Below the pieces are notes generated by a model that made no database searches, had not been told where the DNA came from, and saw only the letters and a list, made by a program, of their open reading frames with translations. Shown here piece by piece: positions 1 to 64,000 of a DNA stretch of 64,000 nt. The translations under genes were made by a program, and so were the position numbers. Numbering within the stretch: the first letter of the stretch is position 1; every line of letters begins with the position of its first letter. Source of the DNA: Pseudomonadota bacterium (GTDB lineage: Bacteria > Desulfobacterota > Binatia > Binatales > Binataceae); the NCBI GenBank assembly GCA_021324885.1, contig JAJPIF010000023.1, positions 62,001 to 126,000 on the forward strand, in the 5' to 3' direction.

Positions 1-2
1 CC

Positions 3-1667
3 TCGCACCGCCCGCCCGCCTGGCTGGCGCCAATCCTGCGCGCCGCCGGCTCCCATGGACTGGCCGCGATGGGCGTGGTTTACGCGCTGTTGTTGATCGG
101 CGAGTTCACCACTTTTTTCGGACAGTTCTACCTGACCAACATGGTGGCGCAGTACAGCCTTTCGGATTTGCGAATGGCGTTGTTCGAACGGGTCGAACGG
201 CTGCCCATGGCGTTTTTCGATCGCAACCCGGTGGGTCGGCTGGTCAGCCGCATGACCACCGATATCGACGCGATCAACGAGATGTTCGGCGCCGGCTCGC
301 TCACTTTGCTGATCGACATGCTGACCCTCAGCGGCATCATCATAATCATGTTGACGCTGAGCTTTCGGCTCGCGCTGTGGGCGCTGATATCGATTCCGCC
401 GTTGCTGATGATCATCCGCTTCTTCCAGGTCAGGGCGCGCGTGGTTTACGGCCAGATCCGCGACCGCCTTGCCGCGCTCAACTCGTACCTGTCCGAAGCG
501 ATCGGCGGTGTTTCAATCGTCCAACTGTTCACCCGTCAGGTCGAAACGGCGCGCGAATTCGACGTGCTCAACCAGCGCAGCCGCGACTCCCAGATGATGG
601 CGAACGTGTACGAGGCGGGGCTGTTTTCCACCATTGAAACGATCAGCACGATCACGATCGGCATAATCCTGTGGATCGGCGGCGGGGAAGCGATGCATCG
701 CCTGATCGGCCTCGGCACGCTGTTCGCCTTCATCGAATATGCCCAGAAATTCTTCCTGCCTTTGCGTGACGTTTCTTCCAAGTACACCGTTCTGCAATCG
801 GCGCTGGCCTCCGCCGAACGGCTGGAAGCGCTGATGCGCGAGCCGATTACGATTCAGACTCCCCAGCGCCCGCGCACGCCGGCGTTGAGGTCCGGCCATA
901 TCGTGTTCGATAATGTGAGCTTCTCCTACCGCCGCGGCGATCCCGTGCTGAAAGGGCTCAGCTTTGAAATCGAGCCCGGACGCAAGGTCGCAATCGTCGG
1001 CGCCACCGGCTCCGGCAAGTCGACCATCATCAAGCTGCTCAACCGCTTTTACGATGTCGAGGGGGGACGGATTTTAGTGGACGGCGTCGACGTCAGGAAT
1101 TGGGATCTGCGCGAACTGCGGCGCACAATCGGATTGGTGCAGCAGGACGTGCAGATTTTTACCGGCAGCATCCTTGATAATGTCCGCCTGGGCCGCCTTG
1201 ATCTGGACGAGAGCAGCATCCTGAAGGCGCTGGAGCGCGCGCAGGCGCTGAGTTTCGTGCAGCGGCTGCCCGCGCGTTTGCACGAAGACCTGCGCGAGCG
1301 CGGCTCCAATCTGTCGGCCGGCCAGCGCCAGCTCCTGTCGTTTGCGCGCGCGCTGGCCTACGATCCCAGGATACTGGTCATGGACGAGGCCACCTCCAGC
1401 GTCGACAGCGAAACCGAACGGCTGATCCAAATCGCGCTGACGGAACTGCTTACCGGGCGCACAGCGCTGATCGTGGCCCATCGTCTGTCCACGATCGAGA
1501 AAGCCGACCGGATCATGGTCCTGAGCCACGGCGAGTTGCGCGAAAGCGGCACTCACGAACAACTGCTGGCATCTCGCGGGCTTTACTATCGCCTGTTCGA
1601 GCTTCAGTACGCGCGCTTTCGGGCTGGCAGCGCCGCCACCGGCCTCGAAGGTCCCAACGGCCGGTGA
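3..1667 (+). CDS. ABC exporter, fused permease and ATPase (5' end outside window)
   Basis: The frame is open to the left edge, so the gene begins before the window; the first internal ATG is at 69. The visible part has the last transmembrane helices of a type I exporter permease, then a complete nucleotide-binding domain: Walker A GATGSGKST, signature LSAGQ, Walker B ILVMDEATS and the H-loop in VAHRLS. Exporters of this kind are about 580-620 residues and usually work as homo- or heterodimers in the inner membrane, often moving lipids or drugs. The stop overlaps the GTG of the next gene (GTGA), suggesting translational coupling. A preceding gene could be the heterodimer partner. Family assignment is firm; the substrate is unknown. 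Confidence 0.93.
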   Translation, partial: SHRPPAWLAPILRAAGSHGLAAMGVVYALLLIGEFTTFFGQFYLTNMVAQYSLSDLRMALFERVERLPMAFFDRNPVGRLVSRMTTDIDAINEMFGAGSLTLLIDMLTLSGIIIIMLTLSFRLALWALISIPPLLMIIRFFQVRARVVYGQIRDRLAALNSYLSEAIGGVSIVQLFTRQVETAREFDVLNQRSRDSQMMANVYEAGLFSTIETISTITIGIILWIGGGEAMHRLIGLGTLFAFIEYAQKFFLPLRDVSSKYTVLQSALASAERLEALMREPITIQTPQRPRTPALRSGHIVFDNVSFSYRRGDPVLKGLSFEIEPGRKVAIVGATGSGKSTIIKLLNRFYDVEGGRILVDGVDVRNWDLRELRRTIGLVQQDVQIFTGSILDNVRLGRLDLDESSILKALERAQALSFVQRLPARLHEDLRERGSNLSAGQRQLLSFARALAYDPRILVMDEATSSVDSETERLIQIALTELLTGRTALIVAHRLSTIEKADRIMVLSHGELRESGTHEQLLASRGLYYRLFELQYARFRAGSAATGLEGPNGR

Positions 1668-2815
1668 AACGCGTGGCCGCCCCAAACCAGGTGCGCGGTA
1701 AACTGACCCTCAAGCTCCTCCTTGGCCTGTGCGCGATTTCATTTTGCGGATGCGAAATCGGCTATATCGCCCATGGCGCTTATGCCGAGGCTCGCCTGTT
1801 GTGGAACCGCCGTCCAATCGAACAGGTTTTGGAAAAGAGGGATCTCAAGCCGGAGATCCGCGACAAGCTCCAGATGGTCCTGCAGGTGCGCCGTTTTGCC
1901 GAAGATCGGTTGGGAGAAAACGTGGGCGGCTCTTACACAACCGTCACCCCGGTCGAGCAATGGGCGGTCACGTGGGTCCTGATGGCGGCGCAGCCCGATC
2001 AGTTAAAACCCTACACCTGGTGTTTTCCGATCGTCGGTTCGGTGCCTTACAAGGGTTACTTCAGCAAGTCCGCGGCGCTGGCAGCCGCCAAATCGATGGA
2101 AGACCAGGGCTACGATACCTTCGTTCGTCCGGCAGTGGCGTTCTCCAGTCTGGGGTATTTCAACGATCCGCTGTTGTCCAATTTGCTGGAGTTGAATCAC
2201 GTGGTCCTGGCCGGCGTGATAATCCACGAGCTTTTCCATCGTACCTATTTTCTGGCCAGTAACGTGATGTTCGACGAGTCCTCCGCCAATTATGTCGGCG
2301 GCCGTGGCGCGATGGAATTCTTCAAGTACCTGGAAGGCCCCGATTCGCAGGACGTGGCGGTGGCGCGCGCGGTGGTACAAAGCGACATGCTGTTCGGCGA
2401 GTTTCTGAAAAACCAGGAAGCCAAACTCCAGGCGCTGTACCATAGCGGCAAACCCAGGGCGGAGATTCTCAAGCAACGGGTTGGCGTCTTTCATGAAATC
2501 CAAAGCGACTACGCCAAACTCAAGCCGCGGCTTTCAGGACTGGATCGCTTCGATCTGGACCAAATCAAGCTGAACAACGCGGTCCTGATTAATTATCAGC
2601 TCTACTTTCACCACCTTGAAGATTTCGCCGCACTCGACGCGCTGCATGGGTGCGATCTGAGGCAGACCATTTCCACGATTATCAATCTTGCCAAGGGCAA
2701 TCCCGACGATCCGTTCGGTGCCATACATCGCGCGGTACGGGCCGTGCCGCTCCAGAGCCTGACCCCATGCGCGGGGACCACAATGCCGGTAGAAGCTGAA
2801 CGCGCCCGGCGTTGA
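1664..2815 (+). CDS. putative aminopeptidase lipoprotein (PF10023/COG4324 type)
   Basis: The N-terminus has a basic stretch, a hydrophobic helix and a lipobox-like ending (F-C-G-C near residue 30), so a lipoprotein is likely. The body matches the Aminopep family: an RRPI segment, WCFPI, an SSLGYFNDPLLS block, and a zinc HExxH motif (HELFH, His188 and His192) followed by an FDES segment that would supply the third ligand. Length (383 aa) is normal for the family. The GTG start overlaps the stop of the upstream ABC exporter. Peptidase activity is predicted from the motif only; the substrate is unknown. Confidence 0.82.
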   Translation: MKRVAAPNQVRGKLTLKLLLGLCAISFCGCEIGYIAHGAYAEARLLWNRRPIEQVLEKRDLKPEIRDKLQMVLQVRRFAEDRLGENVGGSYTTVTPVEQWAVTWVLMAAQPDQLKPYTWCFPIVGSVPYKGYFSKSAALAAAKSMEDQGYDTFVRPAVAFSSLGYFNDPLLSNLLELNHVVLAGVIIHELFHRTYFLASNVMFDESSANYVGGRGAMEFFKYLEGPDSQDVAVARAVVQSDMLFGEFLKNQEAKLQALYHSGKPRAEILKQRVGVFHEIQSDYAKLKPRLSGLDRFDLDQIKLNNAVLINYQLYFHHLEDFAALDALHGCDLRQTISTIINLAKGNPDDPFGAIHRAVRAVPLQSLTPCAGTTMPVEAERARR

Positions 2816-2818
2816 CCC

Positions 2819-3538
2819 TCAGCGGATCGAGGGGCGGCGCGAGGGACACCCAACCGGGCGGGATTCGGGATGAGACTCGGCGTCAGGATGCGCCACATCC
2901 ATCGATTTCACGTCCGGGGCCAGAGAGTGGACCTGAGCTTTTGGGGTTCGATTGGCGCCGAGCAATTGGAAAATCATTTCGGTGATGATCTCGATCAATT
3001 CATCGAGCAGCAAGAGCTTTCTGGGGTAGTACCATCGCGCCGGCCCGCTGAGAATGTCGCCGACCGCCAGGGCCGCTACCGTAAGATTTCTGACCTGGAA
3101 TTTCCCTTCGTTTACGCCCTTGCGCAAAATCTCTTCGATCCGTCTGCGGAAGTCCGAACTCAGGGCGTCGATCACGCTGTAATTCTCGGCGCTCAGGCTT
3201 CGGACTTCGCTGATTATAATGTAGGACTCCTCCTTTTTTTCCCATTGATTGGTGACGAAGAAGCAGATCAGCGCGCGCATCTGGCTTTCCGCGTCCTCCA
3301 GGCCCGCCAATCTCTGATCGAGTTCGGCGATATTGGCTTCAATGATTTCCTTGAGCAGGCGGAAAAGGAAGTCCTGCTTGTCTTTGATATGGTAATAGAG
3401 CGAGCCGCTTTCCAATCCGACGCTGCGCGCCAGCATCCGCAGCGTCATCGCTTCGTAGCCGTGTTCATAAATGAGCCTGATACCGGCGGCTTTAATCGCG
3501 CTAAACGTGCCCGCTCGATGCGAGCCTCGTTGCCTCAT
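2819..3538 (-). CDS. TetR/AcrR-family transcriptional regulator
   Basis: The first 60 residues form a TetR helix-turn-helix: a helix ending in YEHGYEAMTLRML, then the recognition segment ESGSLYYHIKDKQDFLF. The remaining helical region is the ligand and dimer domain, resembling regulators of lipid or steroid catabolism. It is the second gene of a leftward pair, 29 bp behind the amidohydrolase at 3568-4671, so it probably autoregulates that operon and may act on the divergent thiolase-like/DUF35 operon. The last 30 residues are basic and Pro/Ser-rich, a tail beyond the usual fold. The ligand cannot be read from sequence. Confidence 0.88.
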   Translation of the reverse strand: MRQRGSHRAGTFSAIKAAGIRLIYEHGYEAMTLRMLARSVGLESGSLYYHIKDKQDFLFRLLKEIIEANIAELDQRLAGLEDAESQMRALICFFVTNQWEKKEESYIIISEVRSLSAENYSVIDALSSDFRRRIEEILRKGVNEGKFQVRNLTVAALAVGDILSGPARWYYPRKLLLLDELIEIITEMIFQLLGANRTPKAQVHSLAPDVKSMDVAHPDAESHPESRPVGCPSRRPSIR

Positions 3539-3567
3539 CGGACCAAGACCTCCCGGACCGTTTTCGT

Positions 3568-4671
3568 TCAGTTGATATCCAGGTTATAGAGGTGGGCGGC
3601 ATTGTCGTGCACGATCTTGCGCGTGACACTTTCGGGAATCGACCCGAACGTCTGCTTGATCACCTCGCGTGAATGCGGCCAGGTTGAATCCAGATGCGGG
3701 AAATCCGACGCCCACATGAAATTGTCTTCGCCAAACATCTTATATAGCGCCACGCCGCAGGGATCGTCCTGGAACGTGGCCCAAAGCTGGCGCCTGGCGT
3801 ACTCACTCGGCTTCAAAGGCGGCAGATTGGGCTGGACGCCAAGGTCGTAGTTGTGGTCGAGCCGATACAGGAAATGCGGCAGCCATCCGATATCGTTTTC
3901 GGTCGAGACCAGTTTCAGCCGGGGAAAACGCTCCAGCACCCCGCCCATCAGGAACGCTGCCAGCGATCCCTGTGTCTCATGCACCCAGTCGAACAGGATC
4001 ATGAACGGATTGCCGCTGCCCTTGGCAAAATCCGTCACGCTCTGTTTCCTGCTGGTGGTGATGATATGCAGGGAAAGCGGCATATCAAGCTCCGATGCGG
4101 CCTGCCAGAACGGATTGTACATCGACCGATGATAGGGCTGGTTGGGACCGTTGGAGATCATGGCGCCGCGCAGGCCCATCTTCGCGCATCGCTCCAATTC
4201 CTTGACCGCCTCCGGAATATCCAACAGCGAAATCAGCGCGACACCCACCAGCCGCTTGGGGTTGACGGCGCAATATTCCGCCAGCCAGTCGTTGTAAACC
4301 TTGAAGCACGCGCGCTGCAATTCGGCGTCCTGAATGGAATAGAGCGCCAGGCCGTTGCTGGTATAGAGCACCTCGGCTTTGACGCCGTCTGCCTCCTGGT
4401 CGGCGATGCGCAGGGTCGGATCCCATCCGCTGGGCCGCCCCGCCTCATAACCTTTGCCCAGATGCTCGCGCAGTTCCTCTCCGCGCTTGCCGGCGGCGAA
4501 CTGACCGGCGACGGGAAAGGCTACTCCGCCGGGAGCCACGATCAGCCATTTGCCTTCATGTTGCACCACTCTGGGTGCGGACTCGCGATACTTGCGATCA
4601 ATGCGCTCCACCCACAAGTCGGCGGGTTCTACCACGTGGGAATCGGCTGATACAATGCTGATATTGTCCAT
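3568..4671 (-). CDS. amidohydrolase-2 family protein (TIM-barrel metal hydrolase or decarboxylase)
   Basis: PF04909-type protein of 367 aa. Strand 1 carries SADSHVVEP, where the usual HxH is reduced to DSH; SLHII gives the mid-barrel His, and ASDFPHLDSTWP gives the C-terminal Asp and the family's typical SDYPH signature. Members include ACMSD-like decarboxylases and hydrolases of ring-cleavage products. First gene of a leftward operon with tetR, behind a good promoter at 4729-4756. Three paralogues lie in this window (6579, 31408, 32521). The reaction, decarboxylation or C-C/C-N hydrolysis, cannot be decided from sequence. Confidence 0.88.
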   Translation of the reverse strand: MDNISIVSADSHVVEPADLWVERIDRKYRESAPRVVQHEGKWLIVAPGGVAFPVAGQFAAGKRGEELREHLGKGYEAGRPSGWDPTLRIADQEADGVKAEVLYTSNGLALYSIQDAELQRACFKVYNDWLAEYCAVNPKRLVGVALISLLDIPEAVKELERCAKMGLRGAMISNGPNQPYHRSMYNPFWQAASELDMPLSLHIITTSRKQSVTDFAKGSGNPFMILFDWVHETQGSLAAFLMGGVLERFPRLKLVSTENDIGWLPHFLYRLDHNYDLGVQPNLPPLKPSEYARRQLWATFQDDPCGVALYKMFGEDNFMWASDFPHLDSTWPHSREVIKQTFGSIPESVTRKIVHDNAAHLYNLDIN

Positions 4672-4728
4672 GGTCTGCTCCTGCGGCGAAATGGTGCGGC
4701 CTTTGCCGCCCCGCGACTCCGCTGCTCT

Positions 4729-4756
4729 TTAATAGCGCCACGGCTCAGGATGTCAA
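4729..4756 (-). promoter_or_regulatory. predicted sigma70-type promoter for the amidohydrolase-tetR operon
   Basis: On the minus strand a perfect TTGACA (4756-4751) is followed after 16 bp by TATTAA (4734-4729). Transcription would begin near 4722, giving a leader of about 50 nt before the ATG at 4671. The site lies in the divergent gap facing the thiolase-like gene, where a TetR operator would be expected. I see no perfect dyad. Confidence 0.5.
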
Positions 4757-4774
4757 ATGCTTCAGCGGCCAGGG

Positions 4775-4804
4775 TTGAGCTTTGAGCACATGGCGGGCTA
4801 TACG
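4775..4804 (+). promoter_or_regulatory. possible promoter for the thiolase-like/DUF35 operon
   Basis: TTGAGC (4775-4780), an 18 bp spacer, then TATACG (4799-4804). Each box matches consensus at four of six positions. Initiation near 4811 would leave a very short leader with GAGG before the ATG at 4823, and would exclude the upstream in-frame start at 4757. Confidence 0.3.
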
Positions 4805-4822
4805 TGGCGTGAGGCAAGCGCT

Positions 4823-5998
4823 ATGGCAGCGGACGTTTTGACGGTCAAGGACAAGGCGGCAATCGTCGGACTTGGTGAAACCAAATACTACAAGCGCGGC
4901 GGCGCGCCGGTCAGCGAGTTCCGCCTGGCCTGCGAAGCGATCATGAAAGCCGCGCAGGACGCCGGTATCCCCGTCAGCCAGATCGACGGTCTGGCCTCTT
5001 ATGCCGACGATCGCAATGAACCGATCCGGATGGCGTCGGCGCTGGGGCTTTCCGAGCTGCACCTTTCCAATATCTTCTGGAGCGGAGGCGGCGGCGGAGT
5101 CGCCGGCGCGGTCGGCAATGCCGCCGCCGCGGTGGCGGCCGGCTACGCCAGGTACGTGTGCGTCTATCGCGCTCTGGCCCAGGGCCAATTCTATCGCTTC
5201 GGAGCCGCCCCGGCGCCCAAATCCGTGACCGGCAACGCGATGTACACGCTGCCCTTCGGAATGGGCACCGCGGCCCAGATGATCGCGTTGCGCACACGCC
5301 GCTTCATGCACGAACACAACGTCCGTCAGGACGCGCTGGCCGCGGTGGCGATGGCCTCGTATCACCACGCCCAGTTCAATCCGCGCGCCGTAATGTACGG
5401 GCGTCCGCTGACGCGCGAGCAGTACGATAACTCGCGATGGATTGTCGAGCCGTTCCATCTCTATGATTGCTGCATGGAAAACGACGGCGCCGCCGCCGTG
5501 ATCGTCACCAGCGCTGAACGCGCCCGCGATATGCCGCACAAGCCGGCATATATAATGGCGTCGGCGCAGGGTTCGGGCTTTCGCCAGGGGGCGTCCGTGC
5601 ACAACGCGCCCGATTACGGCACCGCCAATTTCGGCACGCTGGCGCCGCGGCTGTACGAGATGGCCGGAATCAAGCCCGCCGATGTCGACGTTGTGCAGTC
5701 CTACGAAAATTTCACCGGCGCCGTGGTGATGTCGCTGGTCGAACACGGTTTTTGCGCGCCCGAGGAAACCAACGATTTCTGTTGCTTCGAAAATCTGACC
5801 TGGCCCGGCGGCAAGCTGCCGATCAACACCAGCGGCGGCAATCTTGCCGAATGCTACGTGCACGGAATGGAACTGGTGGTCGAGGCGGCCCGCCAGGTGC
5901 GCGGCACGTCCACCTGCCAGGTGCGCGACTGCGAAATCTCGATGGTCATCGCCGGGCCTGCCGTGCCGCTGGTCAGCGACTTGCTCCTGCACGCATAA
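4823..5998 (+). CDS. thiolase-like lipid-transfer protein (Ltp2-type, partner of DUF35)
   Basis: Thiolase-superfamily protein of the SCP2/lipid-transfer group: AIVGLGETKY at the N-terminus, an SYENF block, GFC, and the typical INTSGGNLAECYVHGM segment near the C-terminus. The canonical thiolase Cys and GHP motifs are not recognisable. In steroid catabolism such proteins pair with a DUF35 protein as a retro-aldolase that releases a side-chain acyl-CoA fragment, and a DUF35 gene follows 16 bp downstream. The start at 4823 is preferred (GAGG 8 nt upstream) over 4757. The actual substrate is inference; a beta-ketoacyl-CoA thiolase role is an alternative. Confidence 0.85.
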   Translation: MAADVLTVKDKAAIVGLGETKYYKRGGAPVSEFRLACEAIMKAAQDAGIPVSQIDGLASYADDRNEPIRMASALGLSELHLSNIFWSGGGGGVAGAVGNAAAAVAAGYARYVCVYRALAQGQFYRFGAAPAPKSVTGNAMYTLPFGMGTAAQMIALRTRRFMHEHNVRQDALAAVAMASYHHAQFNPRAVMYGRPLTREQYDNSRWIVEPFHLYDCCMENDGAAAVIVTSAERARDMPHKPAYIMASAQGSGFRQGASVHNAPDYGTANFGTLAPRLYEMAGIKPADVDVVQSYENFTGAVVMSLVEHGFCAPEETNDFCCFENLTWPGGKLPINTSGGNLAECYVHGMELVVEAARQVRGTSTCQVRDCEISMVIAGPAVPLVSDLLLHA

Positions 5999-6014
5999 CT
6001 ATGGAGGGATAAAG

Positions 6015-6461
6015 ATGGCGTCCGAGAATCGTTACTGCCTGCCCGCGGGAATGCCGATGCCGGACCCGGCCCGCTCCGCCTCCTTCCATCATGGCTTTTG
6101 GGAAGCTGCGCGCCGCCATGAACTGGCGGTGCAGCGCTGCCGTTCCTGCGCCACCTTCCAGTTCGGACCCGAAGAGATCTGCTATAAGTGTCACGGCTTC
6201 GATCTGGGGTGGGAACAGGTCGCACCGCGTGGCAAAATTTATAGTTGGGAGCGGATCTGGCATCCTTCATTCCCAGCCCTGAAGGAAGCCTGTCCATACC
6301 TGGTAGTGCTGGTCGAATTGCCCCATGCCGGCGGAGTCAGGATGATCGGGAATCTGATCGGCGATCAAAGGCGCGATCCGCCGATTGACGGCGCCGTCGA
6401 AGCGGTATTCGAAGATCATGACGAGGGCTTTACGCTGGTGCAGTGGCGCCTGGAAAAATGA
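6015..6461 (+). CDS. DUF35 OB-fold protein with rubredoxin-like zinc ribbon
   Basis: 148 aa, starting at the ATG at 6015 behind GGAGGG. The N-terminal helix (HGFWEAARRHELAVQRC) leads into a zinc ribbon with Cys42, Cys45, Cys56 and Cys59, then an OB-fold beginning GKIYSWERIWHP. This architecture is the obligate partner of thiolase-like lipid-transfer proteins, where it helps bind acyl-CoA. Directly downstream of the Ltp-like gene at 4823-5998 and presumably forming one complex with its product. Confidence 0.9.
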   Translation: MASENRYCLPAGMPMPDPARSASFHHGFWEAARRHELAVQRCRSCATFQFGPEEICYKCHGFDLGWEQVAPRGKIYSWERIWHPSFPALKEACPYLVVLVELPHAGGVRMIGNLIGDQRRDPPIDGAVEAVFEDHDEGFTLVQWRLEK

Positions 6462-6578
6462 CGGGAGCGGATTGAGAAGTAAGAGGCGGACAAAGAAAGA
6501 GCAATCTTACCTCACTCGTCTTTCCTTTTGTTCCAGGGATTCGGCGCAATCCTACAATAATGGTTGAGGAGACAGATC

Positions 6579-7805
6579 GTGGAAACGGATGAAACGACGG
6601 TGGATCAGGCCAATCGATGGCGGCTGGAAACTCCCGGGTGCATCGGCTGGGAGCATACGGCGCGCGCCGGCGATCCCAACAAGTACCTGATGATCTCGGT
6701 GGATTGCCACGCCAATGAGCCGCGCGGTTTCATCAGCCAGCGGATCGACCGCAAGTACCGCGAGCGCATGCCGCGCGTCGTGGTGGATGAAAAGGGGGTC
6801 AAGTTTACCGTCACTGACAGCGGCGATAAATCGCGCCTGCTGCTGAACAAGGATCTCGAAGGGGAGGACTTCATCCGCGGCAAAGCCGGGTACACGCCCG
6901 AGGGCCGACTCAAGGATCACGCGCGCGACGGCGTCGACGCCGAAATTATCTTTCCCAACAAGGGCCTGCTGGTGTGGGCGACGCAGGACGGGGAATTCGC
7001 GATGGCGCAGTGCCGCGCCTACAATGACTGGGCGTGGGAATTTTTCGGTCCTTACAATGATCGGATGTCGCCGATGGCGGCGATTGCGCCGGCAGATTTG
7101 GCGGGCGCAATCGCGGAAATCAAGCGTGTGGCGAAGATGGGCTTTCGCGGCCTGGCGCTGCCATGCAAACCGATCTACGGCCCGCCCGATTCGCGCCAGC
7201 CCAATTACAACCTGCCCCTGTACGATCCGCTATGGGCGGCCATCCAGGATACCGGCCTGCCGATTACCTTTCACATCTCGACCGGACGCGATCCGCGCAC
7301 CGCGCGCAAAGACGGCGGCGCGGTCATCAATTATGTCTGTCATTCGCTGTCGCCGACCATCGAGCCGATCGCCAACCTATGCGCCTCCGGGGTGCTGGAG
7401 CGTTTCCCGAAACTGAAGTTCGCCGCGATCGAATGCGGTATCGGATGGGTGCCGTGGGCGCTGCAGGCGATGGATGAGGCCTATCACAAACATCATATGT
7501 GGGTGCAGCCTAAGCTCAAGATGCTGCCCAGCGAATATTTCAGGCAGCACGGTTCTGTATCGTTCCAGGAAGATCCGGTCGGGCTGGACCTCGCCGTCAA
7601 ATACGATCTGGTGGATAACTTCCTGTGGGCCAACGATTATCCGCATCACGAGGGCTCATGGCCGCATTCGGCCCAGGCCATCGAGCGCCAGATGGGCCAT
7701 CTGAGCGACGATCAGCGCGCCAGGATATTGGGACTGAATGCGGCCCGCCTGTTCAATTTTGATGTGACCGCGCTGCGCAAGCCGATCGATGCGGCTGTGC
7801 ACTGA
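6579..7805 (+). CDS. amidohydrolase-2 family protein
   Basis: Second amidohydrolase-2 paralogue, 408 aa with the GTG start at 6579, chosen because GAGGAGA ends 7 nt upstream; a TTG at 6564 lies before that site. SVDCHANEP replaces the HxH motif of strand 1, PITFHIS gives the barrel His, and ANDYPHHEGSWPHS the Asp and signature. The 30 N-terminal residues before the barrel are an extension relative to the copy at 3568-4671. It follows the Ltp/DUF35 pair after 117 bp, in the same direction, so it may process their product. A TACAAT box at 6553-6558 could be its own -10. Confidence 0.87.
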   Translation: METDETTVDQANRWRLETPGCIGWEHTARAGDPNKYLMISVDCHANEPRGFISQRIDRKYRERMPRVVVDEKGVKFTVTDSGDKSRLLLNKDLEGEDFIRGKAGYTPEGRLKDHARDGVDAEIIFPNKGLLVWATQDGEFAMAQCRAYNDWAWEFFGPYNDRMSPMAAIAPADLAGAIAEIKRVAKMGFRGLALPCKPIYGPPDSRQPNYNLPLYDPLWAAIQDTGLPITFHISTGRDPRTARKDGGAVINYVCHSLSPTIEPIANLCASGVLERFPKLKFAAIECGIGWVPWALQAMDEAYHKHHMWVQPKLKMLPSEYFRQHGSVSFQEDPVGLDLAVKYDLVDNFLWANDYPHHEGSWPHSAQAIERQMGHLSDDQRARILGLNAARLFNFDVTALRKPIDAAVH

Positions 7806-7913
7806 GCACGCGGCGCCCGTTTTTTAATTGCGCAGCAACCGCATGCGCCTTCACGCCTTCCGGGTCACCGCGGCGAAGGTCCGCGCCCGAGACCGGGGAT
7901 TTGATTGAGAAAT

Positions 7914-9812
7914 ATGGTTAGCCGATGGTGGCTGCTGTTTCGCAGCCTTGCGGTTCTGACCATCCTGGTTCTGACTCCATTAATGGCGCTCCAGGAGCTG
8001 CTCCCATGGTCATATTTTCTTTCGACCATGGGGGCGGTTGCCGAACTGGCGCTGGAAATCTCGATTTTTCTATTGCTTGAAGCGGTCGGCGCCGCTGTCC
8101 TCGCGGCAATTCTAACGGCCGGCCGCGTATTCCGATTGTGGGCCGCCGGTGCCGAGGCAAACTGCGCCGGTGTTCTGGGGCTGCTAATCGCCGCGGTCTG
8201 CCTCTTGGTTTTCCTCAGCCCCCTGGACACGATCGCCGGGCCGGTTGCGAGCGCGGCCGTGCAAGCGGCACTGCTCCTGGCGCTGATCGTTGTGTTCACG
8301 CTGGTCGGTTGGCGGCGGGTAGGCGGATTTTTTAATCGCCTCAACCAGTCCGCGCAGATAGTGCTGGCGATCTGCCCATTGCTGCTGGTTGCGGTGATCG
8401 CCGGCGGTTTTGGCTGGCGCAGTTTCAATGCAATTGCGCCGGTCAGCCCGGACCCCAACTTGTCCACCGCACCCAACGTGGTGCTGATCAGCTTTGATGC
8501 TCTGACGGCCCAGGACATGTCGTTGTACGGGTACGGGCTGCCGACCACGCCTCAATTCCAGCGGCTGGCGCGGCGCAGCTACAACTTCGTCAATTTCTTT
8601 TCCACTTCGGATTTCACCACACCGGCGGCCGCTTCGCTGTTGACCGGGCAGTATCCGCTTGAGCACCGGGTTTTTCAGCTTTATGGACATATCCCGCGCG
8701 GCGCGCGGACGCACAATATCGCCTGGATCCTGCGCCATCACGGATATACCACTGCGGCAATCGTCACCAATCCCGGCGCCCATCCGATGACGCTGCGGAT
8801 CGGCGATTCGTTTTCCGCTCTGCCGTGGCCGCCGATATCGCCCTGGTTTTTTCCAGGAACGTTGCTGCTGCAATTAAGCAACGGGATCGCCTTCAATACC
8901 GCCAACGGGCTCGCGCTCTACGCGCTTAAGGACTTCGGCTGCCTGTTCGATCGATTCAACCGCATGCGTTGGGTCCGGCCCGAGGCTGTGTTTTCAGCCG
9001 CCCGCGACTTCATGCGGGCCGCGCGGCGGCCCTATTTCCTGTGGATTCATCTGTACCCGCCCCATGCTCCTTATGTGACGGATGCGCGCTTTCGCGGACG
9101 GTTTCTGGCGGGTTCCGAATTCAGCAGCCAGGCCTATTACCTGTGGCGAATGCCGGCGCCGTCCTATCCAGCCGCGGCGCAACGGGAAATCAACTGTCTG
9201 AGGCTGCGTTATGACGAGAGCATCGCCGAATGCGATCGCGCGCTCGGTGATTTTCTGGATTGGATGGGGGCCAACGGCCAGTCCGCGCACACGCTTTTGA
9301 TTATCACTTCCGATCACGGCGAGAATTTTTCCGCTGGATGGTTCGGACATGCGTCGCCGGATTTGCATTACAGCGAAACTCATATCCCGCTGCTGATTTC
9401 ATTGCCGGGCCAGGACCGCGCTTATACCATCGGCGACGCCGAAGATCTGACCGATGTGGCTCCCACGATTCTCGCGGTGCTGGGGATCCAAAAGCCGTCG
9501 TGGATGGAAGGTCATTCTCTGATCGGCCCCATCCGTCCGGCTCCGCAGCCGGCATTTTCGATGTATCTGGCCAGATCGAGCCCCTTCGGCCGCCTGGACA
9601 GCGGGGCCATCGCCGCCGATGCCGGTTCCTATCACGTAGTCTGGTATTTTCCGTCCGGGTTCGTTGCGCTTTTCGACGTCGCCCAAGACCCGGAAGCACT
9701 CCACAATGCCGTCGCGCTGCATCCCGAGGCCGCGACGGCGCTGGTGGCGGACATAGAGAAGCGCTTCGGAAATGCGCTGCAGGGCAATGCCGCCGGCGTT
9801 TATCGGCGATAG
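7914..9812 (+). CDS. membrane-anchored sulfatase-fold (alkaline phosphatase superfamily) enzyme
   Basis: About five hydrophobic helices occupy the first 165 residues, followed by a large domain of the sulfatase/phosphotransferase superfamily: VVLISFDALTAQDMSLYGY (metal Asp), SDHGENF and FGHASPDLHYSETHIPLLI (metal ligands). The layout recalls LTA synthase and EptA-type enzymes, with the catalytic domain outside the inner membrane. The formylglycine motif C/S-x-P-x-R is replaced by T-T-P-A-A, so Thr235 would be the nucleophile and the enzyme cannot be a formylglycine sulfatase. The ATG at 7914 is used; a TTG at 7905 is also possible behind GGGGA. Substrate unknown. Confidence 0.8.
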   Translation: MVSRWWLLFRSLAVLTILVLTPLMALQELLPWSYFLSTMGAVAELALEISIFLLLEAVGAAVLAAILTAGRVFRLWAAGAEANCAGVLGLLIAAVCLLVFLSPLDTIAGPVASAAVQAALLLALIVVFTLVGWRRVGGFFNRLNQSAQIVLAICPLLLVAVIAGGFGWRSFNAIAPVSPDPNLSTAPNVVLISFDALTAQDMSLYGYGLPTTPQFQRLARRSYNFVNFFSTSDFTTPAAASLLTGQYPLEHRVFQLYGHIPRGARTHNIAWILRHHGYTTAAIVTNPGAHPMTLRIGDSFSALPWPPISPWFFPGTLLLQLSNGIAFNTANGLALYALKDFGCLFDRFNRMRWVRPEAVFSAARDFMRAARRPYFLWIHLYPPHAPYVTDARFRGRFLAGSEFSSQAYYLWRMPAPSYPAAAQREINCLRLRYDESIAECDRALGDFLDWMGANGQSAHTLLIITSDHGENFSAGWFGHASPDLHYSETHIPLLISLPGQDRAYTIGDAEDLTDVAPTILAVLGIQKPSWMEGHSLIGPIRPAPQPAFSMYLARSSPFGRLDSGAIAADAGSYHVVWYFPSGFVALFDVAQDPEALHNAVALHPEAATALVADIEKRFGNALQGNAAGVYRR

Positions 9813-9923
9813 ATGGGTCATCGCCGATCGCTTCTTCCGGTTCCCCGGTAAACTGGTCAACGAGCGAGGTTATGTTGACGTCAGCAGTTTGAGCTTGGGC
9901 GCCGCGATGGGTAAGCTGTGCTT

Positions 9924-10223
9924 ATGAGCATACGCATTCTCTATTGCAAGGCTTGAGGCTACAAGGAGCGCGCGGTCGGTCTGGCCGCGTCATTGCAATC
10001 CCGCTTCGGCGAAACAGTCACCATCACGGAGGGAAGCCGCGGCCAGTTCGATGTGTTGTCCGGCGACACCCTGCTCTTTTCCAAAAAGGACTTCGGACGT
10101 TTCCCGAATTCCGGCGAGGTTGAAGAGCGCCTCTCGCTGCTGAAAAAGGGCGAGCCGTTAGCGCCACCCCAGCCTCGGCAGCAATGGTTCGTTTCGCGAT
10201 TGCTTTCGAGGCTCACCGGCTGA
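9924..10223 (+). CDS. SelW/Rdx-family selenoprotein (in-frame UGA as selenocysteine)
   Basis: Reading from the ATG at 9924, codon 11 is TGA (9954-9956) inside YCKAUGY, which is exactly the C-x-x-U redox motif of the SelW/SelT/SelH (Rdx) family. After the TGA the frame stays open to 10223 and continues with family features: a helix, ITEGSRGQFDV, LLFSKKDFGRFP and a final helix. The 99-residue product has the normal length plus a short tail. A hairpin like the fdhF SECIS follows the UGA (9970-9990). The protein would be a thioredoxin-fold thiol oxidoreductase. Gene finders call only the part after the UGA. SelA, SelB and SelC are not in the window. No strong ribosome site is visible. Confidence 0.88.
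9970..9990 (+). promoter_or_regulatory. SECIS-like hairpin for UGA recoding
   Basis: Starting 13 nt after the UGA, CGCGGTC (9971-9977) pairs without gaps with GGCCGCG (9983-9989), with one G-U pair inside, and G9970-U9990 adds a closing wobble. The five-base loop is GGUCU, the same bases as I recall in the loop of the E. coli fdhF SECIS read by SelB. Position, stem length and loop all fit a bacterial SECIS inside the coding region. Confidence 0.75.
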
Positions 10224-10354
10224 GGTCCACTTTCGCCGTACTCAAAGCCGCTCCTCAGTTCTGAATCGCCGCCTCGCCGGATGCGGAAAAAAAGAGGAGT
10301 TACGCCTTTATTAGGATGCTGCATTCCGCACCGTGGATAAAAGATGGCTGCTTT

Positions 10355-10400
10355 CCTTTACTTCTCTCCCTCCGGGAGAGACTGGAGTGAGGGGAGCAGG
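10355..10400. repeat. REP-like interspersed palindrome
   Basis: TCTCTCCC (10363-10370) and GGGAGAGA (10374-10381) form an 8-bp stem around TCC, followed by CTGGAGTGAGGGG. The CTCTCCC-TCC-GGGAGAG plus CTGGxGTGAGGG pattern is a common interspersed repeat in high-GC Gram-negative genomes. Only one copy is in this window, so repetition is inferred from general knowledge. Confidence 0.55.
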
Positions 10401-10425
10401 TTGCGGAAAAATTCTTTTTCCGCAA
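10401..10425. repeat. perfect 11-bp inverted repeat
   Basis: TTGCGGAAAAA (10401-10411) and TTTTTCCGCAA (10415-10425) are perfect reverse complements around TTC. On the plus strand the stem ends T-rich and could act as a weak bidirectional terminator; it might also be part of the adjacent REP-like unit. Confidence 0.6.
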
Positions 10426-10562
10426 TCCGCTGCGGGCGCGAATCCGCCGCGCAAGTCTTTACCAATCCTTTCTCGCTGCCGTAGTAATGTACTTGATGAG
10501 CGGCGATCGCAAAAAACCTCCACACCGTCTCGCTGTGGCGTTCCGGTAAGGTCTGAGCCGGC

Positions 10563-11762
10563 ATGTACGACCTGCTGCTCAAAGGCGCTACCGTCGTCGA
10601 TCCCTCGATCGGCGTGCATGGGCCGAAGGATGTCGCGATTACTCAAGGCACAATTGCCGCCGTTGCTCCCGCAATTGCGCCAGAAGAGGCCCGCCGCGTT
10701 ATCGAACTGCCCGGCACCATCCTGACGCCGGGGCTGATCGACCTGCATGTCCATGTGTTCGAAGGTTTCACCCGTTTCGGGGTTCATCCTGATGAAGCCG
10801 GGGTCTACGCCGGAGTTACTACGGTGGTGGATGCGGGCAGCGCTGGATGCGCCACGTTCGAGGGCTTCACCCGGCATATCATCCCGCACTGCCACACCGA
10901 GATTATTCCGTTCCTGCACATCTGTCAGACGGGGCTGGCGACGATTCCGGACATAATCGCCGAAGGCAGCATCAATCTCGACGCCACTTTGCGCGTCGCC
11001 GAGCGCCACAAAGGGCTGATTTGCGGGATCAAGGCGCGGATGGTTTCTCCCGCTTTGGAAATATTCGGGATGGAGATGCCGCGGCTTGCCCGGCGCGCCG
11101 CACGCGACAGTGGTATCAAGCTGATGGTCCATATCGGCGATACCGAACGGCGCTACGATCCCACCGTGATCCGCCGCCTCTTGCCGATGCTCGAAGCGGG
11201 CGACATCCTCACTCACTATTTCACCGCCAATCCCGGCGGGGTGCTGGACGGCAACGGGCGGCTGGTGCCGGAAGCCTGGGAGGCGGCCAAAACCGGCGTA
11301 TGGTTCGACACCGCTCACGGACGGGCGAATTTCAGTTTCGATGTGGGCCGGCGCATCATCGATCAGGGTTTGCTCCCCCACTGTATCAGCACCGATATTA
11401 CCGTGCCCGGACGTTTGCGCAGCGTGCATAGCATGACTGAAATGATGACGCGGTTCCTGGGTTTGGGTTTCACTCTGGATCAGGTGGTGACCATGTGCAC
11501 CGCCAATCCGGCCAGGGCAATCGGCGCGGAGGACCGGCTGGGAAGCCTGGCGGTGGGCAAACAGGCCGATGTTTCAGTGATCCGGATCCGCGACGGCCAA
11601 TGGGTCGTGTATGACACCGTGGGCGGGAGCATGCGCGTCACCCAAGCGGTCGTGCCCGTGATGGCGGTCAAGCGCGGGGAAGTATTTACCGCACATTGGG
11701 GTCCGAGACCCTGGGGATGGGAGCCCGACCCCGGACCGTCGGGGGCCGCGAGCTGCTGCTAA
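10563..11762 (+). CDS. dihydroorotase-like amidohydrolase/deacetylase (COG3964 type)
   Basis: 399 aa metal-dependent hydrolase of the urease superfamily. GTILTPGLIDLHVHVFEG gives the HxH site, GIKARM the likely carboxylated Lys, MVHIGD and ILTHYF two further His ligands, and CISTDI the catalytic Asp. The family (EF_0837/AHA_3915-like) includes cyclic amidases and N-acyl amino acid deacetylases. The C-terminus returns to the small beta domain (GSLAVGKQADVSVI). The MMPL gene starts 17 bp downstream, suggesting co-transcription. The substrate is not evident. Confidence 0.85.
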   Translation: MYDLLLKGATVVDPSIGVHGPKDVAITQGTIAAVAPAIAPEEARRVIELPGTILTPGLIDLHVHVFEGFTRFGVHPDEAGVYAGVTTVVDAGSAGCATFEGFTRHIIPHCHTEIIPFLHICQTGLATIPDIIAEGSINLDATLRVAERHKGLICGIKARMVSPALEIFGMEMPRLARRAARDSGIKLMVHIGDTERRYDPTVIRRLLPMLEAGDILTHYFTANPGGVLDGNGRLVPEAWEAAKTGVWFDTAHGRANFSFDVGRRIIDQGLLPHCISTDITVPGRLRSVHSMTEMMTRFLGLGFTLDQVVTMCTANPARAIGAEDRLGSLAVGKQADVSVIRIRDGQWVVYDTVGGSMRVTQAVVPVMAVKRGEVFTAHWGPRPWGWEPDPGPSGAASCC

Positions 11763-11779
11763 ACGGCAAGCGATTTAAC

Positions 11780-14176
11780 ATGAAGCAGATAAGTCTGGGA
11801 AAGATCGTACTTCAATGGCGCGGGCCGATTGCGGCGATATTGTTGGTGATAACCGCGTTCATGGCTTATGAGGCGACCCATATAACGATCGCCACCCGTT
11901 TTATCGACCTGTTCCCAGCCAACCATCCGTTCACCAAACTCACTGAAAAATACGAGCGGTACGGCAACGCCGATACGACCATCTTCATGATCGAGGTCAA
12001 ACACGGCGACATTTTCAACATCCCCACGCTGCAGAAAATCCAGGACATCCAGTTCGATGCCAACATGCTGCCGCTGGTCAACCATAACGAGGTCTTCTCC
12101 CTCGCTTCCTACCAGACCCAGTATGTGAAGGCCTCGCCCGGCACGGTCGAGTACCACTGCTACATGTATCCGTGGGTGCCCAAGAACCGCAAGGAAGTCG
12201 AGGCGCTGCGCGAAGTGGTGGACGCGCACAAGGACGAGCTGCGCGATCTGGTCGCGCCCGACTTCAAAGCCGCGGCGGTGGTCGCGTCGTTCAACGATAC
12301 CGGCCCCGCCCAGAACTACAGCGCGCTGTTCAACGACATCCAGGCGATCGTCCACAAGTACCAGGACGCCAACACCAACATCTACGTGACGGGACAGCCC
12401 GTCGTGCGCGGTTACGGCTATTACTACTTCCCGGTTATCCTCGCGATTTTGCTGATCTCGATCTCGATGATGGTGCTGATGTTGTACCTGAGCCTGGGCA
12501 GCTTCACCTCATGGTGGGTGCCGATAGTGACGGGTTCATTTTCCGCCTTGTGGGGACTGGGACTGGTCGGTCTGCGCCATTACGACTTCGATCCGCTGCT
12601 GCTGGTCGTGCCGATGATTCTCACCGCGCGCGACATGAGCCACGGCGTGCAATGGCAAAAACGCTATTACTACGTGCTCGACCAGGTCGGAGACCGGCTC
12701 CAGGCCTGTATCGAGACTACGGATTACATGTTTCCCGCCGGGCTGCTGGCGATCGCCGCCGACGTTTCCGGAATCATCTTCATCTCGTTTTCCGGCATCA
12801 CGGTGCTCGATCATATGGCCCGCGCCGGTACGGTTTGGCTGCTGGCCAGCCTGCTAATGGTGTTCGTGTTCCAGCCGATCCTGATGAGCTATCTGCCTAA
12901 ACCGACGCGCAAGCAGCGGCCGGTCATCGAGCGCAACGCCGCCCTGTCGCGCCTGCGAGAGTTCGGGGTAAAACTGGCCGGCGTCGGCGTGGAGGCGGGC
13001 GCGGCGCGAGGGGCCTTGATGATCGGCGCGGCGCTGTTTTTGGCGGCGGGAATCTTCAGCGGGATGCGGGCGCAGGTCGGCTATCTCCATCCGGGGACGC
13101 CGCTTTACCGCCCCAACGCCAAAGTCAACCGCGACATTCGCAAGATCGTCAAGGATTTCCCCATCGACGAAGGCTGGATCATCGTGGACACGCCGATGAC
13201 CGCCACCCAGAACCCTTACAGCTATCCCGTCCTGCACATGGAGGACGACCTGCGCAATTACATCTTTCAAAGCCCCGGCGTGCAGGATGTGGTCACGTTC
13301 GCGGATGACGGCATCAAACCGTTCACCCGGGTGATCCACAGCGGAAATCCGAAATTCTGGGCTCTTCCACACACGATCAAACTGGTCTTCGCTTCGGTCC
13401 TGTTCTTCATGCACAGCAAGGCTCCCGGCGACATGGAGAAGTTCAACCTGTTCAATACTTCGTGCGTCAGGGTCCTGTTGAAAGACCATACGGCGCGCAC
13501 GCTCAACCTGCTGCGCCAACGTATCGCGCAATTTCAGAAGGTTTACTTCCCTCATCATCCGGCCGTCGCCCAGACCAAACTGCTTTACCTGGGCGGTATC
13601 GCGGGGCTTTATGCGGCCGCCAACGACGTGCTGTTCGATCTCGATCTGAAAAACATCACCTTCGTCCTGTTCGCCATCTTCGTCTTCAGCGCTTTCACCT
13701 TCCGCTCGATCGTGGCGGGTATTCTCTTCGTGCTGGTCTGCGTGACCGCGAATTTCGGCGCGTTCATCTATATGCATCTGCGCGGGATCGGGCTGACAAT
13801 CGACACGGTGCCGGTGATCTCACTGGGCATCGGTCTGGGCGTCGATTACGGAATCTACACGGTCTCGCGCATCCGCGACGAAGTAATCGGCGGGATGGCG
13901 CTGAAGGACGCTGTCGTCCTGGCGCGCAGGGATACCGGAGGCGCCGTCGCGATCGTGCTGGCGATCATGCTCGGCGGGCTGATCCCGTGGATGTTCTCGC
14001 CCGCACTCTTTCACTTCAACATGAGCCTGATGCTGGCGCTGCTGATGGGCCTCAACGCGATCGCGGGCGTGATGGTGCTGCCCGCCTTCATCGCGTGGTC
14101 CGGGTCAAAATTCATTACCCGGTACGCGCCCGCGAAAATTCCACCTCAGCCGGCGCAGGCCTCGGGTGCCTCTTGA
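11780..14176 (+). CDS. MMPL/RND-family transporter
   Basis: About 798 aa in two similar halves. Each has one N-terminal helix, a large periplasmic loop (about residues 40-200 and 450-610) and a cluster of five helices. The second cluster holds GLGVDYGIYTVSRIRDEV, the RND/SSD signature with Asp in the proton path. Such proteins export lipids or hopanoids; this single-chain form needs no obvious adaptor here. The ATG at 11780 is preferred over 11696 because it begins directly at the first membrane helix and lies after the upstream stop. Cargo unknown; neighbours suggest hydrophobic compounds. Confidence 0.85.
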   Translation: MKQISLGKIVLQWRGPIAAILLVITAFMAYEATHITIATRFIDLFPANHPFTKLTEKYERYGNADTTIFMIEVKHGDIFNIPTLQKIQDIQFDANMLPLVNHNEVFSLASYQTQYVKASPGTVEYHCYMYPWVPKNRKEVEALREVVDAHKDELRDLVAPDFKAAAVVASFNDTGPAQNYSALFNDIQAIVHKYQDANTNIYVTGQPVVRGYGYYYFPVILAILLISISMMVLMLYLSLGSFTSWWVPIVTGSFSALWGLGLVGLRHYDFDPLLLVVPMILTARDMSHGVQWQKRYYYVLDQVGDRLQACIETTDYMFPAGLLAIAADVSGIIFISFSGITVLDHMARAGTVWLLASLLMVFVFQPILMSYLPKPTRKQRPVIERNAALSRLREFGVKLAGVGVEAGAARGALMIGAALFLAAGIFSGMRAQVGYLHPGTPLYRPNAKVNRDIRKIVKDFPIDEGWIIVDTPMTATQNPYSYPVLHMEDDLRNYIFQSPGVQDVVTFADDGIKPFTRVIHSGNPKFWALPHTIKLVFASVLFFMHSKAPGDMEKFNLFNTSCVRVLLKDHTARTLNLLRQRIAQFQKVYFPHHPAVAQTKLLYLGGIAGLYAAANDVLFDLDLKNITFVLFAIFVFSAFTFRSIVAGILFVLVCVTANFGAFIYMHLRGIGLTIDTVPVISLGIGLGVDYGIYTVSRIRDEVIGGMALKDAVVLARRDTGGAVAIVLAIMLGGLIPWMFSPALFHFNMSLMLALLMGLNAIAGVMVLPAFIAWSGSKFITRYAPAKIPPQPAQASGAS

Positions 14177-14200
14177 GCGATTATGCGGCCATCGTATTAA
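14173..14200 (+). promoter_or_regulatory. predicted promoter for the coproheme decarboxylase gene
   Basis: TTGAGC (14173-14178), a 16 bp spacer and TATTAA (14195-14200), just at the end of the MMPL gene and about 48 bp before the chdC start. It would let chdC be expressed separately from the transporter. Confidence 0.35.
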
Positions 14201-14247
14201 AGTAAACGAGGCCGATTGCGCGGCCCAACAGAATTGAGCACAGTTTG

Positions 14248-15090
14248 ATGAAAGACGAACAGATGGGCCGTAGTCACGATCTCAAGTCAATTCCACCCGA
14301 GCCGCTGACGCTGGAGGGCGCTTACATCCTCCATCAGATGGTTCGCCTGCGATGGCGCGAGTTGAAGGCCTGCGAGGCGAACCGGCGGAGCCGCGAAATC
14401 GCCGCTGCCAGTGAACTGCTGGCGCAACACGAAGCGCGACCCGGCGGACAGAGCGCTTTGTTCGCACTTCTGGGCCACAAGGGCGATGCCATGCTGATTC
14501 ATTTCCGGCGCTCGCTCGGTGAACTGCGCGAAGCCCAGATGCAATGGACCAGGCTGGGATTGTGGGACTTCTGCGAGTACACCTCTTCATACCTGTCGGT
14601 GGTGGAAATCGGCTTGTATGAGGCGTCGCTGCGTCTGTATGCCGAGTTGGCCGCCGAAGGGATTGCGCCGGGGAGCGAGCCGTGGAAAGAGCGCGTCACG
14701 GCGGAGACCGCGCGTCAGCGCGAGGCGATGGCCAGCCGTTTATGGCCCGAAATCCCGGCGCGGCCCTACGTGTGCTTCTATCCGATGGACAAGCGGCGCG
14801 GAGAGTCGCGCAACTGGTACCAGGTGCCGATCGAGCAGCGCCAGGCGATGATGCGCGAACACGGAATCATCGGACGCAAATACGCCGGGTTGGTCACTCA
14901 GATCATCTCCGGCTCGATCGGCTTGGATAATTTCGAATGGGGCGTGGATCTGTTCGCCGACGATCCGCTGGTGTTCAAGAAGCTGGTCTACGAGATGCGC
15001 TTCGACGAAGCCAGCGCCGTTTACGGCGCCTTCGGCGAATTCTACACCGGCATCCGCATGCGCCCGGCCGAACTGGCGCAGTTGCTCTAA
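14248..15090 (+). CDS. hemQ: coproheme decarboxylase (chlorite dismutase family)
   Basis: 280 aa with the double ferredoxin-like fold of the chlorite dismutase family. The C-terminal half has the diagnostic YPMDKRR, RNWYQVP and MREHGIIGRKY segments, then GLDNFEWGVDLF. His205 is the expected proximal heme ligand and Tyr191 the catalytic Tyr of ChdC, which converts coproheme III to heme b. Its presence points to the coproporphyrin-dependent heme route. The ATG at 14248 is chosen over an adjacent TTG. No other heme gene is in the window. Confidence 0.88.
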   Translation: MKDEQMGRSHDLKSIPPEPLTLEGAYILHQMVRLRWRELKACEANRRSREIAAASELLAQHEARPGGQSALFALLGHKGDAMLIHFRRSLGELREAQMQWTRLGLWDFCEYTSSYLSVVEIGLYEASLRLYAELAAEGIAPGSEPWKERVTAETARQREAMASRLWPEIPARPYVCFYPMDKRRGESRNWYQVPIEQRQAMMREHGIIGRKYAGLVTQIISGSIGLDNFEWGVDLFADDPLVFKKLVYEMRFDEASAVYGAFGEFYTGIRMRPAELAQLL

Positions 15091-15100
15091 GCCGAGGAAC

Positions 15101-15754
15101 TTACACAATCTTCTGCTTGCTGGCGCGCCAGTCGGCGAGGAACTTCTCCAGGCCGATGTCGGTCAGCGGATGGCACAGAATCTGGCGCAGCACGTTGAAA
15201 GGTAGCGTGGCGACATGGGCGCCAACTTCGGCCGCCTTCAGCACGTGCAGCGGATTGCGCAGCGATGCGACCAGCACCTCGGTCGCGTAGTTGTAGTTGC
15301 GCAGGATGCGCATGATCTGATCGACGGTGCCGATACCGTCATGGCCGATATCGTCCAGCCGGCCCACGAACGGCGACACGTAGGCGGCGCCGCATTTGGC
15401 CGCGGCCAGCGCCTGCAGCGGCTGGAAAACCAGCGTCACGTTGACCTTGATACCGCGTTTGGCCAGCGCGGCGGTGGCCTTGAGCCCTTCCAGGGTAACC
15501 GGGCATTTGACCACAATGTTGGGATGCAGCCGGGCCAGCTTTTCGCCCTCTTCCAGCATCTGCGGCGCCATCGTCGAGACCACCTCGGCGCTGACCGGAC
15601 CGTCGATCATTGAGCAGATTTCGCGCAGAACTTCGGCATAAGGCCGGCCGGTTTTGGCCAACAGACTTGGATTGGTGGTGACACCGTCGATCAAACCCCA
15701 GGTCAGCGCTTCCTTGAGCTCGCCGGTATCCGCGCCATCCAGAAAAATCTTCAT
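15101..15754 (-). CDS. fsa: transaldolase family / fructose-6-phosphate aldolase
   Basis: 217 aa, the length of the small TalC/FSA subgroup. [16 protein letters not shown] begins the TIM barrel, [11 protein letters not shown] follows, the Schiff-base Lys is in VVKCPVT, and NVTLVFQ and [11 protein letters not shown] are typical. Cytosolic; either transaldolase or fructose-6-phosphate aldolase activity is possible, and sequence alone does not separate them well. Last gene of the leftward dapL-folK-fsa operon, with its ATG overlapping the folK stop (ATGA). Confidence 0.9.
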
Positions 15755-16308
15755 CGTGTCACAACCTCCCGGCGCGGCGACGGCGGTCTGAGCAAATCGG
15801 CGCGCATCAACACCACCCTTTGGGGGGATTTCAGTCCGGCCAGCAACTCTGAAATACTGGCATTGAGGCGGGGATGAATCAAAGCGGGCGCCAGTTCGCT
15901 CATCGGCACCAGGACGAAGCGCCGTTCCTGGATTCGGGGATGAGGCACCGTGAGTTTGGGCGTGTCGATCATCTCGTTATCGAAAAACAGCAAATCCAGG
16001 TCGATGATGCGCGGCTTGTACCTGGCCCGCGCCGCCCCCTTCGGCATCCGCACCCGCTTGCGGCCCATCGCGCGTTCGATGGAAAGCAACTGCTGCATCA
16101 AAGCTTCCGCTGAATATTCGGTTTCGACCTCGATCGCGCCGTTGAGGAACGGACCGATAACCTCGCCCACCGGATCCGTCTCATAGATAGACGACTGGCG
16201 GACGATGCGGGTCTGCCGCAGCTTGCCTATGCGTTCGAGTGCCTCGCGGTAATTGGCAATCCGATCGCCAAGGTTGGTACCTATTCCGATGAAAGCCCTA
16301 TGGGGCAT
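15751..16308 (-). CDS. folK: 2-amino-4-hydroxy-6-hydroxymethyldihydropteridine diphosphokinase
   Basis: 185 aa [16 protein letters not shown] at the N-terminus, an ETDPVG segment, ERAMGR, the [11 protein letters not shown] metal-binding motif and [17 protein letters not shown] are all diagnostic. It transfers pyrophosphate from ATP to the pterin in folate synthesis. Six bases separate it from the dapL stop and it overlaps the next gene, so it is translationally coupled in the operon. The last 20 residues are a basic tail. Confidence 0.95.
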
Positions 16309-16314
16309 CCTCGA

Positions 16315-17481
16315 TTACAGCTTAAGCGCTTTAATTCGTTCTGCCGCCTCTTTCAGCCGTTCGGTCGCCAATGTGATTGACAATCGAACGTACCCCTCAC
16401 CGCTATTCCCAAAGCCGGAGCCTGGTGTAATCACCACTCCCGCTTCCTTAAGCACGCGCTCGCTGAATGACGCCGAAGTGTATCCTTTGGGCACTTCCGC
16501 CCAGATATAAAACGTGGCCTTGGGGGCCTCACACGCCAGCCCCAGGTCACGCAAAGCGGCCACCATCACGTCGCGCCGCTCCTTGTAAATCCTGCAATAT
16601 TCGCGCAGGGTCTCCTCCCCGCCCTCCAATGCCGTGATGGCCGCTTCCTGGATTCCCTGGAAAACTCCCGAATCCATGTTGGTCTTGACTTTCCCCAAGC
16701 CCGCAACGAGAGTCGCGTTACCCACTACGAATCCCACCCGCCATCCGGTCATCGAAAAGGTCTTTGACAGCGAATGGAACTCGACGGCGCATTCGCGGGC
16801 GCCTTCGACCTGAAACACACTCGGCGCCCGATATCCATCATATGCAATCTCAGAATAGGCCAGGTCGTGAGCCAGAATTATGTTGTTGCTGAGACAAAAA
16901 TCTACCGCCGTTTTGAAGAAAGAAAGATCGGCGACTGCTCCGGTGGGATTGTTCGGGTAGTTTATCCACAACAGTTTGGCGCGCCTGGCGATTTCAGAGG
17001 GAACCGCCGAAAACTCAGGTAAAAAACCGTTTTGCTTTTTCAGCGGAAGAAAGTACGCCTCGCCCCCGTTAAACGTGCACCCGGAGAAATACACCGGATA
17101 ACCCGGATCCGGGATCAACACGATATCGCCCGGATCCACCACCGCCGTGGAGAAATTGCCGATACCTTCCTTCGATCCGATCAAAGCGCAGACTTCGGCG
17201 CGCGCATCGAAGTTCACGCCGAAACGGCGCTTGTACCATTGTGCGGCGGCCGCTCGGAACGATTCCATCCCTTCATAGTCGGGATAGCGATGGTTCACTG
17301 GCTTTTCCGCTGCCCGCCGGAGCGCAGTAACAATATAATGGGGCGTTGGAAGGTCGGGGTCGCCGATTCCCAGGCTGATGACGTCAACGCCTTTGGCTTG
17401 GACCTCTTTTTTCAGGCGATCCAGCTCGGCGAACAAATAGGGAGGTAGTTTTCCAAGCCGCTTTGCGAGATTGATTTGCAC
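16315..17481 (-). CDS. dapL: LL-diaminopimelate aminotransferase
   Basis: 388 aa class I aminotransferase. GIGDPDLPTP, DPGYPVYFSG, NYPNNPTGAVA and the PLP-lysine block SLSKTFSMTGWR match DapL, which makes LL-diaminopimelate directly from tetrahydrodipicolinate for lysine and peptidoglycan. The start is GTG (17481) with only a weak ribosome site. First gene of the leftward operon with folK and fsa. Aspartate aminotransferase is a less likely alternative because of the LPPYLFAELD and GSKEGI motifs. Confidence 0.88.
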   Translation of the reverse strand: MQINLAKRLGKLPPYLFAELDRLKKEVQAKGVDVISLGIGDPDLPTPHYIVTALRRAAEKPVNHRYPDYEGMESFRAAAAQWYKRRFGVNFDARAEVCALIGSKEGIGNFSTAVVDPGDIVLIPDPGYPVYFSGCTFNGGEAYFLPLKKQNGFLPEFSAVPSEIARRAKLLWINYPNNPTGAVADLSFFKTAVDFCLSNNIILAHDLAYSEIAYDGYRAPSVFQVEGARECAVEFHSLSKTFSMTGWRVGFVVGNATLVAGLGKVKTNMDSGVFQGIQEAAITALEGGEETLREYCRIYKERRDVMVAALRDLGLACEAPKATFYIWAEVPKGYTSASFSERVLKEAGVVITPGSGFGNSGEGYVRLSITLATERLKEAAERIKALKL

Positions 17482-17679
17482 CAGAAATAAGCTCCGCCTA
17501 TTTTGCCTAACACAATTCCGCAGATTGGGAAACTCGCACCGGCTATGACCAAACAGGTTTTGAGAGTGAAGTTCTGGAACATTGTTTGACTAGGTAAGAC
17601 ACCCCGTGTACCTCGACCCGGATTTGCCTTGAGTTCTTCAGCATGTCAGAAATGACCGTGCCATCCTCCGGGAGCACCA

Positions 17680-18843
17680 ATGGCCAAGGAAAGAGCACAG
17701 CAACAAACTCTCACCGAACTGGGAATAGATGCTTTGGTCCCGGAGCAGGCGGTCGAAAAACTGCGTTCCCTGCGGTTGTCGGGGGGCGCGGACGACGCCA
17801 AAATCGCCGCTGCCGCCGGGCTAATCGCCAGCCCCTCAGCCGCCCAGCTTCTGACCGAAATGGAATCAGGCGCGTCCGGCGCCTTGCGGCGTGAGATTCG
17901 TCGGGCCCTGTTCAGACTTAGGCAGCATGGAGTCGAGGCCGAGCCGGCGCAACCACAGGTTGCGGCGGCTGGCGAACCCGAAACCAACCTCAGCGGGTTA
18001 ATCTCGCCGGTCGATCCCGAAGGTTCCCGTATCGCCTGGCTGATAAAATCGCGGCCACAGGGCGGACTTACCTGGCTGCAGGGATTTTACTCCGAGACCG
18101 AGGGACTGGTCGGAGTCGGTCTGTACCACGTCAGTCGGCGCGAATTGCGCGAAGAACGCCGGGGCTTCGAGCAACGCGCCAGAATCAAACTGGTTGACGC
18201 GGACTATCGCCTGGCCGACTTCATCCTGTATGACGCCTTTCGCCGCACACCGCAGGACCATCTCGGCCGGGTCGGTAATTTCCTGACCCTCAGAGCGGAA
18301 ATTCTTGATACGCCGCTGCCGGTCGATTTTCATCATCCCATTTACAGCGAATTTGCGGCCACGCTTTCCCAGGAGCCGTCGCCCAACCTGTTGCAGGAAC
18401 CCGAGCTCGAGGGCTGGATCATCCCGCAGTCCGTACTCGAGCCCTACCTCAAGGAAGTCGAGGAAATTCGTCAGAGTCCGCTGGTCTTGAACCAGTTTCA
18501 ACAGCAGGAGCGCGTCAACACGGTGGTCGGACGCGCAGTTGATGAACTTTTCGCCGGCGATCGGGGAACCTTGATGCGCCGGCGCCTCGAAGATATTGCC
18601 TATTACCTGGCCCGGTCCGGACGCGCCAACGCGGCGCGATGGGCGGCCTCGGCCGCCGCCCGGATTCGCGACGGCGAGACCCTGTCGCGGGTGCCCTTCT
18701 TCGTTCAATACGTGATGCGGAGCATGGATTTGGTGCTGTCACGGGAACAATCCCACACGCAGCGCGAGCCGCGCCTGATCATGACGCCGGCGGAAGCGAT
18801 GCGGGCGCAAGCCGCCGCCCGCGCGCGCCAGCAGCGCCGCTGA
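17680..18843 (+). CDS. conserved-looking hypothetical protein
   Basis: 387 aa, not recognised. The start at 17680 follows GGGAG. Residues 1-95 are Ala/Leu-rich helices that resemble a HEAT-like or armadillo-like fold (a QLLTEMESGASGALRREIRRALFRL stretch), then a linker rich in Ala/Glu/Pro. The remainder (about 110-370) is mixed with several charged helices and an Arg/Ala-rich tail. No signal peptide or membrane helix. It precedes the CoA-transferase gene by 15 bp, so it may belong to that operon, but a functional link is not evident. Confidence 0.7.
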   Translation: MAKERAQQQTLTELGIDALVPEQAVEKLRSLRLSGGADDAKIAAAAGLIASPSAAQLLTEMESGASGALRREIRRALFRLRQHGVEAEPAQPQVAAAGEPETNLSGLISPVDPEGSRIAWLIKSRPQGGLTWLQGFYSETEGLVGVGLYHVSRRELREERRGFEQRARIKLVDADYRLADFILYDAFRRTPQDHLGRVGNFLTLRAEILDTPLPVDFHHPIYSEFAATLSQEPSPNLLQEPELEGWIIPQSVLEPYLKEVEEIRQSPLVLNQFQQQERVNTVVGRAVDELFAGDRGTLMRRRLEDIAYYLARSGRANAARWAASAAARIRDGETLSRVPFFVQYVMRSMDLVLSREQSHTQREPRLIMTPAEAMRAQAAARARQQRR

Positions 18844-18858
18844 GCGGCCAGCCTCAAG

Positions 18859-20058
18859 ATGCTCGAACAGAAACCGCTTCAGGCAATCCGAGTCCTCGAC
18901 GTAAGCCGTGTGCTCGCCGGTCCTTACTGCACGATGAACCTGGCGGACCTGGGCGCGGAAGTAATCAAAGTGGAATTGCCCGGCAATGGCGACGACGCCC
19001 GCCGCTTTCCGCCGATCATCCCGAATTCCACCGATTCGGCCTACTTTTATGGCGTAAATCGCGGAAAACTGAGCGTCACGCTGGATTTGCGCAAGCCCGA
19101 AGGCGCCGCGATCTTTCTCGATCTCGCCGGCCTATCGGACGTCGTGGTTGAAAATTTCTCGCCCGGCACGATGGCGCGCTTCGGCCTGGACTATGACCGT
19201 CTGCGCGCGCGCAATCCCAAACTGATCCTGTGCTCGGTTTCCGGCTTCGGCCAGTCGGGTCCGATGGCCTCGGAGCCGGCCTACGATATCGTCGCGCAGG
19301 CGCTGGGCGGCACCATGAGCGTGACCGGCGCGGCTGGAGGCGAGCCCACCCGGTGCGGAGTTTCGATTGGCGATATGGTCGCCGCGCTCTATGCCACGGT
19401 CGCGATCATGGCGGCTTTGCGCGTGCGCGACCGGACCGGGACGGGGCAGCATCTGGATATCGCGATGCTTGACTGCCAGGTCGCGATGCTGGAGGGGGCG
19501 CTGGGTCAATACTCCGCGACTGGCACGATTCCGGGCCGGATCGGCAGCCGCCATCCATCCATCACGCCCTTCCAGCAATTTCCCGCCGCCGACGACTACT
19601 TCGTGGTCGGCGTCGGCAATGAGTCATTGTGGCAGCGGTTTTGCGTGGCATTGGGATTGGAAAAACTCAAAGACGACCCTCGCTTCGCGGATAACCACAG
19701 CCGCACGCGCAATCATTCCCAACTGGATCCGCTGCTGCGCGCGCATTTTGCCACGCGTCCGCGGGCTCACTGGCTGGCCCTGCTGGGGAAGGCGGGAGTG
19801 CCGTGTGCGCCGGTGTCCAACGTCGCCGAGGTGGCGCAAAATCCGCAGTTGCTCGAGCGCAACATGATTCTCCGGGCCGACCATCCCACCTTCGCCGGAC
19901 TGCTGGTCCCCGGCTCGCCGCTCAAATCGCCCGGAGATCAGGCGACGCCGCCGACTCGCGCTCCAGCCCTGGGCGAGCATACTGAAACGGTGCTACGCGA
20001 CCTGTTGGGATTCGATCAGGCCAGGATAGCGGACTTGCGCGCCCGCGGTATCATTTAA
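18859..20058 (+). CDS. CaiB/BaiF family CoA transferase (family III)
   Basis: 399 aa. LDVSRVLAGPYCTMNLADLGAEVIKVE is the hallmark N-terminus; GVNRGKLSV, VVVENFSPG and CSVSGFGQSGP follow. The catalytic Asp of the family is Asp205 in AMLDCQ. It moves CoA between carboxylic acids as an intertwined dimer. It is followed 24 bp later by a thiolase gene, so the two likely activate and cleave an acyl chain. Alpha-methylacyl-CoA racemase is an alternative member of the fold but less likely. Confidence 0.92.
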   Translation: MLEQKPLQAIRVLDVSRVLAGPYCTMNLADLGAEVIKVELPGNGDDARRFPPIIPNSTDSAYFYGVNRGKLSVTLDLRKPEGAAIFLDLAGLSDVVVENFSPGTMARFGLDYDRLRARNPKLILCSVSGFGQSGPMASEPAYDIVAQALGGTMSVTGAAGGEPTRCGVSIGDMVAALYATVAIMAALRVRDRTGTGQHLDIAMLDCQVAMLEGALGQYSATGTIPGRIGSRHPSITPFQQFPAADDYFVVGVGNESLWQRFCVALGLEKLKDDPRFADNHSRTRNHSQLDPLLRAHFATRPRAHWLALLGKAGVPCAPVSNVAEVAQNPQLLERNMILRADHPTFAGLLVPGSPLKSPGDQATPPTRAPALGEHTETVLRDLLGFDQARIADLRARGII

Positions 20059-20082
20059 TCAGCACGCGCAGGAGGATTGGAG

Positions 20083-21222
20083 ATGACCCAGGCAGTAATC
20101 GTCGACGGTGTCCGCACGCCGATCGCCCGCGCCGGCAAGGACCGGAGCTATTACAAAGACATCCGCGCCGACGATTTGGGCGCAATTTGCGTGCGCGAAC
20201 TGCTGCGCCGCAATCCCCAAATCAATCCGGCCGAGATCGAGGATGTTATCTGGGGATGCGCCAACCAATCGGCCGAGCAAAGCTTCAACCTGGGCCGGAT
20301 GATTGCGCTTTTGGCCGAATTGCCGGTCGAAGTGGCGGGAACCACCGTCGATCGCCAATGCGGCTCCAGTTTGCAGGCGCTCAACTTCGCCGCGCAGGCG
20401 ATTATGACCGGCGCCGGAGATATCGCGATTGCCGGCGGTGTCGAGCACATGACGCATATCCCGATGGGCGCTGGACTGTCGCCCAACAACCGTCTGTTGA
20501 CCATGTTTCCCCGCGACATGCTTTTCATGGGGCTGACGGCGGAGCGGTTGGCCGCGATGTACCACATTACGCGCCAGCAGTCTGACGCCTTCGCCCTGCG
20601 CTCCAATCAGCGCGCAATCGCGGCCCGCGATCGCTTCGCGGAGGAAATCGTCAAGGTTCCGATCGGCGAAGGCGCGACTGCCGATGTCGATCAGGGACCG
20701 CGTGCGGATACCAGTATCGAAAAGCTGGCCGCGCTTGCCCCTTCCTTCAAACCTGACGGCCAGGTCACGGCGGGCAACTCGTCGCAAATCAGCGACGGCG
20801 CCGCCGCCGTGCTGGTAATGAGCGCCGACCGCGCCAGGTCACTCGGCGTGAAACCCATGGTGAAGATTCGCGCCACCGCGGTCGCCGGCGTACGTCCGGA
20901 GATCATGGGATGGGGCCCGGTGCCGGCTACCGCTAAGGCGCTTGCGCGCGCCGGAGTGAAAATCGCCGACATCGACCTGTTCGAGATCAACGAAGCCTTC
21001 GCCGCGCAGGTGCTGGCCTGCAACACCGAAATGAAGATCGACGAGGACAAGCTCAACGTCAACGGCGGCGCGATCGCGCTGGGCCATCCGCTGGGCTGTT
21101 CCGGCGCGCGCCTGATGACCACGCTGATCCACGAGATGCGCCGGCGCGGCTCACGTCTGGGCGTCGCCACCATGTGCATCGGGATGGGCCAGGGGGTCGC
21201 GACCGTGGTCGAGCAGGTCTGA
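20083..21222 (+). CDS. acetyl-CoA C-acyltransferase (thiolase)
   Basis: 379 aa classical thiolase with Cys93 in VDRQCGSSLQAL, INEAFAAQ, GGAIALGHPLGCSGARL and the C-terminal CIGMGQG Cys. It cleaves 3-ketoacyl-CoA, the last step of beta-oxidation. The ATG at 20083 is placed 7 nt after AGGAGG; a TTG two codons upstream is unlikely. All active-site residues are intact, in contrast to the thiolase-like protein at 4823-5998. FadA, FadI or PcaF-like specificity cannot be told apart. Confidence 0.93.
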   Translation: MTQAVIVDGVRTPIARAGKDRSYYKDIRADDLGAICVRELLRRNPQINPAEIEDVIWGCANQSAEQSFNLGRMIALLAELPVEVAGTTVDRQCGSSLQALNFAAQAIMTGAGDIAIAGGVEHMTHIPMGAGLSPNNRLLTMFPRDMLFMGLTAERLAAMYHITRQQSDAFALRSNQRAIAARDRFAEEIVKVPIGEGATADVDQGPRADTSIEKLAALAPSFKPDGQVTAGNSSQISDGAAAVLVMSADRARSLGVKPMVKIRATAVAGVRPEIMGWGPVPATAKALARAGVKIADIDLFEINEAFAAQVLACNTEMKIDEDKLNVNGGAIALGHPLGCSGARLMTTLIHEMRRRGSRLGVATMCIGMGQGVATVVEQV

Positions 21223-21343
21223 GCGCGAACCGGTTTTGGCGATCGATGGACTCAAGCGCGAGATCCCAATCCTCCGATCTTTCTAACCAAAAAGAGGGGA
21301 GGATGAGGGTCGACGCGGTAGCAAGTATGCAATTGGACGTGAA

Positions 21344-21913
21344 ATGAGAAGCGGATTGTGGGGTTGGCGGATAGGTCTGATAGCTCTGTTGACAGTCGGG
21401 GCTTTTACTTCACCATCGTTGGCCAGCAGCAGGAAAAAAACTGTGGTCCCGGCCGGCGTCCAGACCCCATCGCTGGATGCGCCCAAGCCCAAACGCAAGC
21501 CGCTGAGCTTCACGCTCTCGGACCTCGACGGCCATCGTGTAAAGCTGGCCAAATGGCGCGGCCATCCTGTAATCCTGGATTTCTGGGCGACCTGGTGTCC
21601 GCCCTGCCGCAAGGAAGTTCCTGAACTCAATGCGATCTACAATCGGTATCGCAAGCGAGGTCTGATCGTGGTCGGCGTATCGGTGGACAAGGTGCAGGGC
21701 GACGGCGTCAAATCGGTGCGGCCTTTCGTCCGGGAATTCAAGATCGCCTATCCAATCCTGATGGCGGATGACGCGATGCTTGAAGCGCTGGATTTGGACG
21801 CCCTTCCAACCGTCCTGTTCATCAATCGCAAGGGCGAGACCATCTCGCGCCTGGAAGGCCGCGGCCGCTCAGGCGAACTCTCCGAAGCCGCAAAAACCTT
21901 GTTGCGCGACTGA
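21344..21913 (+). CDS. exported thioredoxin-like protein (TlpA/ResA type)
   Basis: 189 aa. Signal peptide of about 27 residues, then a thioredoxin fold with the active site WCPPC (Cys85, Cys88) after VILDFWAT, and LPTVLFINRKG with the cis-Pro. It would act in the periplasm, reducing disulfides for cytochrome c or copper-site maturation. No cytochrome genes are adjacent. The 120-bp gap before it has no clear promoter. Confidence 0.88.
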   Translation: MRSGLWGWRIGLIALLTVGAFTSPSLASSRKKTVVPAGVQTPSLDAPKPKRKPLSFTLSDLDGHRVKLAKWRGHPVILDFWATWCPPCRKEVPELNAIYNRYRKRGLIVVGVSVDKVQGDGVKSVRPFVREFKIAYPILMADDAMLEALDLDALPTVLFINRKGETISRLEGRGRSGELSEAAKTLLRD

Positions 21914-21939
21914 CACCATGGGACATCAACGGCGGTGAC

Positions 21940-22395
21940 TCACAGATTCTGGCCGCGGACGGTGGTGTCGTCCTGGGTCGCCTTGCGATTAAGGCGGCCA
22001 TAGACCAGTTTCGTACCATCGTCGAAATCAAGCGTCAGCACGTAGCTGAAGGTCCAGGTCTCGTTGCCGACCGGCTCGATCTCGATCATGTGGTAGCCGC
22101 CCTTGATGTCATCTTTGGCCTTGGAGGTGTCCACCACCAGCGCGATCGGCCCGTTGACGCTGTAATGCGGGAACTCGCCGTAAGTTTCGACCGGATCGTT
22201 TTTGGCCGCGACCGATCCGTCATTGCAGTAAACCTGGATTACCAGGCGAGTATCCGCCCGCTTGCGCCTGGCCCCGGTCTTGAACTCGATGTGCGCTTCC
22301 TTGAGTTTCGCGGTCGCATGGGCCGCAGCGATGCCGGAGCTCATCGACATCAGGATGATTGCTGCGGCCAAACCGGTACGAATCAGCGTCGTCAT
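21940..22395 (-). CDS. exported hypothetical protein
   Basis: 151 aa with a signal peptide (hydrophobic stretch ending AAAHA, about residue 27) and a beta-rich mature domain containing ETYGEFPHYSVNG and WTFSYVLTLDFDDGTKL. No domain recognised. Its start overlaps the stop of the LLM gene (ATGA), so it is translated together with that enzyme, though an exported partner for a flavin enzyme is unexpected. Confidence 0.7.
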   Translation of the reverse strand: MTTLIRTGLAAAIILMSMSSGIAAAHATAKLKEAHIEFKTGARRKRADTRLVIQVYCNDGSVAAKNDPVETYGEFPHYSVNGPIALVVDTSKAKDDIKGGYHMIEIEPVGNETWTFSYVLTLDFDDGTKLVYGRLNRKATQDDTTVRGQNL

Positions 22396-23624
22396 TTGTA
22401 ATGCGGCAATACTTGTTCGCCGAAAATGCGGATCTGCTCTTTGACCACTTCCAGGGGCAGGAAGCCCTGGTCACCGCCGATGTTGATATATTCGGGGTTG
22501 GCCGTTTCCACCAGGTGGTCCATCTTGCGCCGGACGTCGGCGACGGTGCCCGCGTACATGTATTCGCACCGGTCCAGCCGCTCGACCGTCCATTCGCTGG
22601 GCGGCAGCATCGTCTTTGCGCGCGGATACTTCTCCTCGTCCTCCGGCACGCGAAAAGCTTCCCAGAAGCCAAAGACTCCTCCGAATTGCTTGTAATATGA
22701 CTCGTTGATCCCGGCCGCGGCCAGCTTGAATGCCTCGTTCCTGTCGCGGGCGATAGCCACCGAATGGGCGGACGCGATTCCCTGGCCCAGCTCGGTTTTG
22801 CGTCCAGCTGCGGCGGCTTCCTTGCGATACAGTTCGGCCAGGCGGCGGACATCGACGGCGCGCGGCATCAGCAGCACGGCGGTGATACCCTCGCGCCCGC
22901 ACCACGCCACGGTGGCGTCGCTGATCGAAAAGGCCTGGAACACCGGCGGATGGGGCTTCTGATAGGGCTTGGGAACGACGGCGATTTTCTTGACGCGGTC
23001 GCCCTCGACTTCGCCGGGGGCGCCATAAGTCCGCGTCCATTCAGCCGCCTTCCAGGGAGTGCCTTCCTCGTACGGATACGGGAATTCCCAGAATTCGCCC
23101 TTGAAGGAAAAGGGTTCGTCTTTCCAGGCCAGCTTCAGCACCTGAAAACATTCCTCGAACGCTTTGCGATTCATCAGATCGACTTCGGACTGGTCGCTCG
23201 GCGCCGCCTGAACGTGCAGCTTCTGCGCCATCGAGTTGAGCCATCGCGTCTGGTACCCGCGCGCCATCCCGACGATCGAGCGCCCCTTGGTCAACTGGTC
23301 GAGCCACCCGATTTCCACCGCCAGGCGCAACGGATTCCATCCGGGAAGCACGTACCCGATCGGCCCCACCTTGATGTGCCTGGTGTTCATCGCGGTATAG
23401 AGCGACAGCGACGGCACGCTGCCAACCTCAAGCCCTTCGGTGTGCAGATGATGCTCGGTGAAGGTCACGATATCAAAGCCGACGTCTTCGGCCAGCCGCG
23501 CGATTTCGACGATCTGGTCGAACATCCGCTGCCAATATTCGGTGCGGTAGGCGACCGGACGTTCGCGCAGCCGCTGCTCCTGGGTGACGGGAAGGGTGGG
23601 AAGGAAACCGAGAATGAACTTCAT
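22392..23624 (-). CDS. LLM-class flavin-dependent oxidoreductase (1)
   Basis: 410 aa luciferase-like TIM-barrel protein. MKFILGFLPTLPV begins strand 1; FTEHHLHTEG, GPIGYVLPGWNPLRLAVEIGWLDQLTKGRSIVGMARG and PYQKPHPPVFQAF are hallmarks of the group that uses FMNH2 or F420. Likely a monooxygenase or dehydrogenase of hydrophobic substrates. It lies in a leftward operon, downstream of LLM-2 by 136 bp and overlapping an exported protein gene. Cofactor and substrate cannot be decided. Confidence 0.9.
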   Translation of the reverse strand: MKFILGFLPTLPVTQEQRLRERPVAYRTEYWQRMFDQIVEIARLAEDVGFDIVTFTEHHLHTEGLEVGSVPSLSLYTAMNTRHIKVGPIGYVLPGWNPLRLAVEIGWLDQLTKGRSIVGMARGYQTRWLNSMAQKLHVQAAPSDQSEVDLMNRKAFEECFQVLKLAWKDEPFSFKGEFWEFPYPYEEGTPWKAAEWTRTYGAPGEVEGDRVKKIAVVPKPYQKPHPPVFQAFSISDATVAWCGREGITAVLLMPRAVDVRRLAELYRKEAAAAGRKTELGQGIASAHSVAIARDRNEAFKLAAAGINESYYKQFGGVFGFWEAFRVPEDEEKYPRAKTMLPPSEWTVERLDRCEYMYAGTVADVRRKMDHLVETANPEYINIGGDQGFLPLEVVKEQIRIFGEQVLPHYK

Positions 23625-23760
23625 TGACCAACCTCTAAACTGAACTGCGGGCGGGCCGCAGCTTCAACAATCGTGCAACATGGTATGGGGCCAGGCGTCC
23701 CTGCCCTTGCGCTCATGACGGCACCGTCTGGCAAAGCCGCCCAACGAATCAGCGGCGAGA

Positions 23761-24870
23761 TCACTGGGCTGACGCCTGCGCGGCCGACGCCTCGCGTTTT
23801 TTGAAGTGCGGCAGCACGTGACGCCCCATCAGCTCAAAGGATCGCATGATATTGGCGTGAGGAATGTGGCCGGCCTGCTTGAAGCAGATTACCTGGTCGA
23901 CCCCGGCTCGCTGCAGCTCTTCAAGTTTGCCGATGACTTCCTCCACCGTGCCGACCACGACCAGCGGATGCTCTTTGAGCGCCTCGTCGGGCAAATCGCC
24001 GGGATCGACGTCGGTGTTGAACAGGTTGCGCGTGTATTCGTAGGAATAGAGCTGATTCTTCACCATCATGGGCCTGAACAACAGACCCACGTGATGCAGG
24101 AACCAGCGCGCGCCGTCGATTCCAATGGCGATGTCAGCCTTGGTTTGCGCCACATGGCAGACCACCATGTTGGCGAAACCCTGGTTGGGGAACCTGGGAA
24201 TCTGGTCGCAACGCGCATCGAAGGCGCGGCGATACTTCGCCAGCGCCTTTTTCACCTGGTCGAAGTTGAAGGTGAAGCTGAGCACGCCCAGCCCGCGGTT
24301 GCCCGCGAGTTCATAGCTGTCGGGGGCCACGCATGCCATCCACATCGGCGGATGGGGCTTCTGAATTGGTTTGGGGATCACGCGGCGCGGTGGAATTTTG
24401 AGCAGCTTGCCGTCGAATTCAAGAACCTCCTCGGTCCACGCTTTGACGATTACTTCCGCCGCTTCGCGCACCTCTTCGCGGGTCCGCGCGTAGTCGATGC
24501 CGAATCCGTCGAGCTCCTGCACCGTGGTCGAGCGGCCGATGCCGAATTCGACGCGTCCGTTGCTCATTATATCGAGCACGGCGGCCTGTTCGGCCAGTTT
24601 GATCGGATGATTGAAGTTAAAGGGCAGCAGCCGCACGCCATGGCCGATGCGGATGTTTTTGGTCCGCTGGCTGACCGCGCCGAAAAAGACCTCGGGCGCC
24701 GAGCTGTGCGAATACTCCTCGAGGAAATGATGCTCGACCTCCCATACGCAGTCGAATCCAACCTGATCGGCCAGCTCGATCTGCTCCAGCGCCTGCCAAT
24801 AGATGTTGTATTCGCTGCGCTCGTTCCAGGGCCGCGGGGTTTCCATTTCATAGAGCAGACCGAACTTCAT
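23761..24870 (-). CDS. LLM-class flavin-dependent oxidoreductase (2)
   Basis: 369 aa, second LLM paralogue. MKFGLLYEMETPRPW, WEVEHHFLEEYSHSSAPEVF, RIGHGVRLLPFNFNHPIKLAEQAAVLDIMSNGRVEFGIGRS and PIQKPHPPMWMA give a confident family match. The ribosome site CGGAGGA stands 6 nt before the ATG. It is driven by a good promoter at 24900-24928 and leads the leftward operon. The Ala/Glu-rich C-terminal tail is poorly conserved in such proteins. Confidence 0.9.
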   Translation of the reverse strand: MKFGLLYEMETPRPWNERSEYNIYWQALEQIELADQVGFDCVWEVEHHFLEEYSHSSAPEVFFGAVSQRTKNIRIGHGVRLLPFNFNHPIKLAEQAAVLDIMSNGRVEFGIGRSTTVQELDGFGIDYARTREEVREAAEVIVKAWTEEVLEFDGKLLKIPPRRVIPKPIQKPHPPMWMACVAPDSYELAGNRGLGVLSFTFNFDQVKKALAKYRRAFDARCDQIPRFPNQGFANMVVCHVAQTKADIAIGIDGARWFLHHVGLLFRPMMVKNQLYSYEYTRNLFNTDVDPGDLPDEALKEHPLVVVGTVEEVIGKLEELQRAGVDQVICFKQAGHIPHANIMRSFELMGRHVLPHFKKREASAAQASAQ

Positions 24871-24899
24871 ACTTTTCCTCCGTCGTCGCTGGTGATGTC

Positions 24900-24928
24900 T
24901 TTATACTAATCGTCCTCAGCAATGTCAC
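24900..24928 (-). promoter_or_regulatory. predicted sigma70-type promoter for the leftward LLM operon
   Basis: Minus-strand GTGACA (24928-24923), 17 bp spacer, TATAAA (24905-24900): five of six matches in each box. Initiation near 24893 gives a leader of about 23 nt to the ATG at 24870, including its ribosome site. Confidence 0.6.
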
Positions 24929-25036
24929 CAACGGCGCTCCCGATGCCAGCAGCGCGCCAACCGCGTCCCGGTCACAGTTTGTTTCCCTGCGGCGCGTTTG
25001 TCCAAAAATGAACTCTGGTGCATCCCCTTTGGAACC

Positions 25037-25067
25037 ACTGGCGCGACGCGAGGAGCGCAGCGCCAGT
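25037..25067. repeat. inverted repeat in divergent promoter gap
   Basis: ACTGGCGC (25037-25044) and GCGCCAGT (25060-25067) are perfect reverse complements separated by 15 bases. Placed between divergent catabolic operons, it could be a regulator-binding site. Confidence 0.35.
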
Positions 25068-25177
25068 CCAGGGCCGCTAAAACCAGTGGCAGTTTTCCAA
25101 TCCGAGCCGGCCTCAGCGATGGCATAGCTCTTGCGGCCGTCCATCAAACGTAAGCGATCACGCAGGAGATAAGAGTC

Positions 25178-25963
25178 GTGCCCGAATGGTATGAAGATAG
25201 CTTTCGAACCGACGGAGTCGAGGTGGCGATGGTCAAGGGCGGCGGCGGCAAACCGCTGCTGATCTTCCATGACGAACTTGGCTACACCGGCTGGATGACA
25301 TGGAACGAGCGCCTCGCCGAAGAGCGGACGCTCGTGATTCCGTTGCAGCCGGGTTTCGGCAGGACCCCGCGTCTGGACTGGATGCGGGATTTCCGCGATC
25401 TGGCCAGCTTCTATGCCCGGATGATCCGCGACCTGCGTCTGGACCCGGTCGACGTAATGGGGTTTTCCGCTGGCGGCTGGATCGCCGCGGAAATCGCCGC
25501 CGCCGACCCCCATCTGATCCGCCGCATGGTACTGGTGGCGCCGCTGGGAATCAGGCCTCGCGAAGGCGAGATCGCCAACTTTATCGGGATGACGATTCGC
25601 TCCCATCTGCGCGCGACCGTTGCCGATACGGTGAATACGCCGGAGTTCGGCAAAATCTATGGCGGCGAGATGACGCCCGAGGTGTTCGAAGCGTTCGAGG
25701 ATGCGCGAGCCGAGACCACGCGCCTGGGATGGGAGCCGTTCATGCACAGCCCAAGCCTGCCGTATCGGCTGCGCGGAATCCGCCTGCCGGTGCTGCTGGT
25801 TTGGGGTAATCGGGACGCGGTGGTGCCGCGCGGCGCAATCGACGGCTATCGCGAGGCGCTGGAGGGGGCGACAGTCGCGCAAATCGACGGCGTCGGCCAT
25901 CGCCCGGAAATCGAAAATTCGGCCGAGTTCGTCCGCGCCGTCAAGCAGTTTTTGGCTGCCTGA
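25178..25963 (+). CDS. alpha/beta-hydrolase fold protein
   Basis: 261 aa. LLIFHDELGYTGWM supplies the oxyanion region, GFSAGG the nucleophile (Ser97), GNRD the acid and GVGHRPEIEN the His. The fold and length suit C-C or ester hydrolases of ring-cleavage pathways. GTG start with AGGAGATAAG upstream. The LLM-3 gene follows 18 bp later, so the two are co-transcribed, which suggests sequential oxygenation and hydrolysis of the same compound. Confidence 0.88.
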   Translation: MPEWYEDSFRTDGVEVAMVKGGGGKPLLIFHDELGYTGWMTWNERLAEERTLVIPLQPGFGRTPRLDWMRDFRDLASFYARMIRDLRLDPVDVMGFSAGGWIAAEIAAADPHLIRRMVLVAPLGIRPREGEIANFIGMTIRSHLRATVADTVNTPEFGKIYGGEMTPEVFEAFEDARAETTRLGWEPFMHSPSLPYRLRGIRLPVLLVWGNRDAVVPRGAIDGYREALEGATVAQIDGVGHRPEIENSAEFVRAVKQFLAA

Positions 25964-25981
25964 GGAGAAAAGGAGATCGCC

Positions 25982-27310
25982 GTGCAAATCGGATATTTCA
26001 CCGAAAGACCCTACCGCTACATCCCCGAGGAGGAGGCGTTCCGCAACCAGGCGTTCTTCGGCATTTCCAACCGCTTCTTTGATCCGCACAAGGGCGCGGA
26101 AGACTACAACTACTATCTGGACGAGAATTGCTACGCGGAGGAACTGGGCTTCGACGCGGTGGCGCTCAACGAGCATCACGGCACGCCCTTTTGCATGGGC
26201 GGCGTGATGAACGTCGAGGCTGCGATCCTGGCGCGCATCACTTCCAAAGTGCGCATCGTGCTGGTTGGCAATCCGCTGCCCGTGATCAAGAATCCGCTGC
26301 GGATGGCGGAGGAGTTAGCCGAGATCGACATGATCTCGCGCGGGCGCCTGGTCGCCGGATGGGTGCGCGGGGCAGGCAGCGAGCAGTTCTTCAATCACGC
26401 CAATCCCGCCTACAACCGCGAACTGTTCGAGGAGGCTCACGATTTCATTGTCCAGGCGTGGACGCGTCCCGGACCATGGCGCTACGAGGGTAAACACTTC
26501 AATTATCTGTTCGTCAATCCGTGGGCGTTGCCGCTGCAAAAACCGCATCCGCCGATGTGGATACCCGGCGTGCTGAGCTGGGAGACGGTCAAATGGTGCG
26601 CGGAGCATCGTTATCCGTACATCGGGCTGGGTACCGCCCTGGGCCCGACCTGCGATCTGTGGGACTACTACGCCGACGAAGCGGCCAAGGTTGGATACGA
26701 AGCAGGACCGGAGAACTTCGGCTACATCATTCCCGTGTTCCTGGCGGAGACCGAGGCCCGCGCCCAGGAACTGGGCAAAGGCTACGCGTTCGGTGCCGGC
26801 CAGACGGCATTCTCGCGCCCCGAGCACACCCTGCCGCCCGGCTATAACACCAAGGACGCGATCCGCAGACTGGCCCGTCAGCCTGGCGGCAGTTGGCTGG
26901 GCGTCAGCGCCGACAAACTGCGCAAGCAAAGGGAGGGGATCGAAACCGCCGACCCTTTTGAAGACGCCCGCAAAAAGGCGCTGGCTGCCTATAAATCGTC
27001 GCAGGAACAGTACCGTCTGATCATCGGCACGCCCAGGACCGTTCTGCCGAAGATGAAGACCCTGATGCAGGTGCTGCGGCCGGGTGTGTTGGTGGTGTTT
27101 AACGTCCAGGGTCCGGTCAGCAATCAGGACCGGATGACCAGTATGAGACTTTTCGCCAGGGAGGTGATGCCGCAGCTACGTGAATATTCGAGGCAATTGG
27201 GGCTGGTGGATCCGATCCAGCGTACGCCTGGATCGGTCAAGCTTGCCGCCGGCGCCGCGCGCGCGCCGGTGGCGGACCGCAGCCCCTTAGGTGCACTGGG
27301 ACTGCAATAA
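25982..27310 (+). CDS. LLM-class flavin-dependent oxidoreductase (3)
   Basis: 442 aa, the longest of three LLM proteins here. ALNEHHGTPFCMGGVMNVEAAILARITSKVRIVLVGNPLPVIKNPLRMAEELAEIDMISRGRLVAGWVRG and KPHPPMWIPG are typical. GTG start, GGAG 7 nt upstream. It has a 130-residue C-terminal region, ending in Ala-rich sequence, longer than in copies 1 and 2. Operon partner of the upstream hydrolase; a stable hairpin follows at 27334-27372. Confidence 0.9.
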   Translation: MQIGYFTERPYRYIPEEEAFRNQAFFGISNRFFDPHKGAEDYNYYLDENCYAEELGFDAVALNEHHGTPFCMGGVMNVEAAILARITSKVRIVLVGNPLPVIKNPLRMAEELAEIDMISRGRLVAGWVRGAGSEQFFNHANPAYNRELFEEAHDFIVQAWTRPGPWRYEGKHFNYLFVNPWALPLQKPHPPMWIPGVLSWETVKWCAEHRYPYIGLGTALGPTCDLWDYYADEAAKVGYEAGPENFGYIIPVFLAETEARAQELGKGYAFGAGQTAFSRPEHTLPPGYNTKDAIRRLARQPGGSWLGVSADKLRKQREGIETADPFEDARKKALAAYKSSQEQYRLIIGTPRTVLPKMKTLMQVLRPGVLVVFNVQGPVSNQDRMTSMRLFAREVMPQLREYSRQLGLVDPIQRTPGSVKLAAGAARAPVADRSPLGALGLQ

Positions 27311-27333
27311 TCAGAGGCAGCCCGGAAGCCGCC

Positions 27334-27372
27334 CGCGCTCCGGGGGCTCCGTCGAGGGTTTCCCGGAGCGCG
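27334..27372. terminator. stem-loop between convergent genes, probable terminator
   Basis: CGCGCTCCGGG (27334-27344) and CCCGGAGCGCG (27362-27372) pair perfectly over 11 bp with a 17-nt loop, 23 bp after the LLM-3 stop and before the convergent DUF2156 gene. There is no strong T-run, so it may need Rho or serve to protect mRNA ends. Confidence 0.55.
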
Positions 27373-27460
27373 ACCCGCAACCATAGCGATCGCGGGGCAT
27401 GGACAGCGCATGCCAACCGATTGTGAATAAACGGATCATTCGCAAACCGCGGATTGCGAT

Positions 27461-27475
27461 GGAATCCCGGATTCC
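27461..27475. repeat. short perfect palindrome
   Basis: GGAATCC, one base, GGATTCC, flanked by GCGAT on both sides as a direct repeat. It lies just past the 3' end of the DUF2156 gene and could form a second stem between the convergent operons. Confidence 0.35.
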
Positions 27476-27499
27476 GCGATGCGGCGGCGTGCCGTCAGT

Positions 27500-28657
27500 T
27501 CAATTAGTCGCTCCACGGCGGACGCTGCGCCAATGCCGCCGGATCAGGGCCGCGGCGCCCTGGACTTCCTGGCGAGCGCCTTTGATGACTGCGAGAGCGA
27601 TCGCATACCAGGGCGCAATCTCGCAGAACGCCTGGCCGAGCGCGTAGAGCGTACTGACCGAAAACCGGCGTTCATTTGAAATCGCGTAGATTGGCTCCCA
27701 GGCTTGCGGGGCCATCTTCTCGCGGAAATGCTCGATGCCGCGAAAGTTGTAAAAGCGGTTGGCGTGGGTGCGCGCAGCCAGCATCATAATCCGCAGCCAC
27801 CACGGGTTTTGCGCGATCTCAGGACCGGCTTTGCTGGTCAGCGCCACCAATCCCAAAGTTGCGAACCGCTCGCCCTGCAAGGCGAATTTGCGCATCGCGG
27901 CGTCGATCAGCAGTTCAGAGGTGCCGTTGGGAGCGCGCCTGGATCGCACCACCTGTTCGATCAAATAACCGCGCCGCACCGGAATCGGAGACGCGACCAG
28001 GAAACCCACCGGATCGCCGCCCAGCCACGCGACCAGCAGGATACGATCGGTGACCACTCCCCGCAGGGTTCGCGGTTCGGTCAGAAAATGCAGCGGCGGC
28101 AGCGCGCGCATCGCCAACCATTGTTCGAGCACGCCTTTTAATGCTGGATGTTCGCGCCCCGTTTCAGGCGCCATCTCCCGTATTCTCACGCCCTTGTTGG
28201 CCGCGCGATGGAGTTGCGCGCGCAGCGAAGCATGGGACTTCACGATGGCCGCCCATTGCGCAGGAATCCAGATTGGCTGCGCGCCCACGGTGACCGCCGA
28301 GTGAACCGGCGAAGAATCCAGCAGGTCGCGCAACCCGGTTTCGGCGCATACGTAGCACACCCGGCATCCCTGTCGGCGGGCATAATGCTCGAATCTTTCA
28401 ATCGCGTCCGGCAATGAGGCGGGCGGACAGATGGGTGAGCCGGCGGCCAGGATCACGTGCCGCTCTCTTTTATAGCCGGCCACCGCCGGTATTTCCGGCG
28501 CAAACCAATGCTCGATTCCGGGATTCAGAATCTGGTAGGCCGTCGAGGTGGCGCCGAAGGCCATCACCAACTCGCGGGCATCCGGACCGGATCGGCGCAC
28601 GGCTATGCCAGGCGCCATCAATTCAGTGCGGGAACCCGAATAACTCAAATTATACAT
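27500..28657 (-). CDS. DUF2156 / phosphatidylglycerol lysyltransferase C-terminal-like protein
   Basis: 385 aa, related to the soluble aminoacyl-transferase domain of MprF (PF09924), a double GNAT fold. Characteristic parts are LVMAFGATSTAYQILNPG, the SHASLRAQLHRAANKGV region, VVTDRILLVAWLGGDPVGFLVASPIP and FYNFRGIEHFREKM. No transmembrane domain, unlike MprF. It would transfer an aminoacyl or similar group to a lipid or peptide. It is third in a leftward P450-NTF2-DUF2156 run, 30 bp after the NTF2-like gene. The ATG at 28618 is an alternative start; a TATAAT at 28654-28649 lies between. Confidence 0.8.
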   Translation of the reverse strand: MYNLSYSGSRTELMAPGIAVRRSGPDARELVMAFGATSTAYQILNPGIEHWFAPEIPAVAGYKRERHVILAAGSPICPPASLPDAIERFEHYARRQGCRVCYVCAETGLRDLLDSSPVHSAVTVGAQPIWIPAQWAAIVKSHASLRAQLHRAANKGVRIREMAPETGREHPALKGVLEQWLAMRALPPLHFLTEPRTLRGVVTDRILLVAWLGGDPVGFLVASPIPVRRGYLIEQVVRSRRAPNGTSELLIDAAMRKFALQGERFATLGLVALTSKAGPEIAQNPWWLRIMMLAARTHANRFYNFRGIEHFREKMAPQAWEPIYAISNERRFSVSTLYALGQAFCEIAPWYAIALAVIKGARQEVQGAAALIRRHWRSVRRGATN

Positions 28658-28687
28658 CGCGCGGCCGTGCCGTCGCCGTGTAAAAGG

Positions 28688-29131
28688 CTAGCGTGAATTC
28701 ATGCGCGGGGCGACATTCTGCTCCCACGTGATATTCAAGGTGTATTCCCGCACCTTCCATCCCGCAGCCGTGCGCGCCAGGTGATACTCATAGTATCCGC
28801 CCATGTCCCACGGCGGATGCGCGCCTTCGGACTCATCAATGAAATGACGCGCCTGCATATACACCAGCGCGCGCGCCTGCTCGCCGTTGATATCGACCGA
28901 ATAGACGCTGAAAAAATGTTGTGTGACCGGGAAACGACTCAGGTTGTCGATCACCTGCCGCGCGAATTTCGTGTTGGAAAGCGTGCGCCTGCGGCCCTCG
29001 CCGAACGATCCGCCTCTGAGCAGCACCGTCAGTTCGTCGGTGAAGACCGCAGCGAACATGGCGGCGTCGCGGCGATCGGCCCCGATTGCGTAGCGGTAGA
29101 TGACCTCGGCAATTTCCTCGCGCTCCGTCAA
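28688..29131 (-). CDS. NTF2-like / SnoaL-like small protein
   Basis: About 147 aa cone-shaped alpha+beta fold of the SnoaL_4 type: EIAEVIYRYAIGADRRDAAMFAAVF, then beta strands ending in GGYYEYHLARTAAGWKVREYTL. Such proteins include scytalone dehydratase-like and steroid isomerase-like enzymes or ligand binders. The TTG at 29131 is chosen because GGGAGGGG sits 5 nt upstream; the longer TTG at 29146 would place that site inside the gene. Located right after the P450 gene, so likely in the same pathway. Confidence 0.82.
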   Translation of the reverse strand: MTEREEIAEVIYRYAIGADRRDAAMFAAVFTDELTVLLRGGSFGEGRRRTLSNTKFARQVIDNLSRFPVTQHFFSVYSVDINGEQARALVYMQARHFIDESEGAHPPWDMGGYYEYHLARTAAGWKVREYTLNITWEQNVAPRMNSR

Positions 29132-29151
29132 GATTGCCCCTCCCAATCCAA

Positions 29152-30387
29152 TCAGGCCGCGGCGGCCCGGGCCGGCGTGAACTTGACCGGCATGTGCTTG
29201 ATTCCGGCGACGAAATTGGACCGCAGCCGTTCAGGCTTGCCGGCGAGTTGCATGTCGGGCAAACGCGTGAGCAGCTCCTCCAGCATCACACGCAACTCCA
29301 GCCGCGCCAGATTGGCGCCGACGCAGAAATGCTCGCCGTGCGCGAAAGCCAGGTGATCGTTGGGACTGCGGCTGATGTCGAATTTGAACGGATCGGGGAA
29401 AGCCGCGTCGTCGCGGTTGGCCGACACGTTCCACACCACTACCTTGTCGCCTTTGCGAATCTGTCGGCCGTGCAGTTGCGCATCCGCGGTCGCCGTGCGC
29501 ATCAAATGGGTGATCGGCGAGGTCCAGCGCAGGAACTCCTCGATCGTGCTCCTGATCAGCGATCGATCCGCCATCAGGCGCGCCTTCTGCTCCGGCTCCT
29601 GCATCAGCTGCATCATGCCCCCCGACATCGCGTTGCGCGTGGTCTCCTGTCCTCCCAGGATCAGGAGCAGGCAGTTGGCCAGTACGTCCATATCGGACAT
29701 TTTCTCGCCGCCCATGTCGCCATGGACGAGCGCGCTGACCAGATCGTCGCCGGGGTTCTTGCGGCGCTGCGCGATCAGCTTCATGTAATAGTTGTAAACG
29801 GCGACGCGCCCGCGCTCCGCCGTCTGGCGGGCATTTTCGCCCGCGTTACGGTATTCGGGGTCCTGGCTGCCGATCAGCAGGTTGCCCCAGTGGAACATGT
29901 CCTCCCAATCCTCGCGCGGCACGCCCATCATTTCGCAGATTACCGCAGTGGGCATCCGGGCTGCGATGTCGGTGACGAAATCGCACTCGCCGCGCGGCGC
30001 CACCTGATCGATAATCGACGAGACGATTGCGCGGATATGCGGTTCGTGCGGCAGCACCTGGAGCGGGGTCAGACGCATGCTGATCAGCCGCCGCTGCTTG
30101 TTGTGAAATGGCGGGTCCGCCGCGATCATGCTGGTGCCGTATTGATTCTCCTCGATATCGTGATTGGTCAGCGCCAGCCCGTGATGCGAGCTGAACAGCT
30201 CGGGCGCGCGATATACGGTCAGCGCGTCCTCGAACCGGGTCACCGACCAGAAACTGTAAGGATAATCCCGATGCGTTCTGTGGACCGGGTCCTCCCGCCG
30301 CAGTATCGCAAACGCCTCGTGCGGGATGTCGTGCTGCTGGAAGTAATCGAGGTCGGTAAGGATTGAATCGATCTCGGCAAGCGTCAT
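29152..30387 (-). CDS. cytochrome P450
   Basis: 411 aa bacterial-type soluble P450. I-helix LLILGGQETTRNAM with the acid-Thr-Thr turn, K-helix EFLRW, and heme-binding loop FAHGEHFCVGANLARLE with the ligand at Cys355. It needs a separate ferredoxin and reductase, neither visible here. The sequence resembles CYP families that hydroxylate terpenes, steroids or alkanes. The start has GGAG 10 nt upstream. First gene of the leftward P450-NTF2-DUF2156 operon. Confidence 0.95.
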   Translation of the reverse strand: MTLAEIDSILTDLDYFQQHDIPHEAFAILRREDPVHRTHRDYPYSFWSVTRFEDALTVYRAPELFSSHHGLALTNHDIEENQYGTSMIAADPPFHNKQRRLISMRLTPLQVLPHEPHIRAIVSSIIDQVAPRGECDFVTDIAARMPTAVICEMMGVPREDWEDMFHWGNLLIGSQDPEYRNAGENARQTAERGRVAVYNYYMKLIAQRRKNPGDDLVSALVHGDMGGEKMSDMDVLANCLLLILGGQETTRNAMSGGMMQLMQEPEQKARLMADRSLIRSTIEEFLRWTSPITHLMRTATADAQLHGRQIRKGDKVVVWNVSANRDDAAFPDPFKFDISRSPNDHLAFAHGEHFCVGANLARLELRVMLEELLTRLPDMQLAGKPERLRSNFVAGIKHMPVKFTPARAAAA

Positions 30388-30508
30388 TGGAGTTGCTCCT
30401 GCCTTAATGAGTTTGCGATCCGTACTGTAAATTAGACTATTTCGGGCGCCGCGGCGAGCCCGGCGGACCGTCCGCGACCGCAGTCAGGCATGCTATGCTT
30501 GGTGCCGC

Positions 30509-30919
30509 ATGGAGAAAGATGAAGCGGAAGACCAGCCCCGGCGGGTTGAGATGATCGAGGGCGGCACCCGCATCGAGCAATGGCGGCGCGACGGCAAGCT
30601 GCATCGAATCGACGCTCCCGCTTATGTCGAGGTGCGCGCGGACGGCGGCCAAAGCATGGGATGGTATCGGGACGGCAAACTGCATCGGGTGGACGGCCCC
30701 GCGTGGATCGATATCCATGCCGACGGCAGCCGCAGCGAGCGCTGGTACCTGGACGATGCGCCGCATCGCGCCGACGGTCCCGCCTGCGTGATCGTTCGTC
30801 CCGATGGATCGCGGGTCGAGGAATGGTGGATCGCGGGGCATCAGGTTAAGGAAAGATCCTTTCTTCCCACTTCCACCGCTTCGGCCTCCGACTCGCCGCG
30901 CCGCCGCCCGCAATCGTGA
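30509..30919 (+). CDS. repeat protein with W-x-DGKLHR-x-DGPA (MORN-variant-like) units
   Basis: 136 aa made of three full repeats of about 27 residues plus a half repeat. The unit is a Trp-Tyr start, DGKLHR, DGPA, a beta strand and a DGS turn: WRRDGKLHRIDAPA, WYRDGKLHRVDGPA, WYLDDAPHRADGPA, then WWIAGHQVKE. Similar units occur in YwqK-type MORN-variant proteins and in phage and toxin-antitoxin-associated proteins. No signal peptide; the C-terminal 30 residues are disordered, Ser/Arg/Pro-rich. TATGCT at 30494-30499 lies close to the ATG, so the message may have almost no leader. Function unknown. Confidence 0.72.
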   Translation: MEKDEAEDQPRRVEMIEGGTRIEQWRRDGKLHRIDAPAYVEVRADGGQSMGWYRDGKLHRVDGPAWIDIHADGSRSERWYLDDAPHRADGPACVIVRPDGSRVEEWWIAGHQVKERSFLPTSTASASDSPRRRPQS

Positions 30920-31037
30920 TCGCACGGCGTCCCTTAACCTCTCGAAACCCGGCGAAAAGCTGCTATACAAAGTCAGGAAGTTTTGCGTTGGCGGCGTCAT
31001 GCGCCCGCGGCGCAGTCAAAGCGCTGGGAGGTAAATC

Positions 31038-31361
31038 ATGGCTTCAAGACCGGATCCGCGCGAAGGGCTTCGCGCCGTTGCGCCCAAGCTGATGGAAGTC
31101 ACGGAGAAGGTGCTGTTCGGCGACGTCTGGGAGCGCCCCGGACTCTCCAAACGCGATCGCAGCCTGATCACCTGCGCGGTCCTGACCGCGCTGTACCGTC
31201 CCGAACAACTGCGCGGCCATGTGCAGCGCGCCCTGGCCAACGGCGTGACCAGGGAGGAACTGGGCGAACTGATAACTCATGTCGCCTTCTATTCGGGATG
31301 GCCCACCGCGGTCACCGCCGCGACGGTGGCCAAAAGCGTGTTCGACGAGCAGCAGAAATAA
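31038..31361 (+). CDS. carboxymuconolactone decarboxylase-like protein
   Basis: 107 aa all-helical protein of the CMD/AhpD family (PF02627): LSKRDRSLITCAVLTALYRPEQLRGHVQRALANGVTREELGELITHVAFYSGWP. The CxxC pair of AhpD is missing, so it fits the gamma-CMD side of the family. GGGAGGT stands before the ATG. It leads a rightward run of two amidohydrolases and an esterase, consistent with a ring-cleavage or lactone-processing pathway. Confidence 0.88.
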   Translation: MASRPDPREGLRAVAPKLMEVTEKVLFGDVWERPGLSKRDRSLITCAVLTALYRPEQLRGHVQRALANGVTREELGELITHVAFYSGWPTAVTAATVAKSVFDEQQK

Positions 31362-31407
31362 GGGCAGGCGCCACACGTGCCGATTCCATTCACGGGGATG
31401 ACGATCG

Positions 31408-32493
31408 ATGGAATACCAACTGATTTCGGCTGATTCTCATGTTAATCCGCCGCCGACAATCTGGCGGGAGTATCTAGGCGCCGAGTTTCGCGACCGGGCG
31501 CCACGGCTGGAAAGCACCGACGAAGGCGACTTCCAGGTCTTCGAGGGCCGCCGCACCCCGCTGCTCGGGATCAACGCGATGGCGGGGCGCAGGTTCGAGG
31601 ACTACAGCCTCAACGTGCGCCGGTTGAGCGAGCAGCGGCCCGGCGGATGGGATCCCGCCGAACGCCTCAAGGATCAGGACCTCGACGGCGTTCAGGCCGA
31701 GGTGCTGTACGGCGGCGGACCGCTGCCCTCGCAGGATCCGGCGCTGCGGCACGCCAGCTTCCTGGCCTACAACGACTGGCTGGCGGACTTCTGCTCCGCC
31801 GCTCCCAGACGGCTGCTGGGGATGGCCTATATTCCATGCGAGAGCGCCGAGGTTGCAATCGCGGAAGTCCGGCGCGCGGCGCGCAAGGGACTGGCTGGCG
31901 CCGTGATTCCGCGCTTCCCTCATGGCGGCGGCAACTGGTTCGACCCGCAATGGGAGCCGCTGTGGGACACCCTGGTCGAAGTCGGATGGCCGGCGGGCGT
32001 CCACGTCGGCGGACGCGGCCGCGAAGCCGCGATGCCCTCGACCGATTCAACCGGCTTCCTCGCCGACCTTTTGATGAGCAAATTCGCGATGGGCGAGGCG
32101 ATCTCGATCCTGGTGCTTTCCGGAATCCTGGAGCGCCATCCCCAACTGCGCGTGATTTCGGTCGAAGGGCAGATCGGATGGCTGTCGTTCGCGCACTACT
32201 ACCTCGACCATCTGTGGGAACGCCATCGGTACTGGACCAGGAACAATCTCAAGGAGCGTCCGAGTTACTATTTCAAGCGCCAGGTCTACGCGACCTTTAT
32301 GGAAGACCCGGTGGGGCTGCGCGAATGCCATCACATCGGCGTTGACAGGATCATGTGGTCCAGCGACTATCCGCATTCCGAAACCACATGGCCGCGCAGC
32401 AAGGAACTGACCGAGAGCTGGTTCAAGGAATTCGACGCGCAGGACCGGTTGCGGATCTGCGCCGGTAACGCGCAGCAACTTTACAATTTGTAG
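31408..32493 (+). CDS. amidohydrolase-2 family protein
   Basis: 361 aa, third amidohydrolase-2 copy. LISADSHVNPPPTIW is strand 1 (DSH in place of HxH), VGWPAGVHVGG the barrel His, WSSDYPHSETTWPRS the C-terminal Asp and signature. AYNDWLADFCSAAPRRLLGMAYIP is the conserved middle helix. Follows the CMD-like gene by 46 bp and precedes another paralogue by 27 bp. Confidence 0.88.
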   Translation: MEYQLISADSHVNPPPTIWREYLGAEFRDRAPRLESTDEGDFQVFEGRRTPLLGINAMAGRRFEDYSLNVRRLSEQRPGGWDPAERLKDQDLDGVQAEVLYGGGPLPSQDPALRHASFLAYNDWLADFCSAAPRRLLGMAYIPCESAEVAIAEVRRAARKGLAGAVIPRFPHGGGNWFDPQWEPLWDTLVEVGWPAGVHVGGRGREAAMPSTDSTGFLADLLMSKFAMGEAISILVLSGILERHPQLRVISVEGQIGWLSFAHYYLDHLWERHRYWTRNNLKERPSYYFKRQVYATFMEDPVGLRECHHIGVDRIMWSSDYPHSETTWPRSKELTESWFKEFDAQDRLRICAGNAQQLYNL

Positions 32494-32520
32494 CAGACGG
32501 TTTTCCCGGGAGGGACAAAG

Positions 32521-33717
32521 ATGGCATCGACACCAAACCCCCAGGCGGCAGTCAAATCATCGTGGGCAATCGACGCCGACGGACACGTGCTCGAGCCGCC
32601 GTGGGCGTTGCCCGATTATATCGATCCCAAATTCAGGGACCGCGCGCCCCGCATCGTCGAGCGCGGCGGACAGGAATTCTGGGAGGGCGACGCCTGGACG
32701 AAATATACCGCGACCGCCGCCTCCTCCGCCGCCGCGCCCGCGACGGCGCTGCCCGGATGCGCCGGAATCATGCGCTGGAATCAGTCCGAGTACAGCGGCC
32801 GCACCATGCCGCCGTACTCCAAGGCCAATCCCGCCGCCTTCAATCCCGGACCGCGGCTCCAGGTGATGGACCAGGAGCGCTTCCAGGCGGCATTTCTTTA
32901 CCCGACCCTCGGCCTTACCTATATCCCTGACGTCGAATATGCCCGCGCGCTTAACCGCGCCTACAACGATTGGCTGGCGGACTATTGCAAAGCCGACCCG
33001 CGCCGCCTCTATGGAATCGCCGCGGTGACGCTGGCCGATGTGGATTGCGCCGTCGCCGAACTGCGCCGCTGCGTCAAAACCCACGGCTTCAAAGGCGTCT
33101 TCCTGCGTCCATGCCTGTACGTCGCGGGCACGAACTGGTGGGACGCGATCTACGATCCTTTCTGGAGCGCTTGCGAGGAATTGGACGTGCCGATCGGCTT
33201 CCATCCGTTCTCGGTGGACCGGATGCCCGGCGCCGGCGCCTACTTCGGGCTGGATCAGAACCGTCCGGTGCAGTCGTTTCTGCGCGCGCCCTTTGTCCAT
33301 CCGGTGGATTCGATGTTCGTGCTTGGTTCGATGATTTGCGGCGGCGTTCTGGAGCGCCATCCGGCGCTGCGCGTGGGAATCCTGGAGGCCAGCGGCGGAT
33401 GGATCGTGCCCTACCTTGAGCGCCTGGACCATCGTTTCGAACATCTGGGACACACCCTGCCCGATAACATGAAAATGAAACCCTCGGATTACTTCCGCCG
33501 TCAGTGTTGGATCAGCTTCGACCCCGAGGAAGTCACGCTGGAGCTGACCGCTAAAGTAGTGGGCGCCGATCGTATCCTGATCGGATCCGACTTTCCCCAT
33601 CCCGACGCCTTTTATCCCAATTTCGTCGACCTGTTGCTGCAGGTCGTGCGCAACCTGGACGCGCGCGAACAGGAGCAGATCCTGAGCGGATCGGCGCGCG
33701 CTTTTTACAAAGTATAG
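32521..33717 (+). CDS. amidohydrolase-2 family protein
   Basis: 398 aa, fourth amidohydrolase-2 copy. AIDADGHVLEPPWALPDYID has DGH at strand 1, a common variant. It also carries DVPIGFHPFS, LEASGGWIVPYLERLDHRFE and GSDFPHPDAFYPNF. An insert of about 40 residues (Ala-rich, near 60-105) distinguishes it from its neighbour. GGGAGGG stands 7 nt before the ATG. The adjacent pair is either two steps of one pathway or a heteromer; they are too diverged to be a recent duplication. Confidence 0.88.
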   Translation: MASTPNPQAAVKSSWAIDADGHVLEPPWALPDYIDPKFRDRAPRIVERGGQEFWEGDAWTKYTATAASSAAAPATALPGCAGIMRWNQSEYSGRTMPPYSKANPAAFNPGPRLQVMDQERFQAAFLYPTLGLTYIPDVEYARALNRAYNDWLADYCKADPRRLYGIAAVTLADVDCAVAELRRCVKTHGFKGVFLRPCLYVAGTNWWDAIYDPFWSACEELDVPIGFHPFSVDRMPGAGAYFGLDQNRPVQSFLRAPFVHPVDSMFVLGSMICGGVLERHPALRVGILEASGGWIVPYLERLDHRFEHLGHTLPDNMKMKPSDYFRRQCWISFDPEEVTLELTAKVVGADRILIGSDFPHPDAFYPNFVDLLLQVVRNLDAREQEQILSGSARAFYKV

Positions 33718-33762
33718 TCCGCTCAGGAATCAGTCCGATGACTTGCTGGGGAAAGGATCGAG

Positions 33763-34764
33763 ATGGAAAAATCGACTGCGACGCTGGATGACCAGGGCAA
33801 TCTGTGTCTGGGACCGCGCATCATTGCGCCGCCGAGATCGATCAGCGAGCAGGCGCGGAAGTTCCTGGCCACGCCTAACACCCTGCCCACCAATGATGAA
33901 CCGCCCGCGCACCTCAAGGACGCGTGGCGCAAACGCATCGCGCGCTTCAATGCGATGCTCGAGCCGATGGCGGATCAGATGCTGGCGTCCGCGCCGGCAA
34001 CGGTGGAGACCAGAACGATTGCCGGAGTAACGGTTCACGTCGGCACGCCCCATTGGATGCCCGAGCGCAATCGCGGCCGGGCGCGAATCGACCTGCATGG
34101 CGGCGGGATGGTGATGCTGGCGGGGAAATTCGCGATGGCCGGAGCGGCGATGGCGGCGGTGCGCACCGGATGCGTCGCCTATTCGGTCGATTACCGCGTT
34201 CCCCCGGACCATCCTTATCCCGCCGCGCTGGATGACTGCGTCGCCGTGTACCGCGAGTTATTGAAAACCTACAAACCGGGCGACGTCGTCATCTCGGGCG
34301 CGTCGGGCGGGGGCAATCTGGCCGCCGCTGCCGCGCTTAAAATCCGCGACCTCGGAATCCCTCTCCCCGCCGCGCTGGTGCTGCTTACGCCGGAAGTTGA
34401 CCTGACGGAATCAGGCGACACCTTCCAGACCAACCGTCATATCGACATCGTGCTCAAGAACGGTCTGCCGGAAATGATCAAGCTGTACGCGGACGGCGCC
34501 GATCTGAAGGATCCATACCTGTCGCCGCTGTTCGGCGATTTCAGCAAAGGCTATCCGCCGACCTTCATCCAGACCGGCACGCGCGACATCTTCCTCTCCA
34601 ACAGCGTGCGGATGCATCGGGCGCTGCTGCGCGCCGGAATTGAGGTCGAGCTTCACGTATGGGAAGCGATGCCGCACGGCGGCTTCGGCGGCATCACTCC
34701 CGAGGACGCGGAAGTGCAGGCCGAGGTCAGGCGTTTCATCGAACAGCACTGGGCGCCAGCCTGA
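33763..34764 (+). CDS. alpha/beta-hydrolase, hormone-sensitive-lipase type esterase
   Basis: 333 aa. DLHGGGMVM is the HGG(G) oxyanion motif of the HSL family; the nucleophile elbow is GASGGGN (Ser181, replacing the usual GDSAGG); GTRDIFL gives Asp and MPHGGFGG the His. Such enzymes cleave short acyl esters or lactones in the cytosol. It follows the amidohydrolase pair by 45 bp with GGAAAGGA upstream, so it probably shares their operon. Confidence 0.9.
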   Translation: MEKSTATLDDQGNLCLGPRIIAPPRSISEQARKFLATPNTLPTNDEPPAHLKDAWRKRIARFNAMLEPMADQMLASAPATVETRTIAGVTVHVGTPHWMPERNRGRARIDLHGGGMVMLAGKFAMAGAAMAAVRTGCVAYSVDYRVPPDHPYPAALDDCVAVYRELLKTYKPGDVVISGASGGGNLAAAAALKIRDLGIPLPAALVLLTPEVDLTESGDTFQTNRHIDIVLKNGLPEMIKLYADGADLKDPYLSPLFGDFSKGYPPTFIQTGTRDIFLSNSVRMHRALLRAGIEVELHVWEAMPHGGFGGITPEDAEVQAEVRRFIEQHWAPA

Positions 34765-34937
34765 CCATCGTCCTCATGACCGCATGGGACGGGTCTGCCA
34801 TCGGTTTCACGCGCCGGCTTCCCAATCCAAGGCCTGGCCTGTCTCGGCGACCTCTGACAGCGTCGTGGCTGGTCCTGCGATCCTGAAGACAACCGTTGTC
34901 GCGCGATGATGCCAGCTTGTCTGTGGAGGACGCTCCA

Positions 34938-36494
34938 TTGAAGAGAAAACAAGTGCTCGATTCGATCAACTCACCCCTGCGCATCGACAGCGTCGAATCG
35001 CCCGGCGGCGGGCTTATCGGCATGACGATTTGTCCGGGCAAAAAGTTCCGGCGGGGGCAAACCGGCGATTGGTACCGCGACCTCGACCTCGATATCAACG
35101 CGATTTCCCAATGGCGCGCCGATGCGGTTGTCACCCTGATTGAGCGGCACGAGTTCACCCTTCTGCGTGTTCCTGGATTAGGCGAAGCGGTGGAAGCGGC
35201 CGGCATCCAATGGCATCACCTGCCGATCAGGGATGGTTCCGTTCCGGATGATCTGTTCGAAACCCTATGGGTCTATTCGGGCCATCGCCTGCGCAGCATG
35301 CTCGCCGCGGGCGGCAGGGTGCTGGTCCATTGCCAGGGCGGATTGGGGCGCAGCGGGATGATCGCGGCGCGCTTGTTGGTCGAGATGGGGATAAAGGCGG
35401 ACGACGCAATCCGCCGCGTGCGAAATGCGCGGCCGGGCACGATTGAAACTTCGGCGCAGGAGGAATACGTGCGCGCGGTCCGGCGCCCACACATGCAACC
35501 GATTCTGACGGATCGAATCCTCGGAACTCTGCTGGGGGGCGCCGTCGGCGACGCGATGGGATACGCGGTCGAGTTCGATTCATGGAACGCGATCAGAGAT
35601 CGCTTCGGCGACGATGGAATCGTCGAGCCAATGGCGAATGACGGCGAAATCAGCGTCAGCGACGACACCCAGATGACGCTGTTCACGCTCGAAGGACTGC
35701 TGCGTTCCAAAAAAGAACTGGCGGCGCGTAACTTCGACAGCGTCATCGCAAGTATCAGACGGGCGTACCTGGATTGGCTCGACACTCAAGAGGGGGGCCG
35801 ATCCAGGCACGACCTGTCCGGCACCATCGCGGCCGATCCGCGGCTGCGCCGCGCGATGGCGCCGGGCACGACCTGCCTGAGCGCGCTGCGCGCCGGCGGG
35901 CGCGGAACAATGCAACGGCCCGCCAACGACAGCAAGGGATGCGGCGGGGTGATGCGCGTGGCGCCGATCGGACTGCTCGCGTCGAGTCCGGAAGACGCCG
36001 CTGAACTGGCCGCCCGCGCCGCCGCCCTGACCCATGGGCATCCCAGCGGCTATTGGAGCGCGGCAGCGATGGCCGCCATGGTTCGGATGTCACTGGACGG
36101 GAGCGAACCGGCCGAAGCCGCGCGGCGGGCAACCGCGATCATATCCGGCAAAAAAGGCGCAAAGGAAACCGTCGAAATGATCGATGCCGCGCTGAACGTC
36201 GCCAGTGCCGCGGCGCCCAATCATCGCCAGGCGATCGCGTTATTAGGCGATGGCGGCTGGTGCGGCCAGGACGCCCTGGCCATCGGCCTCTACAGCGCGC
36301 TGCGCGCGGAATCATTCCCCCAGGCATTATCAATCGCGGCCAACCACGACGGCGACAGCGACTCGACGGCGTCAATTGCGGGCCAACTGTACGGCGCATC
36401 GCACGGCCTCGCCGACTTACCCAACCAATGGATTCGCCGCCTCGACGTGCTGGAAATTTTATTGGGCCTGGTGAGGAAGGTTTTTAACTTCTAA
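34938..36494 (+). CDS. fusion of a dual-specificity protein phosphatase and an ADP-ribosylglycohydrolase
   Basis: 518 aa in two domains. Residues about 1-185 are a cysteine phosphatase with the P-loop HCQGGLGRSG: Cys132 and Arg138 of CX5R intact, general-acid region WHHLPIRDGSVPD upstream. Residues about 195-510 are a DraG/ARH fold: LGGAVGDAMGY, SDDTQMT (Asp242, Asp243, Thr244), NDSKGCGGVMRVAP, and HDGDSDSTASIAG (Asp473, Asp475) for the two-magnesium centre. Both active sites look functional. The TTG at 34938 follows GGAGGA by 7 nt; a TTG at 34896 is possible. It would remove phosphate and ADP-ribose groups; the targets are unknown. Confidence 0.9.
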   Translation: MKRKQVLDSINSPLRIDSVESPGGGLIGMTICPGKKFRRGQTGDWYRDLDLDINAISQWRADAVVTLIERHEFTLLRVPGLGEAVEAAGIQWHHLPIRDGSVPDDLFETLWVYSGHRLRSMLAAGGRVLVHCQGGLGRSGMIAARLLVEMGIKADDAIRRVRNARPGTIETSAQEEYVRAVRRPHMQPILTDRILGTLLGGAVGDAMGYAVEFDSWNAIRDRFGDDGIVEPMANDGEISVSDDTQMTLFTLEGLLRSKKELAARNFDSVIASIRRAYLDWLDTQEGGRSRHDLSGTIAADPRLRRAMAPGTTCLSALRAGGRGTMQRPANDSKGCGGVMRVAPIGLLASSPEDAAELAARAAALTHGHPSGYWSAAAMAAMVRMSLDGSEPAEAARRATAIISGKKGAKETVEMIDAALNVASAAAPNHRQAIALLGDGGWCGQDALAIGLYSALRAESFPQALSIAANHDGDSDSTASIAGQLYGASHGLADLPNQWIRRLDVLEILLGLVRKVFNF

Positions 36495-37144
36495 TCCCAC
36501 TCGGCCAATGCCTTGAGCAACTCGGCGGTTGCCCTGGCGGGGTCTTTGGCGCCCATAACCGCGCCGATTACGGCCACGCCGGCGGCGCCGGTGTCGTTCA
36601 GATCGGCGATTCGGGCCGGGGTGATGCCGCCCAGCGCGAAAACCGGAATTGACGCGGCGGCGCAGGCCGAGGCCAGCCCTTGCGTCCCGCTGGGGGCGGC
36701 GTAGGCGCCCTTGGAGATGGGTTCGAAGACCGGACCAAAGACCGCGAAATCCGCGCCGAGCCCCTCCGCCCGCGTGATCTCGCCGGCGTTGTGGGTTGAG
36801 GCGCCAATCAGTTTTGAAGGACCCAGCAATTTGCGCGCATCATCGGGACCGATTCCGTCGGCGGGCAGATGGACGCCGTCGGTGCCCGCGGCGAGCGCCA
36901 CGTCGATGCGCCCGTTGACCAGCAGCGGGACCCTGTACCGCCGGCAGATCGGACCCAGTTCGCCGGCCAGTTGAATCAGGGCGCGCCCGTCAAGGTCCTT
37001 CTCGCGCAACTGAACCGCGATCGGCGCAGGGCTTTCGATTTCGGCGGCGGCTTGCAGCGCGGTCTCGATCGTGTCGGCCAGCCCGCGCGCCGCGGCCAGC
37101 TTGCGGTCGGTGATCAGGTAGAGTTTGAAGTCAACTTTGGGCAT
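36491..37144 (-). CDS. thiE: thiamine-phosphate synthase
   Basis: 217 aa. LYLITDRKLAA begins the TIM barrel; QLREKDLDGRALIQLA, LLVNGRIDVALAAGTDGVHLPADG, GASTHNAGEITRAEGLGADFAVFGPVF and ALGGITPARI are the full ThiE set. It joins the pyrimidine and thiazole halves of thiamine. It is last in the leftward thiS-thiG-thiE set under the TPP riboswitch. Its stop overlaps the convergent phosphatase/ADP-ribosylglycohydrolase gene by 4 bp. In VNGRID the usual Asn-Asp is Gly-Arg, a minor variation. Confidence 0.93.
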   Translation of the reverse strand: MPKVDFKLYLITDRKLAAARGLADTIETALQAAAEIESPAPIAVQLREKDLDGRALIQLAGELGPICRRYRVPLLVNGRIDVALAAGTDGVHLPADGIGPDDARKLLGPSKLIGASTHNAGEITRAEGLGADFAVFGPVFEPISKGAYAAPSGTQGLASACAAASIPVFALGGITPARIADLNDTGAAGVAVIGAVMGAKDPARATAELLKALAEWD

Positions 37145-37220
37145 TGCGGATCTACTTCACAGACGCATTTCCCCCGTTACATCGCAGAGACGGAGCTTGC
37201 GCGTGCCACGCTGCATCAGG

Positions 37221-37238
37221 ACAGGCTGGAAAGCCTGT
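37221..37238. repeat. short hairpin between thiG and thiE
   Basis: ACAGGCT and AGCCTGT form a perfect 7-bp stem around GGAA (a GNRA-type tetraloop on the plus strand, TTCC on the transcribed strand). It sits in the 131-bp thiG-thiE gap and could limit or process the downstream message. There is no T-run. Confidence 0.35.
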
Positions 37239-37275
37239 TGCGCACGACCAAATGAATCCTGGCCAAGGGCGCGGC

Positions 37276-38052
37276 CTACTCGATCAACCCCGACAGCGGG
37301 CTGGAAGCGGTCGCGTAGAGCTTGCGCTCGATACGGCCGGCCAGGTAAGCGATGCGTCCGGCCTCCACCGCCATCCGCATCGCGTGGGCCATCGCGATCG
37401 GCTCGCGCGCGCCGGCTATTGCCGTGTTCATCAGCACCGCGTCGCATCCCAGTTCCATCGCCTGCGCCGCGTCCGAAGCGGTGCCGACGCCGGCGTCAAC
37501 CACCACCGGCACCTTGGCCTGCTCCAGGATGATGCGCAGGTTGTAGGGATTGCGGATTCCGAGACCGCTGCCGATCGGCGCCGCCAGCGGCATTACCGCG
37601 ACGCATCCAAGTTCCGCCAGGCGCAGGCAGGTGACCGGATCGTCGGTGATGTAAGGCATCACCTTGAACCCTTCCCTGACCAGCACGCGGGCGGCTTCGA
37701 TAGTGGCGGGAATGTCGGGGAAGAGCGTTTGCTGATCGCCGATTACTTCGAGTTTGACGAAATCGCTCACGCCGGTTTCGCGGGCCAGCCGCGCGGTGCG
37801 GATCGCTTCCTCGGCGCTGTAGCATCCGGCCGTGTTGGGCAGGATCATCCATCGCTGGGGGTCGAGAAAATCGAGCAGGTTTTCGCGGTTGCGATCGGTG
37901 ATATTGACGCGGCGCACCGCCACCGTGACAATTTCGGCGCCGCTGGCTTCAACCGCTTGGCGGGTCTCGGCGAAATCGCGGTACTTGCCGGTTCCGACGA
38001 TCAGCCGTGAGCGGAAAACGCGTCCCCCAAGTTCAAACTTGTCGTCCTGCAT
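37276..38052 (-). CDS. thiG: thiazole synthase
   Basis: About 258 aa. [12 protein letters not shown] near the N-terminus, then [40 protein letters not shown] (Schiff-base Lys), [16 protein letters not shown] and [30 protein letters not shown], all of ThiG. It builds the thiazole phosphate using sulfur from ThiS. The ATG at 38052 is preferred over a TTG at 38091 because homologues start just before this segment. It lies 39 bp after thiS. Confidence 0.94.
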
Positions 38053-38091
38053 GTCGATAATTATCTCCTCGCCGGGCAACGGCCGCGCCAA

Positions 38092-38295
38092 TCAGCCGCC
38101 GCCAACGAAATTGATTACCTCGACGTGATCGCCGGGGTTAATGATCGTGCGTTCGTACTCGGCCTTCGGTATCACCGTGCGGTTGATTTCCACCGCCACC
38201 CGGTTGGGCTTGAGTTTGAGCTCCGTCAACAGGCGCGAGACCGGGATGGATGCCTCCAGGGAATAAGCTTCGCCGTTCAGTTCGATCTCTATCAT
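38092..38295 (-). CDS. thiS: sulfur carrier protein ThiS
   Basis: 67 aa ubiquitin-like protein ending NFVGGG, with the C-terminal Gly-Gly needed for thiocarboxylate formation. MIEIELNGEAYSL and the VAVEINRTVIP strand match ThiS. First gene of the thi operon, about 120 nt downstream of the riboswitch. The leader just before it contains a short direct repeat (GCTGCTGATTAAC / GCTGCTGATGATA), and the ribosome site is weak, in keeping with riboswitch control of translation. Confidence 0.93.
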   Translation of the reverse strand: MIEIELNGEAYSLEASIPVSRLLTELKLKPNRVAVEINRTVIPKAEYERTIINPGDHVEVINFVGGG

Positions 38296-38417
38296 CAGCA
38301 GCGTTAATCAGCAGCGTTTATCGCCGGAACCCTGAAATTCAGCCCACGGCGTGGCCGGAGAAACCTGATCCGATGTGCGGGCCGCGGGAGACTTCAGGAA
38401 AATGGAGGGCAACTCGC

Positions 38418-38493
38418 GGCTTCCCTACGCCGGCATGACCCGGATCAGGTTCGAGGGGTTCACTCTCAGCGCGCCGGGCGCGCACCCCCAGCC
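38418..38493 (-). promoter_or_regulatory. TPP riboswitch (THI element)
   Basis: Read on the minus strand from 38493: GGCTGGGGGTGC, a GC-rich P3 arm, the conserved CTGAGA, then ACCCCTCGAACCTGATC, CGGGTCATGCCGGCGTAGGGAAGCC. These are the invariant blocks of the TPP aptamer; GGCT at the 5' end pairs with AGCC at the 3' end to close P1. It precedes thiS-thiG-thiE. The expression platform lies in the following 120 nt; no clear terminator with T-run is seen, so control of translation is likely. Confidence 0.95.
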
Positions 38494-38502
38494 TCTGATG
38501 TT

Positions 38503-38531
38503 GATATATCAGGCGGTTTGGGGAGAGTCAA
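38503..38531 (-). promoter_or_regulatory. promoter of the thi operon
   Basis: Minus-strand TTGACT (38531-38526), 17 bp, TATATC (38508-38503). Initiation about 7 nt later would fall right before the TPP aptamer at 38493, which strongly supports the assignment. The divergent alr gene has a TTGACA at 38545-38550 facing the other way. Confidence 0.7.
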
Positions 38532-38608
38532 AATTGGAGTTTCATTGACACGCGCCATCGGCGATGAATTACTGAAAGCGCCTGCCATAATGCGGAGCAG
38601 CAAGGGTG

Positions 38609-39769
38609 ATGGCGGAAAGAGAAGCCGCAAAACAGCAAAAGATCCTAAGTTTTTCCTGCGCGCGCCCAACCGTTGCCGAAATCGACCTGCATGCGCTGGT
38701 GGCCAACTACCATGCGTTGCGCGCCGTGGCCCGCGATGCCGAGTTCATGGCCGTGGTCAAGGCCGATGCCTACGGGCATGGCGCGGTCGAGGTCTCTCAT
38801 GCGCTGGCGCGCCAGGGATGCCGCCATTTCGGCGTTGCCACCCTGGGCGAGGCCAAGGAGTTGCGCGCCGCCGGATTGGAGGAACGCATCTACCTGATGG
38901 GCGGTTTTTTTGCCCAGGAAGCGCCGGAACTGGTCGATTTGGATATCGTTCCTTTCGTCGCTGATGCGGCGGCGCTGCCGGTGCTCGATTCCGCGGCAGC
39001 GGCGAACGCCGACCCCTTTCCGATCCATCTCAAGCTCGACACCGGCGCGACCCGTCTGGGCATCACCAGCGAGGACCTGCCCGGGGCGATCGAAGTGCTC
39101 AAGCATTGCCGCAATCTCGAAGTGGAGGGCGTCTGCACCCTGCTGGCCAGCGCCGCCGATCCGTCCAGTCCCGTAACCGAGCGGCAGCTTGAAGCTTTTG
39201 TCCGGGGAGTTGCGATGCTGCGTGGGGCGGGCTTCAACCCCCGCTATCAACATGTGGCGAACTCCGCTGCGACGGTTTTGCGCGCCGACACTCATTTCAA
39301 CATGATTCGGGTGGGTCTTGCGCTCTATGGTCTTCCTCCAGTCCCTGCCGTAATCAATACTGTAAGCCTGACGCCGGTGATGACATTCAAAACCCGCCTG
39401 TTGCAGGTCAAGCGGGTGGCCGCGGGAACCGGGGTAAGCTACGGCCACACTTTTGTGACCGCGCGCCCCAGCGTGATCGGAGTGTTGCCGGTCGGCTACG
39501 CCGATGGCTACCGTCGCGGATTGCAAAACGGCGGCGAGGTGCTGATTCGGGGCCTGAGGGCGCCGGTAGTGGGTGCGGTCTGTATGGACCTGACGATGGT
39601 GGACCTGACCGACGTGCCCGGTGCGGCGGCGGGCGATCCGGTGGTTTTATGGGGCGGCAGCGGCGCCGACTCAATCAGCGCGATCGATGTCGCCCATCAG
39701 GTGTCGACCATATCCTACGAACTGCTGTGCACGGTCGGGCGCCGGGTTCCGCGAGTTTATCGAGATTGA
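38609..39769 (+). CDS. alr: alanine racemase
   Basis: 386 aa. PTVAEIDLHALVANYHALR, the PLP motif AVVKADAYGHGA (Lys51), HLKLDTGATRLGI, QHVANSAATVL, NMIRVGLALYG, GVSYGHTF (catalytic Tyr) and GAVCMDLTMVDLT are complete. It makes D-Ala for peptidoglycan. A GTG directly before the ATG is an alternative start. A perfect TTGACA (38545-38550) with a weak -10 (ATTACT, 38568-38573) may be the promoter. Head of a rightward run with purH, purD and tsaC-like genes. Confidence 0.95.
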   Translation: MAEREAAKQQKILSFSCARPTVAEIDLHALVANYHALRAVARDAEFMAVVKADAYGHGAVEVSHALARQGCRHFGVATLGEAKELRAAGLEERIYLMGGFFAQEAPELVDLDIVPFVADAAALPVLDSAAAANADPFPIHLKLDTGATRLGITSEDLPGAIEVLKHCRNLEVEGVCTLLASAADPSSPVTERQLEAFVRGVAMLRGAGFNPRYQHVANSAATVLRADTHFNMIRVGLALYGLPPVPAVINTVSLTPVMTFKTRLLQVKRVAAGTGVSYGHTFVTARPSVIGVLPVGYADGYRRGLQNGGEVLIRGLRAPVVGAVCMDLTMVDLTDVPGAAAGDPVVLWGGSGADSISAIDVAHQVSTISYELLCTVGRRVPRVYRD

Positions 39770-39796
39770 TCGGGCCTGAGCCGGCACTGATTGGTT

Positions 39797-41356
39797 ATGA
39801 GCGATATTAAAGTTTCGCGCGCCTTATTGGGTGTTGCCGACAAAACCGGACTGGCGCCGTTGGCCGCGGCCCTGCTTCGCCATGGCGCCGAACTGCTTTC
39901 CACCGGCGGCACCAAGGCCGCGCTGGAACAGGCCGGATTCAAAATAACCGCCGTGGGCGACTTCACCGGCTTTCCCGAAGTATTCGGCGGGCGCGTCAAA
40001 ACCCTTCATCCGCGAATCCACGGCGGAATCCTCGCGCGCCGCGACATGTCTGCCGATCGGCGCGAGATGGCCGAACATCATATTCAGCCAATCGATCTGG
40101 TCGTCGTGAACTTCTACCCGTTCGAGCAGGTCGTCGCCCAGCCCGGCGTCAGCCTGGAGAGCGCGATCGAAAACGTCGATATCGGCGGTCCTGCGATGGT
40201 GCGGGCGGCGGCCAAAAATTACGCCCACGTCGCGGTCGTGGTTGACGCCGATGATTACGCCGGCCTGATCGAGGAGATGGATCGCACGGGCGGGATGATT
40301 TCGGCCGCCACGCGCTGGCGCCTGGCGCGCAAGGCCTTCGATCGCGTTGCCGCTTATGATTGTGCGATTGCCAACTACCTCGACGCGGTTGACGGCGGCA
40401 ACCGCGAAGCGCTGGGGGAAAACTTCAGTATCTCGCTGCGGCGCGCGCAAAGCCTGCGCTACGGCGAGAATCCTCATCAGCAGGCGGCGCTTTACGGTGA
40501 TTTCCTCAAGATTGCCGAGCAGCTCCACGGCCGTGAGCTGTCATTCAACAACGTCGTCGATATCAACTGGGCGATTAATCTGATCCTGGACTTCGCCGAT
40601 TACCGCGACGCGGTGGTGGCGATCCTCAAGCATAACACGCCCTGCGGCGTGGGTGTCGGCAGCACGCTCAAAGCGGCGTGGGACAAGGCGTTTGCGACCG
40701 ACCCCGACTCTCCCTTCGGCGGAATCATCATCGCCAATCGTCCCTGGGATTTGGAGTTCGCGCGGGCGGTTGACGAGTTGTTCACCGAAGTGCTGATCGG
40801 ACCCGATTTCAGTCCCGAGACCCTGAGCTTTTTGCGCAAGAAGAAAAATCGCCGAGTCATGCGCTTTCATTCCGATCGCGTCAATCGCGCACAACCCGAC
40901 ATCAAGCGGGTGTTGAACGGGCTGCTGGTGCAGACGCCCGATTTGACCTACGAAGACGCTCATCAGGCCAGGGTGGTGACGCGGCGGGCGCCGACTGAAG
41001 ACGAATTGCGCGCGCTGAACCTGGGGATACGCGTGTGCAAGCACGTCAAGTCCAACGCGATCGCATTCGTCAAGGAGGATCGGACACTGGCGATCGGCGG
41101 CGGCGCGACTTCCCGAATCGATCCCGTCTATGCAGCGCGCGAGAAGGCTGCTCGACTGGGCATCTCGCTGGCGGGCAGCGTGCTGGCCTCGGAGGCGCTA
41201 TTTCCCTTCCCTGACGGACCAACCCTGGCGGCCGAAGCGGGAGCGACCGCGATCGCGCAGCCGGGCGGCGCCGTGCGCGATGAGGAAGTAATCGCGGCGG
41301 CGGACCGCTTTAACCTTGCGATGGTGTTCACCGGTGTTCGCCATTTCCGCCATTGA
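39797..41356 (+). CDS. purH: bifunctional AICAR formyltransferase / IMP cyclohydrolase
   Basis: 519 aa. N-terminal IMP cyclohydrolase ([46 protein letters not shown]) and C-terminal AICAR transformylase ([40 protein letters not shown], ending [10 protein letters not shown]). Both active sites are intact; it catalyses the last two steps of IMP synthesis. ATG 39797 is chosen over a TTG two codons earlier. Followed 16 bp later by purD. Confidence 0.97.
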
Positions 41357-41372
41357 TTTGGACGCGGAATAA

Positions 41373-42692
41373 ATGCGGGTTTTGGTAATCGGCAAGGGTG
41401 GACGCGAGCACGCCTTATGCTGGCGGCTCAACCAGAGTCCCAGCGTCTGGAAGCTGTTTTGCACCATCGGCAACCCCGGCATCAACAGCCTCGCCACGCC
41501 GGTCCCAATCGAGCCCAACGATATCCACAAGCTGGCGGAATTCGCGCGGCAGGAGAAGATTGACCTGACCGTGGTTGGTCCCGAAGAGCCGCTGACTTTG
41601 GGCATCGCCGACGAGTTCGCCGCCCGCGGCCTGACCCTGATCGGTCCGAGCAAAGCCGCTGCGCAACTGGAGGCGAGCAAATCCTTCGCCAAACAAATCA
41701 TGTGCGAGGCGGGCGTGCCGACCGCTGCTTTCGCCGTATTCGACGATATCGAGCAGGCGCGCGGCTATGTTCGCGATCTGAACCGTCCGCTGGTGGTCAA
41801 GGCCGACGGCCTGGCGGCGGGCAAGGGCGTCAGCGTGTGCGACGGACCCGCGGCGGCGCTGGCGGCGATCGACGCCGCGATGGAGCGGCAGGTTTTTGGC
41901 GCCGCCGGCAAACGCGTTGTGATCGAGGAGCGTTTGTCGGGCCAGGAGCTGTCGTTTTTTGCGCTATGCGATGGTAAAAACGCGTTGGCTTTGGGGATGG
42001 CGCAGGATCACAAGCCGATTTTCGACGGCGACCGCGGCCCCAATACCGGCGGAATGGGCGCCTATTCTCCGGTGCCCCAGTTCGACGCAGGTCTGGAAGA
42101 GCGGATCATGGGCGAGGTTGTGAGGCCCACGCTCGACGTGATGGCGTCGCGTGGATGCCCGTTTCGCGGCGTGCTCTTCGTCGGCCTGATGGTCGATGGC
42201 GCGCGCCTTAACGTGCTCGAGTTCAATGTGCGTTTGGGCGATCCCGAGTGCGAGGCGCTGATGATGCGGCTGGAGGGCGATCTGGCCGCGGCGCTGCTGG
42301 CCGCCGCGCGCGGAGATCTTTCCGCCGAACATCTGAGCCTGTCTGCCAGGAGCGCGGTGGCGGTGGTGCTGGCCTCGGGCGGTTATCCCGGCAATTACGA
42401 GAAGGGCCTGCCGATCACGGGATTGGAAAGCATCGAAGGCGGCGCGCCCAGTGACGTCAAGGTCAGATGGGCGATGGAGCAGGTGCGGGTCAAGGTATTT
42501 CACGCTGGCACCGCCAGCCGTAGCGGGCGCCTGGTTACCGATGGCGGCCGAGTGTTGGTCGCCAGCGCGCTTGCGCCTAAACTCAAAGATGCGGCCGCGG
42601 CTGCCTACCAGGCCGCTGATATGATCGAATTTTCGGGCAAGCATCTACGCCGCGATATCGCCGGCAAGGCGCTCGGTGCCCTTCAGACCTGA
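41373..42692 (+). CDS. purD: phosphoribosylamine-glycine ligase
   Basis: 439 aa ATP-grasp enzyme. [92 protein letters not shown] and [19 protein letters not shown] are the family signatures. The FNVRLGDPE segment has Val where most PurD have Ala (FNARFGDPE), a minor change. It makes GAR in early purine synthesis and is in tandem with purH. Confidence 0.96.
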
Positions 42693-42697
42693 ACGTG

Positions 42698-43339
42698 ATG
42701 CGAAGCGGGAACCATCAACATCAGTTCGCCGATGCTGTGCGCAAGGCGAATATCGAGACGGCGCTTTCGGCGCTGCGGGCGGGCGAGGCGATCGTCTTCC
42801 CCACCGAAACCTTCTACGCGGTTGGCGTCGACGCGTTGAATCAGCGCGCGCTCCAGCGGCTGTTCGAGCTTAAAGGGCGCGACCCGGACAAACCCGTGGC
42901 GCTGATCGCGGCGGACCTTGAAATGGTTGCCCGCATCGTCACTGAAATTGGGCCGCCGGCGCGCCGGCTCGCCGATCGATTCTGGCCGGGCCCGCTCACC
43001 ATGGTGCTGCCGGCGCGCCATGAAGTGGCGCCGGAGCTGACCAACCGGGAAGGCGGCGTCGGAATTCGGGTGTCGCCGCATCCGATCGCGCTGGAGTTAA
43101 CCCGGCGTCTGGGCTCGCCCCTGACCGCCACCAGCGCAAACCTGGCCGGCCGCCCGCCCGCGCGCACGCTAGATGACGCGTGGGCATCGTTCGGCGATGC
43201 GATCGCGGGTTATATAGATGGCGGCACGCTCAACGGCGATTTGCCTTCCACCGTGATATCCTTTGAAGGCGCCGGCATTCGCATAATCCGCGCGGGAGCG
43301 GTGCCGGAGGCCAAACTAGTCGAGGCGTTGCGCGAGTGA
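42698..43339 (+). CDS. L-threonylcarbamoyladenylate synthase (YrdC/TsaC/Sua5 family)
   Basis: 213 aa. AGEAIVFPTETFYAVGVDALN, LKGRDPDKPVALI (usual KxR...KP), FWPGPLTMVLPA, GVGIRVSPHPIALEL and SPLTATSANLAGRPP define the fold that makes threonylcarbamoyl-AMP for tRNA t6A modification. No C-terminal Sua5 domain, so it is TsaC-like. The ATG at 42698 is used; a GTG directly precedes it. Six bases after the purD stop, so probably co-transcribed. Confidence 0.92.
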   Translation: MRSGNHQHQFADAVRKANIETALSALRAGEAIVFPTETFYAVGVDALNQRALQRLFELKGRDPDKPVALIAADLEMVARIVTEIGPPARRLADRFWPGPLTMVLPARHEVAPELTNREGGVGIRVSPHPIALELTRRLGSPLTATSANLAGRPPARTLDDAWASFGDAIAGYIDGGTLNGDLPSTVISFEGAGIRIIRAGAVPEAKLVEALRE

Positions 43340-43399
43340 GTTGCGAGTGCGGCTCGGATTACTTCATATGGACGCGCGCCCCGTGCAAGTCTAAAGCTC

Positions 43400-44689
43400 A
43401 TGTCTGAACGCCAGGAACGCGTCGAGCCGTTTCGCGGCCTGTTCTTCGATCCGCAACGCGTCGGCGATCTGGCCAGCGTTGTGGCTCCGCCCTATGACCT
43501 GATCGATCCACAGCGCCAGCGCCAACTCTACGAGCGCAGCGCGTACAACATCGTACGAATCGAACTGGGGCGCGAAGCCGACCGTTACGGCGCGGCGGCA
43601 GCGGCCCTGGAGCAATGGATCCGGCAGGGAATCCTCAGGCGCGGCTGCGTTGCGGCGATCCATCTTTACACGCAGAACTTCATTTTCGAGGGACGCGAAT
43701 ACAGCCGCAACGGCCTTATCGTTGCGCTGCGCCTGGAGGAGTTCACTCCCGGAAGGATTTTGCCGCACGAGCGCACCTTCGCCGCCGCCAAGCAGGATCG
43801 GCTGCAACTGCTTATTGCCACTCAACTCAATATCAGTTCGATCTTCGGCCTGTATCCGGGCCGCCATCCGGAACTGGAGCGGCTCAAGCACGAAGCCGCG
43901 CAACGCGAGCCCGATTATGCCGTTCGCGACGACCTGGGCATCGTCAATGAATTGCGCGTAATCAGCGCCGGCGAGGCGATCCGAACGGTGCAGCAGGAAT
44001 TGGCCGATGTGCGCCTGTTGATTGCCGACGGGCACCATCGTTACGAGACCGCGCTGAACTATCGCCGGCTGCGGCGCGAGCAGGAACATAACCCGCCCGG
44101 TCTCAAGCCCTACGATTACGTGATGATCACGCTGACCTCGTGCGATGATCCGGGACTGCTGATTCTGCCGACACATCGCGTGGTGCGGCGTATCGATGCG
44201 GACGCGGCGCGCGCCTTCGATCGGCATGCGGCGGAGTTTTTCTCAATCGAGGAATTTTCGGATGGCGATTTGCTTCTTTCCCGATTGAAACAGCACGGGA
44301 GCGGCGCGCTTGGCGTCGCATTAGGCAATGCGAAGCCGCGCCTGCTGAAACTCAAGGACCCGGCAATAATGGCGTCAGCCGCCGCGCAGATGCCGTCCGA
44401 GGTGCGCCGCCTCGACGTATCCGTCCTGCACGCGCTCATCTTCGATCGCCTGCTCGGTATCGATGACGCCGCAGTCAAATCCGGATCGCTGATCGAATAC
44501 ACGGTCGATTCCCGCGCGGCCCTGGCCCAGGTGCGCGAAGGCAAAGCGGCAGGCGCCTTTTTGATGAATCCGCCATCGATCGCCGACGTCGAGCGGGTAA
44601 GCGATTGCGGCGCCACGATGCCCGAGAAGTCCACCTACTTTTACCCCAAACTGCTGACCGGCCTGGTAATGAACCCACTGAGCGACTGA
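43400..44689 (+). CDS. DUF1015 family protein
   Basis: 429 aa. FRGLFFDPQRVGDLASVVAPPYDLI, SAYNIVRIELG, ILPHERTFAAAKQDRLQLL, LIADGHHRYETALNY and LTSCDDPGLLILPTHRVVR are the constant blocks of PF06245. Biochemistry is not established; in some genomes members sit next to serine or phosphoglycerate genes. Cytosolic, no signal. It follows the TsaC-like gene by 60 bp, in the same direction. Confidence 0.92.
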   Translation: MSERQERVEPFRGLFFDPQRVGDLASVVAPPYDLIDPQRQRQLYERSAYNIVRIELGREADRYGAAAAALEQWIRQGILRRGCVAAIHLYTQNFIFEGREYSRNGLIVALRLEEFTPGRILPHERTFAAAKQDRLQLLIATQLNISSIFGLYPGRHPELERLKHEAAQREPDYAVRDDLGIVNELRVISAGEAIRTVQQELADVRLLIADGHHRYETALNYRRLRREQEHNPPGLKPYDYVMITLTSCDDPGLLILPTHRVVRRIDADAARAFDRHAAEFFSIEEFSDGDLLLSRLKQHGSGALGVALGNAKPRLLKLKDPAIMASAAAQMPSEVRRLDVSVLHALIFDRLLGIDDAAVKSGSLIEYTVDSRAALAQVREGKAAGAFLMNPPSIADVERVSDCGATMPEKSTYFYPKLLTGLVMNPLSD

Positions 44690-44758
44690 TGCGAACCCTG
44701 CCGAAGCGCAAGCAGCCCAACGCTTAGCCTTGCAAGTACCTTTTTCTGAAATGCTTCG

Positions 44759-45415
44759 ATGAGTCAGGAGCCGCGATCCCGTTCTGCCCGGCCAGATGTC
44801 AGCGATGGAACCGGGACTTTGATCCTGGTCCGGCATGGGGAGACCGAGGGGCAGTCCAGTATCCGCTATCATGGGCGCAGCGATGTGGCTTTGGATGAGC
44901 GGGGGCGGGCGCAGATGCGGGCGGCGGCGCGGATGCTTCAGGGCGAGCACTTCACCAGGGTCTTCGCCAGCCCGCTGGCCCGCGCCAGTGAGGGCGCCAG
45001 GATTATCGCGGGTGCCGGCGCCAGGATCATTGCAATAGCCGAATTCGTCGAAATCGATTTCGGTGATTTCGAAGGACTCACTCTCGATGAAATCCGCCTG
45101 CGCTTTCCCCACGAGTTTGAACGCTGGCGCGCGCACCGGTTGGAGGCGACCTATCAGTATCCCGGCGGCGAAAGCGGCTCAGCTTTCCGCGATCGGGTCA
45201 ACGTCGGGATGGAGCGGATGTTTGAATTGTGGCGCGATGGCCGTGATGAATTCAGCGGCACCGCGCTGCTGGTGGCTCATCGCGGGGTCATCCGCCTCAT
45301 GGTCCGGCGCCTGGTGGGTATCACGCCGGCCATCGAACTCGGTTCGATTCACATTCTGGATTGCGACCACGGCTGGCGCGCCCGCGCACTGGATCTTATA
45401 GGGAAGACGGGCTGA
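44759..45415 (+). CDS. histidine phosphatase family protein (phosphoglycerate mutase-like)
   Basis: 218 aa. LILVRHGETEGQ holds the phospho-His motif RHGE; FASPLARASEGARIIA has the second Arg, EIDFGDFEGLTLDEI the Glu, and LLVAHRGVIRLM the second His. This two-histidine set is typical of CobC/GpmB-like phosphatases. Specificity is unknown: alpha-ribazole phosphatase, mutase or general phosphatase. It ends the rightward alr-purH-purD run, 17 bp from a convergent gene. Confidence 0.9.
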   Translation: MSQEPRSRSARPDVSDGTGTLILVRHGETEGQSSIRYHGRSDVALDERGRAQMRAAARMLQGEHFTRVFASPLARASEGARIIAGAGARIIAIAEFVEIDFGDFEGLTLDEIRLRFPHEFERWRAHRLEATYQYPGGESGSAFRDRVNVGMERMFELWRDGRDEFSGTALLVAHRGVIRLMVRRLVGITPAIELGSIHILDCDHGWRARALDLIGKTG

Positions 45416-45432
45416 CGCTCCGATGCCCCGCT

Positions 45433-46215
45433 TCATTCACTCAGGTTTCTGACCCGAAAGAAAGTCGTATGCCACCATGCGCGAAACCATGGCTGGGCCT
45501 CGCGCTCGCCGTACACCAGCCCTGAGGCATGCATCCCATCGGGCTCGATAGTGCATTGCAGATCGGTCACTTCATCGACCGCAAAGGTCGGACTGCCAAA
45601 GCCGAACATGGCGGGGCGCCGGAACTCGTCGAAATGCAAATAGGCGCGCATCTTGGCGTAATTGCGGCCGTCGGTCGATATCAGTTGCAGCCGTCCGGTC
45701 GTATTTACAATTCTGGTGCCCTCCACGCCCGCCGCAGTGAAGGTCAGTTGATAGGGCCCGTTGCCGACGCGCCGGTAACACACCATGTAGGTCTTGGGCA
45801 TCCATAGGCCCAGACGGGGAGCGCCGGGCAGCCGCTGCATGCCGTCGACATAGTCCACAACGCCGCGCCAGCAGCCGCGAAAAACCGCAGGAAGTACAAC
45901 TTCAGGCTGACGCGCCATTGGGGCGGGCGGCGGTGCGGGCGGTGGTTGCTCAGCCTGCGGTGCGATAGGCGGGGACGGCGGCGGGGGTACAGCCGGAATC
46001 GTCTGGACGTTGTTGGTGGGCGGCTGGAGCGGCCTGGCTTTCCTGGGTACAGGTGCCACGGGTTGAGTGGCCTGGCTTTGTGGGACTGGCAGTTCCATCG
46101 TTTGCTGGGCTGCCGCGGGTGCCGCCCACACCATAACGGCAACCGCCAGCACCAATAACGACACCCGGCGCCGCCTCGCGCGGGAACTTTCAGAAATCCT
46201 CAACGAATTACTCAT
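45433..46215 (-). CDS. exported proline-rich hypothetical protein
   Basis: 260 aa. A basic N-terminus and signal peptide (ending AAPAAAQ, about residue 36), then about 75 residues of Pro/Gln/Ala-rich linker (PPPPSPP, QPPPAPPPAP), then a compact C-terminal domain (about 110-260) with four Cys and many aromatics: FRGCWRGVVDYVDG, TYMVCYRR, FGFGSPTFAVDEV. The linker suggests crossing or binding of peptidoglycan. No known family recognised. Convergent with the histidine phosphatase and probably transcribed alone. Confidence 0.72.
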   Translation of the reverse strand: MSNSLRISESSRARRRRVSLLVLAVAVMVWAAPAAAQQTMELPVPQSQATQPVAPVPRKARPLQPPTNNVQTIPAVPPPPSPPIAPQAEQPPPAPPPAPMARQPEVVLPAVFRGCWRGVVDYVDGMQRLPGAPRLGLWMPKTYMVCYRRVGNGPYQLTFTAAGVEGTRIVNTTGRLQLISTDGRNYAKMRAYLHFDEFRRPAMFGFGSPTFAVDEVTDLQCTIEPDGMHASGLVYGEREAQPWFRAWWHTTFFRVRNLSE

Positions 46216-46293
46216 CCAGCTTCACAATCGACGCAGGATCGATGCCATTTTACCGGGGCTGCCGCACTAATCGACGAACCGCAAACCCGCGAT

Positions 46294-47076
46294 TCAAAGC
46301 CGCCGCAGCACCCCCCACCATCGCCGCTCGCAGCGCTCCAGCGGAGTTTTAAAGGACAAATCGCTGTAGACGGCGATCAGCCGGAACACGCCTGACGCCC
46401 GCGCCGCCAAATCCAGCAGCTTGGGAACAGTATATCGTACCGGAACGAGGTCACGCGTCATCACCGTCCTGTCGGGAAAATGGATGGTGCATTCGAGTTC
46501 AAAAATCCAGGCCGCGGCGTGCCAGGCGATGGGCCGCAGAAATTCGCGGACGTCAATGACAATGCCTTTGTGGCGGACCCGGCGCTTTCGCCATATTCGG
46601 CGCCCTCCGACCGCCTCGATATTGTCATGCCGATCTATGTCCACGCAGTAAAGGCCGCCTTTTCGCAACACCGCTGCTACCGACTTCAGGTGGCTCAGCA
46701 GGTCGGCATTTTCGACCATCACGGGAAAGGTCTCGGACATGAAAAAGGCGCTGTCGAAGTTGCCGCGCGGCAAGGTAAACCGTTCGATCCGGCGCCGCAG
46801 GAGCGACAGGTTCCTGAGCCCGGCCCCTTCCTGGCGTCCCGCCGCCATCATAGTCGGCGAACGGTCGATGCCGGTTACGGCGATACCTTCAGCCGCAAGA
46901 ATCTGGCCATGGGGAGAGTTGCCGCAGGCGATGTCCAGAACCCGGCGAATCGGGAATCGCGAATGGCGTTGCCAGACGCGCTTGAGGAAGTCGGTTTCCT
47001 CTTCGATTTCTCCGGGTTCCTCCATGTGGACGGCGCGAAACAGGTCCGGGAATTCGTAGATGCTATGCTCTTTCAT
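46294..47076 (-). CDS. class I SAM-dependent methyltransferase
   Basis: 260 aa starting at the ATG at 47076. The longer open frame to 47784 is antisense to the GNAT gene and is not used. VLDIACGNSPHG is motif I, GIAVTGIDRSPTMMAAGRQ motif II, DSAFFMSETFPVM the motif IV region. The C-terminal half has a beta-rich segment common in small-molecule methyltransferases. The divergent gap to the GNAT gene is 153 bp and has AATATTATG on the minus strand as a possible -10. Substrate unknown. Confidence 0.88.
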   Translation of the reverse strand: MKEHSIYEFPDLFRAVHMEEPGEIEEETDFLKRVWQRHSRFPIRRVLDIACGNSPHGQILAAEGIAVTGIDRSPTMMAAGRQEGAGLRNLSLLRRRIERFTLPRGNFDSAFFMSETFPVMVENADLLSHLKSVAAVLRKGGLYCVDIDRHDNIEAVGGRRIWRKRRVRHKGIVIDVREFLRPIAWHAAAWIFELECTIHFPDRTVMTRDLVPVRYTVPKLLDLAARASGVFRLIAVYSDLSFKTPLERCERRWWGVLRRL

Positions 47077-47229
47077 CCGCCTGCACCGGTGCGTCTGCGG
47101 AGAGTTTAACGCGAATGGAATAAGCTGACAGCAGATGCCATAATATTTGTGGTTTAACGTTCGAGAATGGCGTTTGGACAGGCTAAAGCTTAAGGTACTT
47201 GTCGTGTGCCAGCGAGGTAAGTCCGAAAC

Positions 47230-48231
47230 GTGGAAGAGATTTGTTCGAGCGACTACGTCATACGGCGGCTGACGCCGGCGGATGCGCTGCAGATCCCGGA
47301 ATTGGCTAACACGGTTAACGGACCCGGCTACATTCACGCCGAGGTTTATCATCCGCAGAAGCTGCTTCAATTGAACCGCGATGGCCATCTCGTTTCCGTA
47401 GTGGCGGTCCATCGCGAGCATGGAGTGGTGGGTCACAGTGCGCTGGAGCGGCCTGACATGGGCCCGATCGCGGAAACCGGCGAGGCGATGGTTCTGCCCG
47501 ACCATCGTCATCACCATCTGCTGGACCGCATGAAACTGGCGCTGGAGGAGGAAGCGCGCAAGCTGGGATTGGCGGGGATTTATGGCAACGCCGTAACCCA
47601 TCACGTCTTCAGCCAAAGGACCGAGGAGCGTTACAAGGCTCATCCGACGGGTTTTCTGCTCGCGGCGTCGCCAGCCAGCGCCCATCGGATCGAAGGTTCG
47701 CCGCCTCAGCGGGTTAGTCTGCTCAGCTATTTCAAGTTTCTGGGCGAACCCGGTGTCACGATTGCTCATCTGCCCCAGCATCATCGGGAGACAGTCAACC
47801 AGATTTACAATTTGTTAGGCCGGAGGGTGGAGTTTGGGAGGCCGAAAACATCGGCGGGTCCCACCGCAATTTCGAGTTCCTACGATCCGCCCACGCAACA
47901 GGGACGCGTCAAGGTGGCGGAGCCCGGCTCCGACGCCGCCGAAAAGATCGATTCCGCCCGCCATGGTCTGATCAACAATTTCGGCGCGGAGGTGATTTAC
48001 CTTGAACTGCCGCTGCGCCATCCGGGAAGCGCCGAAGTGTGCGCCCAGGCCGAAGCCCTGGGGTTCTTCTTCAGCGGTATTTCGCCCCAGGCCCCCGGCA
48101 GCGGCGATTGGCTGCGCCTGCAGTATTTGAAAGCGCCGCTGGATCTCAGTCTGCTGCAGATCGAAAGCGAATTCGCGCGCGGGTTGCTTTCCTATATCGC
48201 GGGCGAGCGCGAGCGGGTGCGGCGATCATGA
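47230..48231 (+). CDS. GNAT-fold acyltransferase-like protein
   Basis: 333 aa. An N-terminal GNAT domain (about 8-165): YVIRRLTPADALQIPELANTV, VSVVAVHREHGVVGHSALERP, EAMVLPDHRHHHLLDRMKLALEEEARKLGLAGIYGNAV. The loop HRHHHLL replaces the usual R/Q-x-x-G-x-G acetyl-CoA loop, so binding may be altered. The C-terminal half (about 185-330) is a second, degenerate fold with LELPLRHPGSAEVCAQAEALGFFFSGISP, as in two-domain GNAT proteins. GTG start after a 153-bp gap. Confidence 0.8.
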   Translation: MEEICSSDYVIRRLTPADALQIPELANTVNGPGYIHAEVYHPQKLLQLNRDGHLVSVVAVHREHGVVGHSALERPDMGPIAETGEAMVLPDHRHHHLLDRMKLALEEEARKLGLAGIYGNAVTHHVFSQRTEERYKAHPTGFLLAASPASAHRIEGSPPQRVSLLSYFKFLGEPGVTIAHLPQHHRETVNQIYNLLGRRVEFGRPKTSAGPTAISSSYDPPTQQGRVKVAEPGSDAAEKIDSARHGLINNFGAEVIYLELPLRHPGSAEVCAQAEALGFFFSGISPQAPGSGDWLRLQYLKAPLDLSLLQIESEFARGLLSYIAGERERVRRS

Positions 48232-48240
48232 ACGCGGCGA

Positions 48241-48573
48241 TCAAGCGCCGGTGATCGGTTTGTCGGGTTCGCCCACGCAATACGCGCATCGGCAAAGCGC
48301 CCGCAATTGCGCCAGCGTGTAGATGGTCTCGTGGCCGTCGCGCCAATTGAGGAACACCGCAGCCTCGCCCAGACGTATCAATTGATGCAGACGGCGGCTG
48401 TCCTCGGCCAATTGCTGTGCGGCCTCGCCCCCGCAGGCGAGGCAAGGACAATGGCGGCGGAGACTGTCCAGGGGCAGGATGCTTTCGTGGCCGTCGCTCC
48501 AGTGCATCCCGATCGCGTAGCGCCCGACTTCGTTAAGGTCGCGTATCTGCAATGGGTGTGATGTCTGGGGCAT
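48241..48573 (-). CDS. tandem DUF971-like protein with Cys clusters
   Basis: 110 aa with two copies of the DUF971/GBBH-like N-terminal motif: YAIGMHWSDGHESILPLDSLRRHCPCLACGG and AVFLNWRDGHETIYTLAQLRALCRCAYCVGE. Each copy ends in CxCxxC. Single DUF971 domains occur next to Mrp/ApbC iron-sulfur carriers and in carnitine-pathway dioxygenases. Six Cys in two clusters suggests zinc or Fe-S binding. Located between a GNAT gene (9 bp away, convergent) and lpxL. Confidence 0.85.
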   Translation of the reverse strand: MPQTSHPLQIRDLNEVGRYAIGMHWSDGHESILPLDSLRRHCPCLACGGEAAQQLAEDSRRLHQLIRLGEAAVFLNWRDGHETIYTLAQLRALCRCAYCVGEPDKPITGA

Positions 48574-48626
48574 AGTCTCAGACTAAGACATGTGCGCGAC
48601 GGCCTCAACGGGGTTTGCGCGCCGAC

Positions 48627-49547
48627 TCAGTAAAATCTTTTTTCCCCCGCGGGGCGGGTCTTCCAGCGGCGATGGATCCAGTTCCAATGGTCGGGGTACT
48701 GCCGGATGATGTCCTCGACCACGCGGGTGGCGCGCTGCGTGGTTTCGCGGACCGCTTCCTCGCGGTTGCCTTCGCGTACGACGTCCAGCGGGGGCAGCGC
48801 CAGGATTCGATGATGCAGGCTTTGGCCTTCCCTGACGATGAAGCCGGGGACCGCGGGCCGCTCCGTCGCGATAGCCAAGCGCGCCAGGCTGGTGGTGGTG
48901 CAGGCTTTGAGGGAGAAGAAGTCGACGAAAACGCCGCGCCTGACATCGAGGTCGATGGGAATGGCCACCACGCCGGCGCGCTGCACAACCCCTCTTATTT
49001 GCGCGGCGGCGCCCTTGCGCGGAATCATCCGATTGCCAGCCCGCGTCCTCACCGCGCAAACCTGCGCGTCGATCAGGGGGTTGCGCAGCGGGCGATGTAC
49101 CAGCGCGATTGGATTGCCAAGCAACGCGTGGGCGACCATCAGCAACTCGAAGTTGCCGAAATGACCGGTGAAGATGAAACCGCCGCGTCCGCCCGACAGT
49201 TCCAATGCGCGTTGCCAGTTTTCTCGTCCCTCGTAATGGACGAAGCGGGCGACGTTGGCGGCCGTAACTTCTGCGATATGGCACCATTCCGCCGCCATCC
49301 GCCCCCAGTTCCGATACATCGACTTGAGCGTTTCAAGCCTTTGCCGAGGGGTCCAATGCGGAAACGCAATCTCGAGATTACGCATCGCAACCGGCCGATT
49401 GAAACGGTCTACCGATGCTGTAATCGCGCCAAGGCAGGCCCCGAATGCCGCCGATTGAGGCAGGGGCAACGCCCTTAGTGCCCGGCGACCAGCCGCGAAG
49501 AGCGCAAATTCAAAGTAGGCGGAAGCGCCGGACGTCTGCCTTGCCAT
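48627..49547 (-). CDS. lpxL: lipid A biosynthesis acyltransferase (LpxL/HtrB family)
   Basis: 306 aa. GFIFTGHFGNFELL contains the catalytic H-x4-E, PLRNPLIDAQVCAVR the second block, IPIDLDVRRGVFVDFF the third, and the C-terminus ends PDHWNWIHRRWKTRP, a family hallmark. It is membrane-associated and adds a secondary acyl chain to Kdo-lipid A or a related lipid. A weakly hydrophobic N-terminal helix is seen at residues 10-45. It lies 61 bp before the end of the same-direction gspD gene, away from the lpxA cluster. Confidence 0.88.
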   Translation of the reverse strand: MARQTSGASAYFEFALFAAGRRALRALPLPQSAAFGACLGAITASVDRFNRPVAMRNLEIAFPHWTPRQRLETLKSMYRNWGRMAAEWCHIAEVTAANVARFVHYEGRENWQRALELSGGRGGFIFTGHFGNFELLMVAHALLGNPIALVHRPLRNPLIDAQVCAVRTRAGNRMIPRKGAAAQIRGVVQRAGVVAIPIDLDVRRGVFVDFFSLKACTTTSLARLAIATERPAVPGFIVREGQSLHHRILALPPLDVVREGNREEAVRETTQRATRVVEDIIRQYPDHWNWIHRRWKTRPAGEKRFY

Positions 49548-49607
49548 TGACGAGCCGAGTGTTCGAGCAGGCTCAAAGTCTGCTCACGGCGTTGACCGAC
49601 CTGTGAC

Positions 49608-52316
49608 TCAGCGCAGCTCGAAAAGCCCTTTGACAGAATCCAGAGTACCGCCCCGTCTGTGATCGGATGCTTGCGCTTGCACGCTCGACGCCGATGAGGT
49701 CGCGGAGGCCGCGTTGTTGCTGCCCGACACCGGTGCGGATGGCATCCCCGACAACGGTCCGGCTGGAGCGATGGCGGTCATCCCAGCAGCAGCCGCGCCC
49801 GGCTCCGAGGAAGGGGCGGTGCGCCGTGCGCTCGGGCCAACCTCGTAGGTGTTGGGTGGCGCCGGCGTAGTGTCGTAACCTGAAGCGCCCATCGAACCGC
49901 CTTGGGCACCATAAGGTTGCGGGTTGGGCGGCCCGAATTCGGCGCCCGGCGGCACGGAGACGCTGAAGCTGGGTTTGAAGATCTCGCGGACCTCATCCAG
50001 CGGCATCTCATGAACTTCCTTGCGCCCCAGACTTTGCAGAAACCGCTGCCGTTCATCGAGCGACAACTCGCGCAGGTCCTCGCGATTGAGAATCACGTGC
50101 GGGGTCAGGAACACGAGCAGGTCGGTCTTCTGCCCAGCGCGTTGGCGGTCAGAGAAAAAATTGCCAAGGACCGGGATATTGGAAAGAAACGGTACGCCAT
50201 TATTGGTGATATCGACCTCGTCTGACAACAGACCGCCGATCACGGTGGTCCGATGGTTCTGGACCATTACCGTGGTGGACGCTGAACGGATTGTCGTCGT
50301 CGGTCCCAGCGGATTGTTCTCCGTGCTGGGCACCACCGCCGAGACCTCTTCGTAAACGTCAAGCTTGATATAACCGCCATCGGTGATCTGAGGCACGATA
50401 TCCAGCGTGATACCGACATTCTGCCGATCCACTGACTGGAAGATCTGACCGGTCAGCGCCGCGGTCGCGGTTGCCGAAGAGATGAATGGCACGTTCTGGC
50501 CGACCACGATCGTGGCTTCCTCATTGTCGGTCGTCAGCAGCGTCGGCGCCGATAGGACGTTGGAGTGGGTATCGGTCTCAATTGCGGTAATCAGCGCAAT
50601 ATCGCAGGGGACCGTGACAGAAGTTGAAGTCGGCGTGGTGCTGCCCGTAAGCGCGTTGGAGGCCGCGTTCAACGCGCTGTTAACCGTGCACATGCTGCCC
50701 GAAGCCAGTCCGAAGGTCAGCCCGGTGGCGCCCAAAGGATTGGTCAAGGCGTTGGCCAGATTGCCGTAATCCAGATGGCCAACACCCAGGGTGTTGCCTC
50801 CGAGATTGGTGCTGCCCTGGAAGCTGACGCCCAATTCGCGCATCCGCTGGGCGCTGACCTCGACAATAACGGCCTGCACGTAAACCTGACGGCGCGGAAT
50901 GTCAAGTTGTGAAATTATCGTTTGCAAAGTGCTGTAATCCTGTGGAGAGGCGTTGACCACGAGGGAGTTGGTCGCCGGGTCGGCGGTCACGCGCACTTCC
51001 TGCTCGAATTCGGTCCCCGGACCGCCTTTGGCCATGGCGGAGGCTGGTTCGCCGCCGCCCAGGGTTCCGCCTGCGGCATTTCGGCCTCCCATTCCCATTC
51101 CGCCCATGCCCATACCCATGCCGCCCATGCCCATTCCACCCATGCCCATCCCCATTCCACCCATACCCATACCCATGCTGCCCATACCCATCCCCATGCC
51201 ACCCATGCCACCGAATCCGCCCGCGAGCGAACCGTAACTGCCATAGCCGCCCAGCGAGCCCATGCCACCGAAGCCGCCCAACGCTCCGCCGCCCATTGCG
51301 TCAAAACCCAGACCGCTGCTGCGTCCCAGCGAACCGCGGCCAGTCTGGGGCGAAAGCTGGCCGGGACCCTCGCCGCCGCCGCCCAGGAGCCCGTTGAGAA
51401 CGGCGACCATTTCGAGCGCCTGCGCGTATTTGAGGTAATAAACGTGGACCCGTGAGGTCGCGGTGGGGCTGTGGATATCAAGCTTCGCCACGAGATCCTT
51501 GATTTGCTTCATTTGAAGAGGGCCAGCCAGCACGACGAGCGAGTTGGTGCGTTCATCGGGAACGATCTTGAAGATGCGGGAGGGAGCCTGCGCCGATGGC
51601 GCCACCACTCCCATTGCCGGACGGCCATAACCGGAAGAAGCCCGGTTGGCGCGTTCGCTCATGATCTGCTCGATTTTCGGGGCGAGGTCGTCGGCGTACG
51701 CCAGCTTCAGCGGAATCACGGCGACCGATTGCTGAATCCCTTGCGCATCGAGGCTTCCGATGATGCCGAGCAGGCGCTGCACATTCCACGCATCGTCGGT
51801 GATAATCAAGGTGTTGGTTTCCGGAAACGCGGCGACCAGACCGTCGCGCGAGATCATTGGCTGGATCACATTCACCAGTGAGGAGGAGTCGATGTTGCGC
51901 AGCTTGATCATGCGCGTGACGTAGGCGTCGCTCGAGGAGATTGCGGGCTGCTGTGAAGTGGTCAAAGGCGCGGAGCCCCGCGAATCCCGCGAAGGAACGA
52001 TTTTGATCACCGGTCCTGCGCCGACGGTGGTAAAGCCCTTGAGCTGCAATACCGACTTGAAGATCGAATAGGCCTGTTCGGGCGTCACTTTAGTGGGCGA
52101 CACGATGCTCACTTTGCCCCTGACGCTGTCGTCAAGCACAAAGTTCTTGCCGGTAATCTGGCTGATGAACTTGGCCAGGACGGAAATGTCGACGTCCTGG
52201 AAGTTCATCGTAATCAGGTTTTCGCCGGTGCCGGATTGCAGGTCCTCGGCCGATGCCGCCGAACAAACACAAAAAACCAGGGCGGCAATCAATACCGCGC
52301 GAAAAAACTGCTTCAT
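49608..52316 (-). CDS. gspD: type II secretion system secretin
   Basis: 902 aa from the ATG at 52316, which follows GGAG; the TTG at 52328 is rejected because it overlaps that site. Signal peptide to about residue 24, then N0 (LITMNFQDVDISVLAKFISQITGKNFVLDD), N1-N3 repeats (VTRMIKLRNIDSSSLVNVIQPM and two related units), and the secretin channel (VYVQAVIVEVSAQRMRELGVSFQ, VGQNVPFISS, DIVPQITDGGYIKLDV, GGLLSDEVDITNNGVPFLSNIPVLGNFF). It is longer than usual owing to a Gly/Met insert in an N-domain loop and a Ser/Ala/Pro-rich tail of about 130 residues. No other gsp gene is in the window. Confidence 0.95.
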   Translation of the reverse strand: MKQFFRAVLIAALVFCVCSAASAEDLQSGTGENLITMNFQDVDISVLAKFISQITGKNFVLDDSVRGKVSIVSPTKVTPEQAYSIFKSVLQLKGFTTVGAGPVIKIVPSRDSRGSAPLTTSQQPAISSSDAYVTRMIKLRNIDSSSLVNVIQPMISRDGLVAAFPETNTLIITDDAWNVQRLLGIIGSLDAQGIQQSVAVIPLKLAYADDLAPKIEQIMSERANRASSGYGRPAMGVVAPSAQAPSRIFKIVPDERTNSLVVLAGPLQMKQIKDLVAKLDIHSPTATSRVHVYYLKYAQALEMVAVLNGLLGGGGEGPGQLSPQTGRGSLGRSSGLGFDAMGGGALGGFGGMGSLGGYGSYGSLAGGFGGMGGMGMGMGSMGMGMGGMGMGMGGMGMGGMGMGMGGMGMGGRNAAGGTLGGGEPASAMAKGGPGTEFEQEVRVTADPATNSLVVNASPQDYSTLQTIISQLDIPRRQVYVQAVIVEVSAQRMRELGVSFQGSTNLGGNTLGVGHLDYGNLANALTNPLGATGLTFGLASGSMCTVNSALNAASNALTGSTTPTSTSVTVPCDIALITAIETDTHSNVLSAPTLLTTDNEEATIVVGQNVPFISSATATAALTGQIFQSVDRQNVGITLDIVPQITDGGYIKLDVYEEVSAVVPSTENNPLGPTTTIRSASTTVMVQNHRTTVIGGLLSDEVDITNNGVPFLSNIPVLGNFFSDRQRAGQKTDLLVFLTPHVILNREDLRELSLDERQRFLQSLGRKEVHEMPLDEVREIFKPSFSVSVPPGAEFGPPNPQPYGAQGGSMGASGYDTTPAPPNTYEVGPSARRTAPSSEPGAAAAGMTAIAPAGPLSGMPSAPVSGSNNAASATSSASSVQAQASDHRRGGTLDSVKGLFELR
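51091..51213 (-). repeat. gspD: Gly-Met tandem repeat coding region within gspD
   Basis: Repeats of about 6-9 nt (CCCATGCC/CCCATACC on the plus strand) encode MGMGMGGMGM units between about residues 368 and 409. More Gly-rich sequence extends to 51300. It lies in the loop between the two halves of a secretin N-domain, where canonical GspD has only a short variable loop. Repeat-length variation between strains is likely. Confidence 0.8.
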
Positions 52317-52350
52317 AAACAACTCCAAGCAGCTTGTTTAGTCCTGACAC

Positions 52351-52378
52351 CTTATACAGAACGGCGCTGCCGCCGCAA
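52351..52378 (-). promoter_or_regulatory. predicted promoter for gspD
   Basis: Minus-strand TTGCGG (52378-52373), 16 bp, TATAAG (52356-52351). The leader is short, about 28 nt, and carries a small palindrome CAAGCAGCTTG just before the ribosome site. Confidence 0.4.
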
Positions 52379-52524
52379 CCCATCTGTCGGCGGGTTCCAG
52401 CCGCCGCTGTTGCGCAATCCCCAGGCGTTCGGGATGATGAGAAACGATTTGATTATGGTGAAACAATTTTCGGCTGCCAAACCCAATCCGCGGCCCACTC
52501 TCCCTGGACGGTGAACCCGGCAAA

Positions 52525-53802
52525 GTGCGCTTCGAGTTCCTAATCGGCATGCGCTACCTGCGCGCGCGGCGGCGGGAACGGTTCGTCTCGCTGATTGCCG
52601 TCATTTCGCTGGCCGGCGTGATGCTGGGTACCTTTGCCCTGACGGTGGATCTCGCGGTGATGAGCGGGTTCGAGGAGGACCTCCATCAACGGCTGCTCGC
52701 CTTCACGCCCCATCTTACGATTCAGACCCCCCAGGGACAGACGCCGGCTCCCGGCCTGGTCGATCGCATTATGTCGCTTCCCGGTGTTGTGGGAGTAGCG
52801 CCTTATATTTCGGGTCAGGTGCTGCTGGCTTCTTCCGAAACCGCCACGTCGGCAGGCTATGTCAAGTCGGGCGCCGTGATGAGAGGAGTGCAAGCGCCCA
52901 AAAACCCGGTCCTCGCTGACCTGACGAAAGCCCTGACGCCGGGCGCGTTGGCTCAGCTCGGTGTGCTGCACCCGATTACCGAGGGAAGCGGGCCGAATCG
53001 GCGAGTGGTTGATCTGCCGGGCGTAATCCTGGGGAAAAGCCTGGCGGCGGATTTGGACGCGGAGCTTGGCCGGGTGATAACGATTATTTCGCCCAGCAGC
53101 TTCGGAGCGGCGGACATTCCGCGGCTTAAACGCTTTATTGTGGTGGGCTTTCTCCATTCCGGGATGGCCGAATACGACGCCAGCCTGCTGTTCGTGAATA
53201 TCACTCAGGCCAGCGGGCTGGCCGGCGACAGTCCCCAATTTGAGCGCGGGCTGGAGGTGCGATTGTCCAATATTCTGGATGCTCCTTTGATGCGCCGGCG
53301 CATCGCGCGGATGTTGGGACCCGGTTACACGGTCAGCGACTGGACGCAGACCAATATCGGTTTGTTTTCGGGGCTGAAGCTGGAGACTTTCACCCATTTC
53401 CTGGTGCTGTTGCTGATCGTATTGGTAGCCGCTTTCAATATAGTGGCAACCCTGGTGATGGTGGTGATGGAGCGGCGCAAAGAGGTGGCGATCCTGCAGG
53501 CGATGGGCGCTCCGGCCAACTCGGTGGCGGCCATCTTTCTGTTCGAAGGCGCACTGCTGGGCGTGCTCGGAACCATCGGCGGAGTGGGCGCCGGATTCAT
53601 CGCGTCACTGCTGATTGGCAAATATCACCTGATCCGTCTGCCGCCCGACGTGTTCATGGTGAGCGCGGTTCCGGCGCGGCTTTATCCCGCCAATTTTCTG
53701 CTGGTGGCGGCGGCGGCAATCGCGCTTTGCATCTGTGCCGCCCTTTATCCGGCGTGGCAGGCCCGCTCGCTCTCTCCGGTCGAGGTCCTGCGTTATGAAT
53801 GA
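52525..53802 (+). CDS. lolC: lipoprotein-releasing ABC transporter permease (LolC/LolE)
   Basis: 425 aa. FEFLIGMRYLRARRRERFVSLIAVISLAGVMLGTFALTVDLAVMSGFEEDLHQRLL is the classical N-terminus with helix 1; a large periplasmic domain follows (about 55-270), then FNIVATLVMVVMERRKEVAILQAMGA and three more helices, ending VEVLRYE. With LolD it extracts lipoproteins from the inner membrane for LolA. GTG start. Only one permease is present here, so a homodimer or a distant second subunit is possible. It overlaps lolD by 8 bp. Confidence 0.93.
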   Translation: MRFEFLIGMRYLRARRRERFVSLIAVISLAGVMLGTFALTVDLAVMSGFEEDLHQRLLAFTPHLTIQTPQGQTPAPGLVDRIMSLPGVVGVAPYISGQVLLASSETATSAGYVKSGAVMRGVQAPKNPVLADLTKALTPGALAQLGVLHPITEGSGPNRRVVDLPGVILGKSLAADLDAELGRVITIISPSSFGAADIPRLKRFIVVGFLHSGMAEYDASLLFVNITQASGLAGDSPQFERGLEVRLSNILDAPLMRRRIARMLGPGYTVSDWTQTNIGLFSGLKLETFTHFLVLLLIVLVAAFNIVATLVMVVMERRKEVAILQAMGAPANSVAAIFLFEGALLGVLGTIGGVGAGFIASLLIGKYHLIRLPPDVFMVSAVPARLYPANFLLVAAAAIALCICAALYPAWQARSLSPVEVLRYE

Positions 53803-54511
53803 GCGCGCGCCGCGAGCGCGTCGCGGTCATGGCGCTTTGCTCATCGAAGCACAGGGGTTGTGCAAGAGCTTTTACGACGCCGGGCGCGAAGTCCGGGTCC
53901 TGCGCGGGCTCAACTTCAAGGCCTGCCAATCCGAACGCATCGCGATCATCGGCCAGTCTGGAGTGGGGAAATCCACCTTGCTGCACGTGCTGGGCAGCCT
54001 TGAACGTCCCACCGCCGGGCGGGTGCTGTTCGAAAATCAGGACCTGTTCGCGCTGTCGGCGCGCCAGCTTGCGGAGTTTCGCAATTTGAACCTGGGTTTC
54101 GTCTTTCAGTTCCATTATCTGCTGGCCGATTTCACCGCTTTGGAGAATGTGATGATGCCGGCGCTGATAGCGCGTCTTTCGGATGCGGAGGCGAGAAGCA
54201 GGGCGGCGGAGATGCTCACGCTGGTGGGATTGGGCGACAAGCTCCATCGCCGGCCGGCGGAACTCTCGGGCGGGGAACAACAGCGCGTGGCGGTCGCTCG
54301 CGCGGTGGCATTGCGGCCGCGGCTGGTGCTGGCTGACGAGCCCACCGGCAATCTTGATCCGAAGACGGCCGAAGAGGTGCATGGGCTGTTCGAAAGGCTC
54401 AGCGATCTTGGTATAACCTTCGTGGTCGCAACCCACAACGAGCGGCTGGCGCGCAGGATGGACCGCACGATGGTGTTGCGCGACGGACAACTGCATGAGC
54501 CGTCGGGCTAG
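53795..54511 (+). CDS. lolD: lipoprotein-releasing ABC transporter ATPase
   Basis: 238 aa from the ATG at 53795, which overlaps the lolC stop. IAIIGQSGVGKSTLLHVLGSLERPTAGRVLFE has Walker A, GFVFQFHYLLADFTALENVMMP the Q-loop, ELSGGEQQRVAVARA the signature, LVLADEPTGNLD Walker B and ATHNERLA the H-loop: all typical of LolD. The start used here drops 20 residues of the longest frame, which lie inside lolC. Confidence 0.94.
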   Translation: MNERAPRARRGHGALLIEAQGLCKSFYDAGREVRVLRGLNFKACQSERIAIIGQSGVGKSTLLHVLGSLERPTAGRVLFENQDLFALSARQLAEFRNLNLGFVFQFHYLLADFTALENVMMPALIARLSDAEARSRAAEMLTLVGLGDKLHRRPAELSGGEQQRVAVARAVALRPRLVLADEPTGNLDPKTAEEVHGLFERLSDLGITFVVATHNERLARRMDRTMVLRDGQLHEPSG

Positions 54512-54612
54512 CCGCGCAATGGCGAGGACCGATTTTGCCGCAGGCTGTCTGAAGGCCTGGCTCAGGGTTTGTGGATGACGGGCTTGGCTGAAAATCGGTT
54601 AAACGAAGAATC

Positions 54613-54631
54613 CTGCTTTACTTGAAAGCAG
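54613..54631. repeat. inverted repeat between lolD and bamA
   Basis: CTGCTTT and AAAGCAG are perfect complements around ACTTG. It lies in the 155-bp gap before bamA. It has no T-run, so attenuation, processing or a binding site are all possible. Confidence 0.35.
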
Positions 54632-54666
54632 CGATTGGTTAGTTTGGCCGCCTTGGTGGATACGGA

Positions 54667-57054
54667 GTGGCTGTGGTAAGGAGCACCCGAGTTGAATCCC
54701 ACGCGCTGGCGATATGGGTGACGTGTCTGTTCCTGGCCGGTCTGCTGCTCGCCGGATCGCCGGGTTTCGCACAAGCGCCTTCGGGTTCGATCAGTGCGAT
54801 CGAAATTGAAGGAAATGTGCGGGTCGAAACCCAGGCCATTCGCGCGCACATTTCCTCCCGAGTTGGCGAGCCGCTGGTCGAATCGGTGGTGGATGAAGAC
54901 GTCAAGTCAATCTACCGGATGGGGTTCTTCGACCAGGTTAACGCCGAGGTCACTCGACGGGCGGGTCAGTTGGTCTTGATTTTCCACGTCCGGGAGCGTC
55001 CCTATATCACCGACGTGAAGCTCCAGGGTTTGAAGCACTTCAAGCTCACCGACGACGAGGTTCAGGAGGCGCTCAAGCTGCATCCGGGGGCAATCCTGGA
55101 TCCGCAGCTGGTCGAACAGACGGAAAAAGGACTGCGCAAGATCTACCAGGATAAAGGCTATCTGGACGCGGCGATCGATTTCCACACCAATCCCGGACCC
55201 AACAACACCGCGGTGGGAGTATTCGCAATCACGGAGGGGCCGCTGGTGCGGATCGGCAAAATCGAGTTTCACGGCAACAAAGTACTCTCTTCGCGCCAGC
55301 TCAGGTCGGTGATGGAAACGCGGCCCTTCAATCTTCTGAGCTACGTTTTCGATACCGGCATACTGGACCCCAAGAAGCTTGAGGACGACCGCGAGCGCAT
55401 CACCGCCCTTTACTATCAGCATGGTTACCTCGACGCTCATGTCTCCGAACCGGTCATCACACGGCACGACGGCAAGCTCACGATCAGCATGGATGTGGAT
55501 GAGGGCGAACAGTATAAAACCGGCGCGCTCAACGTGACCGGCGACCTGAAGGTGCCCAAGAAAGACCTGATCACCAAATTAACCCTGAAAACCGGCGAGG
55601 TGTTCAAACCCTCCACCATGCAGCACGACGTACTGACGCTGTCGGACTTTTACTCCGATCGCGGCTATGCGTTCGTCAACGTGGAGCCGCGCACCCAGGT
55701 GGAACCGGACAAACACCTGGTCAACGTCACTTTCGATGTGAACCCGGGTCAGCAGGTGCTGGTGGACCGGATCAAGATTACCGGCAACACCAAGACTTCG
55801 GACAAAGTGATCCGCCGTGAACTCAAGATCCAGGAGCAGGAACCCTATTCAGCGTCGGCGATTCGGATTTCCAAGGCGCGGCTGGATGCGCTGGGCATTT
55901 TCCAGAGCGTCAATATCGGAACCTCGCCGGGCCGTACCCCCGATCGCATCGACCTGGACGTGGCGGTACGCGAGGGACAAACTGGCTCATTCTCGCTGGC
56001 GGGCGGTTTCGACACCGCATCGTCGCTGTTCGGCAATTTTCATATCGGCGAAAACAACCTGTTCGGCGGCGGGCAGAGCATTGCCTTTGACGCGATGGTC
56101 GGTTTTCTGTTCCGCAACTACGATCTTAGCTACACCGAGCCGTGGTTTCTGGACATGCCCTTGTCGGCGGGCATCGACCTCTATAGCTGGGAGGAGTTTC
56201 TGCCCAGCTTCACCCGAAGCTCGCTGGGTTTCGCTTTGCGCAGCAGTTATCCGTTAACCGAATTGGGACTGAAACGGTTGGGGCCGTTTTCGTTGGAAAA
56301 TGTGAGCGCGGGCCTGACCTATCGCTTCGAAAGCGTTGGAATCACGGGATTGCAGCCCTTCACCACCGAGCAGATCCTGAAATACAAGGGCTACTCGCAG
56401 ACTTCCGAATTCGTGCCGATGGTCCGCCGGTTCACGGTTGACAACACGGTCGATCCGCATAGCGGATCGGTGGAAAGTCTGACCCTCCAGTTGGCCGGAG
56501 TGGGCGGTACCAACAGGTTTATAAAAGGGGCATTGCACTTGCGCTTCTTCTTCCCGGTTTACAAAAGTCCCTTGTTAGGCGAGTTCGTCTACAGTATCGG
56601 CGCCGATTACGGGGTCGGCGCCAATCTGGTTAGCGGCACCGGCGGAGAGTTGCCGCTGGTGGAGCGCTACTTTCCCGGCGGTCCGTTCGGTCCTGACGCG
56701 GTTCCCGGCTATCCGTTCTACAGCCTTGGTCCCGAGGTGCAGGTGTTCGATCTTCTCGGGCGCTCACTGGGCTTCGAAGCGGTGGGCGGCAGCGAGGAGT
56801 TGATTCTTTACCATCAGCTGGAGTTCCCGATTCTCGATTCTTTCGGCCTGCGCGGCTATTTCTTCATGGATGCGGGCAATGCTTACCTGCTGAGCCAGAC
56901 TGATAAGCTGTACCAACTTCAGGGTGCATGGGGTCCGGGGTTGTTCTGGAAATCGCCGTTCGGGCCATTGCGCGTGGCGTTGGGTCTGCCCATCAATCCG
57001 CGTCCGCAGGACGGAAAAGTGGACTTCATCTTCGGCACCGGCGCCAATCTGTAG
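54667..57054 (+). CDS. bamA: outer membrane protein assembly factor BamA
   Basis: 795 aa. Signal peptide ending GFAQA, about residue 40; five POTRA domains (beginning ISAIEIEGNVRVETQAI, ITDVKLQGLKHFKLTDDEV, VRIGKIEFHGNKVLSS, YKTGALNVTGDLKVPK, VLVDRIKITGNTKTSDKVIRREL), then the 16-strand barrel with FGGGQSIAFDAMVG, GGPFGPDAVPGY and a C-terminus VDFIFGTGANL. It inserts outer-membrane proteins. Start GTG 54667; a GTG at 54673 fits the nearby GGAG better. Followed by skp. Confidence 0.96.
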   Translation: MAVVRSTRVESHALAIWVTCLFLAGLLLAGSPGFAQAPSGSISAIEIEGNVRVETQAIRAHISSRVGEPLVESVVDEDVKSIYRMGFFDQVNAEVTRRAGQLVLIFHVRERPYITDVKLQGLKHFKLTDDEVQEALKLHPGAILDPQLVEQTEKGLRKIYQDKGYLDAAIDFHTNPGPNNTAVGVFAITEGPLVRIGKIEFHGNKVLSSRQLRSVMETRPFNLLSYVFDTGILDPKKLEDDRERITALYYQHGYLDAHVSEPVITRHDGKLTISMDVDEGEQYKTGALNVTGDLKVPKKDLITKLTLKTGEVFKPSTMQHDVLTLSDFYSDRGYAFVNVEPRTQVEPDKHLVNVTFDVNPGQQVLVDRIKITGNTKTSDKVIRRELKIQEQEPYSASAIRISKARLDALGIFQSVNIGTSPGRTPDRIDLDVAVREGQTGSFSLAGGFDTASSLFGNFHIGENNLFGGGQSIAFDAMVGFLFRNYDLSYTEPWFLDMPLSAGIDLYSWEEFLPSFTRSSLGFALRSSYPLTELGLKRLGPFSLENVSAGLTYRFESVGITGLQPFTTEQILKYKGYSQTSEFVPMVRRFTVDNTVDPHSGSVESLTLQLAGVGGTNRFIKGALHLRFFFPVYKSPLLGEFVYSIGADYGVGANLVSGTGGELPLVERYFPGGPFGPDAVPGYPFYSLGPEVQVFDLLGRSLGFEAVGGSEELILYHQLEFPILDSFGLRGYFFMDAGNAYLLSQTDKLYQLQGAWGPGLFWKSPFGPLRVALGLPINPRPQDGKVDFIFGTGANL

Positions 57055-57212
57055 CTGGCGAAAGTATGGAAAAGCCGCATAACGCGGGAAAGGTTCTCCT
57101 GCGAATCTATCAAAAAAGGTGAACTGGATTGATGAACGGAGATTCAGCTATAAGAATTCAGAGCAATCGGCGCCGAAGCTTTACTGGCATGATTGGGCGC
57201 TGCAAGAGGATT

Positions 57213-57860
57213 ATGGTTCAGTCAATGCATCGATTGTGGTGGGTATCTGCGGTGGTGCTGATTCTGGCTCTGGTTTCCACCGCCGCAGCTTCGTCGGAAA
57301 TCAAGGTCGCCTACGTCGATATGCAGCGCGCTCTCAACGAGTCGAACGCCGGCAAAAAAGCCAAAGGCGAGTTCCGCTCGGAAATCAGCCGTCTGCAAAG
57401 CAAGCTTCAACGCCAGCAGCAGGAAGTCCAGGCGCTCAAAGACGAGTTGGACCGCAAAGGTCCACTTATGCGCGATGAAGAGCGACGCAATCTTGAGGAC
57501 GACTACACCGCCAAGCTGCGCGATTTCGAACGCGCCTACAAGGACTCCAAGGACGAGTTGCAGCAGAAGGACAACGAAGTTACGGGGGCGATCGTCCGGG
57601 ATCTCGCTTACATCGTGCGCAACGTGGGCGAGCGCGACGGCTATACGCTGATTCTCGAGAAAGGCAGCTTGTTATGGGCCGCCTCGTCCATCGACATCAC
57701 TGACGAAGTCATCCGTGAATACAACGCCAGCGGCGCCAAGATCGGTTCGCTGGGCGACCGGCTGACAGAGCAGGCGCCTGCGTCTTATGCGGGAGCCAGT
57801 GAAGGCGGCGGATACAGCGCGCCGGCGCGGTCCACCAGACGATCCAGCATCTCCAGGTAA
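57213..57860 (+). CDS. OmpH/Skp-family periplasmic chaperone
   Basis: About 215 aa. The start used here gives a normal signal peptide (ending AAASS), followed by IKVAYVDMQRALNESNAGKKAKGEF, a long coiled coil (about 45-130) and a small beta domain (YTLILEKGSLLWAASSIDITDEVI). The trimeric jellyfish chaperone holds unfolded outer-membrane proteins for BamA. The frame is open upstream to an ATG at 57132 behind AAGGTG, which would add 27 basic residues; which start is used is uncertain. A Ser/Arg-rich tail of about 25 residues is extra. Confidence 0.9.
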   Translation: MVQSMHRLWWVSAVVLILALVSTAAASSEIKVAYVDMQRALNESNAGKKAKGEFRSEISRLQSKLQRQQQEVQALKDELDRKGPLMRDEERRNLEDDYTAKLRDFERAYKDSKDELQQKDNEVTGAIVRDLAYIVRNVGERDGYTLILEKGSLLWAASSIDITDEVIREYNASGAKIGSLGDRLTEQAPASYAGASEGGGYSAPARSTRRSSISR

Positions 57861-57884
57861 CGGGCGGTTACGGTAACTGAGAAA

Positions 57885-58322
57885 ATGGCGGACGGTTCGC
57901 AACTGCTCAAGCTGCTGCCCCATCGCTACCCGTTTCTGCTGGTCGACCGGGTGATGGAAATTTCGGACAGCCGCGCGATTATCCTGAAAAACGTCACGCA
58001 CAACGAGCCGTTCTTTAATGGGCACTTTCCGGGCATGCCGGTGATGCCGGGGGTGCTTATCCTGGAGGCGCTGGCGCAATCCTCGGCCCTGCTGGCCATC
58101 CACATCCTGGACCTCCAGGAAATCCCGTTTTTCATGTTGACCGGCTTTGACAAAGTACGTTTCCGCCGCCGCGTGGTCCCAGGCGATCAACTGCGTATGG
58201 AAGTGCGTGTGCTCCGCCAGCATCGGCCTTTGTGGCGGATGCACGGCGAAGCGCGGGTAGACGGAGAGTTGGCCGCCGAAGCCGAGGTTTCGGCGATGGA
58301 AGTGCAGGAGAAAATCCGATAG
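57885..58322 (+). CDS. fabZ: 3-hydroxyacyl-ACP dehydratase
   Basis: 145 aa hot-dog fold. LLPHRYPFLLVDRVME, NEPFFNGHFPGMPVMPGVLILEALAQSSALL (catalytic His and Glu), FMLTGFDKVRFRRRVVPGDQL are conserved. It dehydrates 3-hydroxyacyl-ACP in fatty-acid and lipid A chain synthesis. In many genomes lpxD lies just upstream; here skp is directly upstream. Its stop overlaps the probable start of lpxA. Confidence 0.95.
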   Translation: MADGSQLLKLLPHRYPFLLVDRVMEISDSRAIILKNVTHNEPFFNGHFPGMPVMPGVLILEALAQSSALLAIHILDLQEIPFFMLTGFDKVRFRRRVVPGDQLRMEVRVLRQHRPLWRMHGEARVDGELAAEAEVSAMEVQEKIR

Positions 58323-59110
58323 GCGGACGAATTCATCCAACTGCCATTATCGATCCCCGTGCCGAGCTGGATTGCCGGGTGCAGATTGGGCCGGGGGTCG
58401 TAATTGGTCCCAATGTCCGAATCGGGCCCGACACCACCATAGGTCCGTACGCGGTTATCGAGGGTCCCACCACGATTGGGGCGCGTAACCAGATTTTTCA
58501 GTTTGCTTCATTGGGCGCCGCCCCGCAGGACCTGAAATATCGGGGTGAGCCCTCGCGCCTGGAAATCGGCGATGACAACAAAATCCGGGAGTTCGCCACA
58601 ATCCATCGCGGGACGGAGGGTGGCGGGATGCTGACGCGGATCGGCAACGGCGTGCTGGTGATGAACTACGTCCACATCGCCCACGACTGCATCATCGGCG
58701 ACCATTGCATTATGGCGAACTCCACCGAACTGGCCGGCCACTGCGTGCTCGAAGACTGGGTATTTGCCGCCGGCTTGTGCGGTGTCCATCAGTTCACCCG
58801 CATCGGCCAGCACGCGATGCTGGCGGCGGGCAGCAAAGTTGCCCAGGACGTTCCGCCGTTTGCGATGGTGCAGGGGGACCGCGCCCGGCTGGTCGGAATC
58901 AACACCCTGGGGCTGCAGCGGCGCAACTTCGATCCTGCAACCACCGCCGCAATCAAACGCGCTTTCCGCACCTTGTTTTTTTCCCGTCTGCTGCGCGAAC
59001 AGGCTATCGCCAAGGTGATGGAACGCGACGGCGAGGTTGCGGAAGTTCGCCAAATAGTCGATTTTCTGCAGCGCTCCGAACGAGGAGTCGTCAGCCGCAG
59101 CCGTGACTAA
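58319..59110 (+). CDS. lpxA: UDP-N-acetylglucosamine acyltransferase (start codon unusual)
   Basis: About 263 aa left-handed beta helix with hexad repeats (IHPTAIIDPRAELDCRVQIGPGVVIGPNV...), GAAPQDLKYRGEPSRLEIGDDNKIREFATIHRG, catalytic His in NYVHIAHDCIIGDHCIMANS and VGINTLGLQRRNFD. First step of lipid A. Homologues begin right at IHPTA, but there is no ATG, GTG or TTG nearby: ATA (58319, overlapping the fabZ stop as ATAG) lies 8 nt after AGGAG, and ATT is at 58331. The only in-frame canonical start is GTG 58232, with no ribosome site and an Arg-rich 29-residue extension inside fabZ. I chose the ATA tentatively. Confidence 0.93.
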   Translation: MGGRIHPTAIIDPRAELDCRVQIGPGVVIGPNVRIGPDTTIGPYAVIEGPTTIGARNQIFQFASLGAAPQDLKYRGEPSRLEIGDDNKIREFATIHRGTEGGGMLTRIGNGVLVMNYVHIAHDCIIGDHCIMANSTELAGHCVLEDWVFAAGLCGVHQFTRIGQHAMLAAGSKVAQDVPPFAMVQGDRARLVGINTLGLQRRNFDPATTAAIKRAFRTLFFSRLLREQAIAKVMERDGEVAEVRQIVDFLQRSERGVVSRSRD

Positions 59111-59906
59111 GCTGGGCCTAATCGCAGGCAATGGCAGCTTTCCGCTGCTGGTGGCGCAGGCCGCCGCCCGCCATCAAATCGAGATCATCGCGGTCGCGCA
59201 TCTCAATGAAACCGACCGCGCCCTGGAGCGGTGGTGCGCTCGGATCACCTGGATCAAAGTTGGTGAACTGCAACGAATGATCGAGGCCTTCAGGAGCGCC
59301 GGCATCACCCGCGTCGCGATGGCGGGCGGGATCTCCAGAGCGCGTTTGCAGGATTCGTTTGCTCCCGACCAGCGCGCGCTCAAGATGCTTGCCGCACTGG
59401 GCAAGTTCAGCGATGACGCGGTGCTGCGCGGCGTCGCTGGCGAACTGGAAGCGGACGGTATCGCCGTGATCGATCCAATCTACCTGCTCGAAGGGGCCCT
59501 GGCGGACCAGGGTACGATGGCCGGGCCGCCACCCACCGATGCGCAGCTCAAGGATCTCGCGCTCGCTTTCGCGGTTACGCGATCGCTGGGGCCGTATGAC
59601 ATCGGGCAGGCGGTTGCGGTGCGCGACGGCGTGGTGGCAGCGGTTGAGGCGGTGGAAGGGACGGACGCCGCAATCCGGCGCGCCGCCTCCCTGTGCGGCC
59701 GTGGCCTGATCGTGGTCAAAGCCGCCAAAGCGGGCCAGGACCTCCGCTTCGACCGTCCCGCGATCGGTCCCGGCACGATCAAATTGCTCGCCGAGACCGG
59801 TGCGGCCGTGCTCGGTGTCGAGGCGGGGCGCACGATGATCCTCGAGCGCCAACACACCCTCGAATTGGCCAACGCCCATGCCATTACGGTTCATGGCCAT
59901 GCGTGA
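59103..59906 (+). CDS. lpxI: UDP-2,3-diacylglucosamine pyrophosphatase LpxI
   Basis: 267 aa DUF1009 protein. LGLIAGNGSFPLLVAQAA, AHLNETDRALE, VAMAGGISRARL, YDIGQAVAVRDGVVAAVEAVEGTDAAIRRA and VKAAKAGQDLRFDRPAIGPGTI are family blocks. It yields lipid X in place of LpxH. GTG start overlapping the lpxA stop by 8 bp. It overlaps the next gene too, so the lpxA-lpxI-Gfo/Idh genes are translationally coupled. Confidence 0.95.
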   Translation: MTKLGLIAGNGSFPLLVAQAAARHQIEIIAVAHLNETDRALERWCARITWIKVGELQRMIEAFRSAGITRVAMAGGISRARLQDSFAPDQRALKMLAALGKFSDDAVLRGVAGELEADGIAVIDPIYLLEGALADQGTMAGPPPTDAQLKDLALAFAVTRSLGPYDIGQAVAVRDGVVAAVEAVEGTDAAIRRAASLCGRGLIVVKAAKAGQDLRFDRPAIGPGTIKLLAETGAAVLGVEAGRTMILERQHTLELANAHAITVHGHA

Positions 59907-60843
59907 ACTGCGAGCGGCGGTGGTTGGTGCGGGGCGGCTGGGCGCTCTGCACGCCGCGAAATATGCGGCGCTTGCGGGCGTGCGGCTCACGCATGTCGTC
60001 GATATCGAGAAGTCGCGCGCCGAAAACGTGGCGCGATTGACCGGAGCGGCAGCGCTCACCGATTATCGCGATCTTCCCGGACAGGTGGACCTCGTCAGTA
60101 TCGCAACTCCGACCGTAACCCATCTGGAAATCACCTCGTCCTTGTTGGGGGAAGGAATTGACGTGCTGGTGGAAAAGCCGATGGCTGCGACGCTTGAAGA
60201 GGCGCGGCAACTGGCCGCACTGGCGCGCAATTCGGATCGTGTCCTGCAAGTCGGTCACCTGGAACGCTTCAATCCCGCCGTGGTGCGGTCGCGCCCGTTC
60301 ATCAAGGGTCCGAAATTCATCGAATGCCATCGTCTGGCCCCGTTTACCGAACGGGGGACCGATGTTGACGTGATTCTCGATCTCATGGTTCATGACCTCG
60401 ACGTGATCCTCAGCATCACCGAGGCTGAAGTGGTCGCGGTTGAATCGGTCGGCGTGGCGGTGCTGACCGAACGCGTGGACATCGCCAACGCCAGGCTGCG
60501 CTTCGCTGATGGGATGATTGCAAACCTGGTCACCAGCCGTGTATCTCAGCGCCGAGAGCGTAAAATTCGCTTTTTTCAACCTGACGCTTATATTTCTCTG
60601 GATTATGAAGGCCGACGGTTGCAAATTTATCGCAAAAGCCCGCCGCCGCCCGGTCAGACCTATCCGACCATTTCGGCCGAGAGCATCGACGTGGGTGAAG
60701 GCGACCCGCTCGCCGACGAGATCGCCGAGTTTGTCGGCTGCGTGCGGCAGCGGCGGCGGCCGCAAGTGGGTGTGCAAGAGGGTTTGAGCGTGATCGAGCT
60801 ATGCGAGCAGATCAGCAAGGCGATCGAAGGCAATGCAGTTTGA
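59893..60843 (+). CDS. Gfo/Idh/MocA-family oxidoreductase
   Basis: About 316 aa. Rossmann motif AVVGAGRLGALHAAKYAAL, VSIATPTVTHLEI, VLVEKPMAATLEEARQLAAL (catalytic EKP), VGHLERFNPAV and DLMVHDLDVILSI. NAD-dependent sugar oxidoreductase, commonly found between lpxI and lpxB; proposed in some genomes to make the 3-amino sugar precursor of lipid A (GnnA-like). Whether it does so here is unknown since a GnnB aminotransferase is not adjacent. Starts at 59893 or 59899, overlapping lpxI. Confidence 0.9.
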   Translation: MAMRELRAAVVGAGRLGALHAAKYAALAGVRLTHVVDIEKSRAENVARLTGAAALTDYRDLPGQVDLVSIATPTVTHLEITSSLLGEGIDVLVEKPMAATLEEARQLAALARNSDRVLQVGHLERFNPAVVRSRPFIKGPKFIECHRLAPFTERGTDVDVILDLMVHDLDVILSITEAEVVAVESVGVAVLTERVDIANARLRFADGMIANLVTSRVSQRRERKIRFFQPDAYISLDYEGRRLQIYRKSPPPPGQTYPTISAESIDVGEGDPLADEIAEFVGCVRQRRRPQVGVQEGLSVIELCEQISKAIEGNAV

Positions 60844-60916
60844 GACGGGCGCGCCGATGGTTGACGCCGCGTTTGCGGCGGGCGGCGCGCGCCAAGATAA
60901 TAAGGCATAGCTGACG

Positions 60917-62104
60917 ATGCTTTCGGTACAGGATTCGGTGGTCCTGAAGCAGGAGGACCGGCACACGGCCGCGCCGCACCGGCGGATCATGATTGTCGCC
61001 GGTGAAGCGTCGGGAGACATGCATGGCGCCGACCTCGTGCGCGAAATGCTGGCCGGAAATCCCGCGTGCGAATTCTTCGGCATCGCCGGGCAGCAGATGC
61101 GCGCCGCGGGCGTCCGCGCCCTGTTTCGCGCCGAAGATGTGGCTGGGCTAGGGCTTACGGAACTGGCCTCGACCATCCAGCGCACGCTGGGCGCGATGCT
61201 CAACCTGCGCGCGATCCTGCGCCGCGAAAAGCCCGACCTGCTGATCCTGATCGATTTCGCCGAGTTCAACATGATCCTGGCGCGGGCGGGAAAGGCGGCC
61301 GGCGTGCCGGTCCTTTACTACATCACGCCCCAGGTATGGGCCTGGCGGCGCGGACGCGTGCGCAAGTTACTGGCGCGTGCCGACCGCCTGGCGGTGGTCT
61401 TGCCCTTTGAGGAGCAGCTTTTTACTCCGGCAGGAGAGCGTGCAGCCTTCGTCGGCCATCCCTTGCTGGACAAGGTGAAGGTGGGCCAGGGACGGGCCGA
61501 AACCTTGCAGCGTCATGGTCTGCCCCCCGACGCGCGCCTGCTGGCGCTGCTGCCCGGCAGCCGCCGGCGCGAGATCGGATATTTGTTGCCGCCCATGCTC
61601 GAGGCGGCTCGAATCTTAAGCCGCGAGCATCAACTGACGCCCTGCCTGGCGCTGGCGCATACGCTTGATCGCGAGGATCTGGGCCGGCTGAGCGGCGTTG
61701 ACCTTAGCACCGTGAGGATTATCCAGAACGACACCTATAGCATCGTCGGCGCCGCCGACGTCGCGCTGGTGGCTTCGGGCACGGCCACGCTGGAAACCGC
61801 ACTGCTGGGCTGTCCGATGGTGATCGCCTACAAGATGTCGCCGGCGACCTATTGGGTGGCCAGGATGCTGGTCACCGGCGTGGACTTTATCGGCATGCCC
61901 AATATACTGGCCGGAGCGGAGATCGTTCCCGAATTGATCCAGGGCGAGGTCACTGGCACGCAATTGGCCGCGGCCGCTGCAAGCCTGCTCGGTCAGCCGC
62001 TGCGCACCCGCACCATCGAGGCACTTAACCGCATCCGCGGCCAGTTGGGCGCGCCCGGAGCTGCGGCGCGCGTCGCCCGGATGGCCTTGGCTATGATGGC
62101 ATGA
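60917..62104 (+). CDS. lpxB: lipid-A-disaccharide synthase
   Basis: 395 aa GT-B/GT19 glycosyltransferase. IMIVAGEASGDMHGADLVREML, GIAGQQMRAAGVRALF, LLILIDFAEFNMILA, YYITPQVWAWRRGRVRKL, FVGHPLLDKV, LLPGSRRREIGYLLPPMLEAA and SGTATLETALLGCPMVIAYK are all present. It joins UDP-diacylglucosamine and lipid X. The gene begins 73 bp after the oxidoreductase and overlaps msbA (ATGA). Confidence 0.96.
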   Translation: MLSVQDSVVLKQEDRHTAAPHRRIMIVAGEASGDMHGADLVREMLAGNPACEFFGIAGQQMRAAGVRALFRAEDVAGLGLTELASTIQRTLGAMLNLRAILRREKPDLLILIDFAEFNMILARAGKAAGVPVLYYITPQVWAWRRGRVRKLLARADRLAVVLPFEEQLFTPAGERAAFVGHPLLDKVKVGQGRAETLQRHGLPPDARLLALLPGSRRREIGYLLPPMLEAARILSREHQLTPCLALAHTLDREDLGRLSGVDLSTVRIIQNDTYSIVGAADVALVASGTATLETALLGCPMVIAYKMSPATYWVARMLVTGVDFIGMPNILAGAEIVPELIQGEVTGTQLAAAAASLLGQPLRTRTIEALNRIRGQLGAPGAAARVARMALAMMA

Positions 62105-63885
62105 GCTGGGTATTGAGCCCCACTTACCTGCGGCTGCTCAAGTATCTGCGCCGCTACCTGTTCCCTTACGTGGCGCTGGCCGTGCTCTCGATGCTGGTGC
62201 TGAGCGCGACCCAGGGCGCTATCCCGTTTCTGGCCAAGGACCTGGTCAACCAGATTTCGAGCCTCAGGAATCCCGCCGGATTACATCTGCTGCTGATCGC
62301 GATCCTGGCGCTGTTCACGGTGCGGGCGCTGGCCAGCTTCGGCAACAATTATCTCGACGACTATGTGGGCCAGAAAGTAACGCTGGATCTGCGCTCCGAA
62401 TTGAACGAGCATCTGCAGTCACTGCCGCTGTCGTTCTTCAATCAGACCTCGACCGGGGCGATGACGGCGCGTGTGATCGTCGACGTAACGCTGATCGCGT
62501 CGGCCACCACCGACGGGATTTTTTCCCTGATCGGCGACAGCATTTCTTTGGTGACGGTGCTGGCCGCCGCGTTTTATATCGACTGGTCGCTGACGCTGAT
62601 CGCCGCCGTGGTATTCCCGGCCGCCGTGCTGCCGTTGATCCAGTTCTCCAAGCAGATGCGGCGGATGACCCGGCGCACGCAGAAGCAACTGGGCGGACTG
62701 GCCACGCTGCTCCAGGAGACCATCCAGGGCAATCGCGTGGTCAAGGCCTTCGGCATGGAGAGCTACGAGCGCCATCGCTTCAACGCCGAATTGCGCCGGC
62801 TGTTTCGCCTGTACATGAAGGTTTCGGCGATCAAATCCTTCACCACGCCGATGATCGAATTGATGGCGGCGTGGGCGGTGGTGGGTGCCGCCTGGTATGG
62901 AGCGTCGTCGGTGCTTTCGGGCCAGCGCACGCCCGGCGTTTTCGCGGCCTTTTTCGCCGCCCTGCTGCTGGTTTACGAACCGTTCAAGCGGCTGTCGCGC
63001 ACCAACAACTCGATTCAGCAGGGATTGGCCGCCGCCGAGCGCGTTTTCGAGGTGCTCGACCTGCGCACCGACGTGCCGGAACCCGCCGATCCTCATCCGA
63101 TGGTGGCGGGAAATCACAGTATCAGCTTTGTCGGCGTCAGTTTCCGTTACGGCGAGCAATGGGCGCTGCGCAACATCAACCTCGAGATCCGCGCCGGTGA
63201 GGTGGTGGCGCTGGTCGGGATGAGCGGCGGCGGCAAATCGACGCTGGCGGACCTGATTGCGCGTTTCTATGATCCGCAGGAGGGGCAAATCCTGATCGAC
63301 GGCATCGATATCCGGCGCTTCTCGCTTCACGATTTGCGCTCGCAGATAGGACTGGTCACCCAGCACACGTTCCTGTTCAACGATACCGTGCGCGCCAACA
63401 TCGCCTACGGCAGCATCGAAAAAAGCCTCGACGAAATAGTCACCGCAGCTCAGCAGGCCAACGCGCACAACTTCATTACCCGCCTGCCCAATGGATACGA
63501 TACGGTCGTCGGTGAAATGGGCGTCCGGCTTTCCGGCGGCGAGCGCCAGCGCCTGGCCATCGCGCGCGCCCTGCTCAAGAACGCGCCCATCTTGCTCCTG
63601 GACGAGGCGACCTCGGCGCTGGATTCGGAGGGTGAGCGGCTGGTCCAGGAGGCGCTGGAGCGGCTGATGGAGAACCGGACCACGCTGGTGATCGCGCATC
63701 GCCTGTCGACCATCCGCCACGCCGATAAAATCGCCGTGATGGTGCGCGGGCGTATCGTCGAAGAAGGCACACACGAGGAGTTGCTCGCGCTTGGGCGCGA
63801 ATATCGCAAACTTTACGACCTCCAGTTCCATGACGCCGACCCTCCCTCCGGCGCGGTCCGGAAAGCTGCCGGCCAGGTCGCCTGA
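62101..63885 (+). CDS. msbA: lipid A export ABC transporter (MsbA-like)
   Basis: 594 aa. Six helices (about 1-310), then an ATPase with Walker A GMSGGGKST, Q-loop IGLVTQHTFLFNDTVRANI, signature RLSGGERQRLAIARAL, Walker B ILLLDEATSALD and IAHRLSTIRHADKI. Position directly after lpxB supports a role as lipid A flippase rather than a general exporter. It is distinct from the partial exporter at the left end. A downstream gene starts inside its last 56 bp. Confidence 0.92.
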   Translation: MSWVLSPTYLRLLKYLRRYLFPYVALAVLSMLVLSATQGAIPFLAKDLVNQISSLRNPAGLHLLLIAILALFTVRALASFGNNYLDDYVGQKVTLDLRSELNEHLQSLPLSFFNQTSTGAMTARVIVDVTLIASATTDGIFSLIGDSISLVTVLAAAFYIDWSLTLIAAVVFPAAVLPLIQFSKQMRRMTRRTQKQLGGLATLLQETIQGNRVVKAFGMESYERHRFNAELRRLFRLYMKVSAIKSFTTPMIELMAAWAVVGAAWYGASSVLSGQRTPGVFAAFFAALLLVYEPFKRLSRTNNSIQQGLAAAERVFEVLDLRTDVPEPADPHPMVAGNHSISFVGVSFRYGEQWALRNINLEIRAGEVVALVGMSGGGKSTLADLIARFYDPQEGQILIDGIDIRRFSLHDLRSQIGLVTQHTFLFNDTVRANIAYGSIEKSLDEIVTAAQQANAHNFITRLPNGYDTVVGEMGVRLSGGERQRLAIARALLKNAPILLLDEATSALDSEGERLVQEALERLMENRTTLVIAHRLSTIRHADKIAVMVRGRIVEEGTHEELLALGREYRKLYDLQFHDADPPSGAVRKAAGQVA

Positions 63886-64000
63886 TCCGCGGCCGGCGGC
63901 CGGATGGATCTGCAGGCGGCTGTATAATCTGGCGTGGTATCCAGCCCTTCCATTAGCCCTGGCGGTCACTGACAGCGGCGCACCGTGCCTGGCGGAGCGG
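63830..64000 (+). CDS. partial gene at window edge, possibly Kdo transferase (waaA)
   Basis: From the ATG at 63830 a frame stays open to the right edge (57 codons). After about 28 low-complexity residues it reads RRLYNLAWYPALPLALA followed by SGAPCLAER, resembling the N-terminal membrane helix and RERLGER-like segment of WaaA/KdtA. That gene commonly follows msbA. No other canonical start is present after 63830, so the start overlaps msbA, or a CTG or ATC is used. The assignment is tentative as only the first helix is visible. Confidence 0.4.
   Translation, partial: MTPTLPPARSGKLPARSPDPRPAAGWICRRLYNLAWYPALPLALAVTDSGAPCLAER

Follow-up and report, generated by a model that had tools for sequence, protein, structure and literature searches.

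In the 64,000-nucleotide stretch of DNA analyzed here (the window), we found a plus-strand reading frame that runs from an ATG (9924–9926) through nine codons to a TGA at codon 11 (9954–9956), and on through 88 codons to a terminal TGA (10221–10223). The features of this locus are as follows.

9889–9894, plus strand: -35-like hexamer TTGAGC; 27 of the 28 family members with a -10 have a TTG at a distance of 16–17 nt from it
9912–9917, plus strand: -10-like hexamer TAAGCT, 6 nt before the ATG; TANNNT in 28 of 37 family members
9924–10223, plus strand: very probable SelW/Rdx-family selenoprotein gene, 99 residues and a stop, with Sec at codon 11 in the read-through translation
9945–9956, plus strand: predicted C-x-x-U redox motif, Cys8 (9945–9947), Lys9, Ala10, and Sec11 (TGA, 9954–9956)
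9970–9990, plus strand: bacterial SECIS-type hairpin (predicted), stem 9970–9977/9983–9990, loop GGUCU at 9978–9982

Read through the internal TGA, the frame gives a product that begins MSIRILYCKAUGYKERAV and contains the stretch LLFSKKDFGRFP (full product: MSIRILYCKAUGYKERAVGLAASLQSRFGETVTITEGSRGQFDVLSGDTLLFSKKDFGRFPNSGEVEERLSLLKKGEPLAPPQPRQQWFVSRLLSRLTG). The read-through frame is matched by Pfam Rdx (PF10262) at 59.6 bits (gathering score 22.6, E 3.4e-16) and by TIGR02174 at 49.2 bits (cut-off 34.2), and since both matches exceed their cut-offs and cover residues 3–70, across the TGA, the gene is more than a product of chance. A SelW/Rdx selenoprotein hidden by an in-frame TGA is what the initial annotation had proposed, and these matches bear it out; its coordinates, its frame, and the YC-K-A-U-GY motif at codon 11 were all exact. 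The narrower model NF041051 (SelTWH_Campy equivalog) scored 71.2 bits, under its 88-bit cut-off, and we therefore keep the SelW protein out of that group. Both NCBIfam models were matched by all 66 aligned homologues at an E value of 0.001 or better, and Cys8 and residue 11 are invariant among these homologues when Sec is counted as Cys. If the TGA is not read through, the frame retains at most a 76-aa ORF that opens with a TTG at 9993, in line with the truncated 3' part that the initial annotation had anticipated, and simple gene calling would truncate the gene at the UGA. We judge 9924–10223 to encode a genuine SelW/Rdx-family selenoprotein, with a probability of about 0.96.

The SelW gene is solitary: a sulfatase-family gene lies 111 nt upstream and an amidohydrolase gene 339 nt downstream, with an MMPL-family transporter gene beyond the latter. 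Translations from two same-genus loci read as the same downstream pair, with different upstream genes. Between the SelW and amidohydrolase genes (window 10364–10425) lie two inverted repeats: CTCTCCCTCCGGGAGAG, and a second one that is palindromic around TTGCGGAAAAATTC. Exact matching across the window recovered each of them a single time; they are perhaps a terminator or a dispersed repeat. Elsewhere in the window, an ordinary TPP riboswitch (38405–38499, minus strand) lies upstream of minus-strand ORFs that by reading resemble thiG (37276–38091) and thiE (36491–37144).

A selenocysteine system, implied by the gene as the initial annotation had pointed out, is indeed present in the genome that carries it (4.53 Mb, 30 contigs, 96% complete): we recovered selA (567.6 bits, cut-off 267.9), selB (374.5 bits, cut-off 242.25), and selD (376.4 bits, cut-off 125), together with a tRNA-SeC with anticodon tca that was called by ARAGORN and scored 70 bits with RF01852. 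A further RF01852 match above the cut-off in this genome is a tRNA-Ser, not a tRNA-Sec. The machinery bears on the possibility that the UGA specifies some other residue, Trp through a code change or Cys through suppression, for which there is no specific support, read-through alone looking identical in the DNA. UGA, however, also terminates the SelW gene itself (10221–10223) and, by reading, selD; the tRNA-Sec with its tca anticodon, selA, selB, and selD are all in place, and a SECIS-type hairpin comes next; and the homologues that lack the TGA have Cys at residue 11 in seven of eight cases. We consider decoding as a residue other than selenocysteine exceedingly improbable.

The same genome holds other in-frame TGA codons. 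Its selD is itself Sec-type, with an in-frame TGA in AAGUAGK (L010:1531–1533, contig C21), and an AhpC-TSA-family protein gene (L097, contig C24:20858–21226) has one in TPGUT, with a predicted hairpin after the TGA and a Shine-Dalgarno-like AGAGGAGG ahead of the likely ATG; by its sequence, the latter is a predicted peroxiredoxin-type selenoprotein gene. The match to the formate dehydrogenase alpha subunit (L093, contig C16:58437–60464) has no internal stop, so the Sec pathway is apparently not maintained for formate dehydrogenase. Scanning the window for TGA read-through (a hairpin plus a Sec/Cys-like motif) gave 17 candidates, including 9954. The candidate at 59904 looks like an ordinary stop after an apparently complete protein, which we take to be LpxI-type, and the remaining 15 were set aside, judged by eye only.

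The gene is present in all three genus genomes and in 37 of 41 family genomes, spanning 16 of 17 genera, and each of the 37 encodes Cys at the position aligned to codon 8 and has TGA at the one aligned to codon 11. This aligned TGA is codon 13 in L034 and L042, whose starts precede by two codons, and additional stops in family homologues are the ends of shorter proteins. Across the class, 63 of 148 genomes were matched at 67 places, with TGA at 59, a Cys codon at 7, and CGT at 1 (L088, a weak match that is inside the 67-place count and outside the protein alignment and tree). Alignment with Sec- and Cys-type homologues, a check the initial annotation had suggested, thus places Sec at residue 11, or Cys at seven of the eight non-TGA places; decay around the TGA in relatives, which it had named as evidence against its reading, was looked for and not found, the frame being open in all 37 family homologues.

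These data bear directly on whether a nonsense mutation or a sequencing error could have put the TGA into a Cys-type Rdx gene that is now dead or has been misread. A single base separates TGA from the Cys codons TGC and TGT, and Cys homologues do occur in the class, at 7 of the 67 places. A broken gene is nonetheless in effect already refuted, because the TGA is conserved throughout 16 genera, aligned in all 37 family homologues with one per genome. It is also contradicted by the open frame and by substitution patterns in the three genus genomes, where the synonymous rate exceeds the other-site rate, per site, on both sides of the TGA: pS was 0.49–0.67 and pN 0.04–0.21 over codons 1–10 (a rough figure, since ten codons are few), and pS was 0.38–0.61 and pN 0.07–0.21 over codons 12–80. 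With the Sec pathway present and the hairpin after the TGA retained, we give this explanation almost no weight. Another alternative is that the UGA mostly terminates, leaving a 10-residue regulatory peptide, with occasional read-through that senses selenium. Sec insertion in general competes with termination, and this UGA comes very early, both of which would suit such a role; against it, the remaining protein is constrained and has other invariant family residues, and it is 339 nt to the next ORF. We regard a regulatory peptide as very unlikely.

The distribution of the gene can be set beside that of the pathway. selA was found in 38 of the 41 family genomes. Two genomes, G004 (97% complete) and G008 (96%), are without SelW, selA, or selB above the cut-off; G010 and G012 have selA and selB and gave no match to SelW; and in G039, where SelW and selB are present, selA had no match, possibly through an assembly gap. 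The resulting selA/SelW table for the 41 genomes (36/2/1/2) gives a Fisher p of 0.02, ignoring relatedness. Sec-type SelW (37/41) and selA (38/41) are near-standard equipment in this uncultured bacterial family. A tree of Sec and Cys forms (82 columns, weak deep forks) gave no order for the origins of Sec and Cys. In two genomes from another family of the same class, G043 (C2:69018–73646) and G045 (C17:222569–227206), a Sec-type SelW has a Cys-type Rdx paralogue at a distance of no more than about 5 kb (loci L089, L090, L082, and L091).

Downstream of the TGA, where the initial annotation had not examined the sequence for a SECIS element, we also found a SECIS-type hairpin. It is predicted to fold as CGCGGUC-GGUCU-GGCCGCG plus one outer G-U pair, with the loop starting 22 nt past the UGA. 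Similar hairpins occur in most Sec-type relatives, and the loop G is invariant across the 59 TGA loci (57 distinct). The six core pairs are formed in 93.6% of cells, as compared with 15–53% after sliding by 1–3 columns; double-sided changes number 23 cells versus 7.3 in shuffles, and the covariation score is 0.265 versus 0.125. Two of five covariation measures were not above the shuffles (pairs that show a double-sided change, 2 versus 2.0; further pair types, 6 versus 5.4), and RNAalifold gave a weak consensus of 5 pairs at -2.42 kcal/mol. At the best covarying pair, alignment columns 21 and 33, 35 sequences have G-C and 15 have C-G, and both columns fall at the third position of codons that, by reading, mostly specify Ala.

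Codon choice within the hairpin is similarly biased. The Ser19 codon is AGT in all 33 family cases and in all 20 other Sec cases, versus 5 of 183 Ser codons (family) and 4 of 63 (other Sec) elsewhere in the same genes. A synonymous-codon test of the hairpin gave p 0.012 for the gene at 9924; under synonymous recoding, the family had a mean z of -1.87, with only 17 of 37 members reaching p 0.05 or less alone, and other Sec genes a mean z of -1.57, with 7 of 22 at p 0.05 or less. Low hairpin energy was absent from the non-Sec rows (z +0.39, 0 of 8, a "Cys" group that includes the CGT-bearing L088), and no SECIS-type hairpin was found in Cys homologues. Against dinucleotide shuffles, the hairpin at 9970–9990 is unexceptional over 45 nt (z -0.71, 48/200), and over 27 nt it gave z -1.54 (16/200), similar to the SECIS of E. 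coli fdhF (z -1.56, 12/200). Folding the whole 300-nt gene to minimum energy gave a structure that lacks the hairpin. By its own predicted fold, the hairpin is of the bacterial SECIS type: it follows closely on the UGA, and its small apical loop includes a G. The fdhF SECIS likewise has GGUCU at its tip (predicted loop GGUC), starting 19 nt past the UGA as compared with 22 nt for the SelW loop, although the stems differ: that of fdhF is longer and interrupted, whereas the SelW hairpin is a plain stem of 8 pairs.

The predicted structure agrees with the family assignment. AlphaFold2 gave a mean pLDDT of 86.9, with ten-residue blocks up to residue 80 at 89–96 and the C-terminal tail at 55–60, and a structure search with this model returned SelW-related crystal structures first, with mouse SelW at rank 23 (E 1.1e-3); as modeled, the fold is SelW-like and thioredoxin-like. 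By sequence search, the best solved relative was C17orf37 (2ljk, E 3.6e-5), followed by bacterial SelW-related proteins, and the SelW chain of 2npb was matched at E 0.025 by sequence alone. The Cys-type Rdx structures 2fa8, 2p0g, 2ojl, and 2obk have the same fold (TM-score 0.80–0.86 by target length) at 24–30% identity to the SelW protein; 2fa8 and 2p0g have CxxC at the site of its CxxU, and neither contains Sec.

Together, the machinery, the hairpin, and the conservation lead us to infer Sec insertion at codon 11. SelB-GTP carrying Sec-tRNA-Sec would bind the hairpin just past the codon-11 UGA, and the ribosome would put in selenocysteine there in place of terminating. The product would be a small thioredoxin-like protein in which Cys8 and Sec11, by analogy with the SelW family, most likely form a thiol/selenol redox centre. 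Its cycle would pass through a selenenyl-sulfide and is probably tied to glutathione or another thiol pool.

Translation of this gene may also begin in an unusual way. Upstream of the ATG, the order is TTGAGC, 17 nt, TAAGCT, 6 nt, ATG, and in the 28 family members that have the box, which come from 11 of 16 genera, the gap between TANNNT and the ATG is 6 nt in 21 genes and 7 nt in 7; shuffled upstream regions had TANNNT at a spacer of 6–7 in a mean of 1.0 and a maximum of 5. The -35 and -10 are separated by 17 nt in 25 of 27 members and by 16 nt in the other 2, and in 25 sequences the two hexamers are on average 73% and 75% identical, as compared with 33% for the intervening spacer. A Shine-Dalgarno-like 4-mer is found in none of the 28 genes with the -10 box versus 7 of the 9 without it (Fisher p 3.5e-6, ignoring relatedness). 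Sec-type relatives outside the family have the -10 box in 0 of 22 cases and a Shine-Dalgarno-like site in 18, and for Cys homologues the counts are 1 and 2 of 7. The ORF controls admitted every candidate start up to 150 nt from the longest-ORF start, and these starts were uncurated. Among neighbours of roughly 150 aa and longer at the family loci, 0 of 78 ORFs had the full promoter and 38 a Shine-Dalgarno-like site; among window ORFs of at least 200 aa, 1 of 48 had the -10 alone and 20 a Shine-Dalgarno-like site. Within the window, the -35/-10/ATG pattern had 2 matches versus 0.14 expected, the only other one being at 48571–48608 on the minus strand. Genome-wide, the pattern is not enriched (14 matches versus 12 in a reversed control), and these counts do not show leaderless genes to be common in this genome. 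The family-wide promoter counts are drawn from sequences that are related to one another.

A TAAGCT placed 6 nt before the ATG would put the transcription start at or beside the ATG, and this conserved promoter spacing, together with the lack of a Shine-Dalgarno site, points to an mRNA that probably is leaderless and starts at the ATG. Leaderless bacterial genes are described, in the text available from one study, as having a TANNNT that opens about 12 bp ahead of the start codon (PMC3160421); in the family's SelW genes the -10 opens 12–13 nt ahead of the ATG, the same box at the same distance. The gene could instead be a true selenoprotein gene with a leadered mRNA, the boxes being a regulator's site and the transcript a longer one without a Shine-Dalgarno sequence. 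A stricter consensus scan returned no promoter match, which favours that alternative, as against the sigma-70-like spacing, the published leaderless distance of the -10, and the restriction of Shine-Dalgarno-like sites to members without the box; we think a leadered mRNA unlikely.

On the leaderless reading, the gene would most likely have its own sigma-70-type promoter abutting the ATG, and a ribosome starting on the bare 5' end would reach the Sec codon as codon 11. We lean toward extending this to the uncultured family, in which SelW would be made from a leaderless mRNA with the SECIS hairpin starting 47 nt from the 5' end; 9 of the 37 members have no -10 box. That the arrangement is kept in 28 of 37 genes and 11 of 16 genera, and occurs in none of the 78 neighbours, suggests that it serves a purpose, for example sustaining Sec decoding under stress or in states that favour leaderless messages. 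If true, a selenoprotein is made here without a leader or a Shine-Dalgarno site, and the gene offers a natural test case for Sec insertion on ribosomes that start without a leader. In the titles, abstracts, and passages of the literature on leaderless mRNA and selenoproteins or SECIS elements that we consulted, no leaderless selenoprotein mRNA appears, and the probable leaderless mRNA is the most original and unexpected part of the finding.

The protein itself belongs to a well-known group. Sec-type SelW has long been known in bacteria, so the high novelty that the initial annotation attached to the gene is unsupported. In the excerpts available from these sources, bacterial Sec-type SelW was on record by 2005, when SelW-like proteins formed the largest selenoprotein family in the Sargasso Sea set, with 48 genes, the CxxU suggesting a redox function and earlier reports an interaction with glutathione (PMC1088965); they were among the most widespread selenoproteins in the Global Ocean Sampling data, with 427 genes (PMC2398784), are recorded in Geobacter sulfurreducens and Desulfotalea psychrophila (PMC1794560), and feature in a 2022 review (PMC9312934). 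For Campylobacter jejuni SelW (transcript CJnc60), the consulted text reports full-length translation by ribosome profiling and mass spectrometry (PMC11955535); that protein is likewise small and Sec-containing, its UGA read by tRNA-Sec, and the name of NF041051, under whose cut-off our protein falls, points to the C. jejuni SelW group. Genomes with leaderless genes have, in the available text, a few to tens of per cent such genes (PMC3160421), in contrast to 0 of 78 neighbours here. The marine SelW sets (PMC1088965, PMC2398784) match our gene in family and CxxU motif and, as far as the available passages describe, in a bacterial SECIS that directly follows the UGA and whose small apical loop contains a G; those earlier sets are mainly marine, whereas the gene described here belongs to an uncultured family and has a probable leaderless promoter.
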